Shown here: piece by piece, positions 1 through 64,000 of the stretch
Numbering within the stretch: position 1 is the first letter of the stretch
How the letters are laid out: every line of letters starts with the position of its first letter
Origin: Phycisphaerae bacterium
Lineage (GTDB): Bacteria > Planctomycetota > Phycisphaerae > Phycisphaerales > Phycisphaeraceae
Direction of reading: 5' to 3'
DNA: 64,000 nt
NCBI GenBank assembly: GCA_030425705.1
Contig: JAUHZU010000004.1
Location: forward strand, 62,001-126,000
Translations under genes and position numbers: made by a program
Notes under the pieces: model-generated
What the model was told of the DNA's origin: nothing
Database searches by the model: none
Seen by the model: the letters and a program-made list of their open reading frames with translations, nothing else

Positions 1-789
1 GTCGGCCCCGGCCGTGCCCATCCGGATCACATCGATGAGGTCCGGGTCGCGGGTCAGCTCGACATACCCGGCGGCCTCGGCGATGTCGCGGCGCTCGAGC
101 ACGAGCAGCATCGTCAGCTCCTCCGCTGCCGAGACGTTGCGGGGGTTGGTCTGCAGCGCGTTGGCGAGTGTCCGGATGCGGCTGTTCATCGCTTCGATCG
201 CGCTGAGGCGGTCCACGTGCGCGGCGAAGGTCTCCTCCAACGGCGAGCGGATCGCCCGCGCGACGGTCGCGCCCTCGCGGTAGAACACCGCGGCGCGCAC
301 CGTCTCGTCCGATGTCTCCGCCTCGGCCCCCAGCTCGAGCAGCAAAGCCATGTATGGCTCGGCGACGGCGTCGCGTTCTTCCCGGCGGGTCCCGCGGTAG
401 GCCTCCTGCAGCAGCGCCAGCAGCGCCTCGCCGGTCGTCTCGGACGTGCCGGGGAAGCGTTCGCGCCGCTCGATCGCCGCCTCGATCGCGGGGACAAAGG
501 CGTCGGTCGACATGCCCAGCTCGATCGCGGTGGTGTAGATGAGCCACTGCGCCCCGGGGGAGTCGGGCACCTGCGCCGCAGTCTCCAGCATCTCCGCGAT
601 AAGGATCGCGTCGTCTTCCTGGTCGCGGGACCGGCGCACCGCGGTGATCTTGTCCCGGAACAGCCCGTCGACCACCCGCTGGTCCTCGGCGGTCGGCACG
701 GGGGCCGACTGGGTCTGCGCCGACACGCCGACAGCCGGGAAGAGCCCGAGGGCGGCCGCGACCAGCAGCGGGCGGGTGAGGCGGGGCAT
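1..789 (-). CDS. Secreted helical-repeat protein, 3' end outside the window
   Basis: I do not recognise a named family. The frame opens with ATG at 789 and runs open to base 1, giving 263 codons without a stop, so the C-terminus is missing. Residues 1-25 look like a Sec signal peptide: two arginines, a hydrophobic core and an end at VSAQ. The rest is alanine- and glutamate-rich and mostly helical, as in TPR-like or other solenoid proteins. Around residues 140-245 it resembles the middle of the neighbouring 2070-3662 protein (shared AEP..., a stretch ending ARxxRSP, then a long helix), so the two look like diverged paralogues. It lies 38 bases downstream of the hydrolase gene on the same strand. 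Function unknown; export to the periplasm or surface is inferred. Confidence 0.7.
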   Translation of the reverse strand, partial: MPRLTRPLLVAAALGLFPAVGVSAQTQSAPVPTAEDQRVVDGLFRDKITAVRRSRDQEDDAILIAEMLETAAQVPDSPGAQWLIYTTAIELGMSTDAFVPAIEAAIERRERFPGTSETTGEALLALLQEAYRGTRREERDAVAEPYMALLLELGAEAETSDETVRAAVFYREGATVARAIRSPLEETFAAHVDRLSAIEAMNSRIRTLANALQTNPRNVSAAEELTMLLVLERRDIAEAAGYVELTRDPDLIDVIRMGTAGAD

Positions 790-827
790 GCGGGGTTCCG
801 GATCGGGGTGAACAGACCGGCTGGATT

Positions 828-2060
828 CTAACGGGCCTCGGCGGCCGCTTCGACCGGCAGACGCAGCTCGACCGGGAACATGTACCGCCGGTCGCCCCGC
901 TCCAGCAGGGTCGCCTCCAGGGTGGCCTCGGACCGCACGACCGTGCCCCGGAACGCGACACGGCCGTTAATCCGCACCGTCACCGGGCGGTCCAGGTCGA
1001 GCATCGCGTCGCTGAGCCGGAGGCGCACGTGTTCGTAGCCATCGACCCGCAGCCCAACGCTGTTGGTATCGGGGTCGAGGTCGGCGGTGATGGTGTCGGG
1101 CCCGGAGCCGTCGAACACTTCGTCCGGGTCGATCGCGAGGTAGTAGAACGTGTGCCGCAGCGGGTTGCTTGATTCGCGCACCGGGCCGTTCTGCTCCCAC
1201 ACCACGCGCTCGGGGTACGGGTCCCGGGTGAAGCGCGACAGCCAGCCGACGGTGGACTTGTCGTTGATGAACCGGCCCTGGCCGTAGTGCTCGATGTCGC
1301 GGAAGGTGTAGCCGCCCGGGTCGGCGTCGTGCAGCTCATAGAGCGTGTCGACGTCCCGCCGGTTAAAGCCCGCCCGGTCGATGGTGTCCGGGTCGGCCCC
1401 GCCCCACTGCAGGTCGATGGGCACGTTGCGGAGGTTCGCGAGCGCGCCGCCTTCGCGGATCGCCTTCGTCGCCGACACCGCGGCCCACCGGTCCGCGAGG
1501 GTGGGCCCGAGCTGGTATACGCCGTTGCCGCCGGAGCAGTAGCCGCAGAGGTAGATGCGGTCGGGGTCGATGTCGTCGCGGAGCAGGACCGCGCGGACCA
1601 GCTTGTCGATCAGCGCAAACATGTGGCTTTCGTGCCAGTGGTCCCAGGTATCGCGGGCCGAACGCGGGCAGATGTACAGCCCCTGCACCGACGGGTACCG
1701 GGCCTGCTGGATGGCCCACTGCTCCTCGTTCTCGCCGGGGGTGAACGCCCCGCCGCCGTGCATCGAGATAAAGACCGGGTAGCCCGCCTCGGGGACGGGC
1801 AGGTCGTCGTCCCAGAACAGCTCCACGCTCAGGGGCATCGCGTCGTCATCGTGGGTGATGCGCCGCGACGCCAGCTCGTCCGCGAGGTGCTCGGCCGTAT
1901 CACCGGCCCGGTAGTCGGCCCACAGCGCATCCGCCCGGGCCCGGGCCTCGGCACGCGACAGCCCGGCGTCGGAAGACACCGGCAAGAGCCCGACGCCGGC
2001 GGTCGAGGAACACCCCAGCGCCAGAGCGCCATACACCACGGCTAGAAACAATCGCGTCAC
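828..2060 (-). CDS. Alpha/beta-hydrolase, probable lipoprotein, with Cys at the nucleophile elbow
   Basis: A 410-residue alpha/beta hydrolase of the dienelactone hydrolase / PHB-depolymerase-like superfamily. The start is GTG at 2060. Residues 1-17 form a short hydrophobic signal ending LALGC, compatible with lipoprotein processing although the -3 and -2 residues are not ideal. The oxyanion region SMHGGG is at about 99-104. The nucleophile elbow reads GYCSGG at 173-178, which puts Cys175 where most members have Ser; this is the G-x-C-x-G form of dienelactone hydrolases. Asp223 and His258 are plausible partners. The last 100 residues are a beta-rich appendix. It sits 9 bases after the 2070-3662 gene, so co-transcription is likely. 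Substrate unknown: an ester, lactone or peptide is possible. Confidence 0.75.
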   Translation of the reverse strand: MTRLFLAVVYGALALGCSSTAGVGLLPVSSDAGLSRAEARARADALWADYRAGDTAEHLADELASRRITHDDDAMPLSVELFWDDDLPVPEAGYPVFISMHGGGAFTPGENEEQWAIQQARYPSVQGLYICPRSARDTWDHWHESHMFALIDKLVRAVLLRDDIDPDRIYLCGYCSGGNGVYQLGPTLADRWAAVSATKAIREGGALANLRNVPIDLQWGGADPDTIDRAGFNRRDVDTLYELHDADPGGYTFRDIEHYGQGRFINDKSTVGWLSRFTRDPYPERVVWEQNGPVRESSNPLRHTFYYLAIDPDEVFDGSGPDTITADLDPDTNSVGLRVDGYEHVRLRLSDAMLDLDRPVTVRINGRVAFRGTVVRSEATLEATLLERGDRRYMFPVELRLPVEAAAEAR

Positions 2061-2069
2061 GTCTACATC

Positions 2070-3662
2070 CTATTCCTCTGCGGCGCGCCGGACCTCGATC
2101 TGGAGAAACTCATAGGTCGTGCCTGCATCGATCCGGAAGATGTTCCCGTGCGACTCCGGCGGCCGTTCCCCTCCACCGACGCGCAGGGCACGTCTCGGCC
2201 CGGTCCAGTCCATCACGAGGACGCCATCCAGTCTGAGGGTCAGGTGGACCTCCCCGCGCTCACGGGGATAGACGCCCAGCACCATCGCAACCGTACGGTC
2301 CTCAGGGAATCGGAAGTTCGCCAGCCGTTCGATCGGGGCGATCCCCTCGACCCGGCAGCTGTCGTCCCCGCCACCGCCCAGGACCAGCCGACCGCCGCTT
2401 GACGTCCCGATCGGGAAGTACAGGGCCATCCCCGACCGGTTGTTGGCGTGGGTCCGTGTGATGCCCATCCGCAGGTCGTAGCCGGCATCGACACGCACCG
2501 GGACGGTAAACGAGGTCTCGTGGGCATACACCGTGTTGTTGCGGACACGCAGGTGCTGGCCGCGGAGCAGGTTGCCCCGGTTGCCCACGCGTGGCTCGGC
2601 GATGCCGTTGACCAGATTCCGCCACGGACCCGCGGGTCGGCGGATCGGGTCGGGACGCAACGCGTCAATCCGGGCCGTCAGCGATTCAGACACCTGCACC
2701 ACCCGCAGCCGGGTCACGTCCTGGTCCGTCGAGAGGAACAGATAGTGCTGGTAGTAGAACTGCGCCTCCTGCAGCGCATTGAGCCGGGCACGATCCAGCG
2801 TCAGCGCCGGCTCGTCCGCCATCGCTGCAAACAGCTCGGCCACCTCGAGCGCTTCGGCCGGCGTCAGCGTCTCCACCGGGCGCGCGGCCATGTGCAGGCC
2901 TGCCGTGAGTGCGTCGTCCCCGGCCCGTTCCGCCGCGCGCGACGCGCCGTCCATGTCCGACCGCTCCGCCGCCAGCCGGACCGCCAGGGCCCGCGCGTTC
3001 GCCGGGCTGATCGACCCCGACACCTGCTGATCCCGAAGCGATTCGAGGCGCTGCGCTTCCCGACGCAGCTCCGCCAACGCCCGGCCGTAGTCGTCCAGGA
3101 CGTCCCGGTACGGCGAACGCGCCGCGCGGGCGACAGACAACGCCTCGCGGTGCAGCGCCAGCGCCTCCTCGATCTCCCACAGCGACTCGTGCCGCTGGAT
3201 CAGCGGCAGCAGCACACCAATAAACGGCTCGGCCAGCTCGGTACGCTCGCTACGGTCCGCCTCTTCGTAGGCGAGCCGGTACCGCTGGGCCATCGCCTCG
3301 GGCGCGCACCAACGGTGCTTGGGCTGGGCACGCTGCAACCGGAGCTGGTGCTGCAGGGCGATGCGCTGCCCGTCACGGCGGCCGGCCCAGCGGTCGATCA
3401 GCCGGCGGTACAGCGCCGCCTGGATGGCGGGCTCGCCGGCGGACATGCGGGTGAAGCGCTCCAGCCGGCGGTCGATACGGGCGTCGTCCTCCGTGTCGCG
3501 CGGGGTCTGCGCGGCGGCCTGCGTTGGCTTGTCGAGGAACGCGCCGACCACGGCATCCGCCGCACGCTCGCGCGCGGTGTAGTCCGTCTGGGCCCCAGCA
3601 CCGGACGCCAGCAGGACGCAGCACGCCAGGGCCGACACTCGCGATCGCATCGAATGCATCAT
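2070..3662 (-). CDS. Secreted protein: helical repeats plus C-terminal LamG-like beta-sandwich
   Basis: A protein of about 530 residues with a signal peptide (MRSRVSALACC..., cleavage near GAGAQ). Three in-frame ATGs at 3662, 3659 and 3650 are all possible starts. The frame continues further upstream, but only into sequence antisense to gpsA, so I start it here. Residues 25-310 are charged helices with repeat character, related to the 1-789 protein. From about residue 350 it changes to a beta-rich domain resembling the concanavalin/LamG or DUF1080 sandwiches common in planctomycete secreted proteins, ending FLQIEVRR. Such tails usually bind carbohydrate or surfaces. Role unknown. It is the first gene of a likely three-gene minus-strand unit with the hydrolase and the 1-789 protein. 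Confidence 0.7.
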   Translation of the reverse strand: MMHSMRSRVSALACCVLLASGAGAQTDYTARERAADAVVGAFLDKPTQAAAQTPRDTEDDARIDRRLERFTRMSAGEPAIQAALYRRLIDRWAGRRDGQRIALQHQLRLQRAQPKHRWCAPEAMAQRYRLAYEEADRSERTELAEPFIGVLLPLIQRHESLWEIEEALALHREALSVARAARSPYRDVLDDYGRALAELRREAQRLESLRDQQVSGSISPANARALAVRLAAERSDMDGASRAAERAGDDALTAGLHMAARPVETLTPAEALEVAELFAAMADEPALTLDRARLNALQEAQFYYQHYLFLSTDQDVTRLRVVQVSESLTARIDALRPDPIRRPAGPWRNLVNGIAEPRVGNRGNLLRGQHLRVRNNTVYAHETSFTVPVRVDAGYDLRMGITRTHANNRSGMALYFPIGTSSGGRLVLGGGGDDSCRVEGIAPIERLANFRFPEDRTVAMVLGVYPRERGEVHLTLRLDGVLVMDWTGPRRALRVGGGERPPESHGNIFRIDAGTTYEFLQIEVRRAAEE

Positions 3663-3729
3663 GTTCCAGGCAAGAGGAGAAAGCCCGCCGAACGACACCC
3701 CTGTTATCGACGCGGGGTGTTGGCCGACG

Positions 3730-4758
3730 TTACCCGACGCGTTCGGGCTTGGGGTCGCGTGACATGAGCCGGCTGATCGCCTCCAGCGGGTCCAGGCCCT
3801 CGAACAGCACCTGGTCGATCTGCTCGCAGATCGGCATCTCGACGCGGTACTTCTTCGCCAGGGCGACCACCGCGCGGGTCGTCGGCACGCCCTCCACGAT
3901 ACCGGGGATCTCGGCCAGCACATCGTCGAGCTTCTTGCCCCGGCCGAGCATCTCCCCGCAGGTGCGGTTGCGGCCGGTGGGTGAGAAGCACGTCGTCGCC
4001 AGGTCGCCCACGCCGGTGAGCCCGAAGAAGGTCTCGCTGGACGCGCCCATCGCCACGCCCAGGCGGGTGATCTCCGCTAGCCCGCGCGAGAGCAGCGCGC
4101 TCTTGGCGTTGTTGCCCGCCTGCAGCCCGTCGAGGATGCCCGCCGCGAGCGCGATGCAGTTCTTGGTCGCCCCCGCCAGCTCCACCCCCAGCAGGTCGGT
4201 GTTGGTGTAGACCCGGAACCAGTGCGTGGTAAACGCCTCCTGCAACTGCTCGGCGAACGCCTCGTTGTCCGAGGCCGCGCTGACCGTCGCGGGCAGGCAC
4301 TTGGCCAACTCATGCGCAACCGTCGGGCCGGAGATCGCCGCGAGCGGGCGGGCCGGGCGGTCCGGGTCGTCGTGGGCGTTCTGAAGGACGTCGGCGATAA
4401 TCTGGGTCGGACGCAGGAGCGTGTCCTTCTCGACCCCCTTGGAGACGGACGCGACGCCGACCCCGCGCGGGACGAACGGCGCGAGCCGGCCCCAGACCTC
4501 GCGGATGAACTGGGTGGGCGTGGCGTTCACGACCATCTCGCAGCCCTCGAAGGCCGTGGGCCCCTTCGCGGTCAGGCGGATCCGCTCGGGCAGGCGGTAG
4601 CCGGGCAGGTACCGCTTGTTCTCCCGGGTCTGGATGATGTCGGCGACGTTGTCCGGGTCGTTGCCCCAGATGGTGACGCCGATGCCCTTGGATTCGAGGA
4701 TCAGGCCCATCACACAGGCCATGGAGCCGTCGCCGACGATGGTGACTTGTCTAAACAT
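3730..4758 (-). CDS. gpsA: NAD(P)-dependent glycerol-3-phosphate dehydrogenase
   Basis: Reduces dihydroxyacetone phosphate to sn-glycerol-3-phosphate, the backbone for membrane phospholipids; cytosolic. The start is ATG at 4758 (MFRQVTIVGDG), giving 342 residues, the usual family length; the open frame upstream is only GC-rich noise. The Rossmann motif is GDGSMACVMG at about 9-18, an unusual version of the GxGxWGTA signature. The substrate/catalytic part is well conserved: VSKGVEKDT, ISGPTVAHE, the ELAGATKN lysine block, NNAKSALLSRGLAE and the GVGDLATTC loop. It has its own -10 box 42 bases upstream and is divergent from the exopolysaccharide locus. The methionine replacing the canonical tryptophan is the only oddity. 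Confidence 0.95.
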   Translation of the reverse strand: MFRQVTIVGDGSMACVMGLILESKGIGVTIWGNDPDNVADIIQTRENKRYLPGYRLPERIRLTAKGPTAFEGCEMVVNATPTQFIREVWGRLAPFVPRGVGVASVSKGVEKDTLLRPTQIIADVLQNAHDDPDRPARPLAAISGPTVAHELAKCLPATVSAASDNEAFAEQLQEAFTTHWFRVYTNTDLLGVELAGATKNCIALAAGILDGLQAGNNAKSALLSRGLAEITRLGVAMGASSETFFGLTGVGDLATTCFSPTGRNRTCGEMLGRGKKLDDVLAEIPGIVEGVPTTRAVVALAKKYRVEMPICEQIDQVLFEGLDPLEAISRLMSRDPKPERVG

Positions 4759-5163
4759 GAAGTGCGTATCCGCGTCGGGGTGGTTTCCTGGGGTGTCCCA
4801 TAATACGGGCTCGGGCGGGCCGTGACCCCCTTCTCCGGGCCGGCGGGGCCGACCCATGGGCCGGGTGCCCGGCCTCTGGGGCCATCGGATGGGGGGCGGC
4901 GCTAACTTGGGCAAGCGGTGCGGTCGATGTCAGTGAAGCCGGTCCTCCGGCTGCGGGCCGGGCGATCGGCCCCGTCGCGGCCGGGCCCGCTTGCCTTGGG
5001 GGCGAAGCGGGTGTTGGATTGGGGGCCGGATAGATTTCTTTGTGTGATAAAGGGATGCGTTAAGTTGGGCCAGACACTAAGATAGCGGTTCTAGCCGACA
5101 TGTCCCGGCGCCGGCCGCCTGGCCGGGCCAAGGTGTCCATCTATAGATGCAGGGAGCGACCAC
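4759..5163. other. Divergent intergenic region between gpsA and the exopolysaccharide locus
   Basis: About 405 bases without a convincing gene. The gpsA promoter is at the left. The right part (about 5030-5100) is AT-richer than its surroundings and is the likely place for the promoter of the polysaccharide operon, but I see no hexamer pair with proper spacing. An AGGGAG ribosome-binding site at 5151-5156 serves the GTG start at 5164. Confidence 0.5.
4800..4805 (-). promoter_or_regulatory. Putative gpsA -10 box
   Basis: On the minus strand the hexamer TATTAT lies 41 bases before the gpsA ATG, in an otherwise GC-rich stretch. No good -35 is seen at the normal distance (GGGTCA at 17 nt is weak). 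It predicts a leader of about 35 nt. Confidence 0.45.
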
Positions 5164-6609
5164 GTGCAGCGAATCTTGAACGCCAGAACAACTCTCCGGG
5201 CCCTGGCCCTCTCGGCCCTGGCCGTCGTCGGGCTCTCGACGATGACCGGCTGCGAAGCCGACTCGTGGATGAACCCAGCGGACGTCGGCAACTTCGAGGC
5301 CACCGCCCGGACCCAGCCGATCCTGAACCGGATCAGCATTGTCGAGTCCGACTCGGCCTTCAACCTGCCCACCTCGCAGGTCATGCCCGACGACCTCCGC
5401 CCGGACATCCGGGAGTACGTCATCGGGCCGGGCGACATCATCACCGTCACCGTCTACGAGCTCCGCGTCCCCGGCGTCGACGACATCCAGACCCTCCGCG
5501 TCAGCGAAACCGGCGAGGTCCGCCTGGCTGTCATCGGCTCGGTCCGCGCCTCGGGCCGCAGCCCCAGCCAGCTCGAATCCGACATCCGCCAGAAGCTGGA
5601 AGAAGACGGCATCCTCCGCAACGCGACGGTGAGCGTCATCCTCCAGCAGTCGCAGCAGAACACCTACGTCATCTCGACCGAGTCGCAGCAGGGCGGCACC
5701 CGGTCGGGCACGTTCCTCATCCCCAAGCCCGACTTCCGGCTGATGGAAGCGCTCTCGCTGGCCAACGGTATCCCCGGCCGGACCAAGCGCATCTTCATCA
5801 TTCGCTCGGCCGCGCTGGACCCGACCGTTACCGGCGACCAGGCCGCGCCCGACGACGGCGACCAGCCGCAGCGCCCCGCGCCCGTCGACCCCGGCGAGCT
5901 GCTCGAAGGCCTCGAAAGCGGCCTGGAAGGGGCCGGCCCCGGCGACAACCAGCCCAGCGACCGGACCGCCCCGCCCTCGGGCGTTGAGGCGGGCCTTGAA
6001 GGCGGCGCGGGCTCGCAGTGGGTCTACGTCGATGGCAAGTGGGTCCGCGTCGCGGCCCCGGCCGGCGGCACGGGACGCGAAGGCACGGCCGGCGCGGGAG
6101 ACAACCTCGCGGCGCTGTCGGGCCTGGTCACCCAACGCATCATCGAGATCCCCTACGACCGGCTCAGCGCCGGCGACATGCGGTACAACGTGGTGATCCG
6201 TCCCGGCGACATCATCTCCATCCCCTCGCGGAGCGCCGGCTTCGTCTACATCGAGGGCGCGATCAACCGCCCCGGGGCCTACACCATCCCCGGCGAAGAA
6301 GAACTGACCCTCCGCCGCCTGGTCGCCTCGGCCGGCGGGCTGTCCACCATCGCCTGGCCCGAGCGGATCGACATCACCCGGCAGATCGGCCTCAACGAGC
6401 AGGCCATCGTCCGCCTCGACTACCGCGCGATCGTCCAGGGCACCGAGCCGGACATCTACCTCAAGGCCAACGACATCATCAACATCGGGACCAACGGCGT
6501 GGCCGTGCCCCTGGCGGTCTTCCGCAACGGGCTGCGGGCGACGTACGGCTTCGGCTTCGTGCTCGACCGTAACTTCAACAACGACGTCTTCCCGGGCCCG
6601 GGCAGCTAA
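5164..6609 (+). CDS. Wza-like polysaccharide export lipoprotein
   Basis: An outer-membrane auxiliary protein for exopolysaccharide export, 481 residues. The GTG start at 5164 is supported by AGGGAG 7 bases upstream. A lipoprotein signal ends in MTGC at about residue 35. A Poly_export domain starts at REYVIGPGDIITV (about 80) and is followed by a first SLBB-like segment. Residues about 220-320 are a Gly/Pro/Asp-rich insertion containing WVYVDGKWVRV. A second RPGDIISIP unit and SLBB domain (AINRPGAYTIPG) follow at about 340-440. The C-terminus ends in FGFVLDRNFNND rather than a clear transmembrane helix. It is the first of six plus-strand genes; a 295-base structured gap separates it from the exosortase gene. 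Confidence 0.9.
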   Translation: MQRILNARTTLRALALSALAVVGLSTMTGCEADSWMNPADVGNFEATARTQPILNRISIVESDSAFNLPTSQVMPDDLRPDIREYVIGPGDIITVTVYELRVPGVDDIQTLRVSETGEVRLAVIGSVRASGRSPSQLESDIRQKLEEDGILRNATVSVILQQSQQNTYVISTESQQGGTRSGTFLIPKPDFRLMEALSLANGIPGRTKRIFIIRSAALDPTVTGDQAAPDDGDQPQRPAPVDPGELLEGLESGLEGAGPGDNQPSDRTAPPSGVEAGLEGGAGSQWVYVDGKWVRVAAPAGGTGREGTAGAGDNLAALSGLVTQRIIEIPYDRLSAGDMRYNVVIRPGDIISIPSRSAGFVYIEGAINRPGAYTIPGEEELTLRRLVASAGGLSTIAWPERIDITRQIGLNEQAIVRLDYRAIVQGTEPDIYLKANDIINIGTNGVAVPLAVFRNGLRATYGFGFVLDRNFNNDVFPGPGS

Positions 6610-6904
6610 GCCCCGCCCTCACGGGGGCCGGGTGGGCGCCTAGGATGACCAGGAGCCCGCCACACCACCCAGACACCCCCCGCCGCCGCGGCCAACGCCG
6701 CGGCGGCGGATTCAGGACACGCCCCCTCGGGGGTGTGACAGGAGAAGCCCCGGGGCGACCCGGGGGGCCGATCGGCCGAGCGATCAGGGATCGACACGCT
6801 CACTGGCCTTGCCGCCTCGGTGTCACGGAAGACACGCGAGCGGCGTTGTGCCCGCGCCGCGGCGCGGCCGACGGTGCCCACGGAGAGAAGACCCAGGCGA
6901 GGCG
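6610..6904 (+). other. Structured intercistronic spacer in the exopolysaccharide locus
   Basis: No gene is seen. Besides the strong hairpin at 6680-6709 there is a second one at about 6717-6740 (CACGCCCCC pairing with GGGGGTGTG, one G-U) and further GC palindromes such as GCCCCGGGGC. The spacer could lower or condition expression of the exosortase and downstream genes relative to the export protein. Confidence 0.45.
6680..6709 (+). terminator. Perfect 13-bp hairpin after the wza-like gene
   Basis: Arms 6680-6692 and 6697-6709 are perfectly complementary (CCGCCGCCGCGGC) with a CAAC loop. There is no T tract, so it may be an attenuator, RNA-stability element or factor-dependent terminator rather than a classical terminator. 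Confidence 0.55.
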
Positions 6905-9043
6905 ATGACCACCACCCCAGCGACCAACCTGAGCCCACCGCGCCGCGATGCGCCGTTCCTGGGAGTCTCCGGGCGGGTCTGGGTCGTCGTGCTGGGCCTG
7001 CTGTTTGTGCTGCTCTTCCAGCACTTCATCCGCCGGATGGGCCTGGTCGGCATGACCAACGGCGACTGGTCGCACATCCTCGTCGTGCCCTTCATCTCGA
7101 TCTACTACATCTTCATCAACCGCGAACGCATCCTCGCCCAGCCGCGGCGGGTCTGCCTCTGGGGCCTGCCCATCCTGATCGCGGGGATCTTCCTGTTCAT
7201 GATGGGCAGCACCTTCCGGCCGCTGCGCAACGACATGCTCCAGGGCTACAGCATGATCATCGCCCTGTTCGGGCTGCTGCTGCTGCTGCTGGGCCCGCGC
7301 ACGGTGATGGCGCTGCTGTTCCCGGTCGTCTTCCTGGGCTTCGGCGTCCGGGTCAGCCAGGCCTTCTGGTCCATCATCGCCGGCAAGCTGCAGTTCATCG
7401 CCGCACGCGGCGCGGTCGTCATGATCAACCTGTTCAGCGGGCTGACCGACATGAACGCCACGGTCCGCGGCTCGACCATCGACCTGGACTACGTCTACCA
7501 GGGCAAGGCCGTCATGACCCCGCTCAACGTCGCCGAGGCCTGCTCGGGCATGCGGATGCTGATGGCCTTCCTCGCGTTGGGTGTCGCGCTGGCGTTCCTG
7601 TTCCCCCGCCGGTGGTGGCAGCGGGTCGCGATGATCGCGCTGACCCTGCCGATCGCGATCTTCGTCAACATGCTCCGCGTAGCGATCCTCGCGTCGATGT
7701 ACCTGATCGACCCGTCCTACGCCCAGGGGCAGTTCCACATCTTCATCGGCATGCTGATGCTCATCCCCGCCGCGGGCCTGCTCATGCTCGTGGGCTGGTG
7801 CCTCGAGAAAGCGGTCGTCGGCGAGCACAAGCCACCGACCCCGACGCCCATCCCGCACAAGCACGACACGCTGCGGTTCAATGCCGACTGGCCGACGGTC
7901 CGCACCGGCGCGGCGCTGGGCGTGCTGCTGATGCTCTGTACCGGGCTGGCGTACCTGTTCTTCCTGAACTACGAGACCGACGGGCTGATCTCCGACACCG
8001 TGCTCGCGGGCTGGCCCCGCTCGGCCGACTTCGCGGGCATCGCGGTGACCACGCTCGGCGTCCTCGCGGCCGGCGTCCTGTTCTTCAAGCTTGTGGGCAA
8101 GCCCGGCAGCGACCGGCGGTGGTTCATGTCCCTGGGCGTGGCCGCGGGCGTGCTGCTGACCGCCGGGTCCGGGCTCTACGCCGTGACCAAGGCGACCGGC
8201 GTGGTCTTTATCAAAGAGGCCCTGCCCCTGCGGTACAGCCTGACCGCCGAGTTCCCTAAGCAGGCGGGGAACTGGGTGATGCTAGGCCAGGACGGTCGGC
8301 TGCCCACGGACATCGAGAAGGAACTCGGCGCGACCGAGTACTTCACCCGCCACTACCTCGACACCACCGGCTATGAGGCCGACGTCGAGACGACCGACGA
8401 CGGCGAGACGATCGTCCGGCTGTACCCCGACGACGGCTCGGACAGCCGGCAGGTCCGGGCCCGGCTCTCGTCGCCCGACCACGGCGTGACGCTGGTCGAC
8501 GGCGCGCTCCCCGGCGAGATGGTGTCGGTGCACATCGCGTACTACACCGCGATCGTCGACTCGGTGCCCCACGTCCCGGACAAGTGCTGGATCGTGGCCG
8601 GCGGGACGATGGCGTTCCGTGACACGCGCTCGATCGCGCTGGAGGGCGAGACGTACCGCAGCGACCCGGAGAGCAACGGCCTGCTGGCCGACAGCACGCT
8701 CGGCGGCGAGGTGCGCATCCCCGACGACGAGGTCGAGATGGTGGTCTTCGGCGCAGACGACGCGAACGGCCGACGCAACACCGCGGCCTACTTCTTCATC
8801 GCCAACGGCGACATGATGGCGAGCAACCACGCCGTCCGATTCAGCTTCAGCCTGCGCGACCGCTACGCCTACTACTGCAAGGTGGAGATGCGGTTCCCCG
8901 GCATCGAAAACCCCGAAGAACTGCAGGCCCGCGCCGAAACGTTCCTGCGCGACATGCTGCCCGAGATCATGGCGTGCCTGCCGGACTGGACCGAGGTCCA
9001 GTCGGGCCGGTACCCCAGCGGATCGACACCTACACAGCCCTGA
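6905..9043 (+). CDS. Exosortase with fused C-terminal EpsI-like domain
   Basis: A membrane cysteine transpeptidase/protease that cleaves PEP-CTERM proteins after export and is thought to transfer them to a surface acceptor. The start is ATG at 6905, giving 712 residues; earlier in-frame starts fall inside the structured spacer. Residues 20-300 carry about eight membrane segments and the family triad: Cys213 in EACSGMRM, Arg258 in NMLRVA and His278 in GQFHIFIG. Residues about 330-430 add more membrane segments. From about 440 the soluble part resembles EpsI (FPKQAGNW, and HVPDKC with Cys561 in the position of the EpsI HxPxxC motif). In proteobacteria EpsI is often a separate protein. Substrates in this window are the four PEP-CTERM genes at 21812, 22652, 49656 and 51314. 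The TPR gene follows after 44 bases. Confidence 0.92.
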   Translation: MTTTPATNLSPPRRDAPFLGVSGRVWVVVLGLLFVLLFQHFIRRMGLVGMTNGDWSHILVVPFISIYYIFINRERILAQPRRVCLWGLPILIAGIFLFMMGSTFRPLRNDMLQGYSMIIALFGLLLLLLGPRTVMALLFPVVFLGFGVRVSQAFWSIIAGKLQFIAARGAVVMINLFSGLTDMNATVRGSTIDLDYVYQGKAVMTPLNVAEACSGMRMLMAFLALGVALAFLFPRRWWQRVAMIALTLPIAIFVNMLRVAILASMYLIDPSYAQGQFHIFIGMLMLIPAAGLLMLVGWCLEKAVVGEHKPPTPTPIPHKHDTLRFNADWPTVRTGAALGVLLMLCTGLAYLFFLNYETDGLISDTVLAGWPRSADFAGIAVTTLGVLAAGVLFFKLVGKPGSDRRWFMSLGVAAGVLLTAGSGLYAVTKATGVVFIKEALPLRYSLTAEFPKQAGNWVMLGQDGRLPTDIEKELGATEYFTRHYLDTTGYEADVETTDDGETIVRLYPDDGSDSRQVRARLSSPDHGVTLVDGALPGEMVSVHIAYYTAIVDSVPHVPDKCWIVAGGTMAFRDTRSIALEGETYRSDPESNGLLADSTLGGEVRIPDDEVEMVVFGADDANGRRNTAAYFFIANGDMMASNHAVRFSFSLRDRYAYYCKVEMRFPGIENPEELQARAETFLRDMLPEIMACLPDWTEVQSGRYPSGSTPTQP

Positions 9044-9087
9044 CCGCCGGGCGAACACGCCCGCGTCCCCCTGAAGAGACACGTCCC

Positions 9088-12000
9088 ATGGCCACCCGCA
9101 TCAATACGAAGTTTGTCATCGCCCTCGTCGCGCTCGTGGTCGTCTTTGGTGCGGCCGGCGTGGTCGCGGTGAAGAAGCTGGTGTTCAAGAGTGCCGCACA
9201 GTATGCGAGCATCGCCGACGAGGCCCTTCAGAAAGGGCTCGACGCGAGGGCGGCGGGCGACTACGAGACGGCCAACTCCTTCTTCGATCAGGCCGCACGG
9301 AACTACAACGCTGCGTCCAGCAAGGACCGCAGCAACATCGAGTACCTCCGCAACAGCATGGTTGCCAACGAGGGGTACGTCTGTGAGCAGACCACCGAGG
9401 CACAGAACCGGCTGGACATGCTTATGGGTGCGGCGAAGCTGATCCACGATGCCCCGGGCGCTAGCGACGAGGAGCGGGCCACCTACTATCAACTCTTGTA
9501 TGAGCGGCACCGGTCCGGCCTGACCGTGGAAATCGGCCGGCCCTGGCTGTCCTACATCTACCGGACGGCCGACAACGAGCTCGATGCGAATCCCGATAAC
9601 GACCTGGCCCGGTACTGGCGCGGCGTCTCCGGGGTCTACATGCTCCGCAACGACATGCCCGACAATGAACGCCGCGAGTCGCTCGAAGACCTGAGGTACT
9701 CGATCGAGCGGTACCCGGATGACACCCTGCTCCACCACCACCTCGCCCGCTGGCACTACAACGAGGCGGAGCGGTTGAAGGACGCTGCGGGCGGCGAAGA
9801 CACCGAAGCGGCGAACCAGCAGTACGGCCTGGGTCTGGAGGCCTCGACGCGTGCCTACGAGCTGGACCCGGACAGCCCCGCCAACGCCTACAACCACATG
9901 CTGCTGCTGTTTGTCACGCCGCTCGACGACGCGGTCCGCGAGGCGATCGGCCAAGTCCTGCTGGACCTCGGCCGAGACGTGGCCCGGAACAGCGATACCC
10001 GGGACCGGCTGTTTGTCCCCGAGTTGTCCCAGGTGATCGTCTGGCTCGGCCAGTACCAGCAGCTTACGAAGACCGAAGACCCCGAGCCCATGGAACTGGC
10101 GGTGACCATCGGAGAGGCGATGGTCCAGGACGCCCCGGACCATGCTCAATCACACCAACTCCTGGCACAGGCCCAGCTCCTGCAGAACGCGTACGAACAG
10201 GCGATCGGCACACTCAACGCCGGGCTGGACACCTCCCGACCCCTCAACCCAAGGGAGTTCATGCTGGACCGGCAATCCCGCCTGACGCTGTTGTTTACGC
10301 TCGCCGAGACGTACTCCACCCAGGCCGCCAGCCTGGACGCGGCCGACCCGACCCGGCAAGCGCTCCTCGGGAAGACCTATGAGACACTTGAGCGTTACCG
10401 CGCCGCTGAAGGGGCGGCCGGTCGCCAATCCGTCGCACGTGCCGACTACATCGCTGGCCGAGCCGCCTTGATCCAGAACAACCCGCAGGCCGCCATCGGT
10501 TTCCTCGAAAAGGCAAACCTCGGCTTTGTCGGCCCAAACCTGATGACGCTGACGCTGTTGGCCCGCGCGCACGACGCGAACGGCAACTCCGGCGAGGCGA
10601 TCAAATACTACGAGCAGGTCCTTCAGATCGAGCCCCGTGCGCTCACCGAGCGGCTCCGTCTGGTCCGGCTCTACACCGCCCGCGGTGGGGGCGAGGCCCT
10701 CGAGACCGCGGACGGACACATCACGCAGTTCCTGGAGTACAACCCCACCCACCTCGAGGCCTGGCTGATCAAGGCCAACATCTACGCCACCGCCGAGCAG
10801 TACGCCACCGCGGCCGAGATCGTCAAGGGCCTGGACCTGGAGAGCAACCCGACCCTGATCGCGATCCATGCCCGCTACCTCGCGCAGGCCGGCGAAACGG
10901 AAGAGGCGCTCCGCCTGGTTCAGGAGCGTCTCGCGGTCGACCCCAACGACACCCGGGCGATCACGGTCCTGTTCAGTCTTGTCACCAACAAGGACGAACA
11001 GCTCGCCGAGTTGGACACGCTGGAAGCCAACGGGCTTAAGGAAGAAACCGTCCGGTACTACCGCACGGTGATCGAGAGCGAGGGGCAGGTCCCCCTGGAC
11101 GACCTGGCCGAATTGTGGGAGAGCCAGGGCAACTCGCCGCTGCAGATCAAGAAGCAGATGCTCACGGTGTACGCCCAGACGGGCAACCTCGAGAAGCTCC
11201 GCGAGGTCTTGGCCGAGCTCGTCGAGATGGCTCCCGACGACAAAGACGTGATGACCTGGCAGTTCAACCTGGCGGTTAACGACAAGCAGTGGGACGAAGC
11301 CGACCGTCTCGTGCGCGTGATGCTACAACTCAACCCCGCTGACCGCCCAACGATCGCGGCGAGCAATGGGGCGTTCCTGAAGGCGCAGGTGCTGACCGGG
11401 CGGGTGCTGTCGGACACCCCTGAGGGCCAAGCCCCCGACCTGCGTGAAGCGGTGCGGGCGTACCGGCGGGCGCTGGACGACGCCTCGACATTCGTGCCCG
11501 GCTGGATCGCGTTGGGCAAGCTGTACATGCTTGAGCAGGACTGGCAGCGCGCCCGCGACGCCTTTAACCGTGCCTACAACATCCAGGGCACAAACGTCGA
11601 GGCGACGACGCTGCTGGCCCGCACGATGGTGCAGACCGGCGAGTTGGACCGCGCCCTGGACCTGTACCGCGAGGCGACCCGGCGTCAGCCCAACAACCGC
11701 GCCCTGCTGGAAGAGTATCTGCAGACCGAGGCGGCTTCGGGTGTCCGCCGGCTCGCGATGGAACGGCGCGAAGCGCTGCGCACCGCCAACCCCAACGACA
11801 CGCAGAACCGCCGGGCCTTGGCGATCATGCTCGCGGAAGACGCGCGCTACGACGAAGCCATCGCTGAGATCGACGCGATCGTGGAGATCGAGGGGGCATC
11901 GCTGTCAACCGTGTCCGCGCGGGCCTCGGTCCTGGCGGCGAATGACATGGTCGCAGAGGGTGCACAGGCCCTGCGGGACTACATCGCGTCGCTGGGCGAG

Positions 12001-13818
12001 GAGGCGGGTGAGCAGGACTACGTCGCGCTGGCCCTCTACCTGGTTCGGCATAACATGCTGGAGGAGGCCGAGCCCGCGATCCAGCAAGCCATCTCCCGCG
12101 AAGACCCCGCGACCCGCAACGCCAGCCGCCAGTGGGCGTCGATCCTGAGCCAGACCAACCGCCTCCCCGAGGCGGTCGGCGTCTTCCAGGACCTGATCGC
12201 GGCCTTCCCCTCGGACAGCGAACTCAAGCGGCAACTCGCCACGGTCTACCTGGCGATGGGCAGCTACGACCAGGCCCAGGCCACGCTGGGCGGGGTCCCC
12301 GCCTCGGCGAACAAGGAGATCCTGCGGGCCCAGGCACAGATGATGCAGGGCAAGCTCGACGCCGCGTTGGCGATCGTGCGAGCGGCTCGGCAGACCTATG
12401 AAGACAACAGCGCCCTGGAGGTGCTCGAAGCCCGTGTCCTGGCCGAGTACGGCGAACAGTTGATCAACGCCGGTGACACCGCCGCCGGGCGCAGCCGGGT
12501 CGAAGAAGCGATCACGATCTATGAGCGGATCGTCCGCCGCAACGCCTCGCTGTACGAGTACCGCGTGCTGATCGCCCGGCTCGAAGCGATGCTGGGCCGG
12601 ACCGAGCAGGCCGTGAGCCGGCTGGTCCGCGTGATCGACGAGAACCCGGGGGTCACGTCGGCCCGCACCTCCCTGTTCTCCTTGTACATGACCGAATCGG
12701 CGGCCTACGCCGCCAACGACCCGCGGCGGCAGCAGCTCGCAAACTCCGCATACTCGGTGCTGATCCCGCTCCTCGCCGAGAGCGGGGGCAACGACACCCT
12801 GCTCCGCAGCGCGGGGCAGGCGGCGGCCGAGGCGGGCAACCCCGCTGTCGCGGCACGCCACTACGAATCCGCGTTCGTGATCTCCGAAAACACGGGCGAC
12901 CTGATCGGCCTGGTCGGCGCGTTGCTTGCCGCACAGCAGCCCGGCGAAGCGCTGGTGGTGCTCAACCGACCCGACAACGCCGAGCACCTGGCCAACTCGA
13001 TCCAACTCGCCGCGATGCGTGCACAGGCCCTGGCCAACAGCAACCGCGCGGAGGAAGCGGGCAACCTCTTTACCAACCTCCTCCGCCGGACGGACAACCC
13101 CACCGAACTGTCCATGATCATCAACCGGTTGTCCCGGTCAGCGATGCGAGACCGTGCCGCGGAGATCGTTGACGCCGCGATCCCGGCCGAGCGTATGACC
13201 CCGGCCATCGACTTCCAGCTCTCGCTGATCGCGCAAGGCCGGAGGGACTGGGAGGCCGTGATCCAGCGGCTCGCCAAGTACGAAAACCAGTCGGCGGACA
13301 GCGGCAACCTGATGTATCAGGTCCACCTCTCTTTGGCACTCGCTTACCAGGAGAGCGGCGGTCAGGACAACCTGCTGCGGGCCAAGTCCATCTACGAGGC
13401 GATGCTCGCCGCCTACGGCGACAATGTCGAGCTGCTGAACAACCTGGCGTACCTGCTGACCGACCGCCTGCTCGGGTCGAACCACGCGCAGGCCGCGGTG
13501 GACTACGCCGAGCGTGCCATCGCGTTGCTGTCCCCCAACGCCCCCCGGCTCCAGAAGGCGATGCTCTACGACACGCTGGGCTGGGCGCAGTTCAAGGCCG
13601 GCGATCTGGACGCCGCACGCACCACGCTGCGGGAGAGCATCGCGTTCTCGCCCCTGGCCGTAAATCACAAGCACATGGGCCTGGTGCACATGGCCGCGGG
13701 CGACAAGACCCAGGCGATCAGCAGCATGTCGCAGGCACGCTCCGCCGCCCGCGTCGCGAACGATACCGAACAGGAGCAGGAAATCGAAGGTTATCTGGAA
13801 CAACTCCGATCCCAGTAA
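9088..13818 (+). CDS. Giant membrane-anchored TPR protein of the exosortase/EPS locus
   Basis: 1576 residues. The start is ATG at 9088 (MATRINTKF), followed by one transmembrane segment (about 9-30, ending VKKLVF) and then an almost unbroken array of tetratricopeptide-like helices (repeated A..Y..A...A...P patterns) to the end. No catalytic domain is seen. The topology suggests an inner-membrane anchor with a large periplasmic or cytoplasmic scaffold. Exosortase loci of other bacteria carry a TPR protein (PrsT-type) at an equivalent place, usually a shorter lipoprotein, so a role as assembly scaffold for polysaccharide export or PEP-CTERM delivery is inferred. It lies between the exosortase gene and the chain-length protein gene on the same strand. 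Confidence 0.85.
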   Translation: MATRINTKFVIALVALVVVFGAAGVVAVKKLVFKSAAQYASIADEALQKGLDARAAGDYETANSFFDQAARNYNAASSKDRSNIEYLRNSMVANEGYVCEQTTEAQNRLDMLMGAAKLIHDAPGASDEERATYYQLLYERHRSGLTVEIGRPWLSYIYRTADNELDANPDNDLARYWRGVSGVYMLRNDMPDNERRESLEDLRYSIERYPDDTLLHHHLARWHYNEAERLKDAAGGEDTEAANQQYGLGLEASTRAYELDPDSPANAYNHMLLLFVTPLDDAVREAIGQVLLDLGRDVARNSDTRDRLFVPELSQVIVWLGQYQQLTKTEDPEPMELAVTIGEAMVQDAPDHAQSHQLLAQAQLLQNAYEQAIGTLNAGLDTSRPLNPREFMLDRQSRLTLLFTLAETYSTQAASLDAADPTRQALLGKTYETLERYRAAEGAAGRQSVARADYIAGRAALIQNNPQAAIGFLEKANLGFVGPNLMTLTLLARAHDANGNSGEAIKYYEQVLQIEPRALTERLRLVRLYTARGGGEALETADGHITQFLEYNPTHLEAWLIKANIYATAEQYATAAEIVKGLDLESNPTLIAIHARYLAQAGETEEALRLVQERLAVDPNDTRAITVLFSLVTNKDEQLAELDTLEANGLKEETVRYYRTVIESEGQVPLDDLAELWESQGNSPLQIKKQMLTVYAQTGNLEKLREVLAELVEMAPDDKDVMTWQFNLAVNDKQWDEADRLVRVMLQLNPADRPTIAASNGAFLKAQVLTGRVLSDTPEGQAPDLREAVRAYRRALDDASTFVPGWIALGKLYMLEQDWQRARDAFNRAYNIQGTNVEATTLLARTMVQTGELDRALDLYREATRRQPNNRALLEEYLQTEAASGVRRLAMERREALRTANPNDTQNRRALAIMLAEDARYDEAIAEIDAIVEIEGASLSTVSARASVLAANDMVAEGAQALRDYIASLGEEAGEQDYVALALYLVRHNMLEEAEPAIQQAISREDPATRNASRQWASILSQTNRLPEAVGVFQDLIAAFPSDSELKRQLATVYLAMGSYDQAQATLGGVPASANKEILRAQAQMMQGKLDAALAIVRAARQTYEDNSALEVLEARVLAEYGEQLINAGDTAAGRSRVEEAITIYERIVRRNASLYEYRVLIARLEAMLGRTEQAVSRLVRVIDENPGVTSARTSLFSLYMTESAAYAANDPRRQQLANSAYSVLIPLLAESGGNDTLLRSAGQAAAEAGNPAVAARHYESAFVISENTGDLIGLVGALLAAQQPGEALVVLNRPDNAEHLANSIQLAAMRAQALANSNRAEEAGNLFTNLLRRTDNPTELSMIINRLSRSAMRDRAAEIVDAAIPAERMTPAIDFQLSLIAQGRRDWEAVIQRLAKYENQSADSGNLMYQVHLSLALAYQESGGQDNLLRAKSIYEAMLAAYGDNVELLNNLAYLLTDRLLGSNHAQAAVDYAERAIALLSPNAPRLQKAMLYDTLGWAQFKAGDLDAARTTLRESIAFSPLAVNHKHMGLVHMAAGDKTQAISSMSQARSAARVANDTEQEQEIEGYLEQLRSQ

Positions 13819-13890
13819 ATCCAACCGGCCCGGCAGGCCTAACCCGTACAAACAGCCGATGACTTGCAGGGGAATGAAGGAATCCACAGC

Positions 13891-16272
13891 ATGAGTGCAA
13901 ACAACCCACTATCAAACATCCCGCAACTGGGTACCGGCACGGGCATGATGCCCGCCGGCGGCTCGGGGCGCTTCCAGCAAATCGACCCGCTGCGTGTGAT
14001 CCGCAGCCACCTGCTCCTGCTTATCGCCGCGGGGGTCGTGGGTGTGGTGATCGGGGCGGGATCCTGGTTCGCGCTGGACCGCTACGCGTCCAAGTACACC
14101 AGCGACGCGGCGCTCGGGGTCACCCTCCCGATGATCAACGAGAACGTCGTCTCGAAGCAGGACGAATCGATCAAGATCCTCGAACCGCGGATCCTGACCG
14201 AAGTCAACGTGATCAAGTCGCAGGAAACCCTTGACCTGTTGCTGCGTCAACCGGAAGTCCGCGAGACCGACTGGTACGCCCAGTTCAACGACAAGATGGA
14301 CCAGGCACGGCTCGACCTGGAAGAAGAGACGCTGGGTGTGGGGCATATCCGCAATACGACACTTATCCGCATCAGTGCAAGCACGAGGAACCCGACCGAC
14401 GCCCAGACCTTGGTACGCAACCTCTACACGGTGTACCTGCGGCAGGTCGAAAGCCGCGCGGCGTCACAGTACAACACCGACCGGATCGCGTTCCAGCAGA
14501 AGCTGGAGTCCGTGCAGTCCCAGATCCGCACCGTCGAAGCGGGGATGCGTCGGCACCTGATCGAGCACCCGCGCTCCTCCGGCGACGACCGGACGAGCGT
14601 CCTGGTCCAGGAACTGCTCTACATCAACAGCAAGAAATCCGAGATCGCTGAGCTGCTGTCCGCCGCCCAGGCGAGCTACCAGCAGCTCAAGCAGCGGGTC
14701 GACGCCGGCGAGTTTGAGCCCAGCGACGAGGAAGTTCAGTACATCGAATCGACCGTAGCCATCCAGCAGATCGACGCACAGCTGCGGCAGTTGCGTGTCT
14801 CGCGTCAGACCCAGCTGGACAAGGGCCTGGGCGAGTCCCACCCGCTGGTTCAGCAGATCGACAGCCAGATCCTGCATACGAGTGATGAGCGCAACGTCGA
14901 GTTTGACCGTCAGGCACGCCGCCTCTTTGCCGCGAAAGTCGAGCTGGGGGCCCAGGCGATCGCGGTCTACGAAGAACAGGTCCGGACGTTTGAACCGCGG
15001 ATCAACGAGCTGCAGTCGCAGCTGGAAGATATGCAGCGGGCGATGACCGAATTCGAGACGATGCAGCGAGAGCTGGAGTACCTCGAGCTTCAGCGAGAGG
15101 AAGCGCGAGTGCAGCTCACGGCGCTGGACACCATTATCAACCGAGAAGGCAGCGTTACCGTCAAGCTGCGGAACCCCGCGACGACGGCAGAGAAGTCGTT
15201 CCCGCCGAAGTGGTACATCATGATCCCCGGTGTCACGATCCTGTTCTTCGGGATTGTGATGGGGCTGGTCTTCCTCCGTGAACTGCTGGACCAACGCATC
15301 AAGGCCGCGGCCGATATCAAGTCGCTGCCCGACGCCGCGCTGCTGGGCATCATCCCCGACGCGGGCGAGGACCCCTCGGGCAAGGCGCCCGCAGAGCGCG
15401 TGGTCGAGCGTCAGCCGACCGGTCTGCTCGCCGAGTCGTACCGCCAGGTGCGGTCGGCGGTCCTGTCCAAGATGGACCGGCGGGGCTACAAGACCCTGGC
15501 CGTCGCCGCCGCGAAGCCGAAGGCCGGCACGTCCTCGATCGTGCAGAACCTGGGCGCCAGCATGGCGCGGTCGGGCCGACGGGTGCTCATCATCGACGCG
15601 AACTTCCGCCGGCCCAGCCAGGCGGCACTCAACAACGCGCAGGACGGCGAGGGCCTGGTCGAGCTGCTCGGCGGCGAGGTCGGCCTGGACCAGGCCGAGG
15701 GCTGCATCCACCAGATCGAGGGCATGTCGCTGTCGGTCCTGCCCGCGGGCGATGTCTCCAACGCGGCCCCCGAACTGCTGGAGACCTCGGTCTTCCGCGA
15801 CCTGCTGGCCCGGCTGGAGGCGGGCTACGACATCATCCTGATCGACACCCCGCCGTCGCTGCTGACCTCCGAGGCACAGCTCATGTGCAAGTACGTCGAC
15901 GCGATGCTGCTTGTCGCCCGTGCACGGACCGATACCCGCGGCATGATGCAGCGCATGATCGGCCAGCTCGACGGGCAGCGTGCGGACATCCTCGGCATCG
16001 TGCTCAACGGTGTCCAGGCCTCCGCGGGCGGCTACCTGCGGCAGAACTTCCAGGAGTTCCACCGCTACCGCAACGACGCGGGCGGCAAGCGAGGCGGAGC
16101 CAAGCGCGCCGCGTCCAAGCCGGCGGTCGCGGCCACCAACGGTTCCTCGAACGGTGCATCGGCCGGTCCGTCGGCACCGAATCAGGCCGACGACGAGACC
16201 GTCATCGTGGACGCGATGCAGGACCTTGACGAGCTCGACGACATGGATGATTTCGACAAGGACCTGAGCTAA
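13891..16272 (+). CDS. Wzz/Wzc-like chain-length regulator with degenerate BY-kinase domain
   Basis: A polysaccharide co-polymerase of 793 residues. The ATG at 13891 is preferred over an upstream TTG because AAGGA lies 9 bases before it. TM1 at about 39-60 is followed by a Wzz domain with long coiled-coil helices (about 190-420) and TM2 at about 440-463. The cytoplasmic part resembles bacterial tyrosine kinases: a Walker A' motif IIDANFRRP at about 565 and Walker B IILIDTPPS at about 648. The Walker A position (about 541) reads AKPKAGTSS and lacks the GK[ST] lysine. The C-terminus is Ala/Ser-rich then acidic, without the usual tyrosine cluster. It is probably a structural regulator rather than an active kinase. 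Confidence 0.88.
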   Translation: MSANNPLSNIPQLGTGTGMMPAGGSGRFQQIDPLRVIRSHLLLLIAAGVVGVVIGAGSWFALDRYASKYTSDAALGVTLPMINENVVSKQDESIKILEPRILTEVNVIKSQETLDLLLRQPEVRETDWYAQFNDKMDQARLDLEEETLGVGHIRNTTLIRISASTRNPTDAQTLVRNLYTVYLRQVESRAASQYNTDRIAFQQKLESVQSQIRTVEAGMRRHLIEHPRSSGDDRTSVLVQELLYINSKKSEIAELLSAAQASYQQLKQRVDAGEFEPSDEEVQYIESTVAIQQIDAQLRQLRVSRQTQLDKGLGESHPLVQQIDSQILHTSDERNVEFDRQARRLFAAKVELGAQAIAVYEEQVRTFEPRINELQSQLEDMQRAMTEFETMQRELEYLELQREEARVQLTALDTIINREGSVTVKLRNPATTAEKSFPPKWYIMIPGVTILFFGIVMGLVFLRELLDQRIKAAADIKSLPDAALLGIIPDAGEDPSGKAPAERVVERQPTGLLAESYRQVRSAVLSKMDRRGYKTLAVAAAKPKAGTSSIVQNLGASMARSGRRVLIIDANFRRPSQAALNNAQDGEGLVELLGGEVGLDQAEGCIHQIEGMSLSVLPAGDVSNAAPELLETSVFRDLLARLEAGYDIILIDTPPSLLTSEAQLMCKYVDAMLLVARARTDTRGMMQRMIGQLDGQRADILGIVLNGVQASAGGYLRQNFQEFHRYRNDAGGKRGGAKRAASKPAVAATNGSSNGASAGPSAPNQADDETVIVDAMQDLDELDDMDDFDKDLS

Positions 16273-16337
16273 ACCAACACCGCACGAGCCGGCATCACCT
16301 GCCGGCCCGTGTCTTGACCGACCGTTCGAGACAAGGC

Positions 16338-17360
16338 ATGGCACCGACCACGCTCATTACCGGTGGCGCGGGCTTTATCGGCTCGCACCTCGCGACACGC
16401 CTCACCGGCGGCGGCGAAGCCGTGCGCGTCGTGGACGATCTGTCGACCGGGCGGCAGGAGAACCTCGCCCACCTCCCGCAGGACCAGGTGGAGCTGATCG
16501 TTGCCGACGCGGCGGAGTACCTCGCGCGCCCGAACGCGCTGCAGGGCATCCACCGTGTGTACCACCTCGCCGCGGCGGTCGGCGTACAACTGATTGTCGA
16601 TCAGCCCGCCGCGATGATCCGCAACAACGTCGAGAAGACCGCCGCGGTCCTCGAGGCCTGTGCGGATGCCGGCCTGCCCGTGCTGATCGCCTCGTCGAGC
16701 GAGGTCTACGGCAAGTGCCCGGTCCTGCCGCTGCGGGAAGACATGGACCTGGTCTTCGGGCCGACCAGCGCGTCGCGCTGGAGCTACGGCATGACCAAGG
16801 CCATCGACGAGCACCTGGCGATCGACCTCGCGCGGCAGCGCGGGCTGCGCTCGGTGGTCATCCGGCTGTTTAACACCATCGGGCCCAGGCAGATCGGCCG
16901 GTACGGTATGGTCGTGCCGCGGTTCGTGTCGGCCGCGGCGGCCGGCCAGCCGCTGACGGTCTACGGCGACGGCAGCCAGACCCGCGCCTTCTGCGATGTC
17001 CGCGACGTGGTCGGCGCGATGACACGGCTGATGGACGAGCCCGACGCCTACGGCCGGGTCTTCAACGTCGGCTCCGATCAACAGACCACGATCGATCAAC
17101 TCGCGGACCGTGTGATCGCGTTGACCGCTTCCCGGTCTGACGGCCGACGAACGCCGACCAAGCGGTACGTGTCTTATGAGGCCGCGTATGGCGAGGGGTT
17201 CGAGGACCCGCCCCACCGCCTGCCCGACCTGACGCGGCTGCGTGAGACGATCGGGTTTTCGCCGGCGTATTCGCTGGAGCAGACCCTGACTGAATTGATC
17301 GATGACTTGTTGTTGCCGAATGCCATCGGCTCGACGGGGGGATTGGGAGAAGAGGAGTGA
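16338..17360 (+). CDS. NDP-sugar epimerase/dehydratase (extended SDR family)
   Basis: 340 residues. The start is ATG at 16338; a TTG at 16314 is possible but has no better ribosome-binding site. The NAD-binding motif is TGGAGFIGSH (about 8-17), the catalytic serine region is SSSEVYG (about 119-125), and the YxxxK pair is Tyr150/Lys154 in SYGMTK. The IRLFNTIGPRQ block and the VYGDGSQTR loop are typical of the UDP-glucose 4-epimerase / UDP-glucuronate decarboxylase / dTDP-glucose dehydratase group; I cannot say which reaction is catalysed. It makes a nucleotide sugar for the polysaccharide built by this locus. Its stop overlaps the start of the next gene by 4 bases (GTGA), indicating translational coupling. 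Confidence 0.88.
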   Translation: MAPTTLITGGAGFIGSHLATRLTGGGEAVRVVDDLSTGRQENLAHLPQDQVELIVADAAEYLARPNALQGIHRVYHLAAAVGVQLIVDQPAAMIRNNVEKTAAVLEACADAGLPVLIASSSEVYGKCPVLPLREDMDLVFGPTSASRWSYGMTKAIDEHLAIDLARQRGLRSVVIRLFNTIGPRQIGRYGMVVPRFVSAAAAGQPLTVYGDGSQTRAFCDVRDVVGAMTRLMDEPDAYGRVFNVGSDQQTTIDQLADRVIALTASRSDGRRTPTKRYVSYEAAYGEGFEDPPHRLPDLTRLRETIGFSPAYSLEQTLTELIDDLLLPNAIGSTGGLGEEE

Positions 17361-18664
17361 TTCACGAGTTTGCACAACCCGGCGTCGCCCTGCCGGCCGG
17401 GGTCGGTGGCTACCTGGCGCACATCCAGCCGCTGCTCGGCGTACTCGCGGTCGCGTTTGCGGTCTCACTTATCGCGACACCCGTGATGCGCAAGCTCGCG
17501 CTGATGAGCGGCATCGTGGACTGGCCCGACGCGAAGCGCAAAGCGCACGCCAAACCCGTCGCGTACCTCGGCGGGCTGGCCATCTTTCTGGGCTGGCTCG
17601 CGGGCGTCGGTTTCTTTGTGGTCTACCTGGCACCCGACATCTTCCAGCCGATCGCCGGCGTGGATATGGTGCGCTTCGGCTTCCCGATGAGCATCGTGAT
17701 CGGCGCGATCGCGATCGTGGTGACCGGCCTCTTCGACGATATCTACGGCATCAGCGCCCGGGTCAAGATCGGGGGCCAGCTCTTTGCCGCCGCGGCGATC
17801 GCGATGGAGAACGTCGGCACACACCTGACCGAGGCAACATTCAAGCTCGTCGGGCTGTACGAGCCGCTCGTCGCCTGGGCGCCCTGGGCGCCGTACTGGC
17901 TGGGCACGTTCGCGATCGCGGGGCTCATCATCGGCGGCTGCAACGCCGTCAACCTGATCGACGGGCTTGATGGGCTTTCTTCGGGTGTCACCGGGATCGC
18001 AGCGCTGGGCATGCTCCTGCTGGCGGCGATCTTTATCGCCGACTCGGAGTACGCCGACGCCCTGCAGCGCGGCGTCGTCCCCGTCGTCCTCTGCCTGGCG
18101 ATCCTGGGCGGCATCCTGGGCTTCCTACCCTACAACTTCAACCCCGCCTCGATCTTCATGGGCGACACCGGCTCGCTGCTGCTCGGGTACCTGTGCATCG
18201 CCACGATCCTCATGTTCGGCGACACCGGCAACTGGTCGCCCATGCTCTTCAGCGCCGGCATCATGTGCATCGCCCTGCCGATCACCGACACCGCCCTCGC
18301 CATCGTCCGCCGCAAGCTGCAGGGTCGGCCGATCTTCGCCCCCGACGCGATGCACATGCACCACATGCTCCGACGGTCGGGACTGAGCGTGAAGCAGGCC
18401 GTGTTCGTGATGTACGGCATCGGCGGGGTCTTCGCCGGCCTGGGCGTGACGACCGTCCTGCTCCGCCTGCCCTGGGAAGTCGCCCTGGGGAGCCTGGCCA
18501 TCCTGATCCTCGGGATCATGCTCGTCGGCTACCGCACGGCCCGCCGACTGGAGGCCGACCAGCGCACCGCCACCGCCCCGCTCGAGGCCCCCGCCCCCGG
18601 CGAGGACCACGGCAGCAAGGTCGAGGCCACCCCCGGCAAGACCGTCTCGTCGGTCTCCGGCTGA
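17357..18664 (+). CDS. WecA/MraY-family undecaprenyl-phosphate sugar-1-phosphate transferase
   Basis: Starts repeat-unit synthesis by transferring a HexNAc-1-phosphate (or similar) from a UDP-sugar to undecaprenyl phosphate in the inner membrane. 435 residues from a GTG that overlaps the previous stop; about eleven membrane segments. All family motifs are visible: DWPDAKRKAHAKPVAYLGG, the Mg-binding LFDDIYG, NLIDGLDGLSSG, NPASIFMGDTGSLLLG and the loop histidines MHMHH. MraY itself is normally with the mur genes, so in this setting a WecA/TagO-like enzyme for exopolysaccharide is more likely. The hydrophilic tail (about 395-435) is Pro/Glu/Lys-rich. It is the last gene of the locus before rpsB. 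Confidence 0.92.
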   Translation: MIHEFAQPGVALPAGVGGYLAHIQPLLGVLAVAFAVSLIATPVMRKLALMSGIVDWPDAKRKAHAKPVAYLGGLAIFLGWLAGVGFFVVYLAPDIFQPIAGVDMVRFGFPMSIVIGAIAIVVTGLFDDIYGISARVKIGGQLFAAAAIAMENVGTHLTEATFKLVGLYEPLVAWAPWAPYWLGTFAIAGLIIGGCNAVNLIDGLDGLSSGVTGIAALGMLLLAAIFIADSEYADALQRGVVPVVLCLAILGGILGFLPYNFNPASIFMGDTGSLLLGYLCIATILMFGDTGNWSPMLFSAGIMCIALPITDTALAIVRRKLQGRPIFAPDAMHMHHMLRRSGLSVKQAVFVMYGIGGVFAGLGVTTVLLRLPWEVALGSLAILILGIMLVGYRTARRLEADQRTATAPLEAPAPGEDHGSKVEATPGKTVSSVSG

Positions 18665-18719
18665 GCCGCTCCGCCGAAACGCGGAACCCGTACAAAGACC
18701 TGCCGCCTGGGCCCCGTCC

Positions 18720-18747
18720 TTGCGAGGGAGCCCGGTTTTGGTACAAT
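18720..18747 (+). promoter_or_regulatory. Promoter of rpsB-tsf
   Basis: TTGCGA at 18720-18725, a 16-base spacer and TACAAT at 18742-18747. This is one of the best sigma70-type promoters in the window and predicts a start near 18754, about 235 bases before the rpsB ATG. Confidence 0.7.
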
Positions 18748-18753
18748 CTTTCC

Positions 18754-18988
18754 TTCGCGTTGCGCACGGAGGCGGCGCGGTGGCCATGCCGTCCGGCATG
18801 GAGATGTACAACCCTGTTGTTCGTTCTGCCGACGGCGAGTCGACCGTCGGCCCTTGTTACACCCCCTCGCCGTCATTACCCACGGCGACCCATGCGGCGG
18901 ACCCGGTCCCGCACGCGTTGGCCTATCGGCCATGGGCTTTCGATCGGCACCGCGGCGCTCGATCGAAAGCCCGCACACGGAGACCCCT
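18754..18988 (+). ncRNA. Structured 5' leader of rpsB with three perfect hairpins
   Basis: The leader holds three perfect inverted repeats. Hairpin 1 has arms 18784-18790 and 18795-18801 (CCATGCC/GGCATGG, loop GTCC). Hairpin 2 has arms 18828-18835 and 18844-18851 (GCCGACGG/CCGTCGGC). Hairpin 3 has arms 18934-18946 and 18960-18972, 13 bp (GGGCTTTCGATCG), and ends 6 bases before the GGAGA ribosome-binding site at 18979-18983. Ribosomal-protein leaders often bind their own product to repress translation; autoregulation by S2 is an inference. The region is otherwise non-coding. Confidence 0.55.
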
Positions 18989-19813
18989 ATGTCCCTCGCA
19001 AAAGAACTTGTCGACGCCGGCATCCACTTCGGCCACCGCGCCACCCACTGGAACCCGAAGATGTCCCCGTACATCTTCGGCAAGCGCAACAAGATCCACA
19101 TCATCGACGTCAAGGAAACGATCAAGGGCCTGCTCCTCGCCCGCAAGTTCCTGACCAAGGTCGTCGCAGACGGCAAGGACGTGCTGTTTGTCGGCACCAA
19201 GCGCCAGGCCCGCGGCATCATCGAGCAGTACGCCGGTGAGGCCGGCATGCCCTACGTTACCGAGCGCTGGCTCGGCGGCACGCTGACGAACTACTCCACC
19301 ATCCGCCAGCGCCTCAAGCGCCTCGAAGAACTCGAGCGCATCGAGGAGTCCGGCGAGATCAACAACTACTCCAAGAAGATGGAGTCCCAGCTCAACCGCG
19401 AGAAGGCGAAGATCACCCGCAACCTCGGCGGCATCCGCGAGATGCACAAGCTCCCCGGCGCGATCGTCATCGTCGACGTCGCCCAGGAGACCAACGCCGT
19501 CCGCGAGGCCCGCAAGCTGGGCATCCCCACGGTCTGCCTGATCGATACCGACTCCGACCCGGACTTCGCGGACATCCCGATCCCCGGCAACGACGACGCG
19601 ATGCGCTCGATCGAGGTTGTGATCCGTTCGCTCGCCGCCGCGGTCAACGAGGGCAAGACCCAGCGCCGCGAGAAGGCCGGCGGCAAGGACGAGGCCGCCG
19701 CGGGCTCGCCCGCCCCCCGCAAGCGCAGCAGCCGGGCCCAGTACTCCGCCGAAGCCCCGGCCGAGGCCCCCGCCCCCGAGGGCGAGCCGGCCGCGGCCCC
19801 CGCGAGCGAGTAG
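18989..19813 (+). CDS. rpsB: 30S ribosomal protein S2
   Basis: A small-subunit protein needed to dock S1 and for initiation. The start is ATG at 18989 ([16 protein letters not shown]) with GGAGA just upstream; the frame extends to 18854 but that part is leader RNA. 274 residues. Conserved S2 blocks are present: [38 protein letters not shown] and the IPIPGNDDA motif. After about residue 225 there is a Lys/Ala/Pro/Glu-rich low-complexity tail of about 50 residues, longer than in typical S2. tsf follows after 157 bases, the usual rpsB-tsf order. Confidence 0.97.
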
Positions 19814-19970
19814 GCCCCGCCCCCGAGACCACGCAACGCCGAGCACGACGCGTGAGCGCGTGACGGACCGCCGCCACGACTCGTACGCGACCCCAACGTG
19901 CTCGGCTTTCTATCCCCCCACGCAACCCACCCGACCCGCAACGCCGACCCCGGCGTCAGGAGAACCCACG

Positions 19971-20774
19971 ATGTCCTTTACCGCCAAAGACGTGATGCAG
20001 CTTCGTAAATCCACCGGCCTGGGGATGGCCGACTGCAAGAAGGCCCTCGAGAAGGCCGACGGCGACATGGAGAAGGCCGCCGAGATCGTCCGCGCCGAGT
20101 TCGGCGCGAAGATGGACGGCCGGGCCGACCGCGAGTCCGGCGAGGGCCGCATCGCCATCGCCGTCAGCGACGACAAGCACAAGGGCGCGATTGTCCGCGT
20201 CAACACCGAGACCGACTTCACCGCCAAGAACGACGCGTTCGTTGCGATGACCCAGCAGGTGGCCGACCTCGCGCTGCAGCAGGACGTCGGCGCCGTCGCC
20301 GCCAACGACGCGATCGAAGCCGCCATGAAGGACGTCCGCCTCACCACCGGCGAGAACGTGCAGTTCGGCGAGGGCGCGGTGTTCGGCGGCGCGGGCCACA
20401 CCGTCGGCAGCTACGTCCACTTCACCGGGAAGGTCGGCGTGCTCATCGACCTCGAAGGCGAGGCCGACGAACAGCTCTGCAAGGACCTGTGCATGCACAT
20501 CTCCGCGATCGTCCCCGAGCCGCTGGGCGTCAACGAGGAAGATGTCCCCGCCGACGTGATCGAGAAGGAAAAGGCCGCCGCCAAGGCCGAGGCCATGGAG
20601 TCCGGCAAGCCCGAGGACATCGCCGAGAAGATGGTCGTCGGCAAGATGCGCAAGTACATGGACTCGATCGTCCTGCTCCGCCAGCCGTTCGTCAAGGACG
20701 ACAAGCAGCAGATCAAGGACATCCTGCCCGCCGGCGTCACGATCAAGTCGTTCAAGAAGCTCGTGGTCGGCTAA
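19971..20774 (+). CDS. tsf: Translation elongation factor Ts
   Basis: The guanine-nucleotide exchange factor for EF-Tu; cytosolic. The start is ATG at 19971, preceded by AGGAG (19958-19962); 267 residues. The N-terminal UBA-like domain has the signature LRKSTGLGMADCKKAL, and the EF-Ts core motif VNTETDFTAKN is clear. It is followed by a dimerisation region and the C-terminal QPFVKDDK module. The adjacent rpsB gene and a shared terminator at 20808-20833 complete a standard operon. Confidence 0.97.
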   Translation: MSFTAKDVMQLRKSTGLGMADCKKALEKADGDMEKAAEIVRAEFGAKMDGRADRESGEGRIAIAVSDDKHKGAIVRVNTETDFTAKNDAFVAMTQQVADLALQQDVGAVAANDAIEAAMKDVRLTTGENVQFGEGAVFGGAGHTVGSYVHFTGKVGVLIDLEGEADEQLCKDLCMHISAIVPEPLGVNEEDVPADVIEKEKAAAKAEAMESGKPEDIAEKMVVGKMRKYMDSIVLLRQPFVKDDKQQIKDILPAGVTIKSFKKLVVG

Positions 20775-20807
20775 GCCGCCTTCGAGGCCTATTACCCTGA
20801 TCAACGA

Positions 20808-20833
20808 CAAGCCCGCCGACACCGGCGGGCTTG
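20808..20833 (+). terminator. Terminator between tsf and the convergent pseudopilin gene
   Basis: An 11-bp perfect stem (CAAGCCCGCCG with CGGCGGGCTTG) and an ACAC loop, followed by TTGTTG. It lies 33 bases after the tsf stop and 37 before the end of the convergent gene, so it may serve both strands. Confidence 0.8.
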
Positions 20834-20870
20834 TTGCTTGATGGGGTATTGCTGGGGGTTCTGCGGGAAG

Positions 20871-21707
20871 CTACTCGCCGCGGCCGAGGCCCTTGGACAG
20901 GTAGACCTCTTCCAGTGCGGTTTCGCTGCTGATCGACACGGCTTCGGCGTGGCCATCGATCATACAGACGTTCATCGTCTCGGCCTTGTGGCGTTCGGTG
21001 GGGAACACCGACGTGGTCCCGCCGCGGCCGCTGTACTCGTAGGCGTCGATCAGGGTCGCGTCGTCGGCGTAGTTGAAGTAGGTCGCCCAGAGGTCCGAGC
21101 CAAACTCGATCCGCGGCTCGCCGTCGGCGGTGAACATAACGGAGGAGGCCTCGCGGACCTTGCCCAGGTCGCCGTAGATGCGGTCGTCAAGGCCGCCGGT
21201 GTACCCGAGCAGCGCCTCGTTGTGGCCGTAGCTGGACAGGCCCAGCGGCCGGGGGCTGCCGCTGATACCGAGCTGGCGGATCGGCTCGACCTCGTCATCG
21301 GCGGGGCAGACGAAGGGCTGGATGCGGGACAGCTCGTTCATGTCCGTCTGCATGTCGCTCCAGCTCGTCAGCCGGATGGACAGCCCCATGTACTCGCCCA
21401 GCGAGGCGGTCCAGGGGGCCTCGGCCCGCGTCGCGCCGTACTGGAACAGCGTCAGGTTCCTCTTCGCGTCGGACATCAGCGACCCCCCGGCCGAGTCGTA
21501 GCACTCGCCGGCGACGGGGAGCTGCTCTTTCCGGTCCGAGGCGTGGGCGAGCGCCGCGATGACCTGCTGCCGAGAGTTCGACAGGCACTGTGAGGCCCGC
21601 GCCGCGTCCCGCGCAGCCCCCAGGGCGGGCAGGAGGATCGCGATCAGCAGCGCGATGATGGAGATCACCACGAGCAGCTCGATCAGGGTAAAGGCGTGTC
21701 GTTTCAT
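20871..21707 (-). CDS. Prepilin-type (pseudopilin) protein with H-X10-DG tail
   Basis: 278 residues. The start is ATG at 21707, with AGGAG 8 bases upstream. The N-terminus is a textbook type IV/type II-secretion prepilin: a short basic leader MKRHA, then [20 protein letters not shown], cut before Phe. The body is typical of the planctomycete-expanded DUF1559-like proteins, ending with [13 protein letters not shown], a one-residue-longer variant of the H-X9-DG signature. It probably forms part of a pseudopilus or surface fibre, but these abundant proteins have no proven role. It is last in the sigma / FecR / PEP-CTERM / PEP-CTERM gene row and lies after an intercistronic hairpin. Confidence 0.88.
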
Positions 21708-21767
21708 AGCAAAACTCCTGTCGGAAGGTCAGCGTGCGGTGGGGCGCACCCGGTGAAGCAAAGATCC

Positions 21768-21791
21768 GCCCGGCCGCACGTACGGCCGGGC
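21768..21791 (-). terminator. Intercistronic hairpin after PEP-CTERM gene 1
   Basis: A 9-bp perfect stem (GCCCGGCCG / CGGCCGGGC), 20 bases downstream of the stop at 21812 on the minus strand. The continuation GGATCTTTGC has only a short T run, so it may be a partial terminator or an mRNA-stabilising element. A sibling hairpin is at 22607-22634. Confidence 0.55.
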
Positions 21792-21811
21792 AGATGAAGG
21801 AGGAAGGCCGG

Positions 21812-22489
21812 TTAGCGCCGACGCCGGAGCATCGTCAGGCCGCCGAGCGCGAGCAGGGCGAGCGAGCCGGGCTCGGGGACGGGGGAGATATCGACTTCCA
21901 ATGAATCGATGGCCAGGTCGCCGTTGTTACCGTTGGCGAAACGCAGGCGGTCGTAGGCCTCACCGGCGGCACCCGTGCCGCTGATGTTCTCGCCGGTGGA
22001 GAGCGAGAACGTCCAGGCACCGGTATCGAAGGTGTAGGTGAAGGTGGCGGTGTTGTCCTCGACGGTGTTGCCGGTGGTCAACGCCGCGCCGATCGCGCCG
22101 CCGTCCACACCCCACGAGCCGGAGAGGTTCGGGTGGCCGACGAAGATGCGTTCGGTGCCGCCGATGAACAGGCTGACGCCGGCGTACCCATCGAAGAAGT
22201 TGCCGCCGGTCTCCGCGGCGTCGAAGGTCAGGGTCAGGACCTCGCCGGCCCCGAGGGCCGAGGTGAAGTCGGCGAACGCGGTACGAGCCGCGCCCTGTGT
22301 ATCGACGATGCCGCCGTTGACGACCGCGCCGCCGGTCTCCGACCACGGGCCGCCGACATCCGCGCCCTTGCCGTCGATCGCCGTGCCGTTGGGGTCATCG
22401 AAATCGTCCGCAAAGACCACCGCGGCGTTGGCGTAGGCGCCAACCATCAGGGTGCTTGCTGCTGCTGCCAAAACAATCCGAGTGTTCAT
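21812..22489 (-). CDS. PEP-CTERM surface protein 1
   Basis: 225 residues. The start is ATG at 22489 behind AGGAGG, the strongest Shine-Dalgarno in the window. A Sec signal peptide (cleavage near ANA, residue 23) is followed by a beta-rich, LamG-like body and the C-terminal sorting signal: VPEPGS, a hydrophobic helix, then LRRRR. This tail is recognised and cleaved by the exosortase encoded at 6905-9043. The body has no catalytic signature; it is probably a matrix or envelope component. Part of the row sigma / FecR / PEP-CTERM 2 / this gene / pseudopilin. Confidence 0.92.
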   Translation of the reverse strand: MNTRIVLAAAASTLMVGAYANAAVVFADDFDDPNGTAIDGKGADVGGPWSETGGAVVNGGIVDTQGAARTAFADFTSALGAGEVLTLTFDAAETGGNFFDGYAGVSLFIGGTERIFVGHPNLSGSWGVDGGAIGAALTTGNTVEDNTATFTYTFDTGAWTFSLSTGENISGTGAAGEAYDRLRFANGNNGDLAIDSLEVDISPVPEPGSLALLALGGLTMLRRRR

Positions 22490-22606
22490 CTCGAAATCCT
22501 CCTGTGGGAGTGCAAAAATCCAGGCCGGAACGTCCGGCGAGGGGTCTGTCTACATATGTGAGTCACGGTTCGTGGGCATGGCTTGCGCTCATCTGCGCTA
22601 GAAGAT

Positions 22607-22634
22607 CCGCTCGGCCGACGGCTCGGCCGGGCGG
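22607..22634 (-). terminator. Intercistronic hairpin after PEP-CTERM gene 2
   Basis: An 11-bp stem (arms 22607-22617 and 22624-22634, one G-U), 17 bases after the stop at 22652. It shares the flank AAGATCCGC and the CGGCCG/CGGCCGGGC core with the hairpin at 21768-21791. Confidence 0.55.
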
Positions 22635-22651
22635 ACTAAGGAGGCGGCGGT

Positions 22652-23368
22652 TCAGCGCCGGCGGCGGAGCATCGCCAGGCCGCCCAGCGCCATGAGCGCC
22701 AGCGACCCCGGCTCGGGGACGTTCGCGACATCCGCGAACGTGGTGCCGAAGACGATGTTGGTCAGGTCCCACTCGGTCGCTTCGTTGCCCGACCGGAGGT
22801 GGACGGCGTCGAACTGGGCGTTACCGCTCAGCGTGGTGGTCAGCGCGGCGGGCTGGCTGCCTTCGTCGGCCACAATGGGGTTGAGCCAGATGGTGACGTT
22901 GTCGTCCGCGTTGGCGTTGAAGTCGATGCGGACGACGATCTGGTGCGGGTCGTTGAGCGCGATATTCTCGTAGGTCACGCCGTCGCTGGGGTTGGCGGTC
23001 GCCAGGTCGCCGTCGCCGATGCCGCCGCCATAGCTCCAGGCGTGTGCGGGCCAGTTGTTGCCGACCAGGAAGCGCTCGTTGCCCTGGAACATCAGGTGGA
23101 GCCCGCCGAAGGAATCACCGGGGTTTGAACCGTTGTTGAAGGTTTGTAGCGCCGCGGTGAAGCTGTAGAAAAGCGTGCCGGAGGCGGTCTCGCTGCTGTA
23201 GTTGTCGATCCAGTCGCCGGTATCGTTGGTGGTGTCGATGATGTTGAAGCCCGGTCCACCGCCCACGACGCCCTCGATCCCGGGGTTGGTCTGGAGCACG
23301 TCCGCGTGGGCCGCAACGGGGAACAGGCAAAGCAGTGAAGCGGTGGCAAACAGTTGGTGAGTCTTCAT
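22652..23368 (-). CDS. PEP-CTERM surface protein 2
   Basis: 238 residues from ATG at 23368, which has AGGAG about 10 bases upstream; an earlier in-frame ATG at 23422 lacks this and would spoil the signal peptide. The signal peptide is MKTHQLFATASLL..., with cleavage near AHA. The body is Asn/Asp/Gly-rich and beta-structured, of the kind called PEP-CTERM domain protein, and ends with VPEPGS, a hydrophobic stretch and LRRRR. It is exported, then expected to be cut by the exosortase. The tail is almost the same as in the gene at 21812, but the bodies are only loosely similar. Confidence 0.9.
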   Translation of the reverse strand: MKTHQLFATASLLCLFPVAAHADVLQTNPGIEGVVGGGPGFNIIDTTNDTGDWIDNYSSETASGTLFYSFTAALQTFNNGSNPGDSFGGLHLMFQGNERFLVGNNWPAHAWSYGGGIGDGDLATANPSDGVTYENIALNDPHQIVVRIDFNANADDNVTIWLNPIVADEGSQPAALTTTLSGNAQFDAVHLRSGNEATEWDLTNIVFGTTFADVANVPEPGSLALMALGGLAMLRRRR

Positions 23369-23427
23369 GGGGTCCTCTCCTGTAGAAGTAAGGCGGGCCG
23401 GCGGTACACGCATGCCGACCAAAGAAA

Positions 23428-25266
23428 TCAGTTCCGCAAGACGGCACGTACGTCCGTGCCGACTCTGAATTCATCAAACGACCAGCGGTGGTTGCCGTCC
23501 GCCGCTTCCAGCCGGAGCCGGTCCAGGCGGAGGTCGATGTTGTCGATCACGATGTCGGGGTTGCCCAGACGGTTGAGTGAAGGGTCGACGTAGATCGAGA
23601 TCTGGTCCGCGCCGTCGCGGAAGTCGATCACGACCAGCCAGTGCATGGTGCGGCCGGCAGGCGGCGGCGCCATGCCGGGCTTGGACAAACGGATGTTGCC
23701 GGTGATGCTCTCGGGCTGATCGGGCGCGCTCCGCCGGCAGGTGACGCCCAGGGCCGGCTCGTGCGCGATCCGCCCGATGAACAGGTACTCCCCGAGGTCG
23801 CGGTTGTCGTCGATGCCGAACAGCGACACCCCGCACCAGCCGGCGGGGTCCTGCGGGTCGCCGGACTCCAGCCGCATCATCCAGGACAGGCACACGCGGG
23901 TCCCGTCCCGGCCGAGAGTCGGCATGTCGGACCGGACAAGGCCCGCCCGCGCCGCCGGGCCGGACGACGCGAGGTCGAGGTCCAAGAACAGGGTGGTGGC
24001 TTCCGCCTCGCTGATCTCAAGCCGTCCGCCGGTCATCGAGAGTTCGCTGTCACGCCGAGGGCTGAGGGACCGGCTGTCGGCACCGACCTGGCCTCGAAGC
24101 AAGCGCGACTCGAAGCCGTAGACACCGACCCGCTGGTCGGGGTGGTAGGACAGCGCCGCGATGAGTTCGGGGTCGTGTTCCCACATCCGGCGGACCGCGG
24201 CCGCGTAGGGCTCCGGGCCCAGCCGCCCCTGCAGCGCCTCAAAGGTCTCCACGCCGATGAAGGCGGTCTCGCTCACCGCGTGGGTGTCCACGTGCTGGCC
24301 GGTTGCATCGACCCGCAGGGCACGGTCGGCCGACAGCGGGATCGCGGCCGCGGACGCCACGCCGTCGGTCATCGGCGTGAGCGAGACCTGGCCGGTATAG
24401 ACCTGAGCCGTCGTCTGGTTCGCGGGGTCGACGTGTACCCCGAAGGTCGAGCCGCTGTCCTGGATGGTCGCGTTGGGCGTCTGGATCGTCAGGGGGGAGC
24501 GGCCCGCCGGGGTCACGGCGGTCACCCGGCCGCGCGAGAGCTCGACCTGCCCCGCGCCGCTGATCCGCAGGTAGGCCGGCCCTTCGACAAGAAGAGTCGT
24601 GCCGTTGCCCATCTCGATGCGTGCCAAACCGGCGGTGAGCCGGATCGGTGTGTCCTGCAGGTTCTCCCCGGGGTGCGGGATGTAGCCCTCGCCCCAGACC
24701 GCCTGGTGCGTGGCGATCAGGCGCGATCGGCCGGCGAACGCTTCGCGGGGCGGTGTGGCCTGGCCGGGGCCGACGTTCCCGCCGCCCGAGCCCTGGCCCA
24801 TAAAGACCCCGCCCAGCCAGAAGGCCAGCAGACAAACCGCGGCGATCGCGCCGACCACCACCAACGGCGGGACCGACCAGCCGCCGCCCGGGTTTGCGCC
24901 GTGTGCACGGCGAAGACGCTCGGCCTGTTTGCGCTGTTGGGCCCGACGCAGCAGCTCGTCGGTCAGGTCGACCGGCACCTCCGCCTCGTGGTCCGACTCT
25001 TCCAGGGCGGCCAGCGCAGAGAGGAAGTCGGTGGAGTCCTGGTCCTGCGTCGCGATAACCTGCTCGTTCGCGCTCCCGTAGAGCTCGCGCATCATGCCCG
25101 ACTGCTGCACGAAGCAGGCGAACAGGCGCGCCGCCTCGGGGTCGGATGCGACCAGCGCCTCGAGCTTCGCCAGCCCGTCGGGCGTGATCTCGCCGTGCAG
25201 GTACGCGTCGGCCAGGAGCGCCAGGCGGTCTTCCATCTCCTGCGTGTCGTGGCGCTCGGTGCTCAT
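23428..25266 (-). CDS. FecR-like transmembrane anti-sigma factor with LamG-like C-terminus
   Basis: 612 residues. The start is ATG at 25266, overlapping the sigma gene stop (ATGA). The cytoplasmic N-terminus (1-120) has an anti-sigma-like helical region with DPEAARLF. One TM segment is at about 133-155. A FecR domain lies at about 170-320 (HPGENLQDTPIRL, LVEGPAYLRI, LSRGRVTAVTP). The extracytoplasmic C-terminal beta-sandwich (about 370-610) resembles concanavalin-like lectin folds. It is expected to hold the ECF sigma factor at the membrane until an outside signal, perhaps a glycan, releases it. The two PEP-CTERM genes and the pseudopilin downstream are candidate co-expressed targets. Confidence 0.85.
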   Translation of the reverse strand: MSTERHDTQEMEDRLALLADAYLHGEITPDGLAKLEALVASDPEAARLFACFVQQSGMMRELYGSANEQVIATQDQDSTDFLSALAALEESDHEAEVPVDLTDELLRRAQQRKQAERLRRAHGANPGGGWSVPPLVVVGAIAAVCLLAFWLGGVFMGQGSGGGNVGPGQATPPREAFAGRSRLIATHQAVWGEGYIPHPGENLQDTPIRLTAGLARIEMGNGTTLLVEGPAYLRISGAGQVELSRGRVTAVTPAGRSPLTIQTPNATIQDSGSTFGVHVDPANQTTAQVYTGQVSLTPMTDGVASAAAIPLSADRALRVDATGQHVDTHAVSETAFIGVETFEALQGRLGPEPYAAAVRRMWEHDPELIAALSYHPDQRVGVYGFESRLLRGQVGADSRSLSPRRDSELSMTGGRLEISEAEATTLFLDLDLASSGPAARAGLVRSDMPTLGRDGTRVCLSWMMRLESGDPQDPAGWCGVSLFGIDDNRDLGEYLFIGRIAHEPALGVTCRRSAPDQPESITGNIRLSKPGMAPPPAGRTMHWLVVIDFRDGADQISIYVDPSLNRLGNPDIVIDNIDLRLDRLRLEAADGNHRWSFDEFRVGTDVRAVLRN

Positions 25267-25790
25267 AAGCCCCCCCGCCCGGTGTCGAGCCGGTCTTCGA
25301 TGCAGCGCCGCAGCGCGGTGTGTGCCCGGGTGATCGTTTTGTAGACGGTCTCGACGCGACGCCCGAGGGTGTCGGCGATCTTCTGCGACTTCATCCCCTG
25401 GCCGTAGCGCATCTCGACCACCTGCCGGGCGGGGCCGGAAAGCTGGCCGATGCAGCGGCGCATGGCGTCCATCCGGTCGCCTTCGGTCGCCGTGCCCCCG
25501 CCGGCCCAGGACTTCTCGAGGATGTCCAGCACCTCGGGGCTGAGCAGTTGGGCCTTGCCCCGCCGGCTGCGGCGGACCTCCAGGCCCTTGAGCCGGATGG
25601 CGTGGCGGACCCAACGGTCCAGGTGCTCGGGCCCCTGGATCTGGTCGCACTTGCGGACCGCAGCCATCGAGACCTCCTGGAACACGTCTTCCGCGGCGTG
25701 TTCATCGGCGACGATGACCCACGCATACCCCAGCAGCCGGCTCCGGCGCTGGATCAGAAACTGGACAACCACGTCACTCGGAACAGACAT
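25263..25790 (-). CDS. ECF-type RNA polymerase sigma factor (RpoE-like, planctomycete FecR-linked group)
   Basis: 175 residues from ATG at 25790, with AAGGAG about 6 bases upstream. Region 2 (about 10-80) contains the core-binding and -10-reading helices (DEHAAEDVFQEVSMAA, HLDRWVRHAI). Region 4 (about 120-170) has the helix-turn-helix with QKIADTLGRRVETVYKTITRAH. It directs transcription of a small regulon when released from the FecR-type partner encoded by the overlapping downstream gene. It heads a five-gene minus-strand row ending in surface-protein genes. Confidence 0.92.
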   Translation of the reverse strand: MSVPSDVVVQFLIQRRSRLLGYAWVIVADEHAAEDVFQEVSMAAVRKCDQIQGPEHLDRWVRHAIRLKGLEVRRSRRGKAQLLSPEVLDILEKSWAGGGTATEGDRMDAMRRCIGQLSGPARQVVEMRYGQGMKSQKIADTLGRRVETVYKTITRAHTALRRCIEDRLDTGRGGL

Positions 25791-25978
25791 GAGGCTCCTT
25801 CACAGTGCTAACTGCACGGCAACACGGAATCAGGACACCGGAGGCAAAAAAAAAGCGCGGCGAAAAACCTGGAAAACCGGGGACGGCCTGAATCCGCCCG
25901 GCGGGGCATGGCGAATCCTAGAGCAGACGGCCGGCAGCGTGTCGGCCCGCAACAGGACCAAACCCAAGGAATCGAACC
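25791..25978. other. Divergent spacer between the ECF sigma gene and the fasciclin gene
   Basis: 188 bases with no gene. It contains a run of nine A at 25846-25854 and an A/T-rich block (about 25845-25880) unusual for this genome, where divergent promoters are likely. No clear hexamers could be assigned. The segment at 25967-25977 resembles a tRNA T-loop only by chance. Confidence 0.4.
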
Positions 25979-26926
25979 ATGCATCCCCTGCGTACCACAC
26001 TGGCAACCGCACTCCCCGCGCTGGCCCTTTCGCTCGGCACCCCGGCCCTCGCCGGCGATTGTGGCGGCTGCGACCGGGACACCGCCCCGCTCCACGCCGT
26101 ATCCGCCGAGATGGACCTCGTGGAAACCGCCGTCGCGGCCGGCTCGTTCAACACCCTTGCCGCGGCGCTGGAAGCCGCCGACCTAGTAGAGGCGCTGCAG
26201 GGCGAAGGCCCCTTCACCGTCTTCGCGCCGACCGACGACGCCTTCGCCGCGCTGCCGGAAGGCACGATCGAGTTCCTGCTGGACCCGGACAACAAGCACA
26301 TCCTCCAGGCCGTGCTGCTGTACCACGTCGTGCCCGGCAACCTGGAGGCCGAGGACGTCCTCGAGGCCGACAAGCTCGTGACCCTTAACGGCCAGAAGCT
26401 GGACCTCACGACCGACGGCAGCGTCATGATCGACGACGCCAACGTGACGGCCACGGACATCGCCTGCACCAACGGCACGATCCACGTGATCGACAAGGTC
26501 GTGATCCCCAACACCAGCGACCTAATCGAGACCGCGGTGTCTGCCGGCTCGTTTACCACCCTCGCCGCGGCACTCGACGCGGCCGGCCTGATCGAAGCGC
26601 TTCAGGGTGACGGCCCGTTCACCGTCTTCGCGCCGACCGACGACGCGTTCGCCGCGCTCCCCGAGCATGTGGTCGCCAACCTGCTCAAGCCCGAGAACAA
26701 GGACCAACTGATCGCCGTGCTGACGTACCACGTCGTGGCCGGCCGGGTCTACGCGGTCGATGCGATCGCGGCCGAGCACGCCGAGACGCTCCAGGGCTCG
26801 AGCGTGACCATCGAGCACCGTGACGGCGACGTCTACATCGATGGTGCCCGCGTCATCAGCGCGGACATCGACGCCACCAACGGTGTCATCCACGTCATCG
26901 ACAAGGTGATCCTGCCCCAGGACTAA
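25979..26926 (+). CDS. Secreted protein with two fasciclin (FAS1) domains
   Basis: 315 residues from ATG at 25979 (AAGGA upstream). The signal peptide cleaves near PALAG (about residue 25), followed by a short Cys/Gly segment GDCGGCD. Two tandem FAS1 domains span about 40-170 and 175-315. Both have the family core [17 protein letters not shown], a YHVV block and an ending NGxIHVIDKV. The two halves are very alike, suggesting recent internal duplication. FAS1 proteins mediate adhesion at the cell surface. A strong terminator follows, and next come a sigma/anti-sigma pair of the SigK/RskA type; in mycobacteria SigK controls FAS1 proteins, so the same link is inferred here. Confidence 0.93.
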
Positions 26927-26944
26927 CTCTGCCCCATGCCCCCG

Positions 26945-26978
26945 CCGCCCGGCACCGCGTGGTGCCGGGCGGTTTTTT
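26945..26978 (+). terminator. Strong intrinsic terminator after the fasciclin gene
   Basis: A perfect 12-bp stem (CCGCCCGGCACC / GGTGCCGGGCGG), GCGT loop and six T at 26973-26978, 18 bases after the stop. Confidence 0.95.
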
Positions 26979-26999
26979 GCCCGGGTGTGCGTGTGGCAA

Positions 27000-27009
27000 C
27001 CCCCCCCCC
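27000..27009. repeat. Homopolymer of ten C upstream of the sigK-like promoter
   Basis: A C10 tract, about 30 bases before the putative -35 box of the sigma gene. Tracts of this length are slippage-prone in replication. Confidence 0.7.
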
Positions 27010-27038
27010 ACCATGCGTATGCCCGGGACTTCGAGATG

Positions 27039-27069
27039 TTGGTAGCCGCCCCCACGAATCTGCTAGAAT
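27039..27069 (+). promoter_or_regulatory. Putative promoter of the SigK/RskA-like pair
   Basis: TTGGTA at 27039-27044 and TAGAAT at 27064-27069 with a 19-base spacer. The -10 is good and the spacer is a little long. It lies about 60 bases before the sigma-gene ATG. Confidence 0.45.
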
Positions 27070-27128
27070 CACGGCGTGCCGGTGCCCGGATGTACCGCCC
27101 GACACAGGTTGTTTACCGAGTTGGTTTC

Positions 27129-27698
27129 ATGCCCGACAGCCCCGGACTGTTACAACGCGTCGCAGCCGGGGACGAGACGGCGGTTGCGCAGGTGCTCGAC
27201 ACCTACGGGGGTCTGGTCTGGTCGATCGCGCGGGGCGCCTTCCGCGACCGGGCCGAGGCCGAGGACGCCGTGCAAGACGTGTTCATCGCGGTCTGGCGGA
27301 GCGCGTCTCGGTACGACCCCGCGTCTGCGTCGGAGGCGACGTTCGTCGCGATGATCGCCAGGCGCCGGGTGATCGACCGCATCCGAAAGGCCGGCCGACG
27401 CCCCGACACCCAGCCGATCGAGTCCGTCGGCGACCCGGGCAGCGACACCGCGTCCGAGAGCCCGTCCTACGCCGCGGCCGTCAAGGAAGAGTCGGCCCGT
27501 GTGTTGGAAGTGATTGATGCGCTCGATCCGCCCCAGCCCGAGGTCATCCGCCACGCCGTACTGGACGGTCTGACGCATGTGCAGATCGCCGAGCGTCTGT
27601 CCCTGCCGCTGGGCACGGTGAAGACCCACATCCGCCGCGGCCTGGCAAAGGTCCGGCGTGCGATCGGCTCGCCCACCGGAAGCGGGGTGCCCGCATGA
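27129..27698 (+). CDS. ECF sigma factor, SigK-like
   Basis: 189 residues from ATG at 27129 (MPDSPGLLQRVAAGDETAV); a start at 27090 is also possible. Region 2 shows GLVWSIARGAFRDRAEAEDAVQ with the usual D(V/I)F and W pattern. Region 4 ends with THVQIAERLSLPLGTVKTHIRRG, the classical ECF helix-turn-helix. The stop overlaps the anti-sigma start by 4 bases (ATGA). Pairing with an RskA-domain protein and a neighbouring FAS1 gene puts it in the SigK-like group; this rests on context as much as sequence. Confidence 0.92.
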   Translation: MPDSPGLLQRVAAGDETAVAQVLDTYGGLVWSIARGAFRDRAEAEDAVQDVFIAVWRSASRYDPASASEATFVAMIARRRVIDRIRKAGRRPDTQPIESVGDPGSDTASESPSYAAAVKEESARVLEVIDALDPPQPEVIRHAVLDGLTHVQIAERLSLPLGTVKTHIRRGLAKVRRAIGSPTGSGVPA

Positions 27699-28555
27699 GC
27701 GCCACGACACCCCCCAACGCCGACCAGGTGCAGGAACTGCTGGCGCTCCGTGCCACCGAGGGGCTGTCCGCGGACGATGCGGCGACGTGCGACCGGCTGC
27801 TGGCCGACGACCCCGCGCTGGCTGAAGACGCCGAGCGGTACGAGCTCGCCGCGGCCGCGGCTCACCTCGCCTTGGCCGGCGACGCGATCGGTGCCGGTGC
27901 GCTCCCCGCGCCGCTCCGCGTGCGCCTCCTCGCCGACGCCAAAGCCCATCTCCAGCCATCCGGCACAACACCGCCGATGAAGCTGGCCGGCTCGCCCGCG
28001 GCCGGCACACCGCCCGCCACCCCGGCCACCACCCGGTCGCCCCTGCTGAGTCTGTCGGCCATCGGCTGGTACATGGCCGCGGCCGCGGCGGTCGCGCTGA
28101 TGTTCATCATCGCCAACCGCGCCCCGGACACCGCCCCCATCAACCCGGCACAGGCCTACAACAAGCTGGCGAAAGCGCCCGGCACCGTCGCCGCGGAATG
28201 GGAGTTCAACGACGCCGACGGCGATATCCGCTTCTCCAACGCGCAGGGCGAGGTCATCTTCAACCCCGGCGACCAGACCGGCTACATGAAGCTCACCGGC
28301 CTGCCGGTCAACGACCCGACGCAGGAGCAGTACCAGCTCTGGATCGTCGACGCGAGCCGGGCCGGCGAGACGACCGACCGGATCGACGGCGGGGTCTTCG
28401 ACATCAACGCCGACGGCGAGGTCATCATCCCGATCCACGCGGCCATCAACGCCGAGCAGCCCGTCGTCTTCGCTATCACCGTCGAGAAGCCCGGCGGGGT
28501 CGTGGTCTCCAAGGGGCCGCTCCAGGTTGTCGCCGCCGTGAACACCAGCGGCTGA
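27695..28555 (+). CDS. RskA-family transmembrane anti-sigma factor
   Basis: 286 residues from an ATG overlapping the sigma stop. The N-terminal 1-60 form an anti-sigma-like helical bundle (LLALRATEGLSADDAATCDRLL). A Pro/Ala-rich linker and one TM segment (about 121-140) follow. The extracytoplasmic RskA C-terminal domain is at about 155-286, with the family-typical YQLWIVD and PVVFAITVEKPGG. It holds the ECF factor inactive; release by regulated proteolysis is known for RskA homologues and inferred here. The gene converges on the beta-propeller gene, 19 bases away. Confidence 0.9.
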   Translation: MSATTPPNADQVQELLALRATEGLSADDAATCDRLLADDPALAEDAERYELAAAAAHLALAGDAIGAGALPAPLRVRLLADAKAHLQPSGTTPPMKLAGSPAAGTPPATPATTRSPLLSLSAIGWYMAAAAAVALMFIIANRAPDTAPINPAQAYNKLAKAPGTVAAEWEFNDADGDIRFSNAQGEVIFNPGDQTGYMKLTGLPVNDPTQEQYQLWIVDASRAGETTDRIDGGVFDINADGEVIIPIHAAINAEQPVVFAITVEKPGGVVVSKGPLQVVAAVNTSG

Positions 28556-28574
28556 CCCGCGCGGCCGGCGGTCG

Positions 28575-30110
28575 TCACTCGGCCGGCACTTCGTTGAGCG
28601 TGTACCACACCTCGCCCGACCAGATCGGCGTGCCCGTGTCGTCCACGGGGTCGGTCCGCAGGTGCACGACGTAGCCCGCCTTCAGCCCCGGAATCACCAG
28701 CCGGACCGACCGCCGGTCCTCGGCCGGGACGACGCGCTCGATCCGCAACGCCTGCTCGTCCAGCTTGGGCCCGCCGTAGCCCCGCGTCGCGCGGTAGGTC
28801 CACTGACGCAGCGCGAAGTTGCCGGCATCGGCCAGGAACCCGGCAGGCACCGGCCGGGTGAACGTCAGCACAAACCCATCGGCCGTCGCACTCATCGAGA
28901 ACACCTCGAACGCGTCCTCACCGGTCGGCACCAGCCGCTCCAGCCCCTGGTAGGTCGGCTCGCGGTCGGGGTTGTTCCACCACCACGTCTGGTGGTGCGA
29001 CCCGCCGATCGACCCGACGTACAGCGAGCCGTCCGGCCCCCACAGCAGGCGGTTGGGCCCGCCCTCGAGCCCCTGGGTCATGCGCATCGCGCAGCCCTGC
29101 CAGACCCCGTTGACTTGCTCGAGGTAGATGCGGTTGAGCCCGCCGTAGTGCATGTCGCCCATGACGAGCTGCCCCTCGAACGCGTGGCCGGCGGGGAAGA
29201 GCAGCGGCTGGGTCGGCGAGTTGCCGATCTCGCCCTGCGGCAGCTTGACCGCGGCCTCGGTCGGCGGGGTGTCGGGGTGCTCCGGGTCCTCGGGCTGGAA
29301 CGGGCAGGGGTAGGCGCGCGGCGGGTTGTCGCGTTGGTAGAAGCCGTAGAAGTGGCCTTCCTGCACGTGGTTCAGTTCGTTGCTGGGGTTCCATTCGCCC
29401 TGGTTCTCGACGACGAAGACCTGGCCCTCGGGCCCGAAGCCGATGCCGTTGGGCGCACGGTGCCCACCGGTGATCGGCGTGACGTTCTCGCCCGGGGGCA
29501 GGGACAGGTCGATCCGCCAGACCGAGCCGTGGTCCGGCGGGTTCTGCCACAGCCCCAGGCCGGAAGAGCGCGCGAGGTAGAGGAACCCGGGGTGGTCGTC
29601 GGTCGGGCCGGGCTCGTGCAGCAGGCCGGCGCAGAAGTGGTGGAAGTCGTTGGTCTCCCAGCCGTAGGCCACGGCGTCTTGGTCCCAGAACCCGCCGCGA
29701 TCGTTGTAGATAAACCGCGAGACCTCGTCACGCTGCGAGACGTAGATCACCCCGTCGATCACGCACACCCCCTGCGGCTCGAACAGCGCCTCGGCGATGA
29801 GCTCGGCCTGGATGTCCGCGCGGTCGCCGGTCGCCGTGTGGCTCAGCAGCCACAGCTCGCCGTTGGGCGCTTCCGTCGGACGCGGCGCGACGAGCGTGCG
29901 GGCATCGAACCGCGCGACCACCAGCCGGCCGTCGGGCAGCATCCCCAGCCCGCCGACGGGCATGAGCATCCCCTCCGGCCGGGCCGGCTCGACGCGGTAC
30001 CCCGGGTGCACGCCGACGAGCTTCTCCCCCACCCCCGGCCGGTCCTCGTCCGCCGCGCCGGGCACCACCGTCAGGGCCGCTACCGCCAACGCATACGCCA
30101 GTCGTCTCAT
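28575..30110 (-). CDS. Secreted beta-propeller (PQQ-sugar-dehydrogenase-like) protein
   Basis: 511 residues from ATG at 30110 (MRRLAYALAVAALTV, a signal peptide); the longer frame would overlap the ilvE promoter. Repeated blade-like motifs are visible: GLGMLPDGRLVVARFD, FEPQGVCVIDGVIYVS, APNGIGFGPEGQVFVVENQG, and LLWGPDGSLYVG near 340. This pattern fits the six-bladed soluble glucose/sorbosone-dehydrogenase-like propellers expanded in planctomycetes. A C-terminal beta domain (about 390-511) ends the protein. No haem-binding CxxCH is seen. Enzyme activity and cofactor are not established. It has a single-gene context between two convergent or divergent units. Confidence 0.75.
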   Translation of the reverse strand: MRRLAYALAVAALTVVPGAADEDRPGVGEKLVGVHPGYRVEPARPEGMLMPVGGLGMLPDGRLVVARFDARTLVAPRPTEAPNGELWLLSHTATGDRADIQAELIAEALFEPQGVCVIDGVIYVSQRDEVSRFIYNDRGGFWDQDAVAYGWETNDFHHFCAGLLHEPGPTDDHPGFLYLARSSGLGLWQNPPDHGSVWRIDLSLPPGENVTPITGGHRAPNGIGFGPEGQVFVVENQGEWNPSNELNHVQEGHFYGFYQRDNPPRAYPCPFQPEDPEHPDTPPTEAAVKLPQGEIGNSPTQPLLFPAGHAFEGQLVMGDMHYGGLNRIYLEQVNGVWQGCAMRMTQGLEGGPNRLLWGPDGSLYVGSIGGSHHQTWWWNNPDREPTYQGLERLVPTGEDAFEVFSMSATADGFVLTFTRPVPAGFLADAGNFALRQWTYRATRGYGGPKLDEQALRIERVVPAEDRRSVRLVIPGLKAGYVVHLRTDPVDDTGTPIWSGEVWYTLNEVPAE

Positions 30111-30130
30111 CGCGTGTTCCTCCACTGTTG

Positions 30131-30165
30131 TTGACGCTCGGGGCCTTGCCACGAACAGCTATAAT
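30131..30165 (+). promoter_or_regulatory. Putative ilvE promoter
   Basis: A perfect -10 TATAAT at 30160-30165, 27 bases before the ATG. TTGACG at 30131-30136 is a good -35 sequence but 23 bases away, too far for an ordinary promoter; the true -35 may be weak. Confidence 0.5.
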
Positions 30166-30192
30166 CACGGACCCGACCGGAAGGAGCAAGCC

Positions 30193-31161
30193 ATGACCCG
30201 CACCCCCACCACCCCCAAAGCGCCCGTCGAGGCGAACTCGACCCCGCTCCAGGAACTCGGCCAGGTCTGGCTCAACGGCCAGCTCGTCCCCGGCGAGCAT
30301 GCGGCCGTCTCCGTCATGGACCACGGCGTGCTCTACGGCGACGGGGTCTTCGAGGGCATCCGCGCCTACCACGGCCGGGTCCTCAAGCTCCGCTCGCACC
30401 TCGAACGCTTTTACGACTCGGCCAAGGCCATCCGCCTTACACTCCAGTTCTCGATCGACGAGCTCGAAGCCGCCGTCCGCGAGACCCTCGCCGTCAACGG
30501 CCGGGACAACGGCTACATCCGGCTGTGCGCGACCCGCGGCGTCGGGACGATGGGGCTCAACCCCTTCCTCTCGCCCGTGCCCAACGTCTTCATCATCACC
30601 TGCGACATCAAGATGTACCCGCAGGAGCTGTACGACAACGGGATGAAGGTCATCACCAGCAGTGTGACGCGCAACCACCCCGCCGCGCTCAGCCCCCGCA
30701 TCAAGAGCAACAACTACCTCAACAACATCCTCGCGAAGATCGAGGCGATCGACGCCGGCTGCCTCGAAGCGGTCATGCTCAACACCGCCGGGCTCGTCGC
30801 CGAGTGCACGGGCGATAACATCTTCATCGTCCGCCGGCCGATGGGCGGGGGCGCCGACGCGGCCGAGCTGGTCACCCCGCCCCTGCACGCGGGCATCCTC
30901 GAAGGCATCACCCGCAACCTCGTCATCGACCTCGCGCGCGACGCCGGCATCGCCGTCCGCGAGCTGGACCTGAGCAAGCACGACCTCTACACGGCCGACG
31001 AGATGTTCCTCACCGGCACCGCCGCCGAGGTTATCGCCGTCACCGAGATCGACGGCCGGAAGATCGGGCGCGGGGACACCGAAGGCAAGCCCGGCCCGGT
31101 CACGCAGCGGCTCAACACCGCGTTCCGCAAGATGCTGAAGGACGGCGCTCCGGAGGACTAG
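30193..31161 (+). CDS. ilvE: Branched-chain amino acid aminotransferase (class IV)
   Basis: A PLP enzyme for the last step of Val, Leu and Ile synthesis; cytosolic. The start is ATG at 30193 with AAGGAG at 30181-30186; 322 residues. Class IV motifs are clear: VWLNGQLVPG near the start, HGVLYGDGVFEGIR (about 43-56), IKSNNYLNNILAK with the PLP lysine near residue 161, and the ECTGDNIFIV and TADEMFLTGTAAEV phosphate-binding loops. A relative such as D-amino-acid transaminase or aminodeoxychorismate lyase is less likely given length and the SNNYLNN context. A single gene with its own -10 box. Confidence 0.9.
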   Translation: MTRTPTTPKAPVEANSTPLQELGQVWLNGQLVPGEHAAVSVMDHGVLYGDGVFEGIRAYHGRVLKLRSHLERFYDSAKAIRLTLQFSIDELEAAVRETLAVNGRDNGYIRLCATRGVGTMGLNPFLSPVPNVFIITCDIKMYPQELYDNGMKVITSSVTRNHPAALSPRIKSNNYLNNILAKIEAIDAGCLEAVMLNTAGLVAECTGDNIFIVRRPMGGGADAAELVTPPLHAGILEGITRNLVIDLARDAGIAVRELDLSKHDLYTADEMFLTGTAAEVIAVTEIDGRKIGRGDTEGKPGPVTQRLNTAFRKMLKDGAPED

Positions 31162-31201
31162 CCGACGGCTGCGTGATGGCGTCGTCACGGACCGGCACAC
31201 C

Positions 31202-31717
31202 ATGAGTAGCGCGATGACAGTCACGCACCCCCCTTTTCTACTTCCGGAGTCTATTGCGAACGAGGTGCCGCCCCCAAGGATGGGGCAGGTTTCTTATGTT
31301 GATGTACGAGTCGATGGGCGATGGGAAGGCGTTTTAGCCATCAACAATGCTGGCGAGTGCATTGGGACTTACATCGGACGAAGAGTGCACACACTCCCCA
31401 TACCTTTTGAACCCAGCGACATCACAGGTATCAGGAGTGCATCGCGCTGGAATCTGCTTGTCACATCATTGCCGGGGTTCCTTTTCAGCTTCCATGATCT
31501 AAGTATGGTGCTGGCGTTCATTGTTTGCCCAGCGCTACTTGTGATAGGCGTGTTTTGCTCAGGTCTGTTCTGGGTAGCCGCACTCGTTCTAGCAGTTTTA
31601 GCTTGGGTCATGATGTCATTGATACAGGGTTTTATCCTGATGCGACTCCCAACGTACTGCGCGGCGCTGTGTTCGATCATGATCTCCAGCGCAGGGATAC
31701 TCTCTCGCTATCTGTAA
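31202..31717 (+). CDS. AT-richer hypothetical membrane protein
   Basis: 171 residues; family not recognised. Residues 1-90 are soluble and beta-like (YVDVRVDGRWEGVLAINNAG). Three hydrophobic stretches follow: about 90-105, 107-138 and 142-168, in a membrane-protein pattern. Base composition is about 50-53 % GC in the 60-base lines I counted, against about 65 % in the neighbours, and codon choice is correspondingly different. There are 40 bases between ilvE and this gene and 27 before truD. It is likely recently acquired; it may or may not be expressed. Confidence 0.55.
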   Translation: MSSAMTVTHPPFLLPESIANEVPPPRMGQVSYVDVRVDGRWEGVLAINNAGECIGTYIGRRVHTLPIPFEPSDITGIRSASRWNLLVTSLPGFLFSFHDLSMVLAFIVCPALLVIGVFCSGLFWVAALVLAVLAWVMMSLIQGFILMRLPTYCAALCSIMISSAGILSRYL

Positions 31718-31744
31718 TCCGATCTTTTATTGTTAACACCGCAC

Positions 31745-33031
31745 ATGCTCACCGACTCCCTCGCCTACCTCACGCCCGACCTGCCCGGGGTCGGGGGCGT
31801 GCTGAAAGAACGGCCCGAGGACTTCCTCGTTGAAGAGCAGCCGCTGTACGAGCCCTGCGGCGAGGGCGAGCACCTGTACCTGTTCATCGAGAAACGCGGG
31901 ATGACCACGCCCGAGGCGGCGCAGCGCATCGCGGCGGCGTTCCGCACGAATCGGCGGAACATCGGGCACGCCGGGCTCAAGGACAAGCACGCCGTCACTC
32001 GGCAGCACCTGTCGGTCTGGCTGCCGGGCGTAACCGACGCGGTCGTCGCCGAGTCGCTGGACCGGCTGGGCGAGAACACCAAGCTCACCGTCCTCTGGGC
32101 CGAGCGCCACACCAACAAGCTCCGCCGCGGGCACCACGGCGGGAACCGCTTTGTCCTCCGCCTCCGCCAGGTCGAGCCGACGCACGTCGTCCGCGCCAAA
32201 CGCATCCTCGATGTGCTCGAACAGCGCGGTATACCGAACTACGTCGGCGAGCAGCGCTTCGGCTACCGGCAGAACTCACACGTCCTCGGCCGGCTGCTGC
32301 TGCAGGACCTGCCCGCGGCGTTCCTCGACGAGATGCTCGGCTCGGACTACGACACCGAGTCGCCCTACATCGTCGAGGGCCGGGCCCACTACCGCGCGAG
32401 CGACTACGCCGCGGCGCTGGAGGTCTGGCCGAAGACCCTGCGCTTTGACCGGCAGGCGCTCGACGCGCTGCGCCAGGGCAAGCCCCCGGCCGAGGCGGTC
32501 CGCTGCATCGACCGGGGCCAGCGCGACTTCCTCGTCTCCGCGTGGCAGTCGGCGGTGTTCAACGAGGTGCTCGGCGAGCGCGTGCGGACGGGCACATTCG
32601 ACCGGCTGCAGGCGGGTGACCTGGCGTGGAAGCACGACAACCGCTCGGTGTTCCTGGTGGATGCGGCGACGGCCGACACCGAGAACGCGCCGGGCGGCCG
32701 GGTGCCTGCGGGCGCGGTATCCCCGAGCGGGCCGAACTGGGGCGCGGGCATGGCCCAGGCCACCGGCGAGCCGGGCGCGATGGAACGCGCCGCACTGGAG
32801 CGCACCGGGGTCACCGAAGGGCAGCTCCAGCGGGTCGAGGGCGGCCGACGCCCGTTGCGCGTCCCGCTGAAGCACCCCGAGGTCTCCGCCGGCGCGGACG
32901 AGCACGGCCCATACATCAAGACCAGCTTCGAGCTTCCCCGCGGGTCCTACGCGACGATGGTGATGCGCGAAGTCATGAAGCCGGGCCCCGCCGCGTGTGA
33001 CGCGGCGGCTATCCCCACACGTTTGTCTTAG
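31745..33031 (+). CDS. truD: tRNA pseudouridine(13) synthase
   Basis: Makes pseudouridine 13 in tRNA (tRNA-Glu in E. coli). The ATG at 31745 is preferred to a TTG at 31730; 428 residues. The N-terminus has GVLKERPEDFLVEE, and the signature NIGHAGLKDKHAVTRQ places the catalytic aspartate at residue 80, the same number as in E. coli TruD. The TRUD insertion domain follows, and RVPLKHPEV and SYATMVMREVMK close the fold. The last about 14 codons lie inside a long palindromic element (32988-33065), so the C-terminal sequence AACDAAAIPTRLS is probably a by-product of that insertion. Confidence 0.92.
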   Translation: MLTDSLAYLTPDLPGVGGVLKERPEDFLVEEQPLYEPCGEGEHLYLFIEKRGMTTPEAAQRIAAAFRTNRRNIGHAGLKDKHAVTRQHLSVWLPGVTDAVVAESLDRLGENTKLTVLWAERHTNKLRRGHHGGNRFVLRLRQVEPTHVVRAKRILDVLEQRGIPNYVGEQRFGYRQNSHVLGRLLLQDLPAAFLDEMLGSDYDTESPYIVEGRAHYRASDYAAALEVWPKTLRFDRQALDALRQGKPPAEAVRCIDRGQRDFLVSAWQSAVFNEVLGERVRTGTFDRLQAGDLAWKHDNRSVFLVDAATADTENAPGGRVPAGAVSPSGPNWGAGMAQATGEPGAMERAALERTGVTEGQLQRVEGGRRPLRVPLKHPEVSAGADEHGPYIKTSFELPRGSYATMVMREVMKPGPAACDAAAIPTRLS

Positions 33032-33065
33032 CGTCATTGAATAGCCGCCGCGTCACACGCGGCGG
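32988..33065. repeat. REPIN-like double palindrome overlapping the end of truD
   Basis: Two 25-base arms (32988-33012 and 33041-33065) are perfect reverse complements separated by 28 bases. Each arm itself contains a hairpin: CCGCCGCG, TGTGA or TCACA loop, CGCGGCGG. Two inverted REP-like palindromes in this arrangement match the REPIN/BIME layout. As RNA, the whole can also fold into one 25-bp stem behind truD. Confidence 0.8.
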
Positions 33066-33125
33066 ATCGCGTCCCCGGTGGGTATCGCTCGCCAACTCAC
33101 TCCACCTACCGTACGTTTGTCACTC

Positions 33126-33131
33126 TACGAT
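33126..33131 (+). promoter_or_regulatory. -10 box giving a leaderless DUF488 mRNA
   Basis: TACGAT ends exactly 6 bases before the ATG at 33138. With a normal start 6-7 bases after the -10 the transcript would begin at the ATG. No Shine-Dalgarno is present. Confidence 0.4.
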
Positions 33132-33137
33132 AACCCC

Positions 33138-33494
33138 ATGCCCACGTTCCAGGTCAAACGCATCTACACGCCCAAAGCCGAGTCCGACGGCCTGCGCATC
33201 CTCGTCGACCGCATCTGGCCACGCGGGGTGAGCAAGCAAGCCGCCGACCTCGACGGGTGGGCCAAGGACATCGCGCCCAGCACCGAGCTGCGCCAATGGT
33301 TCGCCCACGCCCCCGACAAGTTCCCCGAGTTCACGAAGCGTTACCAAGCCGAGTTGGATGGGCAGCGCGGAGCGATCGACGCGTACCTCGCCGAGTGGGC
33401 CGACCACAAGACGGTCACGCTGGTCTATAGCGCCAGCGACGCGCAGCACAACCAGGCGGTGGTGCTGCGAGCGTATCTAGAAGGGCGGGGATAG
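33138..33494 (+). CDS. DUF488 family protein
   Basis: 118 residues from ATG at 33138 (MPTFQVKRIYTPK). The family signature is plain: RILVDRIWPRGVSKQAADLDGWAKDIAPST, then WF.H.PDKFPEFTKRYQAEL and a closing VTLVYSASDAQHNQAVVL. It is a small cytosolic protein of unknown biochemical role; DUF488 proteins are widespread and sometimes annotated as uroporphyrin-III C-methyltransferase-like without proof. It stands alone between the palindromic element and a convergent gene. Confidence 0.88.
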   Translation: MPTFQVKRIYTPKAESDGLRILVDRIWPRGVSKQAADLDGWAKDIAPSTELRQWFAHAPDKFPEFTKRYQAELDGQRGAIDAYLAEWADHKTVTLVYSASDAQHNQAVVLRAYLEGRG

Positions 33495-33511
33495 AGTAGG
33501 TCAAATCGGAA

Positions 33512-34261
33512 CTAGGGTTCCACGATCACGGGCTCAGAATGGACTTCAAGCAGATAGTGGTCGCGCCACAATCGCAAATCAAAGTCTCTACGTACATCAT
33601 CTGCGTTCTCTTTTCTCGCTTCGAGGCGGGTCAATTCATCAAGCATGGATTGAAGTTCGCCCGGCGCGTCATTGGGATACTCGGCTTGGCACGATCGAAT
33701 CTCATCCCGTAGCGTACCGATTTGCATAACAGTGCTTTGGTAATACAAAAGAAACTGTCGAAAGTCATCAAAGTAGTAGGCATCGATCCGGTGGTCGGCG
33801 GCATCGCGTTCAATCTCAATCCACTGCCGCAAAAGGATTAGTGCGTCTTCTCGATTCTCTACCGTCACCCGTAGACGGATGCGTGCGCTACCCGTGATGG
33901 GCTCTACCGCGATCGCCCCGTTGCCAAGCGCCGACATCGCCGCCTCATCGTCTCCACCAAACTGTGCATACCACTGCGTCTCGCGAATCGATGCGTGTTC
34001 AACAAGACTTCGAAGTGTTCGCTCGTAGGTTAAACCGTCGATCTTGATATGGACCGCGGACATTCGGTCACCGCGAACACCTTCACGAATCGGTTCGGAG
34101 CGTAAGCTCAACGTCTCGAAATCAGGGGTCACACGGAACACTTCCAGCGTTGCCTCGGCAACAACCGACTTAGGTCGAAACTTATGCCAGGCAAGACTAG
34201 CCCCACCCCACCCCGCCATCAGCAGTACCACAACCACGACCGGCCGTCTGAATTTTCTCAT
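33512..34261 (-). CDS. Stand-alone Wzz-like periplasmic-domain protein
   Basis: 249 residues from ATG at 34261 (MRKFRRPVVVVVLLMAGWGG). One N-terminal TM segment (about 8-25) is followed by a soluble domain and a coiled coil (about 170-225). The region around 80-150 (IRETQWYAQFGGD..., then SARIRLRVTVENREDALILL) matches the periplasmic part of the Wzz/Wzc-like protein at 13891-16272 (RETDWYAQFND... RISASTRNPTDAQTLV). Unlike that protein it has no second TM helix or kinase domain. Counted GC is about 52 %, lower than its surroundings. It may tune polysaccharide chain length or be a relict. Function inferred only from similarity. Confidence 0.65.
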   Translation of the reverse strand: MRKFRRPVVVVVLLMAGWGGASLAWHKFRPKSVVAEATLEVFRVTPDFETLSLRSEPIREGVRGDRMSAVHIKIDGLTYERTLRSLVEHASIRETQWYAQFGGDDEAAMSALGNGAIAVEPITGSARIRLRVTVENREDALILLRQWIEIERDAADHRIDAYYFDDFRQFLLYYQSTVMQIGTLRDEIRSCQAEYPNDAPGELQSMLDELTRLEARKENADDVRRDFDLRLWRDHYLLEVHSEPVIVEP

Positions 34262-34365
34262 CGTGCGCCTCCCGGCGACTATCCCTGTGGTGGCATGATA
34301 GCAAGCGGCGGGTTTTCGCCTTGCCCAGCGGTCAGCATCGACGGGCCCTAGTGGGCGGTTTGGTC

Positions 34366-34371
34366 TATAAT
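34366..34371 (+). promoter_or_regulatory. Putative efp -10 box
   Basis: A perfect TATAAT, 49 bases before the efp ATG. No convincing -35 at 16-18 bases. Confidence 0.5.
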
Positions 34372-34420
34372 TCGCGGCTCGATTGATCCCCACACCCACC
34401 GTACGCGGAGCAAGCCCCCG

Positions 34421-34975
34421 ATGAAAGCCAACGACCTCAAGCCCGGCAAGGCCATCGTCCAGGACGGCCAGGTCTGGATCGTGACCAAGACCGACCACGT
34501 CAAGCCCGGCAAGGGCGGCGCGTTCGTCCAGGCCAAGGTCAAGAACATGAAGACCGGCAACGTCCAGGAGAAGCGCTTCCGCTCCACCGACGAGGTCGAC
34601 GGCATCAACCTCGACCGCCGGGAGATGGAGTACCTCTACTCGGACGGCAGCGGCGCGATCTTCATGGACACCGAGTCCTTCGACCAGATCACGCTGCCCG
34701 AAGACGTGTTGGGCGACGCGCTGAAGTACTGCAAGCCCAACGAGAAGATCAACGGCCTGCACCACGACGGCCAGTGCCTGAGCATCGAGCTGCCGCAGGT
34801 CGTCGAGCTGGAGGTGACCGACGCGCCGCCGGGCGTGAAGAACGCGACGGCGACGAGCGTGATGAAGGAGGCCACGATGGAGACCGGGCTGATCGTGAAG
34901 GTGCCCGAGTTCATTAACATCGGCGACCGGATCCGTGTGAACACCGAGACCGGCGAGTACCAGTCCCGGGCGTAA
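34421..34975 (+). CDS. efp: Translation elongation factor P
   Basis: Relieves ribosome stalling at polyproline motifs. 184 residues from ATG at 34421, the standard length. KOW-like domain I carries the tip loop HVKPGKGGAF with Lys31 in the position that is modified in many bacteria. OB domain II (DRREMEYLYSDG) and domain III (PPGVKNATATSVMKEATMETGLIVKVPEFINIGDRIRV) follow. No epmA/epmB or ymfI-like modification gene is seen nearby, so whether the lysine is modified is unknown. Proline-rich proteins such as the one at 35123 and the acidic protein at 57138 would be natural clients. Confidence 0.97.
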   Translation: MKANDLKPGKAIVQDGQVWIVTKTDHVKPGKGGAFVQAKVKNMKTGNVQEKRFRSTDEVDGINLDRREMEYLYSDGSGAIFMDTESFDQITLPEDVLGDALKYCKPNEKINGLHHDGQCLSIELPQVVELEVTDAPPGVKNATATSVMKEATMETGLIVKVPEFINIGDRIRVNTETGEYQSRA

Positions 34976-35122
34976 GGGTTGTAGGGCCCGCCGTGCGGCG
35001 GCTTGCGTGTTGTGGGGCGGAATCGTTGGGGGATCGCGGGGGGCATTGGTATGATGATCCGTGCCCGGCCGTGGTGGGACCGCGGGGTACGGGCGTCCGG
35101 CCGGGGGACAGGGGAAGCGCCG

Positions 35123-35848
35123 ATGTGTTTGCGCCGACCGTGCGATGCGTGGATGAAGCGGCTTGTTGTGCTCGGGCTGTGTGCCGGCTTGGCCACGGTC
35201 GGCGGCTGTGCTGCGCCCGAGAGAACCGCCGACGCGCCGCCGCAGAACATCTCACTGAACCCCGAGCCCGCCGTTGAACAGACGGGCGATCCTCCCCCCG
35301 TCGAACCCGTCGTGCCCGAGCCCACCGTCGACACGCCCGGGCCGCAGCCCGAACCCGCCCTCGCGATGGACGAGCCGGCCAACGACCCCACAGACAAAAC
35401 GAGCGGCGGCGGCGACCCACCCGGCCCCGCGTTGCCGCCGCTGCACCCGGCGTGGTCGGCGGGGAGCACCTACAACTCGCTGTACCTGGCCGACGCCGAG
35501 CCGGCGACGCTGCAGGGCGAGGTCGAGTCGGTCGGCACGTTTGTTCCCGCCGACGGCGCCGAGCCGGGCCTGCTGCTGGGGCTGCAGACCGAGGGCGGGG
35601 TCGTCGCGGTGCACGTCGCGCCGCTGCGCTACCTGCGCGGGGCGGGCGTCCGGTTCGACCTCGGCGAGGCGTTAACCCTCGAAGGCCGGTGGACCGAGAT
35701 CGCTGGCGTGCGGGTGCTGCTCGCGCAGGCCGTCACCCGTGGCGAGGTGCGTCTCGAGCTGCGGGATGCCGCGACGGGTGCGCCGGTGTGGTCTCAGCCC
35801 GCCGACGATGACGAACCCGAGGGCGGCCCCCCACCGCCGGTCGAGTAG
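35123..35848 (+). CDS. Proline-rich lipoprotein
   Basis: 241 residues if started at ATG 35123, which has AGGGGA about 8 bases upstream; ATG 35153 gives a shorter leader. A lipoprotein signal (KRLVVLGLCAGLATVGGC) is followed by a long Pro/Glu/Asp-rich linker (about 35-110) and a small beta domain (about 120-225: ATLQGEVESVGTFVP, VVAVHVAPLRYL, LTLEGRWTEI). The acidic, proline-rich tail ends GGPPPPVE. It is probably anchored to the outer or inner membrane with the linker spanning the periplasm. Family not recognised. Confidence 0.65.
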   Translation: MCLRRPCDAWMKRLVVLGLCAGLATVGGCAAPERTADAPPQNISLNPEPAVEQTGDPPPVEPVVPEPTVDTPGPQPEPALAMDEPANDPTDKTSGGGDPPGPALPPLHPAWSAGSTYNSLYLADAEPATLQGEVESVGTFVPADGAEPGLLLGLQTEGGVVAVHVAPLRYLRGAGVRFDLGEALTLEGRWTEIAGVRVLLAQAVTRGEVRLELRDAATGAPVWSQPADDDEPEGGPPPPVE

Positions 35849-35955
35849 CCCTCCCCGCGCACCGCTACTGAGCGAAACAAAAAGACCGGCCCACCACGAA
35901 TCTCGCGGCGGGCCGGCAGTGGGGGGCATGATCCCAGGTGATCAGCCGTACCGTC

Positions 35956-36303
35956 TTACTCGGGGACTTCTTCTTCGATCATCCCGCGGACGTTGATGGC
36001 CAGGCCATCGTTGTGCTCCACCGACACGAGCCGGTCGGTCACGAGCACGTCCTCGGCGGTCGAGGGTTCGCCGTCGAGCGTGAAGTTGGTGTCGTCGTTC
36101 CACTCGACCTCGACGTGCTCGAGCGGGGCGACCTCGATCGTGAACATGCTCTTGTCGTTGTCGATGCTGACGACGACGCCACCGGCGACGGCCGGGTCGT
36201 CCTGCAGCAGCGGCGCTTCCGACGGGCCGTGGGCCAGCACGACGGAGGTGCCGAGGATCGGGGTGACGGCGAGGGCGGCGATCAGGGAGGTCTGCTTCAA
36301 CAT
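35956..36303 (-). CDS. Small secreted beta-domain protein
   Basis: 115 residues from ATG at 36303 (MLKQTSLIAALAVTPILG); GAAAGG lies upstream. The signal peptide ends near VLA. The mature part of about 90 residues is acidic: VVVSIDNDKSMFTIEVAPLEHVEVEWNDD, TNFTLDGEPS and VNVRG-like strands, similar in style to small DUF5666/OB-like secreted proteins. Function unknown. Upstream lie an imperfect palindrome (36349-36380) and 11-base-period repeats (36471-36497), which could make it a target of the adjacent two-component system. Confidence 0.6.
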   Translation of the reverse strand: MLKQTSLIAALAVTPILGTSVVLAHGPSEAPLLQDDPAVAGGVVVSIDNDKSMFTIEVAPLEHVEVEWNDDTNFTLDGEPSTAEDVLVTDRLVSVEHNDGLAINVRGMIEEEVPE

Positions 36304-36348
36304 GGGGTGCCTTTCGTTGTGGGGCCGGTCGGGCCCCGGTGGTGTGTT

Positions 36349-36380
36349 CGTCACCAACGCCACGCACGGCATTGGTGACG
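36349..36380. repeat. Imperfect palindrome upstream of the small secreted protein gene
   Basis: Arms CGTCACCAA (36349-36357) and TTGGTGACG (36372-36380) are perfect, with a further GCC/GGC after one mismatch. It lies 46 bases before the ATG at 36303. It could be an operator or the transcription end of the kinase gene. Confidence 0.45.
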
Positions 36381-36510
36381 ATCGATGCCGTCCTGCCCGG
36401 GCGAGAGCGCTCCAGACGGCACCGCTTCTTGCGACACGAGACACCATAGAACCCGCCCATGAAGCGGCTCTAAAGACGGGATTAAAGTCCGTTAATACGG
36501 CGGCCTCGGG

Positions 36511-38058
36511 CTATGAACCCGCGTTTTCTGACGGCTCGACGGGTTCCGCCGCCCGGAGCGTCACGGTGAACCGGCAGCCGGCCGGGGTGAGGTTCTCGAC
36601 GCGGAGCGACCCGCCGTGCAGCTCCGCGACGGTCCGGGCGATCGCGAGCCCCAGGCCGTGCCCCCGGGCGCTGTCGTCGGGCCGGGCCTGGGCGAAGCGG
36701 TCGAAGATGCCGCCGATCGCCTCGGGCGGGATGCCCGGGCCGTGGTCCCCCACCGCGAGGGTGATGTCCCCGGCGTCCCGCCAGGCGTGGACCTGCACCG
36801 CCCCATCTGCGGGCGAATACGCGATCGCGTTGCGGATCAGGTTCGAGACCATCGCGGTGACCAGCTCGGGGTCGCCGAAGAACAGCGCATCGTCTTCCTC
36901 GGCGGAGGCATCCGTGGGAGCACTACCGGTGTCGGTGGTGCCCGCATGGCCCGGTCCGGCGGCCTGGTCTTGGGGCGGGACGCCGAGCGTCAGCTGCAGG
37001 TTCACGCCCGCGTTGCGCGCGACGGGCTGGCACGCCCCCACCGCCGCGACGACCGCGTCGTAGGCCGAGCACACCGCTGCGCCGGCCATGTCGCTGGTCG
37101 CCTCGGCCCGCGCGAGCGCGAGCATGCTCTCAACCAGCCGGGCCAGATGCCGCGATTCCTCGCCGACACTCCGCGCGAAAGCGCGTGCCTCCCCCGACAG
37201 GTCGCTACGCAGCTCGACCACCTGCGCCTCGCTGGACAGGACCGACAGCGGGGTCTTCAGCTCGTGGGACACGTCCTGGATGAACCGCTCGCGCGCACGC
37301 AGGCCGTCCGCGATCCGCGCCAACAGGCGGTTCAGGTCCCCCGCCAGCCGGCGGACCTCCGGGTCGGGCGTCGGCGGGACGATCGGCCGCTCGCCAAGGG
37401 CATCCAGCGCGACCGCGCTGACCGCGTCGGCGATCTGGTTCAGCCGGGCCATCGCCCGGCCCGCCGCCAGCCACGACGCCACCGCCGCCGCCAGCAGCGC
37501 GACCGCCAGCCCCGCCCACGCCAGGCGGTTCATCAGCGCCACCGGCTCACGCACCGGCCCCAGGTCCGAGCCGACCTGCACCACAAACGGCCGGACGCCC
37601 GGCGAAACATGGCGCAGCGTCGCCACCCGGTACGGCTCGGCCGGCTCGCCCGGCGTCCACGACAGCTCCACCGTCTCCAGCAGCGGCGTATCGCCCCCCC
37701 ACGCCGCGCCCGCGTCACTCAGCGGCAGATCGCGCCCGGCCGACGCCTCCGAACGCCCGAGCACCGCGCCGTCCTCGCCACGCACCTGCACCAGAAAGCC
37801 CCGGAAAAACAGGGTCCGCGCCTCCGCCGACGCCGCGTCGCGCAGCGCCGTGTCCGTGAACGGGTCGCCGGTCTGCACCAGCGCCGCGACCATCTGCCGC
37901 GCACGTTCTTCCAGCTCGCGGTCCAGCGCGCGGTGCACCGAGGAACGCGCCACACCCAGCCCGACCACGACGACACCGGTAAACACCAGCCCGAACACCA
38001 GCAGGTACGTCGCGGTGAGCTGGAAACGCAGCGAACGCAGGTACGACCCGGCCGCCAC
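36511..38058 (-). CDS. Sensor histidine kinase of a two-component system
   Basis: 515 residues from GTG at 38058, two bases after the response-regulator stop. TM1 is at about 10-32, the periplasmic sensor at about 33-180 and TM2 at about 180-205, followed by a HAMP-like linker. The phospho-acceptor box FIQDVSHELKTPLSVL has its histidine near residue 262. The ATP-binding domain has N box NLIRNAIAYS (about 407), GDHGPGIPPEA (about 437) and the G2 box GHGLGLAIA. It resembles QseC/CopS-type OmpR-partner kinases. A Gly/Pro/Thr-rich insertion lies between the H and N boxes (about 350-390). The signal is unknown. Confidence 0.93.
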   Translation of the reverse strand: MAAGSYLRSLRFQLTATYLLVFGLVFTGVVVVGLGVARSSVHRALDRELEERARQMVAALVQTGDPFTDTALRDAASAEARTLFFRGFLVQVRGEDGAVLGRSEASAGRDLPLSDAGAAWGGDTPLLETVELSWTPGEPAEPYRVATLRHVSPGVRPFVVQVGSDLGPVREPVALMNRLAWAGLAVALLAAAVASWLAAGRAMARLNQIADAVSAVALDALGERPIVPPTPDPEVRRLAGDLNRLLARIADGLRARERFIQDVSHELKTPLSVLSSEAQVVELRSDLSGEARAFARSVGEESRHLARLVESMLALARAEATSDMAGAAVCSAYDAVVAAVGACQPVARNAGVNLQLTLGVPPQDQAAGPGHAGTTDTGSAPTDASAEEDDALFFGDPELVTAMVSNLIRNAIAYSPADGAVQVHAWRDAGDITLAVGDHGPGIPPEAIGGIFDRFAQARPDDSARGHGLGLAIARTVAELHGGSLRVENLTPAGCRFTVTLRAAEPVEPSENAGS

Positions 38059-38060
38059 GG

Positions 38061-38747
38061 CTACGCCCCGCCTTCCGCGGGCGAACCGAAGCGGTACCCC
38101 GCACCGACGACGGTGTGGATCATCGGCGAGCCGAAGGGCTTGTCCACCTTCTTGCGCAGGGCCGACACGTAGACGTCGATCACGTTGCTGAACGGGTCCA
38201 GGTTCATGTCCCAGACGTGCGCGCCGATCGCGGCACGGGTGAGGACGCGGTCGGGGTTGCGCATGAAGTACTCGAGCAGCGCGAACTGCTTCTGCGTCAG
38301 CGTGATCGTCTGGCCGTCGCGCGTCGCGGTGCGTCGGCCCAGGTGCAGCTCGAGCCCGTTGTGCCGGAGCACCGCCGCGTCGACGTCCGTGCTCCGCCGC
38401 ATCAGTGCGCGCAGCCGGGCGGCCAGCTCCTCGAACTCGAACGGCTTGACCAGGTAGTCGTCGCCGCCGGCGTCGAGCCCGTCGACCTTGTCTCGCGTCC
38501 CCGACAGCGCGGTGAGCAGCAGCACCGGCGTGTGCACGCCCCGACGACGCAGGTTCCGACAGACGACCAGCCCGTCCTGGCCCGGCAGCATCACGTCCAG
38601 CACGATCGCGTCGTACGGCTCGGCCGCGGCGAGTTCCTCGCCATCGTGCCCGTTGCTGCAGGCGTCCACGACAAACCCGTGCTCCTCCAGCCCCCGCTGG
38701 AGCGCCGCGTTCATCTTCGGGCTGTCTTCGATCACGAGCACACGCAT
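38061..38747 (-). CDS. OmpR/PhoB-family response regulator
   Basis: 228 residues from ATG at 38747 (MRVLVIEDSPKMNAALQ); longer frames upstream have no support. The receiver domain has the acidic pair ED at 7-8, the phospho-acceptor Asp in VLDVMLPGQDG (about 51), the Thr in LLLTALSG and the Lys in YLVKPFEFEEL. The C-terminal winged helix (about 125-225) contains LTQKQFALLEYFMRNPDRVLTR and GAGYRFG. First gene of the unit, with the kinase two bases downstream. Its -10 box lies 7 bases before the ATG, suggesting a leaderless message. Confidence 0.95.
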   Translation of the reverse strand: MRVLVIEDSPKMNAALQRGLEEHGFVVDACSNGHDGEELAAAEPYDAIVLDVMLPGQDGLVVCRNLRRRGVHTPVLLLTALSGTRDKVDGLDAGGDDYLVKPFEFEELAARLRALMRRSTDVDAAVLRHNGLELHLGRRTATRDGQTITLTQKQFALLEYFMRNPDRVLTRAAIGAHVWDMNLDPFSNVIDVYVSALRKKVDKPFGSPMIHTVVGAGYRFGSPAEGGA

Positions 38748-38754
38748 CGCGGGA

Positions 38755-38760
38755 ATTGTA
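38755..38760 (-). promoter_or_regulatory. -10 box of the two-component operon, probably leaderless
   Basis: TACAAT on the minus strand, 7 bases before the ATG at 38747. No -35 of note. Confidence 0.4.
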
Positions 38761-38857
38761 ACCACCGCTGGGTTCTCGCCCGTGGATCGTACAGCGGCGC
38801 GTTGTCGCCTCCACCTGCCCGCCGCGACCGGCAGGCACTCGGGCAAGCCCGTACCGC

Positions 38858-38887
38858 TTGACACGTCCCGCCTAAAAACCAGACACT
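38858..38887 (+). promoter_or_regulatory. Possible promoter of the MFS-xylA unit
   Basis: A perfect TTGACA at 38858-38863 and a weak -10 GACACT at 38882-38887 with an 18-base spacer. About 90 bases before the ATG at 38980. Confidence 0.35.
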
Positions 38888-38979
38888 ACGTGCCTGCTGC
38901 ACATTTCCCGAGCAGCCACGTCTGGTGTATCTCGCTCTCACCCAGCGCCGGGGCAACCCCGGCCACCACAGGAGCCCGC

Positions 38980-40665
38980 ATGTCCGAACCCACCGCCGCA
39001 CAGGGGCAGACCCGTCACGACAAGCTGATGTTCTGGGGCTGTTTCATCGCCCTGATCACGACCGCGTTCGCGTTTATCTCGCGCATGTTCCTGATCAAAA
39101 CATGGGGTGTGGAGTTCGGTCTCGATGAGGCACAGGAGGGCGCGCTGCTGGGTATCGGTGTATGGCCGTTCGCCGTGTCGATCGTGCTCTTCAGCCTGTT
39201 TATTGACAAGATCGGCTACAAGGTTGCGATGGTCTTTTCCTTCGTCGCCTACCTGATCTGGTCGGTGGTCGGCGTCGCGGCCTACTTCGTGTCCGACGGC
39301 GGGCAGGGAGACACCAAACTCGCTTACCAGATGCTCTACTGGGGGTCGTTCCTGCTCGCGCTGAGCAACGGCACGGTCGAGGCGTACATCAACCCCGTCG
39401 TCGCCACGATGTTCAACAAGAACAAGACCAAGTGGCTCAACATCCTCCACGCCGGCTGGCCCGGCGGTCTGGCGGTCGCGGGGATCATTACGATCGTTAT
39501 CAGCAGCTTCGGCACCGACGCCGACCCCGTGCCGTGGTGGATCCGCATCGGGATCATCGCCGTCCCCGCCGTCATCTTCTTCCTGATGCTGATGCCACTG
39601 AAGTTCCCGCTCAACGAGCGTGTCGCCTCGGGTGTCACCTACCGCCAGATGCTGGCCGAGTTCGGGTTCGCTGGGGCCGCCATCGTCAGCTTCCTACTTA
39701 CTCTCCAGTTCATCGAGGTGTTCTACAGTCCCGACACCGGAGAAGGCATTCGCCCTTGGATCATCATCTCCATCGGCGCAATTGCTGTCGTCGCGTTTGC
39801 ACTCTACACTCGCTCGCTGGGCAATCCCTTTGTCTTCTTCATGGCACTCATCATGATGCCGCTGGCGACCACCGAGATCGGTACCGACGGCTGGATCACC
39901 GGCATCATGGAAGGCGTCTTCGAAGACCTCCACCCCGGGTGGGTCCTGGTCTATACCTCGGTCATCATGATGACCCTGCGGTTCTTCGCCGGCCCGATCG
40001 TCCATACCCTGAGCCCGATCGGCCTGCTCATCATCAGCGCGGTGCTCGCGATCGCGGGGCTGGCCACGCTCTCGTTCACCGCCGGCGTCATGATCTTTGC
40101 CGCGGCGACACTCTATGCCTTCGGCAAGACTTTCTTCTGGCCGACGATGCTCGGGATCGTCTCCGAGCAGTCGCCACGCGGCGGGGCGCTCACCCTCAAC
40201 GCGCTGGGCGGGATCGGCATGCTGGCCGTCGGTGTGCTTGGGTTCCCCTTCATCGGCGCCCTGCAGGCGAATAAAGCTGTCAGCGCCGTCGAGTCCAACA
40301 CACACATCACCCAGGCCGTGCCCGCGATCCTTGCGGACGATGAACTGGCGGTCACCGAAGAGCGCAGCGCGTACTATGGGCTCGTGCCCTACGAGGCGAT
40401 TGACGATGTGAAGGTTCAAGCCGTCCTCGCGCCCCTTCCCGAAGCCGAACGCGACGAGATCGCCGCAGAGATCAAGGCGACCCGCGGCGCAAGCGCCCAA
40501 GGCGCTCTCGCCAACATGACGATCTTCCCGGGCATCATGCTTGTCGCCTACATCGGGATGTTCTTCTACTTCAAGGGCAAGGGCGGGTACCAGGCGCAAC
40601 ACCTCACCACCGAGGACGGCCTCACCGCACACGCCGAGGAAGACGCGGCCACCGCGCCACGCTGA
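38980..40665 (+). CDS. MFS transporter, probably for a sugar, with a soluble insertion before the last helix
   Basis: 561 residues from ATG at 38980, with AGGAG at 38970-38974. About twelve membrane segments of the major facilitator type; an acidic/basic loop EFGLDEAQEGALLGIG follows TM1. Between about residues 430 and 520 an unusual hydrophilic segment of roughly 85 residues (NTHITQAVPAILADDELAVTEERS... to ...RGASAQGALAN) precedes the final helix and a short charged tail. Family assignment within MFS is not possible by eye. The xylose isomerase gene lies 111 bases downstream on the same strand, so xylose or a related sugar is the best guess for the substrate. Confidence 0.8.
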   Translation: MSEPTAAQGQTRHDKLMFWGCFIALITTAFAFISRMFLIKTWGVEFGLDEAQEGALLGIGVWPFAVSIVLFSLFIDKIGYKVAMVFSFVAYLIWSVVGVAAYFVSDGGQGDTKLAYQMLYWGSFLLALSNGTVEAYINPVVATMFNKNKTKWLNILHAGWPGGLAVAGIITIVISSFGTDADPVPWWIRIGIIAVPAVIFFLMLMPLKFPLNERVASGVTYRQMLAEFGFAGAAIVSFLLTLQFIEVFYSPDTGEGIRPWIIISIGAIAVVAFALYTRSLGNPFVFFMALIMMPLATTEIGTDGWITGIMEGVFEDLHPGWVLVYTSVIMMTLRFFAGPIVHTLSPIGLLIISAVLAIAGLATLSFTAGVMIFAAATLYAFGKTFFWPTMLGIVSEQSPRGGALTLNALGGIGMLAVGVLGFPFIGALQANKAVSAVESNTHITQAVPAILADDELAVTEERSAYYGLVPYEAIDDVKVQAVLAPLPEAERDEIAAEIKATRGASAQGALANMTIFPGIMLVAYIGMFFYFKGKGGYQAQHLTTEDGLTAHAEEDAATAPR

Positions 40666-40776
40666 CCGCGTCACCCCGCCCTCTGCCGTGACCGGCGCGG
40701 GGCGGATTGTGTCGGGTGGCCGAGCGTCACACCGACAGCCAACGCCCTACCTGCACGCCCCACCGCGAGCTTTCTC

Positions 40777-41958
<1,182 letters not shown>

Positions 41959-42068
41959 GGGTGGTCAGCCGCAAGCAACATATGTTTCTGATCTTCTCCT
42001 GAGCCGTACCTGAGCGCGGCGTTGGTGAGGGTCGTTCAACCACGGCCTGATCCTCATGCGCCCGCGGA

Positions 42069-42074
42069 TACAAT
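42069..42074 (+). promoter_or_regulatory. -10 box giving a leaderless acetyltransferase mRNA
   Basis: TACAAT ends 6 bases before the ATG at 42081, the same spacing as for the DUF488 and methyltransferase genes. No ribosome-binding site. Confidence 0.45.
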
Positions 42075-42080
42075 CCCCTC

Positions 42081-42575
42081 ATGCCCATCCGCCCCGCGAC
42101 GCCTGAGGATGCCGGTGCGATCGCCGCGATCTACAACGACGCGATCGCGAGCACCACGGCCGTGATGTACCACACCGCCCAGCCGGTGGCGCTCTGGCAC
42201 GGCAAGCTCGCCGCCGAGCGCAGCCCGCGCCACCCGTTCCTCGTCACGGCGGACGACGCGGCGGGGGTCGTTGGCTTCGCGAAGCTCGACGCGTTCGATC
42301 CGCGGTGCGGCTACGACGACATCGCGGACCTGGCGGTCTACATCCACGCCGAGCACCGCGGCCGGGGCGTCGGGCGGGCGCTGATGCGGGCGCTCATCGA
42401 TGCGGGGCGTGACGCCGGGCTGCACAGCGTCCTCGCGCGCATCACCGCCGACAACGCCGCGAGCATCTGGCTCCACGAATCGCTGGGGTTCCAGCACGTC
42501 GGCACGTACCGCGCGCTCGGCCACAAGTTCGGCCAACGCCACGATGTCAGTGAGTACCAGCTCGTGCTGGGCTAG
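42081..42575 (+). CDS. GNAT N-acetyltransferase, phosphinothricin-acetyltransferase-like
   Basis: 164 residues from ATG at 42081. The N-terminus IRPATPEDAGAIAAIYNDAI and the acetyl-CoA loop HRGRGVGRALM (about 92-102) are typical, and the C-terminal part (NAASIWLHESLGFQHVGTYRALGHKFG) resembles the Pat/Bar and MnaT group that acetylates methionine derivatives or phosphinothricin. The actual substrate is not known. The last 29 bases overlap the 3' end of the convergent membrane-protein gene. Confidence 0.88.
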   Translation: MPIRPATPEDAGAIAAIYNDAIASTTAVMYHTAQPVALWHGKLAAERSPRHPFLVTADDAAGVVGFAKLDAFDPRCGYDDIADLAVYIHAEHRGRGVGRALMRALIDAGRDAGLHSVLARITADNAASIWLHESLGFQHVGTYRALGHKFGQRHDVSEYQLVLG

Positions 42576-43248
42576 CCCCCGGCAGCCCCGCGTCACCGCT
42601 GCTTTTCTGTTGCGCCCCTGTGCCTTCCCCCGCCGGCTCGGCCGAGGGCGCCGCCCCCGCGCGACGCGACACGCACACCCACACCCACACCACCAGCCCC
42701 AGCAGCAGCAGGTGGCCGGCCGTCTCGCAGCACTCCTCCATCGGCGTCCGCAGCTTCTGCCCCGACGCGTCGGTCAGGTCCGACACAAACTTCAACGCGC
42801 CCCGCGCGATCGCCTGCGACAGCCCGTACATCACCCACATCGACACCGCCAGCGGAAACACCCCCGGGCGGCGCACCCACGGCCCCAGCCGCTCCCGCCA
42901 CACCACCGCCCACACCACCAGCAGCCCGAGCCCGACGTACACGCCCTTCTTGATGCCCGGCAGGTGCTTGTCCGTGCCCGGCAGACTCGCCTCCCGCAGG
43001 AAGAACAACAGCCCCAGCGCCGCGCACAGCCACAGCAGCGGGCTCCGCCGCCAAACCGCGCCGACCAGCGCCACCCCCCCCGCCAACAACGGCAGCAGCG
43101 GCGGCAGCGGGCCCGCGTCGTGCGTACGGATGACCGCCCCCGCCGGCGTGTCCCGCGTCAGCAGTACCAACACCACCACCGCCGGGGCCAGCAGCAGCGG
43201 CCACCACGCCAGGAGCCCGGCCTTGTTTGTCTGTATCCCCATCCCCAC
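42547..43248 (-). CDS. Hypothetical multi-pass membrane protein
   Basis: 233 residues; family not recognised. Five to six hydrophobic segments (about 12-30, 48-62, 68-85, 103-120, 130-150, 180-200) are separated by short loops. A conserved-looking intramembrane acidic/Cys motif MEECCETAGHLLLLG lies before the last helix, which reads WVWVCV. The C-terminal about 35 residues are Ala/Gly/Ser-rich and probably cytoplasmic. Starts at 43248 or 43242 are both possible. It lies between a convergent acetyltransferase gene and glyS, with 60 bases to glyS. Confidence 0.65.
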   Translation of the reverse strand: MGMGIQTNKAGLLAWWPLLLAPAVVVLVLLTRDTPAGAVIRTHDAGPLPPLLPLLAGGVALVGAVWRRSPLLWLCAALGLLFFLREASLPGTDKHLPGIKKGVYVGLGLLVVWAVVWRERLGPWVRRPGVFPLAVSMWVMYGLSQAIARGALKFVSDLTDASGQKLRTPMEECCETAGHLLLLGLVVWVWVCVSRRAGAAPSAEPAGEGTGAQQKSSGDAGLPGASPARAGTH

Positions 43249-43308
43249 ATTTTACTCACTCTGTGAGCAAAACGTCAGCATGTTGAGCCGTGTCAATGCC
43301 GGCCCGCC

Positions 43309-44964
43309 CTACTCCGCCAGCTTCGCGTCCAGCCAGGCCGACACCTGATCCAGAGCGATGCGTTCCTGCGCCAGGGTGTCGCGGTCGCGGACGGTGACGG
43401 TCTGGTCCTCGAGCGTTTGGCCGTCGATCGTGAAGCAGAACGGCGTGCCGATCTCGTCCATGCGGGCGTAGCGCTTGCCGATCGACTGCTTGCCGTCGTA
43501 CTCGACCATGTGCTTGGTCCGCAGCTCGTTGTAGAGCTTCTGCGCGACCTCGGGCATGCCGTCTTTGTTCACCAGCGGGAAGATGCCGGCCTTGACGGGC
43601 GCGAACTTCGGCTTGAAGCTCATGATGTACTTCGACCCGTCCCGGTCCGGCGTCGGTGTGAACGCCTCGCACAGGAGCACGAGCACCGCGCGGGTCAGCC
43701 CGCTGGCGGGCTCGATCACGTGCGGGACGTAGCGCGAACGCTCCTTGATCGTTTCCTTGTCGACGCCCTCGTTCTGCAGGCGGACCTGCAGCTCCTGGTC
43801 GAAGTAGTCGAGCTTCGTGTTGGAGTCCTTGTTGTCGCCGCCCTTGGAGTGGGCGGTGAGGTCGTAGCACCCGCGGTGGGCGACGCCCTCCAGCTCCCCG
43901 AAGCCGGGCGCGGTGAAGGGGTACTTGTACTCGACATCGACACACGCGCTGGAGTAGTGGGCCAGCTCGTCGTCGTCGTGGTCGCGGAGGATGAGGTTCT
44001 CTTCCGAGACCCCCAGCGACAGCCACCACTTGTACCGCTCGTCGCGCCAGAACGCGTACCACTTCTGCGACTCGTCCGGCGGGCAGAAGAACTCCATCTC
44101 CATCTGCTCGAACTCCCGCGAGCGGAAGATGAAGTTGCGCGGCGTCACCTCGTTACGGAAGGACTTTCCGATCTGCGCGATCCCGAAGGGCACCTTCACG
44201 CGCATGGTGTCCAACACGTTCTTGAAGTTGAGGAAGATACCCTGCGCCGTTTCGGGCCGGAGGTACGCCTTATTTTCCTCGTCCCGGATCGGCCCGGGGT
44301 AGGTGTCGAGCATGAGGTTAAATGTACGTGGCTCGGTCAGCGTACCTTGCTTGGTGCCCTCTGGCGAGAAGGTAATCGCGAGTTCTTCAGGTGTAGCTGT
44401 TGTTCCAAGTTTAAAAGTGACATAGCCACCGCCCTTGTACTGCTTGAGGCGCTTGACAAACAACTTGTCTTGAAATCCTTGAGGCGGATCTCCTGTTTTT
44501 TCGAGGGATTCCCGGATATCCTCGGCCTGAGCTTCATCAGCGGCAACTGTCGAAACTCCAAAGTTCAGATCGCCTTCTCTAATCAGGTAGATCAACAAAT
44601 GGTCTGCACGGTATCGCTTCTTCGATTCAGTACAGTCGATAAGCGGATCATTAAACCCCCCCACATGCCCGGAGTGTTCCCACGTCTTGGGGTTCTGGAT
44701 GATCGACGAGTCGAGGCCGACGATGCTGACGGGTTCGCCATCCGGCCCGAGGGGCGGGCACTCGACCATGCACTTCCACCACCAGTCACGGATGTTGTTT
44801 TTGAGCTGGGTGCCCAGCGGGCCGTAGTCCCAGAACCCGCGGAGGCCGCCGTAGATCTCGGAGGCGGGGTAGACAAAGCCGCGGCGCTTGCAGAGGGCGA
44901 CCAAGTCGTCCATGGACTTGTCTTCGGGGGCGGTCCTGGGCAGGGGTTGGGCGTCGGTGGTCAT
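43309..44964 (-). CDS. glyS: Glycyl-tRNA synthetase, single-chain (alpha2) type
   Basis: Charges tRNA-Gly; cytosolic class II enzyme. 551 residues from ATG at 44964. N-terminal LCKRRGFVYPASEIYGGLRGFWDYGPLG, motif 2 FRNEVTPRN with EFEQMEMEFF, and the C-terminal anticodon domain (IFPLVNKDGMPEVA) identify the eukaryote/Gram-positive-like homodimer form. The codons for residues about 101-215 (44310-44660) are markedly AT-richer: 43-47 % GC in three 60-base lines, against about 62 % on a flanking line. They cover the insertion between motifs 1 and 2. This looks like a recombined segment. The frame is intact, so the enzyme is probably functional. Confidence 0.95.
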   Translation of the reverse strand: MTTDAQPLPRTAPEDKSMDDLVALCKRRGFVYPASEIYGGLRGFWDYGPLGTQLKNNIRDWWWKCMVECPPLGPDGEPVSIVGLDSSIIQNPKTWEHSGHVGGFNDPLIDCTESKKRYRADHLLIYLIREGDLNFGVSTVAADEAQAEDIRESLEKTGDPPQGFQDKLFVKRLKQYKGGGYVTFKLGTTATPEELAITFSPEGTKQGTLTEPRTFNLMLDTYPGPIRDEENKAYLRPETAQGIFLNFKNVLDTMRVKVPFGIAQIGKSFRNEVTPRNFIFRSREFEQMEMEFFCPPDESQKWYAFWRDERYKWWLSLGVSEENLILRDHDDDELAHYSSACVDVEYKYPFTAPGFGELEGVAHRGCYDLTAHSKGGDNKDSNTKLDYFDQELQVRLQNEGVDKETIKERSRYVPHVIEPASGLTRAVLVLLCEAFTPTPDRDGSKYIMSFKPKFAPVKAGIFPLVNKDGMPEVAQKLYNELRTKHMVEYDGKQSIGKRYARMDEIGTPFCFTIDGQTLEDQTVTVRDRDTLAQERIALDQVSAWLDAKLAE

Positions 44965-44967
44965 GGC

Positions 44968-45009
44968 GGGGGTCGGGTTTCGGGTGCCGGGTCAGGGGTC
45001 TCGGGGGGA
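44968..45009. repeat. Heptanucleotide array upstream of glyS
   Basis: Six consecutive 7-base units on the plus strand, GGGGGTC, GGGTTTC, GGGTGCC, GGGTCAG, GGGTCTC, GGGGGGA, starting 3 bases from the glyS start codon. The glyS mRNA would carry the C-rich strand. Confidence 0.7.
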
Positions 45010-45019
45010 GGCCCGAGCG

Positions 45020-45053
45020 AAAAAACGCAGCCCCGCAGGCGTATTGCGGGGCT
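45020..45053 (-). terminator. Intrinsic terminator after the PadR/membrane-protein operon
   Basis: On the minus strand a perfect 9-bp stem (AGCCCCGCA / TGCGGGGCT) is followed, after GCG, by six T (plus-strand A 45020-45025). It separates the 45188-46038 operon from glyS. The same 9-bp stem recurs at 49125-49148. Confidence 0.88.
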
Positions 45054-45087
45054 GGCGTGAGTGCTGGATTCTAGCAGAACGCGCGGC

Positions 45088-45168
45088 GGGGCCGGGGTTC
45101 CAGAAACTGTCTGGCGTTGAAGCCCGGCCCCGGTGGGGCTGGGTGGCCCACGGTCTCCGACCGTGGGC
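45088..45168. repeat. Nested palindromes between glyS and the PadR operon
   Basis: GGGGCCGGG (45088-45096) pairs with CCCGGCCCC (45123-45131) around an inner CCAGA/TCTGG stem. Next to it GCCCACGGT (45146-45154) pairs with ACCGTGGGC (45160-45168). The second resembles the palindrome at 46174-46192, possibly a small repeat family. Confidence 0.55.
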
Positions 45169-45187
45169 TTCGCGGAGGTACTCGGGT

Positions 45188-45703
45188 TTAGAGGAAGATA
45201 AGCAGGAACGCGGAGAGCCCGCAGGCGAGCAAGCCCTGTCGGCCGAGTTCGTCCTTGCGGTAGATGATGGCGAAGACCAGGCCGACGAAGTTGAGCGCGA
45301 ACGCCCCGCCGGTGTTGGGCGAGCCGGAAAGGAAGCTGAGGACGAGGACGGCCCAGCCGAGCACGCAGAAGCCCAGGGGCCAGGCGGGGTTCATCGGCCA
45401 GACGCGCTCGGCGACCTTGTCGAGCATGGGGTGGCCCAGCCCGGGGGCGGGCTTGCGGTAGGCGTCGGGCGGGTCGAGCTTCTTGAGCACCGCGTCGAGG
45501 TGGGCGGGCTTCAGGTCCCCGCCGGCGGCCTCGGCCACGAGCATGTCGCGGACCTGGGTCTCCAGCTCGTCGGTGATGGCCCGGCGTTCGCCGCGGGTCG
45601 CGCCGTCGCGGGCGAGGACTTTCTCGACCTTGTCCAGGTGGGCGTCGAGGCGTTTCTGGATGGCGTCGTCGAGCGTGAGGTGGGGGGTGCTGGCCCAGGT
45701 CAT
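45188..45703 (-). CDS. Membrane protein of the PadR-partner type (DUF1700-like)
   Basis: 171 residues from ATG at 45703, which overlaps the PadR stop (ATGA). The N-terminal cytoplasmic part (1-90) is helical and charged, with RRAITDELETQVRDML and a LKKLDPPDAYRK motif as in proteins paired with PadR repressors. A short loop and three hydrophobic segments follow (about 105-122, 128-145 and 152-170). Such pairs often respond to envelope stress, but the role here is not known. Its only partner is the PadR gene upstream; a strong terminator follows. Confidence 0.75.
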   Translation of the reverse strand: MTWASTPHLTLDDAIQKRLDAHLDKVEKVLARDGATRGERRAITDELETQVRDMLVAEAAGGDLKPAHLDAVLKKLDPPDAYRKPAPGLGHPMLDKVAERVWPMNPAWPLGFCVLGWAVLVLSFLSGSPNTGGAFALNFVGLVFAIIYRKDELGRQGLLACGLSAFLLIFL

Positions 45704-46038
45704 GGTCGGTCTCCGGTTCCGTTGAGAAGTGCGTCCAGGCCGGTCTGGACCTGTTTCCAGTGGCCGGCCATATCGTTGAGGTGGCTCTGCCCCTCGTCGG
45801 TGAGTCGGTAGTAGCGCCGCGGGGGCCCGGCGGGCGAGGGGGCGACGCGGACAGTAAGCAGTTTGTCGCGCGTCAGCCGGGCGAGCAGAGGGTAGACGGT
45901 GGACTCGGTGAGTGCGAGCCCCTCGATCCGGTTGATGCGCTGCAGCAGCTCGTAGCCGTACGCCTCGCCGTGGCGGAGGGCGGCGAGAACGGAGAACTCG
46001 ACGAGTCCTTTGCGGAGCTGTGCGACCCAGGTTTTCAT
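45700..46038 (-). CDS. PadR-family transcriptional repressor
   Basis: 112 residues from ATG at 46038. Winged-helix PadR signature: RKGLVEFSVLAALRHGEAYGYELLQRI, then LTESTVYPLLARLTRDKLL and RRYYRLTDEG, and a short C-terminal dimer helix. It overlaps the downstream membrane-protein gene by 4 bases. An inverted repeat made for a dimer overlaps its own promoter (46072-46119), so autorepression is the likely control. Confidence 0.93.
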   Translation of the reverse strand: MKTWVAQLRKGLVEFSVLAALRHGEAYGYELLQRINRIEGLALTESTVYPLLARLTRDKLLTVRVAPSPAGPPRRYYRLTDEGQSHLNDMAGHWKQVQTGLDALLNGTGDRP

Positions 46039-46071
46039 GGGGTTTGGGCTCGGTGCGGGGGTCGATGACTA

Positions 46072-46119
46072 CCTCTTGACGGGCTATATCGTAACGCGAT
46101 ATAGCTGGGTGTCAAGAGG
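46072..46119 (-). promoter_or_regulatory. PadR promoter with nested operator palindromes
   Basis: The inner repeat CTATATCG / CGATATAG (46084-46091 and 46097-46104, 5-base spacer) and the outer repeat CCTCTTGAC / GTCAAGAGG (46072-46080 and 46111-46119) are both perfect. On the minus strand TTGACA (46115-46110) is 16 bases from TACGAT (46093-46088), so the operator covers the -35 to -10 region. The leader is about 43 nt. Confidence 0.8.
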
Positions 46120-46126
46120 CAGACTC

Positions 46127-46161
46127 GGGTTTCAGGTCTGGGGGCTCGGGGCGGGTGTCTA
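46127..46161. repeat. Degenerate heptanucleotide array upstream of the PadR promoter
   Basis: Seven-base units GGGTTTC, AGGTCTG, GGGGCTC, GGGGCGG, GTGTCTA on the plus strand; less regular than the arrays at 44968 and 60395. Confidence 0.5.
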
Positions 46162-46173
46162 CACGGTAGAAGC

Positions 46174-46192
46174 CCACGTTCCTGGAACGTGG
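46174..46192. repeat. Perfect palindrome after the GGDEF-EAL gene
   Basis: CCACGTTCC, one base, GGAACGTGG. It lies 34 bases beyond the stop at 46226 and may act as transcription end or belong to the same small family as 45146-45168. Confidence 0.5.
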
Positions 46193-46225
46193 ACCCGCGG
46201 CCAGGGCATGGGGCGCGGAGGGCGC

Positions 46226-48121
46226 TCAGCCCGCGCAGGGCATGGCCTGCCGGTTGTCGAGGTAGGCGGCGATGATGTCGGCCTCGGCGGGCTTGTGGAA
46301 GAAGTAGCCCTGGCCGTAGTGGCAGTCGAGCGCCTGGAGCTGGGCGACCATGTCCGCGGTCTCGATGCCCTCGGCGGTGACCTTGAAGCCCAGGTTGCCG
46401 GCCAACGACGCGATGGCGTTGATGACGGCGGCGTAGTCGCGTCGGCCTTCGAGGTTGGCGATGAAGGCGCGGTCGATCTTCAACACGTCCAGCGGGAACT
46501 CGTGCAGGCACGCCAGCGAGGAGTACCCCGTGCCGAAGTCGTCCATCGCCAGGCGGAACCCGCGGTCGCGGATGGCGCGGACGGCGTCGCCTGCGCCGGT
46601 GACGATGGTGCTCTCGGTAATCTCCAGCGACACGGCCGAGGGCGGCAGCGACAGCCGGCGGGCCGTGTCGAGGAAGCGGTCGGCCAGGTCGGGGTCGGTG
46701 AGCTGGCGCTGGGAGACGTTGATGTTCATCGTCAGCCCGGGGTCGAACCGCTCGCGCCAGGTGATGAGCTGCCTGCAGGCCTGCTCGAAGACCCAGTGGC
46801 CCAGGTCGTGGATCACGCCGATCTCCTCGGCCACGGGGATGAACTGGTCCGGCGGGACCAGGCCGCGCTCGGGGTGGCGCCAGCGGACGAGCGCCTCGAA
46901 CCCGCTGACCCGGCCGTCGTCGAGCCGGACGATCGGCTGGTAGAACACGCGGAACTCGTGGCGTTCGAGCGCCAGGCGGAGGTCGTGGTCGAGCGCGGCG
47001 CGTTGGTGGACGGCCTCGGACATGTGCTCGTCGAAGAACAGCCGGCCGCCGCGGCCGCGGGCCTTGGCCTCGTACATGGCGATGTCGGCGTCGCGGACGA
47101 GCCCGTCGGGGTCGGCCGAGGCGTCGTCGGTCCAGGCGATGCCGATGCTCGCGGAGCTGTGGGCCGGCTTGCCGTTGAGCTTGTACGCCGGGGCCAGCGC
47201 GTCCTGCAGGCGCTTCGCCACGCGGTCGGCGTCTTCGATGCAGGGGATGTCGCCGAGCACGACGACGAATTCGTCCCCGCCGATCCGCCCCGCGAGCCCG
47301 CTGCCCCGGCCGGGCTGGGCCGCGTCGAGCGTCCCGCGCAGCCGGCCGGCGATCTGGACCAGCAGGTCGTCGCCCGCGTCGTGGCCCATCGTGTCGTTCA
47401 CCAGCTTGAAGCGGTCGAAGTCCAGGAACAGCACCGCGACCCCGCGTGACGCGCCGTCGGCGACGGCGTCCAGCTCCTGCCGGATCCGCCCCACCGCCGT
47501 CGAGCGGTTGGCCAGCCCGGTCAGCGTGTCCTCCTCCGCGAGCCGGCGGTACCGGTTGACCGAGAACGTCGCGCGGAAGCCCTTCAGGTTTGCCGCAAAC
47601 TTCCACGCCCAGATGTTCAGCATCAGCAGGCAGACCGCCACCGCGCGGTAGCCCGGCCAGAAGAAGATCACCACCGACGCGACGTACCCGCACACCGCGC
47701 ACCACAGGAAGATCTGCGCCAGGTCCATCAGCTTGCCGTTGCGGTCCCGGCGTTTCTCGGCGAAGTAGGACCGGCACCAAAAGATATAGATCCGCAGGTA
47801 CGCGACGATCACGCCCAGGTTCAGCACGATCAGCGCGATGATCCAGGGCCAGTCCGGCTGCCCGGCCTGGTTCATCAGGCAGTGGCTGCGCGGCATGTAG
47901 TTGCCGTAGTTTGAGAAAAAGTCGCCCTGCGGCTGGGCGGCCGCAGGCTGCCCCGCGATGCCGTGCGACGCGTGCGCGCCCGAGGGCACCGCGTGCCCGG
48001 TAATGAACTGGACCGCGAGGATCACCACCACGACGACGCCCAGCGACGCGAGCGCAGACACCCAGACGGCATCGCCCGCGCTGCGCTTCTCGAAACCCCT
48101 GGTTCGCCGACGGTCAGACAT
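46226..48121 (-). CDS. Membrane-bound GGDEF-EAL cyclic-di-GMP protein
   Basis: 631 residues from ATG at 48121. The N-terminus has TM1 (about 20-42), an extracytoplasmic His/Pro/Ala-rich loop (about 43-92) and three further TM segments (about 92-112, 130-155 and 158-175). The GGDEF domain has an intact RIGGDEF at about 278 and a DTLTGLANRS start. The EAL domain has an intact FEALVRWRHP at about 408, with NINVSQRQL, EITES, MDDFGTGYSS and VTAEGIET. Both synthesis and hydrolysis of c-di-GMP are possible. It may control biofilm or polysaccharide production, but nothing in the sequence ties it directly to the 5164-18664 locus. Confidence 0.95.
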   Translation of the reverse strand: MSDRRRTRGFEKRSAGDAVWVSALASLGVVVVVILAVQFITGHAVPSGAHASHGIAGQPAAAQPQGDFFSNYGNYMPRSHCLMNQAGQPDWPWIIALIVLNLGVIVAYLRIYIFWCRSYFAEKRRDRNGKLMDLAQIFLWCAVCGYVASVVIFFWPGYRAVAVCLLMLNIWAWKFAANLKGFRATFSVNRYRRLAEEDTLTGLANRSTAVGRIRQELDAVADGASRGVAVLFLDFDRFKLVNDTMGHDAGDDLLVQIAGRLRGTLDAAQPGRGSGLAGRIGGDEFVVVLGDIPCIEDADRVAKRLQDALAPAYKLNGKPAHSSASIGIAWTDDASADPDGLVRDADIAMYEAKARGRGGRLFFDEHMSEAVHQRAALDHDLRLALERHEFRVFYQPIVRLDDGRVSGFEALVRWRHPERGLVPPDQFIPVAEEIGVIHDLGHWVFEQACRQLITWRERFDPGLTMNINVSQRQLTDPDLADRFLDTARRLSLPPSAVSLEITESTIVTGAGDAVRAIRDRGFRLAMDDFGTGYSSLACLHEFPLDVLKIDRAFIANLEGRRDYAAVINAIASLAGNLGFKVTAEGIETADMVAQLQALDCHYGQGYFFHKPAEADIIAAYLDNRQAMPCAG

Positions 48122-48270
48122 GGCTGCCCCTGAAGATGGACAGTGTCACCTTCGGCAGATTCCACGGCCGCAATCATCCCCCCTGCCGCCGCCGGACGTA
48201 AATCAGGTCAACACCGGTCTACCAGCCCGCCGATAAGCGGTACCCGACCGGTGGCTCGCGGGGCGAGCTG

Positions 48271-49089
48271 TTAGTGCTTTTGACCTACAAACAGCGTCCA
48301 CGCCGCGTTGTCTCCGTCCGCGTCCAGCTCGGGCGGCTCGATGGGCTGGGGGGTCAGCCCGGCGTCGGCCAGCATCGCCAGCCAGTGCTCGGCCGCGAAC
48401 AGCCCGCAGGTGTGGCGATCCTCGATGACCTCGACGCGGCGCGTTCGGCCGTCGCGGACCAGGTACAGCAGGATCATCTCGAAGACCGAGTCGTCCGGGT
48501 CGGCGTCGTGCACGAAGGTGAAGTAGGTCAGCTCGTCCTGCCCGTCAGCGCTCCCGCCGCCCTCGTTGCGGGGGTCGCCGATACCGGGGATCGTTGTGCC
48601 GTCGTCCGCGACATCGCCGTCCACAAACGTCTCGCGGATGTAGGTCGGCGCGACGAGCGCGACCCCGCCGGGCCGGAGGTGCTCGGCCGCGGTGCGCAGG
48701 GTCGCGAGCACGTCCGCCTCGTCGAGCATGTAGTCGATCGCGTCGTGGATCAGCACCGCGTCGAACACCTCGCCCAGCCGGGCCGTGCGCATATCGCCCT
48801 GTACACAGCGGACGGTCGGGTTGAGCGTGCGGCAGTTGGCGAGCATCGGATCGGAGAGGTCGACGGCGGTGCAGTCGTAACGCTCGGTCAGGTGGTAGAG
48901 CGTGTGCCCGCCTCCGGCACCGAGTTCGAGGATGCGCCAGCGCCGGTCGGCCGGGGGAGCGCCCAGGTGCTCGGCCAGCAGCGCGTCGATGACGCCGGCC
49001 TCGGGCGCGTAGTGCTCGGGTGGGCTGAGGTACGGCCACAGCCGGGCCAGGTCGTCGTACAAGCGCGGGAGGGGAATCGCGTCAGCCAT
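48271..49089 (-). CDS. SAM-dependent methyltransferase (class I)
   Basis: 272 residues from ATG at 49089 (MADAIPLPRLYDDLARLWPYLSPP). The Rossmann motif I is ILELGAGGGHTLYHL (about 48-62). CTAVDLSDPML and a motif VRCVQGDMRTARL follow, then post-I FDAVLIHDAIDYM. The second half (about 150-272) is a beta-rich extension with conserved-looking HTCGLFAAEHW. The acceptor is unknown. The -10 box TACGAT lies 6 bases upstream of the ATG. It is downstream of rplU but separated by a terminator. Confidence 0.85.
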   Translation of the reverse strand: MADAIPLPRLYDDLARLWPYLSPPEHYAPEAGVIDALLAEHLGAPPADRRWRILELGAGGGHTLYHLTERYDCTAVDLSDPMLANCRTLNPTVRCVQGDMRTARLGEVFDAVLIHDAIDYMLDEADVLATLRTAAEHLRPGGVALVAPTYIRETFVDGDVADDGTTIPGIGDPRNEGGGSADGQDELTYFTFVHDADPDDSVFEMILLYLVRDGRTRRVEVIEDRHTCGLFAAEHWLAMLADAGLTPQPIEPPELDADGDNAAWTLFVGQKH

Positions 49090-49095
49090 GCATCC

Positions 49096-49101
49096 ATCGT
49101 A
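49096..49101 (-). promoter_or_regulatory. -10 box of the methyltransferase gene, probably leaderless
   Basis: TACGAT on the minus strand, exactly 6 bases before the ATG at 49089. Confidence 0.4.
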
Positions 49102-49116
49102 GCGGTTCGTGTTTGC

Positions 49117-49148
49117 AAAAGAACAGCCCCGCACTCGCATGCGGGGCT
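49117..49148 (-). terminator. Terminator of rplU
   Basis: A 9-bp perfect stem AGCCCCGCA / TGCGGGGCT, then GTTC and TTTT on the minus strand. 50 bases after the rplU stop. Confidence 0.8.
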
Positions 49149-49198
49149 GGGGGACGTCCTGGGATCTGGCATCGGCCGTGGCGGCCGGGCGGGTTGTG

Positions 49199-49513
49199 TC
49201 AGCCCTTGATGCCGGTGACCTTAACCTTGAGGTAGCTCTGCCGGTGGCCGTTGTGGCGGATGTAGGTCTTGCGGCGGCGGAACTTCCACACGTCGACCTT
49301 GTCGCCGCGGCCCTGCTCGAGGATGTCGGCCTCGACGGTCGCGCCGGCGACGTAGGGGGCACCGATCTTCGAGCCCGAGCCCTCGCCCAGCAGCATGACC
49401 TTGTCGAAGGTCAGCGTCGCCTGGTCTTCCTTCAGGTCACGGATATCGACCAGGATCTCGTCGCCCTCGGCGACCTTGATCTGCGTGCCACTGTCTTCGA
49501 TCACTGCGTACAT
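49199..49513 (-). CDS. rplU: 50S ribosomal protein L21
   Basis: 104 residues from ATG at 49513 (MYAVIEDSGTQIKV); an earlier in-frame start is only the leader. Conserved L21 blocks: GTQIKVAEGDEILVD, ATLTFDKVMLLG, the IGAPYVAGATVEADI loop and the Arg/Lys-rich RRKTYIRHNGHRQSYLKVKVTGI. It binds 23S rRNA. The usual partner rpmA (L27) is not beside it; a terminator and a methyltransferase gene follow instead. Confidence 0.96.
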   Translation of the reverse strand: MYAVIEDSGTQIKVAEGDEILVDIRDLKEDQATLTFDKVMLLGEGSGSKIGAPYVAGATVEADILEQGRGDKVDVWKFRRRKTYIRHNGHRQSYLKVKVTGIKG

Positions 49514-49573
49514 CACGCGGCTCCAGCATGGCCCCGGCGGTCCGGGGCGGGGTTCGGGAAAGTCGAGCCGCAC

Positions 49574-49602
49574 AGTGTAGCCAAGCCGGCGGGCGGCCGC
49601 AA
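49574..49602 (-). promoter_or_regulatory. Promoter of rplU
   Basis: On the minus strand TTGCGG (49602-49597), 17 bases, TACACT (49579-49574). It predicts a leader of about 54 nt. Confidence 0.6.
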
Positions 49603-49655
49603 TAGCGGGCCGGCGTAGCTCCCGGGCCTCAAGACCCGGCCGGAACGCCTCGGGA

Positions 49656-51038
49656 TCAGGCCCGACGCCGACGCGCCAGCAACACCCCCGCCAGCCCGAG
49701 CAGCGCGGCCGTGCCCGGCTCGGGGATCAGCCCGCCCGGGGGGACACCCGCCCCCCAGTGGGCCTGGACCAGCGCCAGGTCGGAGTCCCCCACCACCCCA
49801 TCGCCGTCCAGGTCGCCGCGCGGGCGGTCAAACGGGGTCACGGCCTCACCCCAGTGGGCCAGGAGGATATCCAGGTCCGCGACATCGACCCGCCCATCGC
49901 CGTTCGCGTCGCCGGGCTCGAACAGGGCCGTCGCGTGGAACCGCACGGTGCTCAGCGAGAAGCCGATGAAGTCGTACTCGTTCTCGAGGTCGAAGATGGA
50001 CAGCACGTGGTCGCGCGGGGTAAAGGCGTCGAGCATCACCGTGCCGTCTTCCTCGCTGAGTGTCGCGGTAAAACCCCCGATCGACGACTCGAGCTGGAAC
50101 TCGCGCTGCATCCCGATCAGCTCCACGAAGATGTTGACCCCTTCTGTCACCAGCCCGTGCTCGAAGTCGCGGCCGGGATCGGGCCCGCCCGGCGTGTCGG
50201 CCCAGAAGAAGTCGCTCAGTTCCATCGAGATCGAGGCGTCCGGGTCCAGCGCGTCCAGCTCGAAAGTGTTGGGATCGAACGAGAAGAAATCGAAGCGGAA
50301 GTCTTCGTTCCGCAGCTCATCGACGCCCTCGCCGTTCTCGCGCTCGATGATCATCGACGGGCCGGACAAGGTCGACGAACCGGACAAGGCCACGACGTCG
50401 CCGTTGGGGTTCGACAACGGGGTGGGTGCATCGTTCGCGGTCAGTGTTTCGCTGCCGTAGTGCACGGTGATATCGACGCGCTGCAGCGCACCCGGCCCAC
50501 CGTTCACGGCGCTGTCAAGGGTGTAGAGGTTACGGCGGACGATGTCCTGCGAGTAGCCGTAGTGGTGCTCGAGCACCATCCCGTTGCCGTCGAGATACGC
50601 GAACAACGGCACCGCGGGCGAGCCGCCGGCTTCCGCACCGTAGGACGTGTATTCGCTAGTCGTGACCGGCCCCGTCAGCACGTCGTAGGGGTTGCCGAGC
50701 GCATCGGCCCAGAGGGTCGCGTCGGCGGTGTCGGCCTGGGCGAACGTGGTGTCCTCCATGAGGAGCTGGATGTAGCTGACGTAGATGCCCTCGCGCGCGA
50801 GGTCGGTGGTGAAGGGGACGATGTCCGCGGTCGCTAACTGGCACGGCGTACACCACATCGAGCAGAAGTCGAGGATGGTGTATCGGCCGGTCTCCAGGTA
50901 GTCGCCGTAGAGCGTCCGCGCCAGGCCGTCCTGATTCACAGACGAGAAGTCCGGGGCGGTGTCACCGATCGCGTAGCCCGTCTGGGCTGCGGCCGCGAAG
51001 CCGGGGAGACAGGCGAGCATCCACGCGGTGCAGCGCAC
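49656..51038 (-). CDS. Secreted thioredoxin-fold protein with dockerin repeats and PEP-CTERM tail
   Basis: About 460 residues if started at GTG 51038; the start is uncertain, and ATG 51020 or 51146 is possible. A signal-peptide-like region ends AAAAQ. A TlpA/redoxin-like domain (about 20-180) contains IGDTAPDFSSVNQDG and the active site SMWCTPCQLA. A beta-rich middle (about 190-370) follows, then two dockerin type I-like calcium repeats, GDANGDGRVDVADLDILLAHWG and GDLDGDGVVGDSDLALVQAHWG, and finally the sorting tail IPEPGT, a hydrophobic helix and ARRRRA. A redox-active protein fixed to the surface by the exosortase is inferred. It is divergent from the next PEP-CTERM gene. Confidence 0.88.
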   Translation of the reverse strand: MRCTAWMLACLPGFAAAAQTGYAIGDTAPDFSSVNQDGLARTLYGDYLETGRYTILDFCSMWCTPCQLATADIVPFTTDLAREGIYVSYIQLLMEDTTFAQADTADATLWADALGNPYDVLTGPVTTSEYTSYGAEAGGSPAVPLFAYLDGNGMVLEHHYGYSQDIVRRNLYTLDSAVNGGPGALQRVDITVHYGSETLTANDAPTPLSNPNGDVVALSGSSTLSGPSMIIERENGEGVDELRNEDFRFDFFSFDPNTFELDALDPDASISMELSDFFWADTPGGPDPGRDFEHGLVTEGVNIFVELIGMQREFQLESSIGGFTATLSEEDGTVMLDAFTPRDHVLSIFDLENEYDFIGFSLSTVRFHATALFEPGDANGDGRVDVADLDILLAHWGEAVTPFDRPRGDLDGDGVVGDSDLALVQAHWGAGVPPGGLIPEPGTAALLGLAGVLLARRRRA

Positions 51039-51313
51039 CTTCAAGCGATTCTGGGTCTGGATTGCCACGGCTTGCTCCGCACCCCGATTCAAGAAAGGCC
51101 CGGCCAATGCCAGTGTAACCCCAACGGTGCGGCGACCCAAACACATTCCCACCGCCTTCCGAGATGCGGCCCAACCAAACATTTCTCACACCACCCGACC
51201 GAATCCTAACCAAGGCGTCGCGGTTTACTCGCGATCGGCCGTCAACATGCCCGGCGATTGCTGGGCGGTGCGCCCGCAACACACCCCCTATCCCCTTGTT
51301 GAGGAGTTTAGAA

Positions 51314-52048
51314 ATGACGATCCAGAAAACGGCATCCGGGCTGCTGGCCGGCCTCGCGGTCGCGGGCTCGGCTAGCGCGGCGCTTACGACCGGCGACATC
51401 GCCTTTATCGGTTTCAGTGCCGACGGCGAAGACGGGTTCTCCATCGTCGCGCTGACCGATATCGCCGCGGGCGAAGAGATCTTCTTCCGAGATGATGAAT
51501 GGGACGGGACCGGCTTTGGCACGGGCGAAAGCGAATTCCTTTGGACCACGACCGCGCTGACCGCCGGCTCGGTCGTGACCTTCATCACCGACGCCTCCGA
51601 CCCGGTCAGCGCCTCGGTCGGGACCATCTCCGACCCCGGCGCGTTCGGCGACAACATGGGCATCTCCTCGGGCGGCGAAACGATCTTTGCCTTCCAGGGC
51701 ACAAGCAACACCCCCGCGACGTTCCTCGCCGCGATCACCAGCGCCAACGCGATCGAGGACGACATCTCCGGTACCGGGCTGACCGTGGGGACGACCGCTG
51801 TGGTCCTGGGCGGTGAAATCGATGGGTCCCAGTACGCCGGCCCACGCAACACCGAGACCGCTTTCAGCGATTACCTCGCCCTCATCGGCGACACCAACAA
51901 CTGGACCGCCCCGGTCGATGGCAGCGGCGACCAGTCCGGCGAGCTCCTGCCGTTTGATACGACGTCCTTCTCCGTCGTCCCCGAGCCCGGCTCGCTCGCG
52001 CTGCTCGCGCTCGGCGGCCTGGCCGTGCTGCGCCGCCGGCGCGGCTGA
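51314..52048 (+). CDS. PEP-CTERM surface protein 3 (lamin-tail-like N-domain)
   Basis: 244 residues from ATG at 51314 with GAGGAG at 51301-51306; the longer frame upstream is not supported. The signal peptide cleaves near ASA (about residue 23). The body opens with LTTGDIAFIGFSADGEDGFSIVALTDI, an opening seen in many secreted bacterial proteins with a lamin-tail-like fold. It is acidic and glycine-rich and ends with VPEPGS, a hydrophobic stretch and LRRRRG. A likely substrate of the exosortase at 6905. The pseudopilin gene follows after 116 bases on the same strand. Confidence 0.92.
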   Translation: MTIQKTASGLLAGLAVAGSASAALTTGDIAFIGFSADGEDGFSIVALTDIAAGEEIFFRDDEWDGTGFGTGESEFLWTTTALTAGSVVTFITDASDPVSASVGTISDPGAFGDNMGISSGGETIFAFQGTSNTPATFLAAITSANAIEDDISGTGLTVGTTAVVLGGEIDGSQYAGPRNTETAFSDYLALIGDTNNWTAPVDGSGDQSGELLPFDTTSFSVVPEPGSLALLALGGLAVLRRRRG

Positions 52049-52164
52049 GCCCGCCTGTCGCACCGACTGGTTTCTTCCCGCCGGCCCTGCCGACCCGGGG
52101 CCGGCTGCTTCGCTCGACAACCTGCTGCCGCACCGCTTCCACCATCGCCTCTCCGGAGTACGCC

Positions 52165-52986
52165 ATGCGTCACCCACGCGGATTCACCCTGATCGAGCTG
52201 CTGGTCGTCATCTCCATCATCGCGCTGCTCATCGGCATCCTGCTCCCGGCGCTCGGCTCGGCCCGTAGGAGCGCACAGCAGACCAAGTCCCTGGCCAACA
52301 CCCGCTCCTGGGGCCAGGGCACGATGATGTTCGCCACCGACACGCGCCAGTGGCTGCCCTGGGAGGGCGATAAGCAGCCGGACAACGGCACCTGGAACGC
52401 CCGGCAGTGGTGGGCCAACGCCGTGCCCGAGTACCTGGGCCAGCGCACCTACCTCGACATGGCCGACGCCGGCGACATCCCCCTGCCCGGCGAAGACAGC
52501 TTCTTTGTCGACCCCGGCGCGGACCTCCCCGGTGCCGGCCAACCGGGGGGCGCGGGCCCATACACCAGCGCGGGCCGGCCGTACTTCTTCTGCTACGTCT
52601 ACAACTCCAAGCTCGACGCGGACGCGGGATTTGTCCCCCGGGCCCAGGGCACGCCCTCCGGCGAGAAGCGCATGACGCTCGACCTCATCCCGCAGGCGTC
52701 GTCCACCGTGCTCATGCTCGAGAAACGCACCGTCCGCGAGGAGGTGCCCGACGTGCCGTCGCTCAACGGCATCCGCAACGTGCCGCTCAACGCCGCCTTC
52801 GGCGACTGGGAAGAGTTTGCGGGTCGACACAACCGGGGTGGGCATGTCCTCTTCGGCGACGGGCACGGCTCACACATCACCCTCGAATACGCCAACGAAG
52901 TCGTGCCCGAGGACCACGTCCAGCCCACCGGGGCCGGCCGGAACAAGCCCGACCTGATCTGGAACCCGCTGGGTCGTGGCACCTGA
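52165..52986 (+). CDS. Prepilin-type (pseudopilin) protein with H-X9-DG tail
   Basis: 273 residues from ATG at 52165. Leader MRHPRG, then [20 protein letters not shown], the prepilin peptidase site and pilin helix, almost identical to the protein at 20871. The body has the aromatic-rich WANAVPEYLGQRT region. The C-terminal signature RHNRGGHVLFGDG is an exact H-X9-DG. It probably belongs to the pseudopilin set of a type II-like secretion or planctomycete fibre system. As at 20871-22489, it directly follows a PEP-CTERM gene. Confidence 0.9.
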   Translation: MRHPRGFTLIELLVVISIIALLIGILLPALGSARRSAQQTKSLANTRSWGQGTMMFATDTRQWLPWEGDKQPDNGTWNARQWWANAVPEYLGQRTYLDMADAGDIPLPGEDSFFVDPGADLPGAGQPGGAGPYTSAGRPYFFCYVYNSKLDADAGFVPRAQGTPSGEKRMTLDLIPQASSTVLMLEKRTVREEVPDVPSLNGIRNVPLNAAFGDWEEFAGRHNRGGHVLFGDGHGSHITLEYANEVVPEDHVQPTGAGRNKPDLIWNPLGRGT

Positions 52987-53002
52987 AGCGGACCGCCGGA
53001 AC

Positions 53003-53929
53003 CTATCTGAGCCGGTCCAGGATCAGCACGCGGTCCATGTTCTTGTAACGCAGACTCGCGTCGCTCATACCGGCTACCGCGCGGCGGAGCGCATCACGCA
53101 CCCCGGCGTCCAGCGTGTCGAAGGCGTAGAGGTAGGTGCGGATCAGGAACAGCGCGGCGCCGTGCTGTGGGAACCCCTGGATCACCTGGCGCTCGACGCG
53201 GAGCAGCGGCTCGCCGGGCGTGTGGCCGGCTAACGGCGTCGGCGCATTCGCCGAGGTGTCGCGCAGCGGGTGGTGGTTCAGCGCGGCATCCGTCGTCACG
53301 GTCCAGGCGAAGCGCACCGCGCCGCGGGTGGCGTGGACCATCAGCTTGGCGATCGCGTCCTGCTTCGCGTTGAGCGGCTCGATGTGCGGGACCGGGCGGT
53401 GCACCGCGTCGAACGGCCGACCGATCTTCTCCTCCGGCGGCCAGCCGCTTGGCATCGATACGTGCAGGGAGGCGACACTGTTCCGACCGTATTCATCGAG
53501 CGTCAGCACCGCGAAGTCCTCCTGCACCTGCACCGCCAGCGCATCGAGCGGCGCATCCTCTATGCTCGGCCGGAGCTTCTGCCCCGTCAGCGCACAATCA
53601 ACAGCCCCCCCGTCGGCAACGGCCGTGCCCGGGCCTGCCACCGAAAAATGCTGCGGGTACTCCAAGACCAACCGGTCGGCCATCCACAGCGCGATCGCAC
53701 GTTCGGTCTCGGCAGGCAGCCCGTCACGCAGGATGTGTCGGCCCGGCCACCGGGCGGCCTCGCGCTTCGCGGCATGGTACGCCTCGAAGGTGTTGTCGAC
53801 CTGAAACACCCGGCCGTCGAACGCGCCGTTGCCGTGGTCACGGCCCAGCGGCTCGATGCCCGCCTTGACGTCGTACACGCCGTGCAGGAACGGGAAGTAG
53901 CGCGGCGGGGGCATGGAACAAAGCGCCAC
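53003..53929 (-). CDS. DUF3445 family protein (haem-dependent oxidative N-demethylase-like)
   Basis: 308 residues from GTG at 53929; ATG 53914 (MPPPRYFPFLHG) is an equally good start. The family hallmark near the C-terminus is clear: LRVERQVIQGFPQHGAALFLIRTYL, and the N-terminal region includes VDNTFEAYHAAKREA. DUF3445 covers haem- or flavin-linked oxidative demethylases acting on methylamines, but the exact reaction is not established for this one. It follows the UDP-sugar pyrophosphorylase gene after 3 bases on the same strand, which suggests an operon without a clear metabolic link. Confidence 0.75.
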   Translation of the reverse strand: MALCSMPPPRYFPFLHGVYDVKAGIEPLGRDHGNGAFDGRVFQVDNTFEAYHAAKREAARWPGRHILRDGLPAETERAIALWMADRLVLEYPQHFSVAGPGTAVADGGAVDCALTGQKLRPSIEDAPLDALAVQVQEDFAVLTLDEYGRNSVASLHVSMPSGWPPEEKIGRPFDAVHRPVPHIEPLNAKQDAIAKLMVHATRGAVRFAWTVTTDAALNHHPLRDTSANAPTPLAGHTPGEPLLRVERQVIQGFPQHGAALFLIRTYLYAFDTLDAGVRDALRRAVAGMSDASLRYKNMDRVLILDRLR

Positions 53930-53932
53930 GAG

Positions 53933-55414
53933 CTAGATCACGACCTCGCTGCCGGGCTCGATCCTGCTGGGCAGCTTCTCGTCCTCCAGGTCGTCGGGGA
54001 AGATCGCGGTGACCTGCGGCAGTTCGATCACCGCGTCGACCGTGCCGTCGTCCCGGCGGGGCACCTTGACGCGCTGCTTCTCCAGCCAGCGGGCGGCGCG
54101 TTCGGTCTGGATGCGCTTGCTGCTCGCCGGGCTGTCGGGGTTCTCCGGCTCGCCCTCGGGCGCATCGGCGTTCTTGATCGGCGCAAACTCGTCGACGCGG
54201 TCCGCCTCGTAGATAATCGAGACGTCGCTCATCGGCAGCGCGTCGAACACAAAGGTCTCGAGCTTCACCGCGTTGGGCGAATCGGGCGCAACCACCTCGC
54301 CCGTCGTAAGGTCGAGGTGGTCGACCTTCTTCTCCGCGCGGTTCCAGGGCAGGGCGAAGCTCGCGCCGCTGATGCCCGACTCGCTCGGCCGGGTGTTGAG
54401 CTTCTCGACAAACGACACCTTGATCGCGTGCAGCGCGATCGACCCGGCCCGGAAGCGGAGCCCGCCGTCGTCGGTGCGTTGCTCGGCGAGTTCGTCGGGC
54501 AGGTTGGAGTACTCGATCACCGTGACCTTGCCGTGCACCTTGCAGAAGTTGCCGAGCTTCTCCTTGGGGTAGGCCTTGGGCAGCATCTTGGAGGACATGC
54601 CGGCGTTGTCGATTTCGTGGAGCCCGAGGAACAGCGGGTCGACCATGCGGACAATCGGGTTGTCGACCTGGGTGTAGCTGATCTGCGTGACCCCGCGCCG
54701 GTGCATGTCGGCGATCGCGCCGGAGGTGAACAGCGCCTTGAGCGACCCGCCGTGGCCGTTGGGCGACAGCGCGATCGAGTCTTTCGCGGCGAGCAGGACC
54801 TTGCCGGTCGTCATGTCCAGCGCAGGCATCATCGCCTGCGGGAAGATCATAATGTTCTCTTTTTTCAGTCCGAAGTAGCTGTGCTTCTCGAAGAACGCGC
54901 GGGTTTGGCGATCGTTGATCGGGCTGGTCATGATGTACCAGGGGACCTTGACCTCGAAGCGGTTCTGGATGTTGTGGATGTACTCGGCGAAGCAGGCGAA
55001 CAGGGGGAGCTTGCGGATCGGCGTCGCGGGGAAGGTGCCCTTGGGCCCGTCCCAGCCCAGGCGGGTCCCCTGCCCGCCGGCCACGGTGAAGCAGCAGACC
55101 TTGCCGGCCCGGATGAGCTTCTCGCCGGTGCGCTGCGCCTCGATGTACTTCGCACGCAGGTCGTCGGTCGGCGTGTGCGGGTACCACGGGGCCGGCTCGA
55201 TCTCCCCGGGCATCTCGAACTGCGGCTTCGCCTTGACGTGCGACGCGATCAGTGCGGCGACCTCCGGCCAGTCGATACCCTCGATCTGGTCGAGCAGCTG
55301 CGTCTTCCCCGCGTCGTCGAGCTGGTCGAAGAACGTGAGCACGTGCTCCTGCCCGATGGCGGCAAGGGTTTCACGCGCGGCGGCGAGTCGGTCGGTGGGG
55401 GTCGTGGTGGTCAT
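53933..55414 (-). CDS. UDP-sugar pyrophosphorylase, eukaryote-like UAP1 type
   Basis: 493 residues from ATG at 55414. The nucleotide-binding signature is VAGGQGTRLGWDGPKGTFP (about 110-128), followed by the LPLFACFAEYI and WYIMTSPIND blocks, PNGHGGSLKAL, and ITQVDN-type SYTQVDNPIV and KLETFVFDALP toward the end. This is the UDPGP family like eukaryotic UDP-N-acetylglucosamine pyrophosphorylase, not the bacterial GlmU type. It would make UDP-GlcNAc or UDP-GalNAc (possibly UDP-glucose) for cell-envelope or exopolysaccharide synthesis. Cytosolic. Grouped with a DUF3445 gene downstream and a HemQ-like gene upstream. Confidence 0.92.
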   Translation of the reverse strand: MTTTTPTDRLAAARETLAAIGQEHVLTFFDQLDDAGKTQLLDQIEGIDWPEVAALIASHVKAKPQFEMPGEIEPAPWYPHTPTDDLRAKYIEAQRTGEKLIRAGKVCCFTVAGGQGTRLGWDGPKGTFPATPIRKLPLFACFAEYIHNIQNRFEVKVPWYIMTSPINDRQTRAFFEKHSYFGLKKENIMIFPQAMMPALDMTTGKVLLAAKDSIALSPNGHGGSLKALFTSGAIADMHRRGVTQISYTQVDNPIVRMVDPLFLGLHEIDNAGMSSKMLPKAYPKEKLGNFCKVHGKVTVIEYSNLPDELAEQRTDDGGLRFRAGSIALHAIKVSFVEKLNTRPSESGISGASFALPWNRAEKKVDHLDLTTGEVVAPDSPNAVKLETFVFDALPMSDVSIIYEADRVDEFAPIKNADAPEGEPENPDSPASSKRIQTERAARWLEKQRVKVPRRDDGTVDAVIELPQVTAIFPDDLEDEKLPSRIEPGSEVVI

Positions 55415-55467
55415 GTCTGGATTCTGGTTGCTGTGGAATAATCGCGAACAAACAACATCCCGCCGGC

Positions 55468-56211
55468 TCAGTCATCGCTGCTGCGCCACACCGCCTTGCC
55501 CACGAAGAAGGGCCCGAGCTTCTCGATATAGGTCGAGGTCTGCTTGGTCTTGCGCATGGTCTCGACGAGCTTGCTGAGCGGGGCGAGGTCTTTGCCGACG
55601 AGCCCGACGGTGAAGTCGTTGTCGTGGGTGTCCAGGCCGTGGGACGCGAGGCGGATATCGTGGGCGAAGTCACCGGCCCCGAAGCCGAAGCCGATCGTGC
55701 CGTGCTCCTTGAGGATGGCCATCTGCTCGTCGCGCGGGAGCTTGGCGAACGCGCCGCTGCGGCGGAGCGGGTACCACACCGCCCAGGGCCAGTCGGGGTT
55801 CGTCGCGTGGCGGATCGGCCGGTGGATCAAGACCTCGTCGAGGTCCGGCTCGTAACCGATGGCATACGTCCGGCCGAGCATCGTCATCCCGCGCAGCAGC
55901 TCGACGCCCTGCAGCGCATCACTGCGGAGCATGCCGCGGAGCTTAGCGGCGAACGCGCCCGGATCCTCGCCCCAGGTGAGCAGCGCCGCGCCGCGCGGGT
56001 CGTGCAGCGACTCATAGACCACCGCGTCGAGCCCGAAGGCCTTGGCGCTGTCGATCAGGTCGCTCGTGTACGGGCAGCCGGTGAAGACCAGAAGCTGCAT
56101 GAACAGCCGGCGGTCGGAGGTGGCACCGTTGCCGCCGTGCTCGCGCAGGTCCGGCGGCTTGGGCGCGGGCGGCCGTGGGATCGGTTTGTCAGCGGGGCGT
56201 TCGTCCGGCAT
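55468..56211 (-). CDS. Chlorite-dismutase-family haem protein (HemQ-like)
   Basis: 247 residues from ATG at 56211 (MPDERPADKPIPRPP). A proline-rich start is followed by DRRLFMQLLVFTGC and two ferredoxin-like halves. The C-terminal half carries the family pattern: WYPLRRSGAFAKLPRDEQMAILKEHGTIG, then SHGLDTHDNDFTVGLVGKDL and KLGPFFVGKAVW. HemQ members decarboxylate coproheme III in haem synthesis; chlorite dismutases and other haem relatives share the fold. The H in KEHG is the family's candidate proximal ligand. No other haem gene is nearby. The identity between HemQ and other family members cannot be settled by eye. Confidence 0.8.
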   Translation of the reverse strand: MPDERPADKPIPRPPAPKPPDLREHGGNGATSDRRLFMQLLVFTGCPYTSDLIDSAKAFGLDAVVYESLHDPRGAALLTWGEDPGAFAAKLRGMLRSDALQGVELLRGMTMLGRTYAIGYEPDLDEVLIHRPIRHATNPDWPWAVWYPLRRSGAFAKLPRDEQMAILKEHGTIGFGFGAGDFAHDIRLASHGLDTHDNDFTVGLVGKDLAPLSKLVETMRKTKQTSTYIEKLGPFFVGKAVWRSSDD

Positions 56212-56220
56212 GCCCTTACC

Positions 56221-56946
56221 TTATGCCAGCGCCCGCAGGACCGCCACCGCCGCCGAGCACGCCGTCTCCACCCGCAGCACGTGCTCCGCGAAACGCCACG
56301 GCACAAAACCCGCCGACGCAGCCGACGCGGCCTCGGCCGGGGTGAACCCGCCTTCCGGGCCGATGAGCACCACCACCGACGTGGCCCCGGCAAGCCGCGA
56401 CGTCAGCGCCGCCGTCGGTGCACCCTCCGGGTCGGCCAGTAGGCGCACGGCCGCGCCGTCGTGCCCGGCCAGCGCCTCTTCAAACCGTGTGAGCGCCGCG
56501 ACCTCCATAAACCACGCCCGGCCGCACTGCTTGGCCGCCTCGGCCGACTGTTTGCGGTATCGCTCCAGCTTCGGGCCGCCGGGGTGCACGACGCTGCGCG
56601 CGGTGCGCATCGGCACGAGCATATCCGCGCCGAGCTGCGCGAGGTCATTAACCATCGCGTCGCCGCGCGGGCCCTTGGGGATCGCCGAGCACACCGTCAG
56701 CCGGGGAACCGTCGGCCGGACGCGCTGCACCGACACGACCGCGCAGGCCACACGCCCCCCCGCCTCCCCCGCGACCGTCGCCGAGGCGACCGCGCCCCGG
56801 CCGTCCAGCAGTTGCAGGTGGTCGCCGACGCTCAGCCGGAGGACGCGCAGCGCGTGACGTGACTGGTCGCGGTCCAGCTCGACGGTCAGGCCCGCGGGCG
56901 CAGCATCGCCGTCCGGTAAAACCGCCGCGGCTTCGCGGTCCAGCAC
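56221..56946 (-). CDS. rsmE: 16S rRNA (uracil1498-N3)-methyltransferase, start uncertain
   Basis: Methylates U1498 of 16S rRNA using SAM (SPOUT fold). 241 residues if GTG 56946 is the start; E. coli RsmE is of similar length. The core is clear: LDRDQSRHALRVLRLSVGD, AIPKGPRGDAMVNDLAQLG, RSVVHPGGPKLERYRKQSAEAAKQCGR and, for the trefoil knot, VLIGPEGGFTPAEA. Sequence upstream of this GTG (PRF) also looks like the conserved RFF/RYF N-terminus, but no ATG, GTG or TTG precedes it closely, so the true start may be rare. The gene converges on nothing and is divergent from 57138. Confidence 0.85.
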   Translation of the reverse strand: MLDREAAAVLPDGDAAPAGLTVELDRDQSRHALRVLRLSVGDHLQLLDGRGAVASATVAGEAGGRVACAVVSVQRVRPTVPRLTVCSAIPKGPRGDAMVNDLAQLGADMLVPMRTARSVVHPGGPKLERYRKQSAEAAKQCGRAWFMEVAALTRFEEALAGHDGAAVRLLADPEGAPTAALTSRLAGATSVVVLIGPEGGFTPAEAASAASAGFVPWRFAEHVLRVETACSAAVAVLRALA

Positions 56947-57137
56947 GAAACGCGGGGCCGACGGGGCCTGGGCGTCGCAAGCCGGTTCCGGACCGGGTGT
57001 CGGTTGGGTCGGGTCGTGATCGATCGGCGGGTTCCTTGTTGACGCATCCGGGCGGGCGGGCCTTGAGTCGGCCCGGGCAGGTGACGATAAAGCCGGATGT
57101 GCGGGATAGGCAACTCCCCCGCGGATAAACGCCGGCC

Positions 57138-58487
57138 ATGGCCCAAGAGACGCAGGAAACCCGTGAGCCCGACGTGCTCGACCGTGACGACACGGCCGCG
57201 CCGTCGCCCGCTGCGCAAGACCACTTCCCCGTAGACGACGACGGCCTGCCGATCCTCGAGGCCCCGGCCGACCCGGAAGACACCGCCGACGCCCCGGCCG
57301 ATCCGCCGCAGGTGTTGGACGACGACGAGGCCGCATCGCTGCTCGAAGTGATGCTCAATGCGCCGGTCGATGACCCGAGCCCATCGGCAGCGGAGCAACC
57401 GGATGTCAACGCGCCGCCCGAAACGATGCCGACGCCGTCGGCTGAATGCGACGACGAAGCGGTCGCGCGGCTTAACGCGATGATCGAGCAGCCTCTCGAA
57501 GCAACCACAGAAGACACGACCGCACTGGACGCGCAGCCGGTTGATGAAGAGAAAGCCGAATCCGGTGACACTTCAGCGCCGACCGGCACAGACACCGCGG
57601 CGTTGACAGCCACGGACGCAGACAACACGGCCGCAGCGCCCGAGACCACCGACGCGCCGCGGGACCTGGACGCGGAGCTGGAGGCGCTGCTGAACGAGCA
57701 GCCGATCGACCCGGAGGTCCTGGACGCGGCGGGTCAGATCGCGGCGCAGGACGCCGAGTTGGCCGAGCAGAACCGCGAAGCGCTGCAGCAGCGCGCGGCC
57801 GAAGCCGCGGAGGCGCTACACGCGGCGTCAGACGCACCGGAGGAATCTTCCGAAGCCAGTCCTGCCGCGGACACGAGCCCGCCGCCGAGCGCCCCCGCTG
57901 CGGCCGCCGTCACCGCCGACACGGATGTACCGGATGACCAGTCGCTGGTCGCGGAGATCGATAGTCTGCTCGCCGCCGAGTTGGAAGCCCCCGCCCAGGC
58001 CGCCGCCGCGGCCGAGCCCGAACCCGCCGACAACCCCGCGGCCGAGCCGGACCCGACGATCGACCAGATCGACCAGATGCTGGCGATGGAGGCCGAGGAC
58101 GACGAAGAACTGATCGGCGAGTTCTTCTCGTCGGACGACGTCATCTCGGGCATCACGCCCGGCACCGGGGAGGCGTACAACGCCCAGAGCGAAGACGCCC
58201 CCGACGACGAACCCGCCCCGGCCGACCAAGCGATCGCGGCCGCGCCGGCCGCACCGACCACCCCCGCCGACGAAGACCCGGGGGAAGCCGGCCGACGCAA
58301 GCGCTTCGGGTTCGACTGGCACGGGGCGCTCGCCGTAGTTGACCGCGTCGCGCTGCGGGTGTGCTGGCTGCTCAACTGGCCGGCCCGGCGGTACCTGTCG
58401 CGGGAGTGGCGCGCGACGCTGGGCTACCTCGCCCTGCTCCAGGTCGGCGGGGCCGCGGCCGTCTGGCTGCTGCTGGTCATCCTCTGA
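57138..58487 (+). CDS. Acidic, disordered tail-anchored protein with five short helical motifs
   Basis: 449 residues from ATG at 57138. Residues 1-390 are Asp/Glu/Ala/Pro-rich and presumably disordered. Five short helical motifs of one kind recur: ASLLEVMLNAPV, AVARLNAMIEQPL, DLDAELEALLNEQPI, SLVAEIDSLLAAEL and TIDQIDQMLAMEAE. A DDEELIGEFFSSDD segment precedes a basic stretch (RRKRFGFDW, about 397-405) and a hydrophobic C-terminal segment (about 430-449) that can anchor the tail in the membrane. No enzyme motif. The motifs look like repeated docking sites for one partner. Family not recognised. Possible -10 GATAAA 8 bases before the ATG. Confidence 0.7.
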   Translation: MAQETQETREPDVLDRDDTAAPSPAAQDHFPVDDDGLPILEAPADPEDTADAPADPPQVLDDDEAASLLEVMLNAPVDDPSPSAAEQPDVNAPPETMPTPSAECDDEAVARLNAMIEQPLEATTEDTTALDAQPVDEEKAESGDTSAPTGTDTAALTATDADNTAAAPETTDAPRDLDAELEALLNEQPIDPEVLDAAGQIAAQDAELAEQNREALQQRAAEAAEALHAASDAPEESSEASPAADTSPPPSAPAAAAVTADTDVPDDQSLVAEIDSLLAAELEAPAQAAAAAEPEPADNPAAEPDPTIDQIDQMLAMEAEDDEELIGEFFSSDDVISGITPGTGEAYNAQSEDAPDDEPAPADQAIAAAPAAPTTPADEDPGEAGRRKRFGFDWHGALAVVDRVALRVCWLLNWPARRYLSREWRATLGYLALLQVGGAAAVWLLLVIL

Positions 58488-58501
58488 CGAGGATCGTGCC
58501 C

Positions 58502-58522
58502 AGTGAACTGTCCACAGTGAAC
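58502..58522. repeat. Heptanucleotide units (GTGAAC type), left copy
   Basis: AGTGAAC, TGTCCAC, AGTGAAC in a row, 15 bases after the stop of the acidic-protein gene. Pairs in inverted orientation with 58556-58583. Confidence 0.6.
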
Positions 58523-58555
58523 GCGTAGTTGTTTTGTCAGCGCGGCCCCTCGCCC

Positions 58556-58583
58556 GGTGAACGGCTCACGGTTCACGGTTCAC
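58556..58583. repeat. Heptanucleotide units (GTTCAC type), right copy
   Basis: GGTGAAC, GGCTCAC, GGTTCAC, GGTTCAC. The array runs into the ruvX coding region and supplies its last codons (EVNREP). Confidence 0.65.
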
Positions 58584-58997
58584 TTCTGTAGGCCCCAACT
58601 CGAAGAACACCCGCAGGATCGCCGCCGCGGCGAGCGCGTCCCGCCGCGCCTTCTTCTGCTTGCGCGTCAGCCCCGTCTGCGCCATCTGCTCGTCGGCCAA
58701 CTGGCTGGTCTGCCGCTCGTCCGCGAAGTGCACCACTGCGCCTGACGCCTCCGCCAGCCGACGCCCCACCGCCACCGCCCGCTCCGCCGCCGGGCCCAGC
58801 GACCCGTCCATGTTCAGCGGCAGCCCGACCACCACCCCGTCGGGCGCTTCGTCGGCGATCAGCTTCAGCAGCAGCCGCTCCCGCTCGTCGACACTGCCCG
58901 TCGTCACGACCTCGTGCGGCGACGCGATCCCCGTCTCGTCGTCACCAATCGCCACGCCGGTCCGCTTGTCGCCAAGATCGATGGAGAGGTAACGCAT
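58566..58997 (-). CDS. ruvX: YqgF/RuvX family putative Holliday-junction resolvase / rRNA-processing nuclease
   Basis: 143 residues from ATG at 58997. RNase H-like fold: the first catalytic Asp in YLSIDLGDKRTGVAIGD, VVVGLPLNMDGSLG in the middle and FADERQTS with the acidic pair, then KKARRDALAAAAIL. In E. coli YqgF processes the 5' end of pre-16S rRNA. The C-terminal end EVNREP is made by the neighbouring heptad repeats. Single gene, followed by a small AT-rich gene on the same strand 6 bases upstream. Confidence 0.93.
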   Translation of the reverse strand: MRYLSIDLGDKRTGVAIGDDETGIASPHEVVTTGSVDERERLLLKLIADEAPDGVVVGLPLNMDGSLGPAAERAVAVGRRLAEASGAVVHFADERQTSQLADEQMAQTGLTRKQKKARRDALAAAAILRVFFELGPTEVNREP

Positions 58998-59003
58998 GGG
59001 AAA

Positions 59004-59279
59004 CTATCTGTGCTGCCCATCAAGTGTGTCTGTAGTCAGCACGGAATCAAATAAACCTATGCCTTTTGCCCACGCCCCCCCGTGAATCAAATCCATCGCG
59101 TCAACCAACGAATCGTAACATTCCTCTTCTCCTGTTAGCTCGGCCTGAACCGATGCAAAGAGGTTGTACATTTCGCGTTGGCTCATGCCCTCATTCTTGA
59201 GTCGTTTTGCCAGTTCAAGGATCAAAACCTTGTGATCCGTCGAATGAATCGCTTGATGAAGGCGATCTCGCGGGCTCAT
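59004..59279 (-). CDS. Small AT-richer helical protein, coupled to manC
   Basis: 91 residues from ATG at 59279; family not recognised. All-helical and charged: RLHQAIHSTDHKVLILELAKRL, SQREMYNLFASVQAEL and CYDSLVDAMDLIHGG. The ATG overlaps the manC stop (ATGA), so translation is probably coupled. Four 60-base lines count to 48-52 % GC, against about 65 % in neighbours, suggesting acquisition. Similar small proteins are often immunity or stress-type partners, but nothing here proves that. Confidence 0.6.
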   Translation of the reverse strand: MSPRDRLHQAIHSTDHKVLILELAKRLKNEGMSQREMYNLFASVQAELTGEEECYDSLVDAMDLIHGGAWAKGIGLFDSVLTTDTLDGQHR

Positions 59280-60388
59280 AGATACCGCTCCCCCGCCCGC
59301 TTCCCCACCTCGCCGTGCAGTTGCTTGATCTGCTCCGCGTCTTCCTTGCGGCAGACGAGGGTGGCATGTTTGGTTTTGACGACGATCAGCCCCTCGACAC
59401 CGATCGTCGTGATGAGGTGGACAGGGTCGTCGCTGACGATCAAGTTGTCGCGGGAGTCCTGCAGCACGACGGGGCCGCCCGACGCGCGGTTGCCGTCGGC
59501 GTCCGGCTCGACCGTCTCGCCGAAGCTCGGCCAGCTGCCGATGTCCAGCCAGCTCAGCGGCATGGGCACGGCCACGACGTCGACCGCGTCGTCCCGGCTG
59601 GCGGGCTCCATCACGGCGTAGTCCACGCTGATCTTCTCGAGCGCGCCGAACGTGTCGGGCAGCTCGGCCCTGCAGGCGGGGGTGCCCCAGGTCCGGCCGA
59701 GCCGGTCGAGCGCTTCGAAGTTCTCCGGCGTGTAGCGGGCGATACAGTCCATCACGTTCGCCGCCTTCCACACGAACATGCCGCTGTTCCACAGGTACCT
59801 GGACGGGCCCGCGTCGAAGTAGCGCTGCGCGATGTCGGCCCGCGGCTTTTCCTTGAACTCGTCGACCAGCGCGCCCGGTGTGCCGTCGACGCCTTGACCG
59901 AGTTGCAGGTAGCCGTAGCCCGTCGCGGGGTGGGTCGGCGTGATGCCGAAGGTGACCAGCGTCGGCCGGTCGCGCTCCGCCAGCTCGAAGCCCTGCGCGA
60001 CGATGCGGCGCAGCTCGTCGACCGGCTCGATGAGGTGGTCGGCGGTGAAGACGGCGACGGCCGCCTCCGGGTCGCGGTGTTTCAGGACGCTGCACGCCAG
60101 CCCGACGGCGTTGAGCGTGTCGCGGCCCATCGGCTCGCCGATGAACCGGTCCTCGTCCAGGCCGGGCAGGTTGTCGAGCATCGCCCGGCGGGTGGACTCG
60201 CCGGCGCAGACGACGATGCGTTCGTTGGGGACGAGCCCCTCGAGCCGGTCCATCGCGACGCGGAGCAGCGAGCGTTTCGTGCCCGCGCCGTCGTCGAAGA
60301 GCGGGATGAGCTGCTTGGGCAGGGTCCGGGTGGACATCGGCCAGAGCCGGGTGCCGGAGCCGCCGGCGATGATGAGGGCGTATCGCAT
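59276..60388 (-). CDS. manC: Mannose-1-phosphate guanylyltransferase
   Basis: Makes GDP-mannose for polysaccharide and glycan synthesis; cytosolic. 370 residues from ATG at 60388 (MRYALIIAGGSGTRLWPMSTR); the longer frame upstream crosses the heptad array. The pyrophosphorylase signature GGSGTRLWP and FTADHLIEP, VDEFKEKPR and YLWNSGMFVW are all conserved. The C-terminal part (VSDDPVHLITTIGVEGLIVV) is typical of the short, isomerase-less form. It could feed the exopolysaccharide locus at 5164-18664. The start codon is 6 bases from a GGGTNNN array. Confidence 0.93.
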   Translation of the reverse strand: MRYALIIAGGSGTRLWPMSTRTLPKQLIPLFDDGAGTKRSLLRVAMDRLEGLVPNERIVVCAGESTRRAMLDNLPGLDEDRFIGEPMGRDTLNAVGLACSVLKHRDPEAAVAVFTADHLIEPVDELRRIVAQGFELAERDRPTLVTFGITPTHPATGYGYLQLGQGVDGTPGALVDEFKEKPRADIAQRYFDAGPSRYLWNSGMFVWKAANVMDCIARYTPENFEALDRLGRTWGTPACRAELPDTFGALEKISVDYAVMEPASRDDAVDVVAVPMPLSWLDIGSWPSFGETVEPDADGNRASGGPVVLQDSRDNLIVSDDPVHLITTIGVEGLIVVKTKHATLVCRKEDAEQIKQLHGEVGKRAGERYL

Positions 60389-60394
60389 GAGATC

Positions 60395-60443
60395 GGGTTT
60401 CGGGTCGGGGGTTTCGGGTCGGGGGTTTCGGGTCGGGGGTCGC
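60395..60443. repeat. Heptanucleotide array upstream of manC
   Basis: Seven units in register: GGGTTTC, GGGTCGG, three times alternating, then GGGTCGC (plus strand). The 14-base double unit is repeated perfectly three times. The G runs fit a four-tract quadruplex pattern. The manC mRNA leader would be the C-rich strand. Confidence 0.85.
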
Positions 60444-60506
60444 GTGCTGCGCAGCCGGCACCAGAGGATGCCATACACATCATCGCACACTCGTGATGTC
60501 CAAGCC

Positions 60507-60534
60507 AAAACCCGAGACCCGACACCCTAGACCC
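60507..60534. repeat. Inverted heptanucleotide array upstream of the ferritin-like gene
   Basis: AAAACCC, GAGACCC, GACACCC, TAGACCC: the reverse-complement pattern of the manC array, in the same intergenic region between divergent genes. Confidence 0.75.
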
Positions 60535-60612
60535 CACAAGCCGGCAGCGCTATCATTCTCTCCTGCCCAAGCACGGGCCCCTCACCCCGCACGACCCCAA
60601 GGAGACCCCGCC

Positions 60613-61080
60613 ATGAACGACGACCAACGCAAGACGATCCTGGGCCTGCTCGCGACGGCCTACAACGCCGAGCTGGAGACGGTCTGCAACTACCTGAGCC
60701 AGTCGGAGAACCTCGACGGCTTCCGAGCCAAGCACATCAAGGACGCCCTGGCCGCGGACATCACCGAGGAGCTGGGCCATGCAACGCTGCTGGCCAAGCG
60801 GATCAAGGTGCTCGGCGGCACGGTACCGGGCAGCCAGGCGCTGAAGATGACCCAGGACGCGATGCAGCCCAACGGCGACCCGCTGGACGTGGTCGCGGTG
60901 ATCCGGGGCGTCATCGCGGCCGAGCAGAGCGCGATCGACCACTACCAGAAGGTCATCGACGCGACCGGCGACGTCGACCCGGTCACCGAGGACCTGGCGA
61001 TCACGATCATGGGCGACGAGGAGGAGCACCGCCGGCTGTTCCAGGGCTTCCTCGCCGAGATCGAACGCGACCCGCGCTAG
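60613..61080 (+). CDS. Ferritin-like diiron protein (bacterioferritin/rubrerythrin-like)
   Basis: 155 residues from ATG at 60613 with AAGGAG at 60599-60604. Four-helix bundle with iron-ligand patterns: NAELETVCNYL (helix 1 Glu), EELGHATLLAKRI (ExxH), AAEQSAIDHYQKVI (Glu) and GDEEEHRRLFQGF (ExxH). The order and spacing fit ferritin-like/bacterioferritin proteins that bind or oxidise iron; the haem methionine is not obvious. Possible roles are iron storage or oxidative-stress protection. Single gene, divergent from manC, with a -10-like TATCAT at 60551-60556. Confidence 0.8.
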   Translation: MNDDQRKTILGLLATAYNAELETVCNYLSQSENLDGFRAKHIKDALAADITEELGHATLLAKRIKVLGGTVPGSQALKMTQDAMQPNGDPLDVVAVIRGVIAAEQSAIDHYQKVIDATGDVDPVTEDLAITIMGDEEEHRRLFQGFLAEIERDPR

Positions 61081-61156
61081 GGCCCGGCGGCGGCCGACCC
61101 GCACGGGTATGATCCGGCGTCGGTTCACCCACCCCACCCCGTTTCCGAGGTTTCCC

Positions 61157-61945
61157 ATGATCGGTTCCAACCCGGCGATGAACGAGAGCACGTTCGACCT
61201 GTCCTACGACGTCGCGCCCAAGGACGTGATGACGATGAACGGGACGCTGTCCAAGTCGTTGATGCTCGTGGGCATCCTCGGGCTGGCGGCGTCGTTCTCG
61301 TGGGCGATGACCACGCGGGGCGGCGTGTTCGACCCGGGCGTGGCCATGCCGTGGATCCTCGGCGGCGCGGTCGGGGGCCTGATCCTGGCGCTGGTGACGA
61401 TCTTCAAGCCCACCGCGTCGCCGTTCACCGCGCCGATCTACGCGTTGTTCGAGGGGCTGTTCCTGGGCGCGGTCTCGGCGATGTACGAGGCGGTCTATGG
61501 CGCCGGTGCGGCGACCAGCAGCGGCGCGGCGTCGCCGTTCTCCGGCATCGTCGTGCAGGCGGCGGGGCTGACGATCTGTGTGCTCGGGGTGATGCTCGTG
61601 CTGTATATGACCCGCATCATCCGGGTCACGGCGAAGCTGCGGGCGGGCATCATCGCCGCGACCGGCGCGGTCATGGTGTTCTACCTCATCAGCATCGGGC
61701 TGAGTCTGTTCGGCGTGTCCATGCCGTACCTGCACAGCCCCAGCCCGCTGGGCATCGGCATCTCGCTGGTGATCGTGGGCATCGCGGCGTTTAACCTGCT
61801 GCTGGACTTCGACCTGATCGAGCGGGGCATCCAACGGCAGGCACCCAAGTACATGGAGTGGTACGCGGGCTTCGCACTGCTGGTCACGCTGGTCTGGCTG
61901 TACCTGGAGATCCTCCGGCTGCTGGCGAAGCTGCGGTCGCGGTAG
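61157..61945 (+). CDS. BAX inhibitor-1/YccA family membrane protein
   Basis: 262 residues from ATG at 61157 (MIGSNPAMNESTFDLSYD), with GAGG nearby. Seven membrane segments. The family shows the N-terminal cytoplasmic stretch, a GGLILALVTIFKPTASPFTAPIYALFEGLFLGAVSAMYE block and a last helix pair with LLLDFDLIERGIQRQAPKYMEWY carrying the conserved acidic residues of BI-1/TMBIM proteins. YccA/BI-1 proteins are calcium- or FtsH-linked in other bacteria; the role here is unproven. The stop is followed at once by a GGGTCTA array. Confidence 0.93.
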   Translation: MIGSNPAMNESTFDLSYDVAPKDVMTMNGTLSKSLMLVGILGLAASFSWAMTTRGGVFDPGVAMPWILGGAVGGLILALVTIFKPTASPFTAPIYALFEGLFLGAVSAMYEAVYGAGAATSSGAASPFSGIVVQAAGLTICVLGVMLVLYMTRIIRVTAKLRAGIIAATGAVMVFYLISIGLSLFGVSMPYLHSPSPLGIGISLVIVGIAAFNLLLDFDLIERGIQRQAPKYMEWYAGFALLVTLVWLYLEILRLLAKLRSR

Positions 61946-61951
61946 CGGGTT

Positions 61952-61979
61952 GGGTCTAGGGTCTAGGGTCTAGGGTCTA
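61952..61979. repeat. GGGTCTA array after the BI-1 gene
   Basis: Four perfect tandem copies of GGGTCTA, beginning 7 bases after the stop. Faces the inverted array at 62081-62108 across the same gap. Confidence 0.9.
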
Positions 61980-62080
61980 GGCAGGATCATCCGAGACCGT
62001 CGGTGCTCGAACCGTTCGCGCGGAAGCTTTTGATTGCTGCAAACCCGATGGACCGTGCCGATCCCTTTCGCGTCCCGGCC

Positions 62081-62108
62081 TAGACCCCAGGCCCTAAACC
62101 CTAGACCC
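62081..62108. repeat. Inverted CCCTAGA/CCCTAAA array before the MFS gene
   Basis: TAGACCC, CAGGCCC, TAAACCC, TAGACCC, ending 6 bases before the ATG at 62115. Reverse complement of the array at 61952. Confidence 0.8.
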
Positions 62109-62114
62109 TGCTCC

Positions 62115-63338
62115 ATGCGTGCGATCCAGCGGCAGTTTGCGTTGAGCGGCGCGGCGATGGGGGCGCTGCTGCCCTACCTGCCGGTGTTCCTCTTAGACCG
62201 GCTGGGCGACCACACGCGCGTCGGGCTGGTGCTGGGGGTGATGGGGGTCGCGATCATCCTGACGCCGGTGGTGATCACCGCGCTGGCGGACACGCGGTTC
62301 CAGAGCCGGTCGCTGGTCGTGGCGAGCTTCATGCTCAGCGCCGCGGCGTGCGCGCTCATGCTCGTGGGCGACACGCTGGCGTCGCTGCTGGCGATCTACC
62401 TCCTGTTCTGCCTGGCGTTCTGGCCGCAGCCGCCGCTGCAGGACGGGCTGTTGTTCGCGGTCAACCGGCACCGTGAGCGGTCGGGCGAGGCGCAGACGCC
62501 CTACCACCGGGTGCGGGTGTACGGCACGCTGGGGTTCATCCTGCCCCTGATCCTGCTGTACTTCCTGCTCGACGGCGGGCTGGGGGTCGAGGCCGTGCTC
62601 TGGGTCGCGGCGGGGATCGCGGTCGTAGGCGCGGTCAACGCCTTGTCACTGCCGCACGTCCCGCTGGCCGAGGCCCGCACGGTCGACCCCGACGCCCCGC
62701 CGCTGCCGCACCCGACCCGCGCCGCCGCGGCCGTGCTCTTCCGCGGGCCGGCCGCGGTGTTCTGCGTCGCGATGTTCCTGGCCCACCTCGCCAACGCCGC
62801 GTACTACAGCTACTACCCGATCTACCTGGAAGACACCGTCGGCTTCGCGGAGAAGTGGATCGGGCCGATCAACATGGCCGGCGTCGTGCTCGAACTGCCG
62901 CTGATGCTCGCGGTGGGATTCCTCACCTACAAGCTCGGGATCAAGGGGCTGCTGCTCGCGGGGCTGGGGCTGATGCTCGCTCGGCTCGCGCTGCTCGGGC
63001 TCGTGCCAACCCAGGCCGTCGCCGTCAGCACACAACTGGTGCACGGCATGACGGTCGTCGCGATCTACGTCCTCCCGCCGATCTACCTCAACACGCTCGC
63101 GGTCGGCGACCACGGCGACCGGTTCCGCAACTCGATCCAGGGGCTCTACGCGATGGCGGTGTTCGGCCCGTCGCGGATCGTCGGCACGGTCGCCGCGGGG
63201 GCCGTGGCCGACGGCGCGTCGATGACCACGATGTTCAACCTCAGCGCCGCGCTCACCGCCGGGGCGATCGTGCTGCTCGCGGTGGGGTTCCGGTCGGGGC
63301 CGGCCTATTCCGCCTCGATGCGCCAGGCCAGCGCGTAG
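62115..63338 (+). CDS. MFS transporter (nucleoside/sugar-porter-like)
   Basis: 407 residues from ATG at 62115. Twelve membrane segments in two halves. The PHRVRVYGTLGF block before TM5 and the AYYSYYPIYL stretch in the second half resemble the nucleoside:H+ symporter / MFS_1-like family with lactose-permease-type fold (LacY-like). Substrate unknown. Its last 34 bases overlap the convergent protease gene. No Shine-Dalgarno: the ATG directly follows a heptad array. Confidence 0.8.
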   Translation: MRAIQRQFALSGAAMGALLPYLPVFLLDRLGDHTRVGLVLGVMGVAIILTPVVITALADTRFQSRSLVVASFMLSAAACALMLVGDTLASLLAIYLLFCLAFWPQPPLQDGLLFAVNRHRERSGEAQTPYHRVRVYGTLGFILPLILLYFLLDGGLGVEAVLWVAAGIAVVGAVNALSLPHVPLAEARTVDPDAPPLPHPTRAAAAVLFRGPAAVFCVAMFLAHLANAAYYSYYPIYLEDTVGFAEKWIGPINMAGVVLELPLMLAVGFLTYKLGIKGLLLAGLGLMLARLALLGLVPTQAVAVSTQLVHGMTVVAIYVLPPIYLNTLAVGDHGDRFRNSIQGLYAMAVFGPSRIVGTVAAGAVADGASMTTMFNLSAALTAGAIVLLAVGFRSGPAYSASMRQASA

Positions 63339-64000
63339 TCCCACGGGATGCCGTAGCCGTCCGCGCCACGCTTCACCCGCAGGGTCCATGTCCCGGCCGG
63401 CATCTCGCGCAGGTAGATCACCTCGACGTTGTCGATCGCGCTCGCGCTGGTGGCGACGACCTCCTCGTTGCCGGCGTCGTCGGTGCGCACCAGCTCCAGG
63501 TCGTACTGCGCGAGCGCGGCGCTGTTGTTCCAGACGGTCCGCGTCTCGCCGGTCTGGTTGTTGCGGACCTCGGCGGTGCCGCCGGCGACCTTGCGGTGCC
63601 AGACGAGGGTGAAGCAGGCCTCGCCCTGGTCGGCGGTGGTGGTGAAGGTGTAGCCGTGGTCCGCCTCGGCGGGGAGGGCGTGCGTCGCCCAGCCGTAGCG
63701 CTGGATCGTCGGGCCGGGCGGGGTGTTGCCGCCGGCGAGCATGAGCAGCGCGCGGTCGATGTCGACGATGCCCGCGCCCCACCGCCGGTCCAGCGGCTCG
63801 CCGTCGCTCGGCGACCAGCCCGCGGGCTTGTGCGCGCCGCCCAGCAGCAGCGCCTTGACCACCTCGCTGCGCACCGCCAACGCGTCGGGGCTGTCGGGGT
63901 CGCGCTCGGCCAGGGCGTCGGCCTCCTGCAGCAGTACGGCGACGCAGCCGGTGACGACCGGCGTCGACCAGCTCGTCAGCGAGCCGGGCGCGACCAGCTC
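63305..64000 (-). CDS. C-terminal part of a subtilisin-like (S8) serine protease
   Basis: 232 codons open to the window's right edge; the N-terminal part with the Asp and His of the triad lies outside. Near the edge the sequence LVAPGSLTSWSTPVVTGCVA contains the subtilase serine motif (TSWSTP, Ser nucleophile), and DRRWGAGIVDIDRALLML closes the catalytic domain. The remaining about 130 residues form a beta-rich P-domain-like or CARDB-like tail (TFTTTADQGEACFTLVWHRK, TVWNNSAALAQYDLELVR, EMPAGTWTLRVKR). It is probably exported, but the signal peptide cannot be seen. Convergent with the MFS gene, overlapping 34 bases. Confidence 0.88.
   Translation of the reverse strand, partial: ELVAPGSLTSWSTPVVTGCVAVLLQEADALAERDPDSPDALAVRSEVVKALLLGGAHKPAGWSPSDGEPLDRRWGAGIVDIDRALLMLAGGNTPPGPTIQRYGWATHALPAEADHGYTFTTTADQGEACFTLVWHRKVAGGTAEVRNNQTGETRTVWNNSAALAQYDLELVRTDDAGNEEVVATSASAIDNVEVIYLREMPAGTWTLRVKRGADGYGIPWDYALAWRIEAE

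Follow-up and report, generated by a model that had tools for sequence, protein, structure and literature searches.

The window analysed here, a stretch of 64,000 nucleotides from a Phycisphaerae genome, carries on its minus strand a gene (49656–51068) whose open frame runs uninterrupted from about position 51068 to the stop at 49656 and joins, in this order, a signal-like N-terminus, a thioredoxin-type domain, a middle region about 187 residues long, a pair of dockerin loops and, at the end, a PEP-CTERM tail. By eye we placed the start at the GTG at 51068, which gives a protein of 470 amino acids; the longest frame that opens with ATG is 508 amino acids. The first-pass annotation had begun the gene at 51038, a GTG that lies within the signal region. 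Because a GGAG (51075–51078), which resembles a ribosome-binding site, stands six bases upstream of the GTG at 51068, the latter fits better and is the likelier start. The translation from this GTG opens with what appears by eye to be a signal peptide (50985–51068, minus strand), consisting of a basic n-region, a hydrophobic core and AAAA/Q. No sigma-70-like promoter was found between 49550 and 53050.

The segment from 50535 to 50975 (minus strand) is assigned to a TlpA/ResA-like thioredoxin-type domain on the basis of Pfam, NCBIfam and a profile of relatives. Pfam AhpC-TSA matches the protein with E = 4e-5 and 24.0 bits, below the cut-off of 26, and reaches 27.2 bits, over the cut-off, in a six-frame search of the genome, while the NCBIfam DsbE model gives E = 1.4e-4 and 21.5 bits, far under its cut-off of 123.15. 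The closest solved structures by sequence are thioredoxin-family and DsbE chains (E about 0.01–0.05). A profile built from 92 relatives scores the domain at 55.8 bits, against 8.0 bits for the best of 1000 shuffles, a test that is partly circular in that the relatives had been retrieved with this domain as query. The profile alignment covers most of the domain and puts WCTPC and the cis-proline at the expected positions: WCTPC aligns with the WCgPC of the relatives, so that the CxxC opens the first helix within a W-C-x-P-C context, and VPLFAYLD, with the cis-proline equivalent at 50607–50609 (minus strand), aligns with iPttvvid. AlphaFold, run on single sequences of two of the domains without relatives, returned pLDDT values of about 32 (31.7 for the redox domain), too low to be informative on the fold. 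The domain-long alignment, cis-proline included, supports the earlier view that the CxxC region is of thioredoxin type, and a redox role for it is likely as far as can be judged from sequence.

The active site reads C-S-M-W-C-T-P-C (50841–50864, minus strand) and contains three cysteines, C69, C73 and C76, spaced C-x3-C-x2-C; beyond the signal peptide the protein has no others. At the position of C69, four residues before the CxxC, the 92 relatives have Trp in 86 cases, Phe in four, Ser in one and Arg in one, and never Cys. Judged by this alignment, the trio of cysteines is what most sets the protein apart. In other respects the domain resembles proteins of the TlpA/ResA/DsbE type (Pfam AhpC-TSA/Redoxin), with which it shares WCxPC, the cis-proline, a signal-like start and a long stretch between the CxxC helix and the cis-Pro strand. 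Unlike this protein with its third cysteine at position -4, the relatives that we fetched carry the domain alone or in other proteins, none of them with a dockerin/PEP-CTERM tail. The region that follows (49920–50480, minus strand; about 187 residues) belongs to no known family, as neither Pfam nor NCBIfam matched it, and no relative of it was found.

The C-terminal part of the protein is generic. The dockerin type I pair (49764–49916, minus strand) is matched by Pfam Dockerin_1 in two stretches with 26.7 bits, over the cut-off of 22.9, and contains two F-hand loops at 49875–49910 and 49779–49814, DANGDGRVDVAD and DLDGDGVVGDSD, both of which have Asp/Asn ligands at positions 1, 3, 5 and 12; at the DNA level the pair is an 85-nucleotide direct repeat with 72% identity. 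The PEP-CTERM sorting tail (49662–49727, minus strand) consists of IPEPG, a hydrophobic helix and RRRR, and scores over the cut-off with TIGR02595 (21.3 bits against 16) and below it with PF07589 (18.8 against 20.7). When the whole protein was searched against its own genome, 52 matches were obtained, 51 of them outside this gene, and at 38 of these 51 other places a single match spanned both the dockerin and the PEP-CTERM parts, that is, query residue 376 or lower through 454 or higher (counted by eye, excluding two weaker rows that nearly qualified, one of which has an internal stop). Where the alignment covers both ends of the tail, at 26 other places, identity is 45–61%. A PEP-like C-terminus is present in 42 of the 51 distinct matching ORFs, this protein included, and Dockerin_1 alone has 34 matches in the genome at E ≤ 0.01. 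Pfam analysis of 34 tail-bearing ORFs identified trypsins, GDSL lipases, a sulfatase, SpoIID, an M14 peptidase, lysyl oxidase and others, and among the ORFs of this genome that share the tail there was no convincing match to the redox domain or to the middle region. The dockerin pair and PEP-CTERM are thus a stock C-terminal cassette of this genome, and the redox domain is one of its passengers. Among the tail-bearing proteins, two trypsin-like neighbours (L126 and L127) end in an identical kind of dockerin-PEP-CTERM tail and are apparently a tandem duplicate.

Since dozens of unrelated exported proteins carry this tail, we believe that it is a common address label and not a special docking device. 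The first-pass annotation had read the two calcium repeats as a docking pair; that these repeats exist is borne out by the Dockerin_1 score and the intact loops, but their use in docking is not. Cohesin (PF00963), which it had proposed to look for in the genome, gave no match there at E ≤ 1, and in 51 genomes of the family only two had matches at E ≤ 0.01, none over the Pfam cut-off. The Pfam Cohesin model works, as it detects a control set, though divergent cohesins may escape it. With no cohesin found in the genome and none over the cut-off in the family, docking would be left without a partner. The exosortase tail, on the other hand, fits exosortase sorting, as the annotation had supposed: TIGR02595 is over its cut-off, and three loci of the genome exceed the Pfam cut-off for exosortase, one of them in this window. 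The gene concerned (6809–9043, plus strand; PF09721 149.5 bits; TIGR04178 66.7 bits, cut-off 23), in which the PF09721 match lies at 69001–69801 of contig 9, or 7001–7801 of the window, is a candidate sorter of the PEP-CTERM tail. A polysaccharide export gene, this exosortase and a PrsT-like TPR gene stand in a row between 5164 and 13818, an exopolysaccharide/PEP-CTERM sorting locus in which the two genes beside the exosortase score below their equivalog cut-offs.

With regard to redox partners, DsbD_TM was found at one locus, in a 669-residue open frame with a C-terminal thioredoxin-type CxxC domain, and VKOR at three; therefore reducing and oxidising systems both exist at the membrane. The proteins that would be sorted together with this one are poor in cysteine: 25 of the 42 PEP-CTERM ORFs of the genome have none after the first 60 residues, and a total of 37 Cys occurs in 24,920 residues, a count that leaves out those first 60 residues and takes in the present protein, a few PEP-CTERM ORFs that lack dockerin and some short fragments. 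For this reason a busy trade in disulfides among the co-sorted proteins is disfavoured. Hence, of the suggestion that this is a disulfide-handling or redox protein fixed in the matrix, the redox domain stands as a sequence-based assignment, while the handling of disulfides is doubtful.

The presence of all three parts in one frame, as first proposed, is upheld by the family profiles and the open frame, and the fusion is real and unusual; we found no second example. A search of the class with the redox and middle parts of the protein gave hits at E ≤ 0.001 in 87 of 397 genomes, and among the matches listed in the class and family searches none extends past residue 213, all of them lying in the thioredoxin region. 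Of the 96 class rows listed, 86 were examined (30 as loci and 56 fetched; 10 were left aside) and four were added from another search, whose other thioredoxin rows were covered in part. The 96 loci read, which included a few dockerin loci, contained 95 ORFs with the redox domain including this one, and the other 94 had neither a dockerin nor a PEP-CTERM tail. This search, which the first-pass annotation had proposed, went into depth within the Planctomycetota, with ORFs read from stop to stop and some cut by locus ends, and revealed no second redoxin-dockerin-PEP-CTERM protein among those 94 thioredoxin-type ORFs. The 50 other genomes of the family yielded no orthologue, their best match having 25.5 bits. 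Plasmids gave one weak match, to a Hymenobacter TlpA protein, and viral contigs none. One weak match in a collection of genomes from 84,980 species searched with short peptide patterns (locus L011) was treated as spurious, as the locus holds a peptidase-like ORF on the opposite strand and no redoxin ORF of at least 150 amino acids.

The gene lies in a segment (49604–53009) that BLAST of the window against locus L211 showed to be absent from the collinear site of a sister species, G746, where the flanks at 49603 and 53010 map to 9390 and 9431, 41 bases apart. This 3.4-kb segment holds the redox gene, a divergent PEP-CTERM gene (51314–52048, plus strand; Pfam PEP-CTERM 25.7 bits, over the cut-off and its sole family, with no dockerin match) and a gene for a pseudopilin-type protein (52165–52986, plus strand; N_methyl motif and weak DUF1559). 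The base composition of the segment is like that of its surroundings and does not mark it as foreign. In two other members of the genus (G748 and G749) the right flank is not matched next to the gene for ribosomal protein L21. Since the family yielded no orthologue, a gain of the redox gene here is favoured over its loss in G746. The DNA that encodes the N-terminus of the pseudopilin (52179–52265) is about 75–93% identical to dozens of places in this genome and those of its genus mates, which suggests a very large pseudopilin family.

We consider it reasonably probable that a secreted thiol-disulfide domain of the TlpA/ResA type has been captured by the resident stock surface-sorting tail. In the model that we propose, the Sec pathway would export the protein, and the PEP-CTERM helix would anchor it at the inner membrane until it is cleaved by an exosortase, which would hand it over to the cell surface or the exopolysaccharide layer. 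The pair of dockerin loops, loaded with calcium, would serve as a rigid generic module beside the sorting signal and not as a cohesin plug. WCTPC may exchange disulfides either in the tethered state, with DsbD as a possible reductant, or after arrival at the surface, for which a donor is not known. Several observations weigh against this model: none of the 50 other family genomes offers an orthologue in which the CxxC could be seen to be conserved, the cysteine-poor PEP-CTERM proteins leave few disulfide substrates at the surface, the extra Cys in place of Trp could disturb the thioredoxin chemistry, and Pfam could miss a divergent cohesin.

Some of the same observations would suit a domain that is no longer a redox enzyme and has taken a structural or binding role in a matrix protein, its cysteines forming a structural disulfide or a metal site. 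The change from Trp to Cys at position -4, seen in none of 92 relatives, points in this direction, as do the divergence of the domain, whose best match at family level has 25.5 bits, and surroundings that are poor in cysteine and offer no known extracellular electron donor. However, the catalytic signature of CxPC and cis-Pro is intact, and we regard the loss of redox function as unlikely. At the other extreme, C-x3-C-x2-C may be a working three-thiol device that DsbD charges at the inner membrane and that, once released by exosortase, delivers one reducing dose per molecule to the exopolysaccharide layer; this would couple sorting to extracellular redox delivery, and we consider it very improbable.

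A docking model, in which the dockerin pair would attach the redox domain to a surface complex that bears cohesin, comparable to the planctosome proposed for freshwater Planctomycetes, we judge to be quite improbable: both calcium loops are intact, and cohesin-dockerin proteins have been proposed in a planctomycete family (PMC6461901), but similar tails occur on unrelated proteins, and the cohesin searches yielded nothing at E ≤ 1 in this genome, while across 51 family genomes two had a match at E ≤ 0.01 and none exceeded the cut-off. An artefact of prediction or assembly, in which unrelated pieces form a chimeric frame, might explain why no full-length relative was found and why the segment is missing from G746. 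We find it scarcely credible, given one unbroken frame with GGAG, a signal-like start and a proper tail, a base composition that matches the neighbourhood, and a genome that is 98.7% complete with 0.55% contamination and has the gene on a 370-kb contig. Returning to the capture of a TlpA/ResA-type domain by the sorting tail, its meaning is that a redox domain has been recruited to a standard surface-sorting module of this lineage. It also argues for taking the dockerin repeats of such genomes as a component of a sorting tail and not as proof of cellulosome-like docking. To our knowledge, little is known of the redox chemistry of exopolysaccharide layers, and if the thiols of this protein are active it would offer an entry point to it.

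PEP-CTERM proteins are described as diverse, linked to exopolysaccharide and for the most part encoded by single-gene operons (Haft et al., 2006; PMC1569441), and one of them, the cyanobacterial ZepA, is reported to occur in the exoproteome and to serve zinc supply (PMC10957091). Like the substrates of the PEP-CTERM/exosortase system, the present protein has a signal-like N-terminus, a PEP motif, a hydrophobic helix and a basic end, in a genome that encodes exosortase; unlike them it has a thioredoxin-type passenger, of which we found no example in the literature searched. With the dockerin type I proteins of cellulosomes and of the planctosome, a cohesin-dockerin complex proposed for another planctomycete family (PMC6461901), it shares two F-hand calcium loops and a Dockerin_1 score over the cut-off; it differs in that no cohesin was found here and in that the dockerin pair recurs alongside PEP-CTERM. 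For cohesin and dockerin modules outside cellulosomes, a review states that the function is not known (PMC5244752). The literature searched contained no report of dockerin with PEP-CTERM in Planctomycetes, of PEP-CTERM with redoxin or thioredoxin-like domains, or of dockerin, thioredoxin and PEP-CTERM together, in agreement with the initial impression that this architecture had not been described; dockerin and exosortase appear together in an archaeal review.

The window contains a second segment that is absent from G746 at a collinear site (46156–48275). It includes a gene of GGDEF-EAL type (46226–48121; domains assigned by eye), and in G746 about 107 bases separate its flanks, 46155 and 48276.

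Follow-up and report, generated by a model that had tools for sequence, protein, structure and literature searches.

The arrays of the window and their neighbouring genes

The window analysed here is a stretch of 64,000 nucleotides (C9:62001-126000) from the 4,105,382-base genome of a Phycisphaerae bacterium, which we call G000; coordinates given without a contig are positions in this window. Four genes are of concern: a manC-like mannose-1-phosphate guanylyltransferase gene on the − strand (59276..60388), followed on the + strand by a ferritin/Dps-like gene (60613..61080), a Bax inhibitor 1-like gene (BI-1, PF12811; 61157..61945) and an MFS transporter gene (62115..63338). The starts of manC at 60388 and of the MFS gene at 62115 are backed by tblastn with orthologues; gene starts and ends in the genome-wide counts below come from a simple home-made caller, and their start codons are approximate.

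Two pairs of inverted arrays of a G-rich 7-bp unit lie among these genes. In the manC-ferritin pair the left, G-rich arm (60395..60443, +) consists of 7 units of the type GGGTTTC/GGGTCGG, the perfect run of 7 units extending over 60395-60440, and ends 6 bp from the manC ATG. A spacer (60444..60506), situated between the arms and between the divergent start codons, separates it from the right arm (60507..60534, −; C-rich on the + strand), whose 4 units read GGGTCTA-GTC-CTC-TTT on the − strand (perfect run of 4 units at 60510-60534) and which is 78 bp from the ATG of the ferritin-like gene. In the BI-1/MFS pair the left arm (61952..61979, +), 6 bp past the BI-1 stop codon, has four perfect GGGTCTA units (perfect run at 61952-61976), and is followed by a loop (61980..62080) and by the right arm (62081..62108, −), which reads GGGTCTA-GGGTTTA-GGGCCTG-GGGTCTA on the − strand and ends 6 bp before the MFS ATG. 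A single array at 44968..45009 (+), with four perfect units at 44975-44999, adjoins a class II aminoacyl-tRNA synthetase-like gene of the − strand, the predicted start of which is about 10 bp away. Thus, of the six arrays quoted in the initial annotation, four are exact and the one at 62081-62108 is real, with one core mismatch (GGGC), and pairs with its left arm; the sixth (46127..46161, +) turned out to be a degenerate, G-rich and heptamer-like tract in which GGGT cores never occur three in a row, and its membership is weak. An Rfam search of the window gave no match. As to affiliation, the best matches of the BI-1 protein are mixed; L185 and L133 indicate Planctomycetota.

Abundance, unit and position of the arrays in the genome

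The scan of the complete genome that had been proposed from the window alone revealed a clear excess of these arrays. The pattern (GGGTNNN)n has 47 overlapping matches with four units and 98 with three, as compared to 0 and 1, respectively, for a reversed-pattern control; the matches collapse to approximately 50 arrays. In 535 kb sampled around the arrays, GGGT at period 7 accounts for 98 three-unit runs, unlike any other 4-mer at periods 5 to 14; only periods 6, 9 and 12 reach similar totals, which are codon-related and scattered over many cores. The letter bias of the unit was measured by ascertaining on GGG alone: T is found at position 4 in 79%, C or T at position 5 in 82%, T at position 6 in 69% and C at position 7 in 59% of the units, such that the unit is close to GGGTYTC, with GGG as its most conserved part. 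The last three letters, originally described as a variable NNN, are therefore a biased YT(C/G) set rather than a random one.

With our simple caller, 34 of 51 arrays fall between genes. For 30 of these 34 the gene behind the G-rich strand is the nearer one (median distance 9 bp, versus 116 bp for the gene ahead), and in 26 of 34 the array lies next to a start codon, which means that the coding strand is C-rich there. As a rule, the intergenic arrays run antisense before a start codon or sense after a stop codon, within 50 bp of it. Neighbouring arrays with at least 3 units per arm are convergent in 12 cases and divergent in none; if two units are considered sufficient, the count is 20 to 2. 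As a consequence, a G-rich arm, a loop and a C-rich arm follow one another in this order, whichever strand is read. These figures uphold the bias towards gene boundaries and towards one orientation that was suspected at the outset. Of 20 pairs classified by position, 9 are placed between co-directional genes, 4 between divergent genes and 7 within predicted genes; single arrays with no clear partner also occur. One 3-unit array (L070 5995-6870) is inside a predicted gene with a Pro/Glu-rich start region.

The initial annotation regarded the arrays as no known feature type, but G-rich heptamer simple sequence repeats had already been described. The GGGNATC repeats of Xanthomonas and the GGGGAYT repeats of Nostoc (Rehm et al. 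2015; PMC4692102) have a G-rich 7-bp unit with variable letters outside the G-tract, are intergenic, lie antisense before start codons and sense after stop codons, and most often comprise four units; 70 convergent inverted pairs were counted in Xcc and few in Nostoc, and neither a link to a gene nor a function was found (PMC4692102). The arrays of G000 share the tandem 7-bp G-tract unit, the overrepresentation, the strand rule, the convergent inverted pairs and the four-unit mode. They differ in that they belong to another phylum and have the unit GGGTYTC; co-variation of the arms, in-frame inserts with empty sites and a link to PF05635 genes, which holds in Xanthomonadaceae too, are added here. 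The TAACTGA heptamers of Beggiatoaceae (PMC4679880) also form arrays that precede start codons by a few bases, but their unit is fixed and not G-rich, and they are nearly always direct repeats with no inverted partner.

Turnover of the arms in related genomes

Arrays of four units are present in 18 of 41 relatives, with letters that are specific for each genome, for example GGGT(A/G/T)TC in G010 and GGGTACG/ACA in G019, against GGGTYTC in G000. In the gap between manC and the ferritin-like gene, an inverted pair adjoins both start codons in all five genomes of the genus, each time with different letters. The two arms match each other within their own genome with scores of 11-21, whereas the median cross-genome score is 8 (p = 0.002). 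A segment of the spacer (..AATCATCGGC..TCGCAAGCCA..) is kept in the congeners G002, G003 and G004, so that the arms frame older DNA. Head-to-head healing of a telomere-like kind fits the orientation of the arms, and was dropped as the main reading since the loops hold pre-existing, conserved DNA. In the congeners, the arms remain complementary as their letters change, the manC-ferritin pair of the window included, and this behaviour is new here.

The BI-1/MFS pair is not common to the congeners: the junction measures 40 bp in G003, different inverted repeats are found there in G002 and G004, and G001 has no BI-1 gene. Within G000, the triplets of the arms are no more alike inside a pair than between pairs, so that the letters are drawn from a genome-wide vocabulary; on this ground local homogenisation of paired arms within this genome was rejected, and co-variation is visible between species only.

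Several individual loci illustrate the range of forms. Inverted arrays of another unit (AGCAGAAA / TTTCTGCT) occupy the ferritin/BI-1 and BI-1/MFS junctions of G004 (L244 3354-3570 and 2500-2580). In G001 a perfect array of about 20 GGGTCTA units, instead of the usual four, is found at G001:C1:1465179-1465315 (L247). Arms with broken G-tracts and preserved complementarity occur in G015 and G018.

In-frame inserts in housekeeping genes

Several array pairs of G000 sit in frame inside housekeeping genes. At one site of dus, the dihydrouridine synthase gene, G000, G001 and G013 carry an in-frame insert and G002 and G003 are empty. The units of the insert differ among the three carriers (GGGTCTC, GCGGATG and CGGATTT types), and the arrays begin from a native 7-mer of the gene (TTCGGGC or CGGATTG): they look seeded by it, which points to growth in place. 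The finding that certain pairs were inserted in frame at sites left empty in congeners, as in dus, is likewise new here. In murD, an insert of 36 residues follows the P-loop segment and is missing in PDB homologues; at the same site relatives show either different short repeats or nothing, and the murD linker is a hotspot for short repeats. Octamer arrays (CGCCAAGA) are found in murD of G001, G003, G004 and G013 (L105, L104, L106 and L108) where G000 has its GGGT pair. Pairs resembling those of dus and murD are present in hemW and miaA.

A PF05635 gene between the arms

At G000:C9:6204-6678 an array pair encloses a gene of family PF05635 (four-helix bundle, 23S rRNA IVP), and the orthologous locus of G001 has the same arrangement. 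A second PF05635 reading frame lies in a loop near C9:307697; the two pairs of the window have none. Convergent GGGT arrays flank only 1 of 476 sampled genes, and that one is the PF05635 gene. Over the 41 genomes the number of PF05635 genes correlates with the number of arrays (rho = 0.66, with no correction for phylogeny); G002 has arrays and no PF05635 gene.

We have tested PF05635 loci for inverted flanks by comparing an arm-match score to the 99th percentile of controls from the same locus. An earlier score with a lax mismatch penalty placed 28 of 70 loci above control; being too permissive for GC-rich DNA, it gave way to a stricter one before further loci were scored. On the stricter scale, the inverted flanks of 51 of the 70 PF05635 loci from relatives surpass 99% of controls (median score 18 versus 8). 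A tandem period of 7 fits best at 42 of the loci in relatives and one of 8 at 8 of them, and the units vary by locus (GGGAGTC, TAGGGAG, AGTGATG, AAAAGTT, GAAAGTC, GGCCAAGT and others); GGTTTAA is a further unit with the same inverted-arm architecture, which is thus shared by AT-rich or non-GGG units (AAAAGTT, GAAAGTC, GGTTTAA). The association was observed across phyla: inverted flanks exceed 99% of controls at 19 of 25 loci in Bacteroidota, other planctomycetes and others, and at 25 of 29 loci in Xanthomonadaceae, the family of Lysobacter and Xanthomonas, where the units GGGACTC, GGGACCC and GGGAATC are of the GGGANTC, Rehm type; XCC0516 of Xanthomonas campestris (PDB 2gsc) is itself a PF05635 protein. 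The proportion is 9 of 10 for plasmid loci, mostly cyanobacterial. The STRR heptanucleotides of heterocystous cyanobacteria are tandem and intergenic (cited in PMC4692102 for Calothrix) and have so far been studied as simple repeats; here such arrays flank plasmid cyanobacterial PF05635 genes as inverted pairs.

The gene is usually set tightly into its surroundings: 38 of 47 times both neighbours are co-directional with it, and the gaps have medians of 76 and 88 nt. Across genera and families, PF05635 proteins group according to their genomic site (6 label changes versus 12.9 when shuffled), and at these sites the arms match within an element with a median score of 20, as compared to a cross-genome median of 9 (p = 2e-10). 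On this evidence the gene stays in place as the letters of its arms change and their complementarity remains. At the site upstream of wcaG, 3 genomes have PF05635 and arms, 1 (G010) has arms only and most are empty; the unit of the G010 arms is that of another PF05635 element in G010. A further new point is that the full-length form encloses an Avd-like, four-helix-bundle PF05635 gene. An Rfam search of the PF05635 elements gave no match, and in the freely accessible journal literature covered we found no description of the link between PF05635 and inverted arrays.

Some PF05635 loci deserve separate mention. The PF05635 frame of G000 at L291 (G000:C7:397890-398204) is broken, its counterparts in G013, G015 and G018 being intact. 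Inverted arms are lacking, unlike in most others, in one PF05635 subfamily (YEHTRAWKQALALV type; L292, L298, L300, L311, L313, L316, L318). In a type III-B CRISPR operon on a plasmid of Picosynechococcus sp. PCC 7003 (L339 1-2652), an arm-flanked PF05635 gene separates cas10 from the Cmr3 gene; this arrangement may explain earlier reports of PF05635 in cas loci (PMC3936711).

An alternative explanation is that the arrays are G-quadruplex repeats grown by 7-nt slippage and kept where they are harmless or mildly regulatory, at gene edges and with the C-rich side in 5' UTRs, PF05635 being irrelevant. A potential for G-quadruplex formation is plausible by analogy: the motif G3-N4 x4 is present in the arrays, and the similar units of Xanthomonas, which also prefer four copies and obey the same position rule, form G-quadruplexes in vitro (PMC4692102). 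The conservation of GGG above the rest of the unit and the native 7-mers at the start of the dus arrays agree with this explanation as well. However, it predicts neither the pairing of inverted arms nor their co-variation across species, neither AT-rich and non-GGG units with the same architecture nor the flanks of PF05635 genes, and we regard it as unlikely.

Folding and spacers of the pairs

The suggestion that paired arms could form long stems is borne out by the BI-1/MFS pair, which folds as RNA into a single hairpin with z = −5.2, none of 200 shuffles being as good. The z-score of the RNA fold is −3.2 for the PF05635 element, and the manC-ferritin pair folds more weakly, as DNA (z = −2.5). 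Terminal inverted repeats predicted to form a long stem, as in intervening sequences (IVS), are therefore present, though not in every copy. In the 23S rRNA IVS of Coxiella burnetii an S23p gene lies in the loop and RNase III cuts the 28-bp terminal stem; tandem heptamers are found at the 5' end, and the cut falls at the first of these (PMC4990558). The elements described here resemble it where, as at C9:6204-6678 and near C9:307697, a PF05635-type reading frame lies in a loop between terminal inverted repeats. They differ in their sites, which are protein-gene boundaries and coding loops instead of 23S rRNA, in having tandem 7/8-mers as arms on both sides, and in that most pairs carry no reading frame.

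The stability of the BI-1/MFS stem, together with the 9 of 20 pairs between co-directional genes, could suggest intrinsic terminators or insulators, with the arm hairpin ending or separating transcripts. No T-run is visible after that stem, however, and pairs between divergent genes or within predicted genes are misfits for a promoter or terminator, which the initial annotation had listed among the possible roles, as a general function; we consider this explanation highly improbable.

The spacers of the pairs with no reading frame, that of BI-1/MFS included, resemble neither each other, nor PF05635 genes, nor the rest of the sampled genome. This argues against a simple copy-and-paste element, which we have rejected on these grounds, and against the mobile micro-element suspected initially, in the copy-and-paste sense, as does the manC-ferritin pair, which stays put in five congeners with differing letters. 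REP/BIME, MITE and Rickettsia palindromic elements are also short, palindromic and intergenic, but they are copies of one sequence, whereas here the spacers are unique (no sequence is shared between the terminal repeats of the G000 pairs that lack a reading frame) and the letters of the arms turn over. Rickettsia palindromic elements also sit in frame inside genes. A transposase-moved repeat family of the MITE or REP/RAYT kind is hardly credible: dispersal, boundary placement, inverted ends, empty sites in congeners and the presence of Y1 transposases would agree with it, but spacers are not shared, unit letters turn over in place, no target-site duplication was seen, the correlation between Y1_Tnp and array counts is weak (rho = 0.35, 41 genomes) and the Y1-rich genomes G028, G032 and G040 have no arrays. 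The same weak and unspecific association makes a RAYT/Y1 transposase an unlikely driver.

A probable hairpin module of the intervening-sequence type

From the observed arms, orientation rule and co-variation, the in-frame inserts with their empty sites, and the PF05635 association across phyla with its count correlation, we conclude that the arrays are probably the facing arms, two to a module, of IVS-type hairpins, with a PF05635 gene in the full form. On either strand such a module would consist of a tandem array of a G-rich 7-mer, a loop and then the complementary C-rich array, and the property conserved would be that the arms complement each other, whatever their letters. In its full form the module would have a PF05635 (23S rRNA IVP / TIGR02436, Avd-like) gene in the loop, fitted tightly between co-directional genes, and would represent an IVS-like element outside rRNA. 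The pairs of the window, which have no such gene, would draw on the 7-mer vocabulary peculiar to the genome and enclose loops of other kinds, be they a promoter region, filler or peptide loops in frame with a gene. A transcript running through both arms would fold into the stem, which RNase III would cut as it does in the 23S IVS of Coxiella; arranged as tandem 7-mers, the arms would stay able to pair through slippage; and the PF05635 protein might bind the arms and help to make or keep them.

A role in RNA processing only does not fit all pairs: where the flanking genes diverge, a normal transcript cannot yield a single RNA stem, and cutting the pairs inside genes would be harmful. Furthermore, given that the spacers of pairs with no reading frame are unlike PF05635 genes, we make no claim that these pairs descend from gene-bearing ones, that they are deletion products or that whole modules copy themselves. 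More broadly, and tentatively, tandem-heptamer inverted arms and a PF05635 gene could constitute one widespread class of IVS-type hairpins in the protein operons of many phyla, of which the Xanthomonas G-rich heptamers, the cyanobacterial heptamer arrays and the GGGTNNN arrays of planctomycetes would be the arms and the relatives with no reading frame; the arms would be selected, or copied from a template, for complementarity only, and the Avd-like PF05635 protein would act on them.

These results can be viewed in the light of what is known of PF05635 (TIGR02436), a common and little-understood family, homologous to the DGR accessory protein Avd, which has puzzled annotators by its occurrence in rRNA, CRISPR and other operons. 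With a consistent frame of inverted arrays the family gains a testable physical substrate, and repeats that have been studied separately in Xanthomonas, in cyanobacteria and in rRNA genes are joined into one question. Arms that switch letters together and yet remain complementary would be a natural record of selection on a hairpin, or of copying across it.
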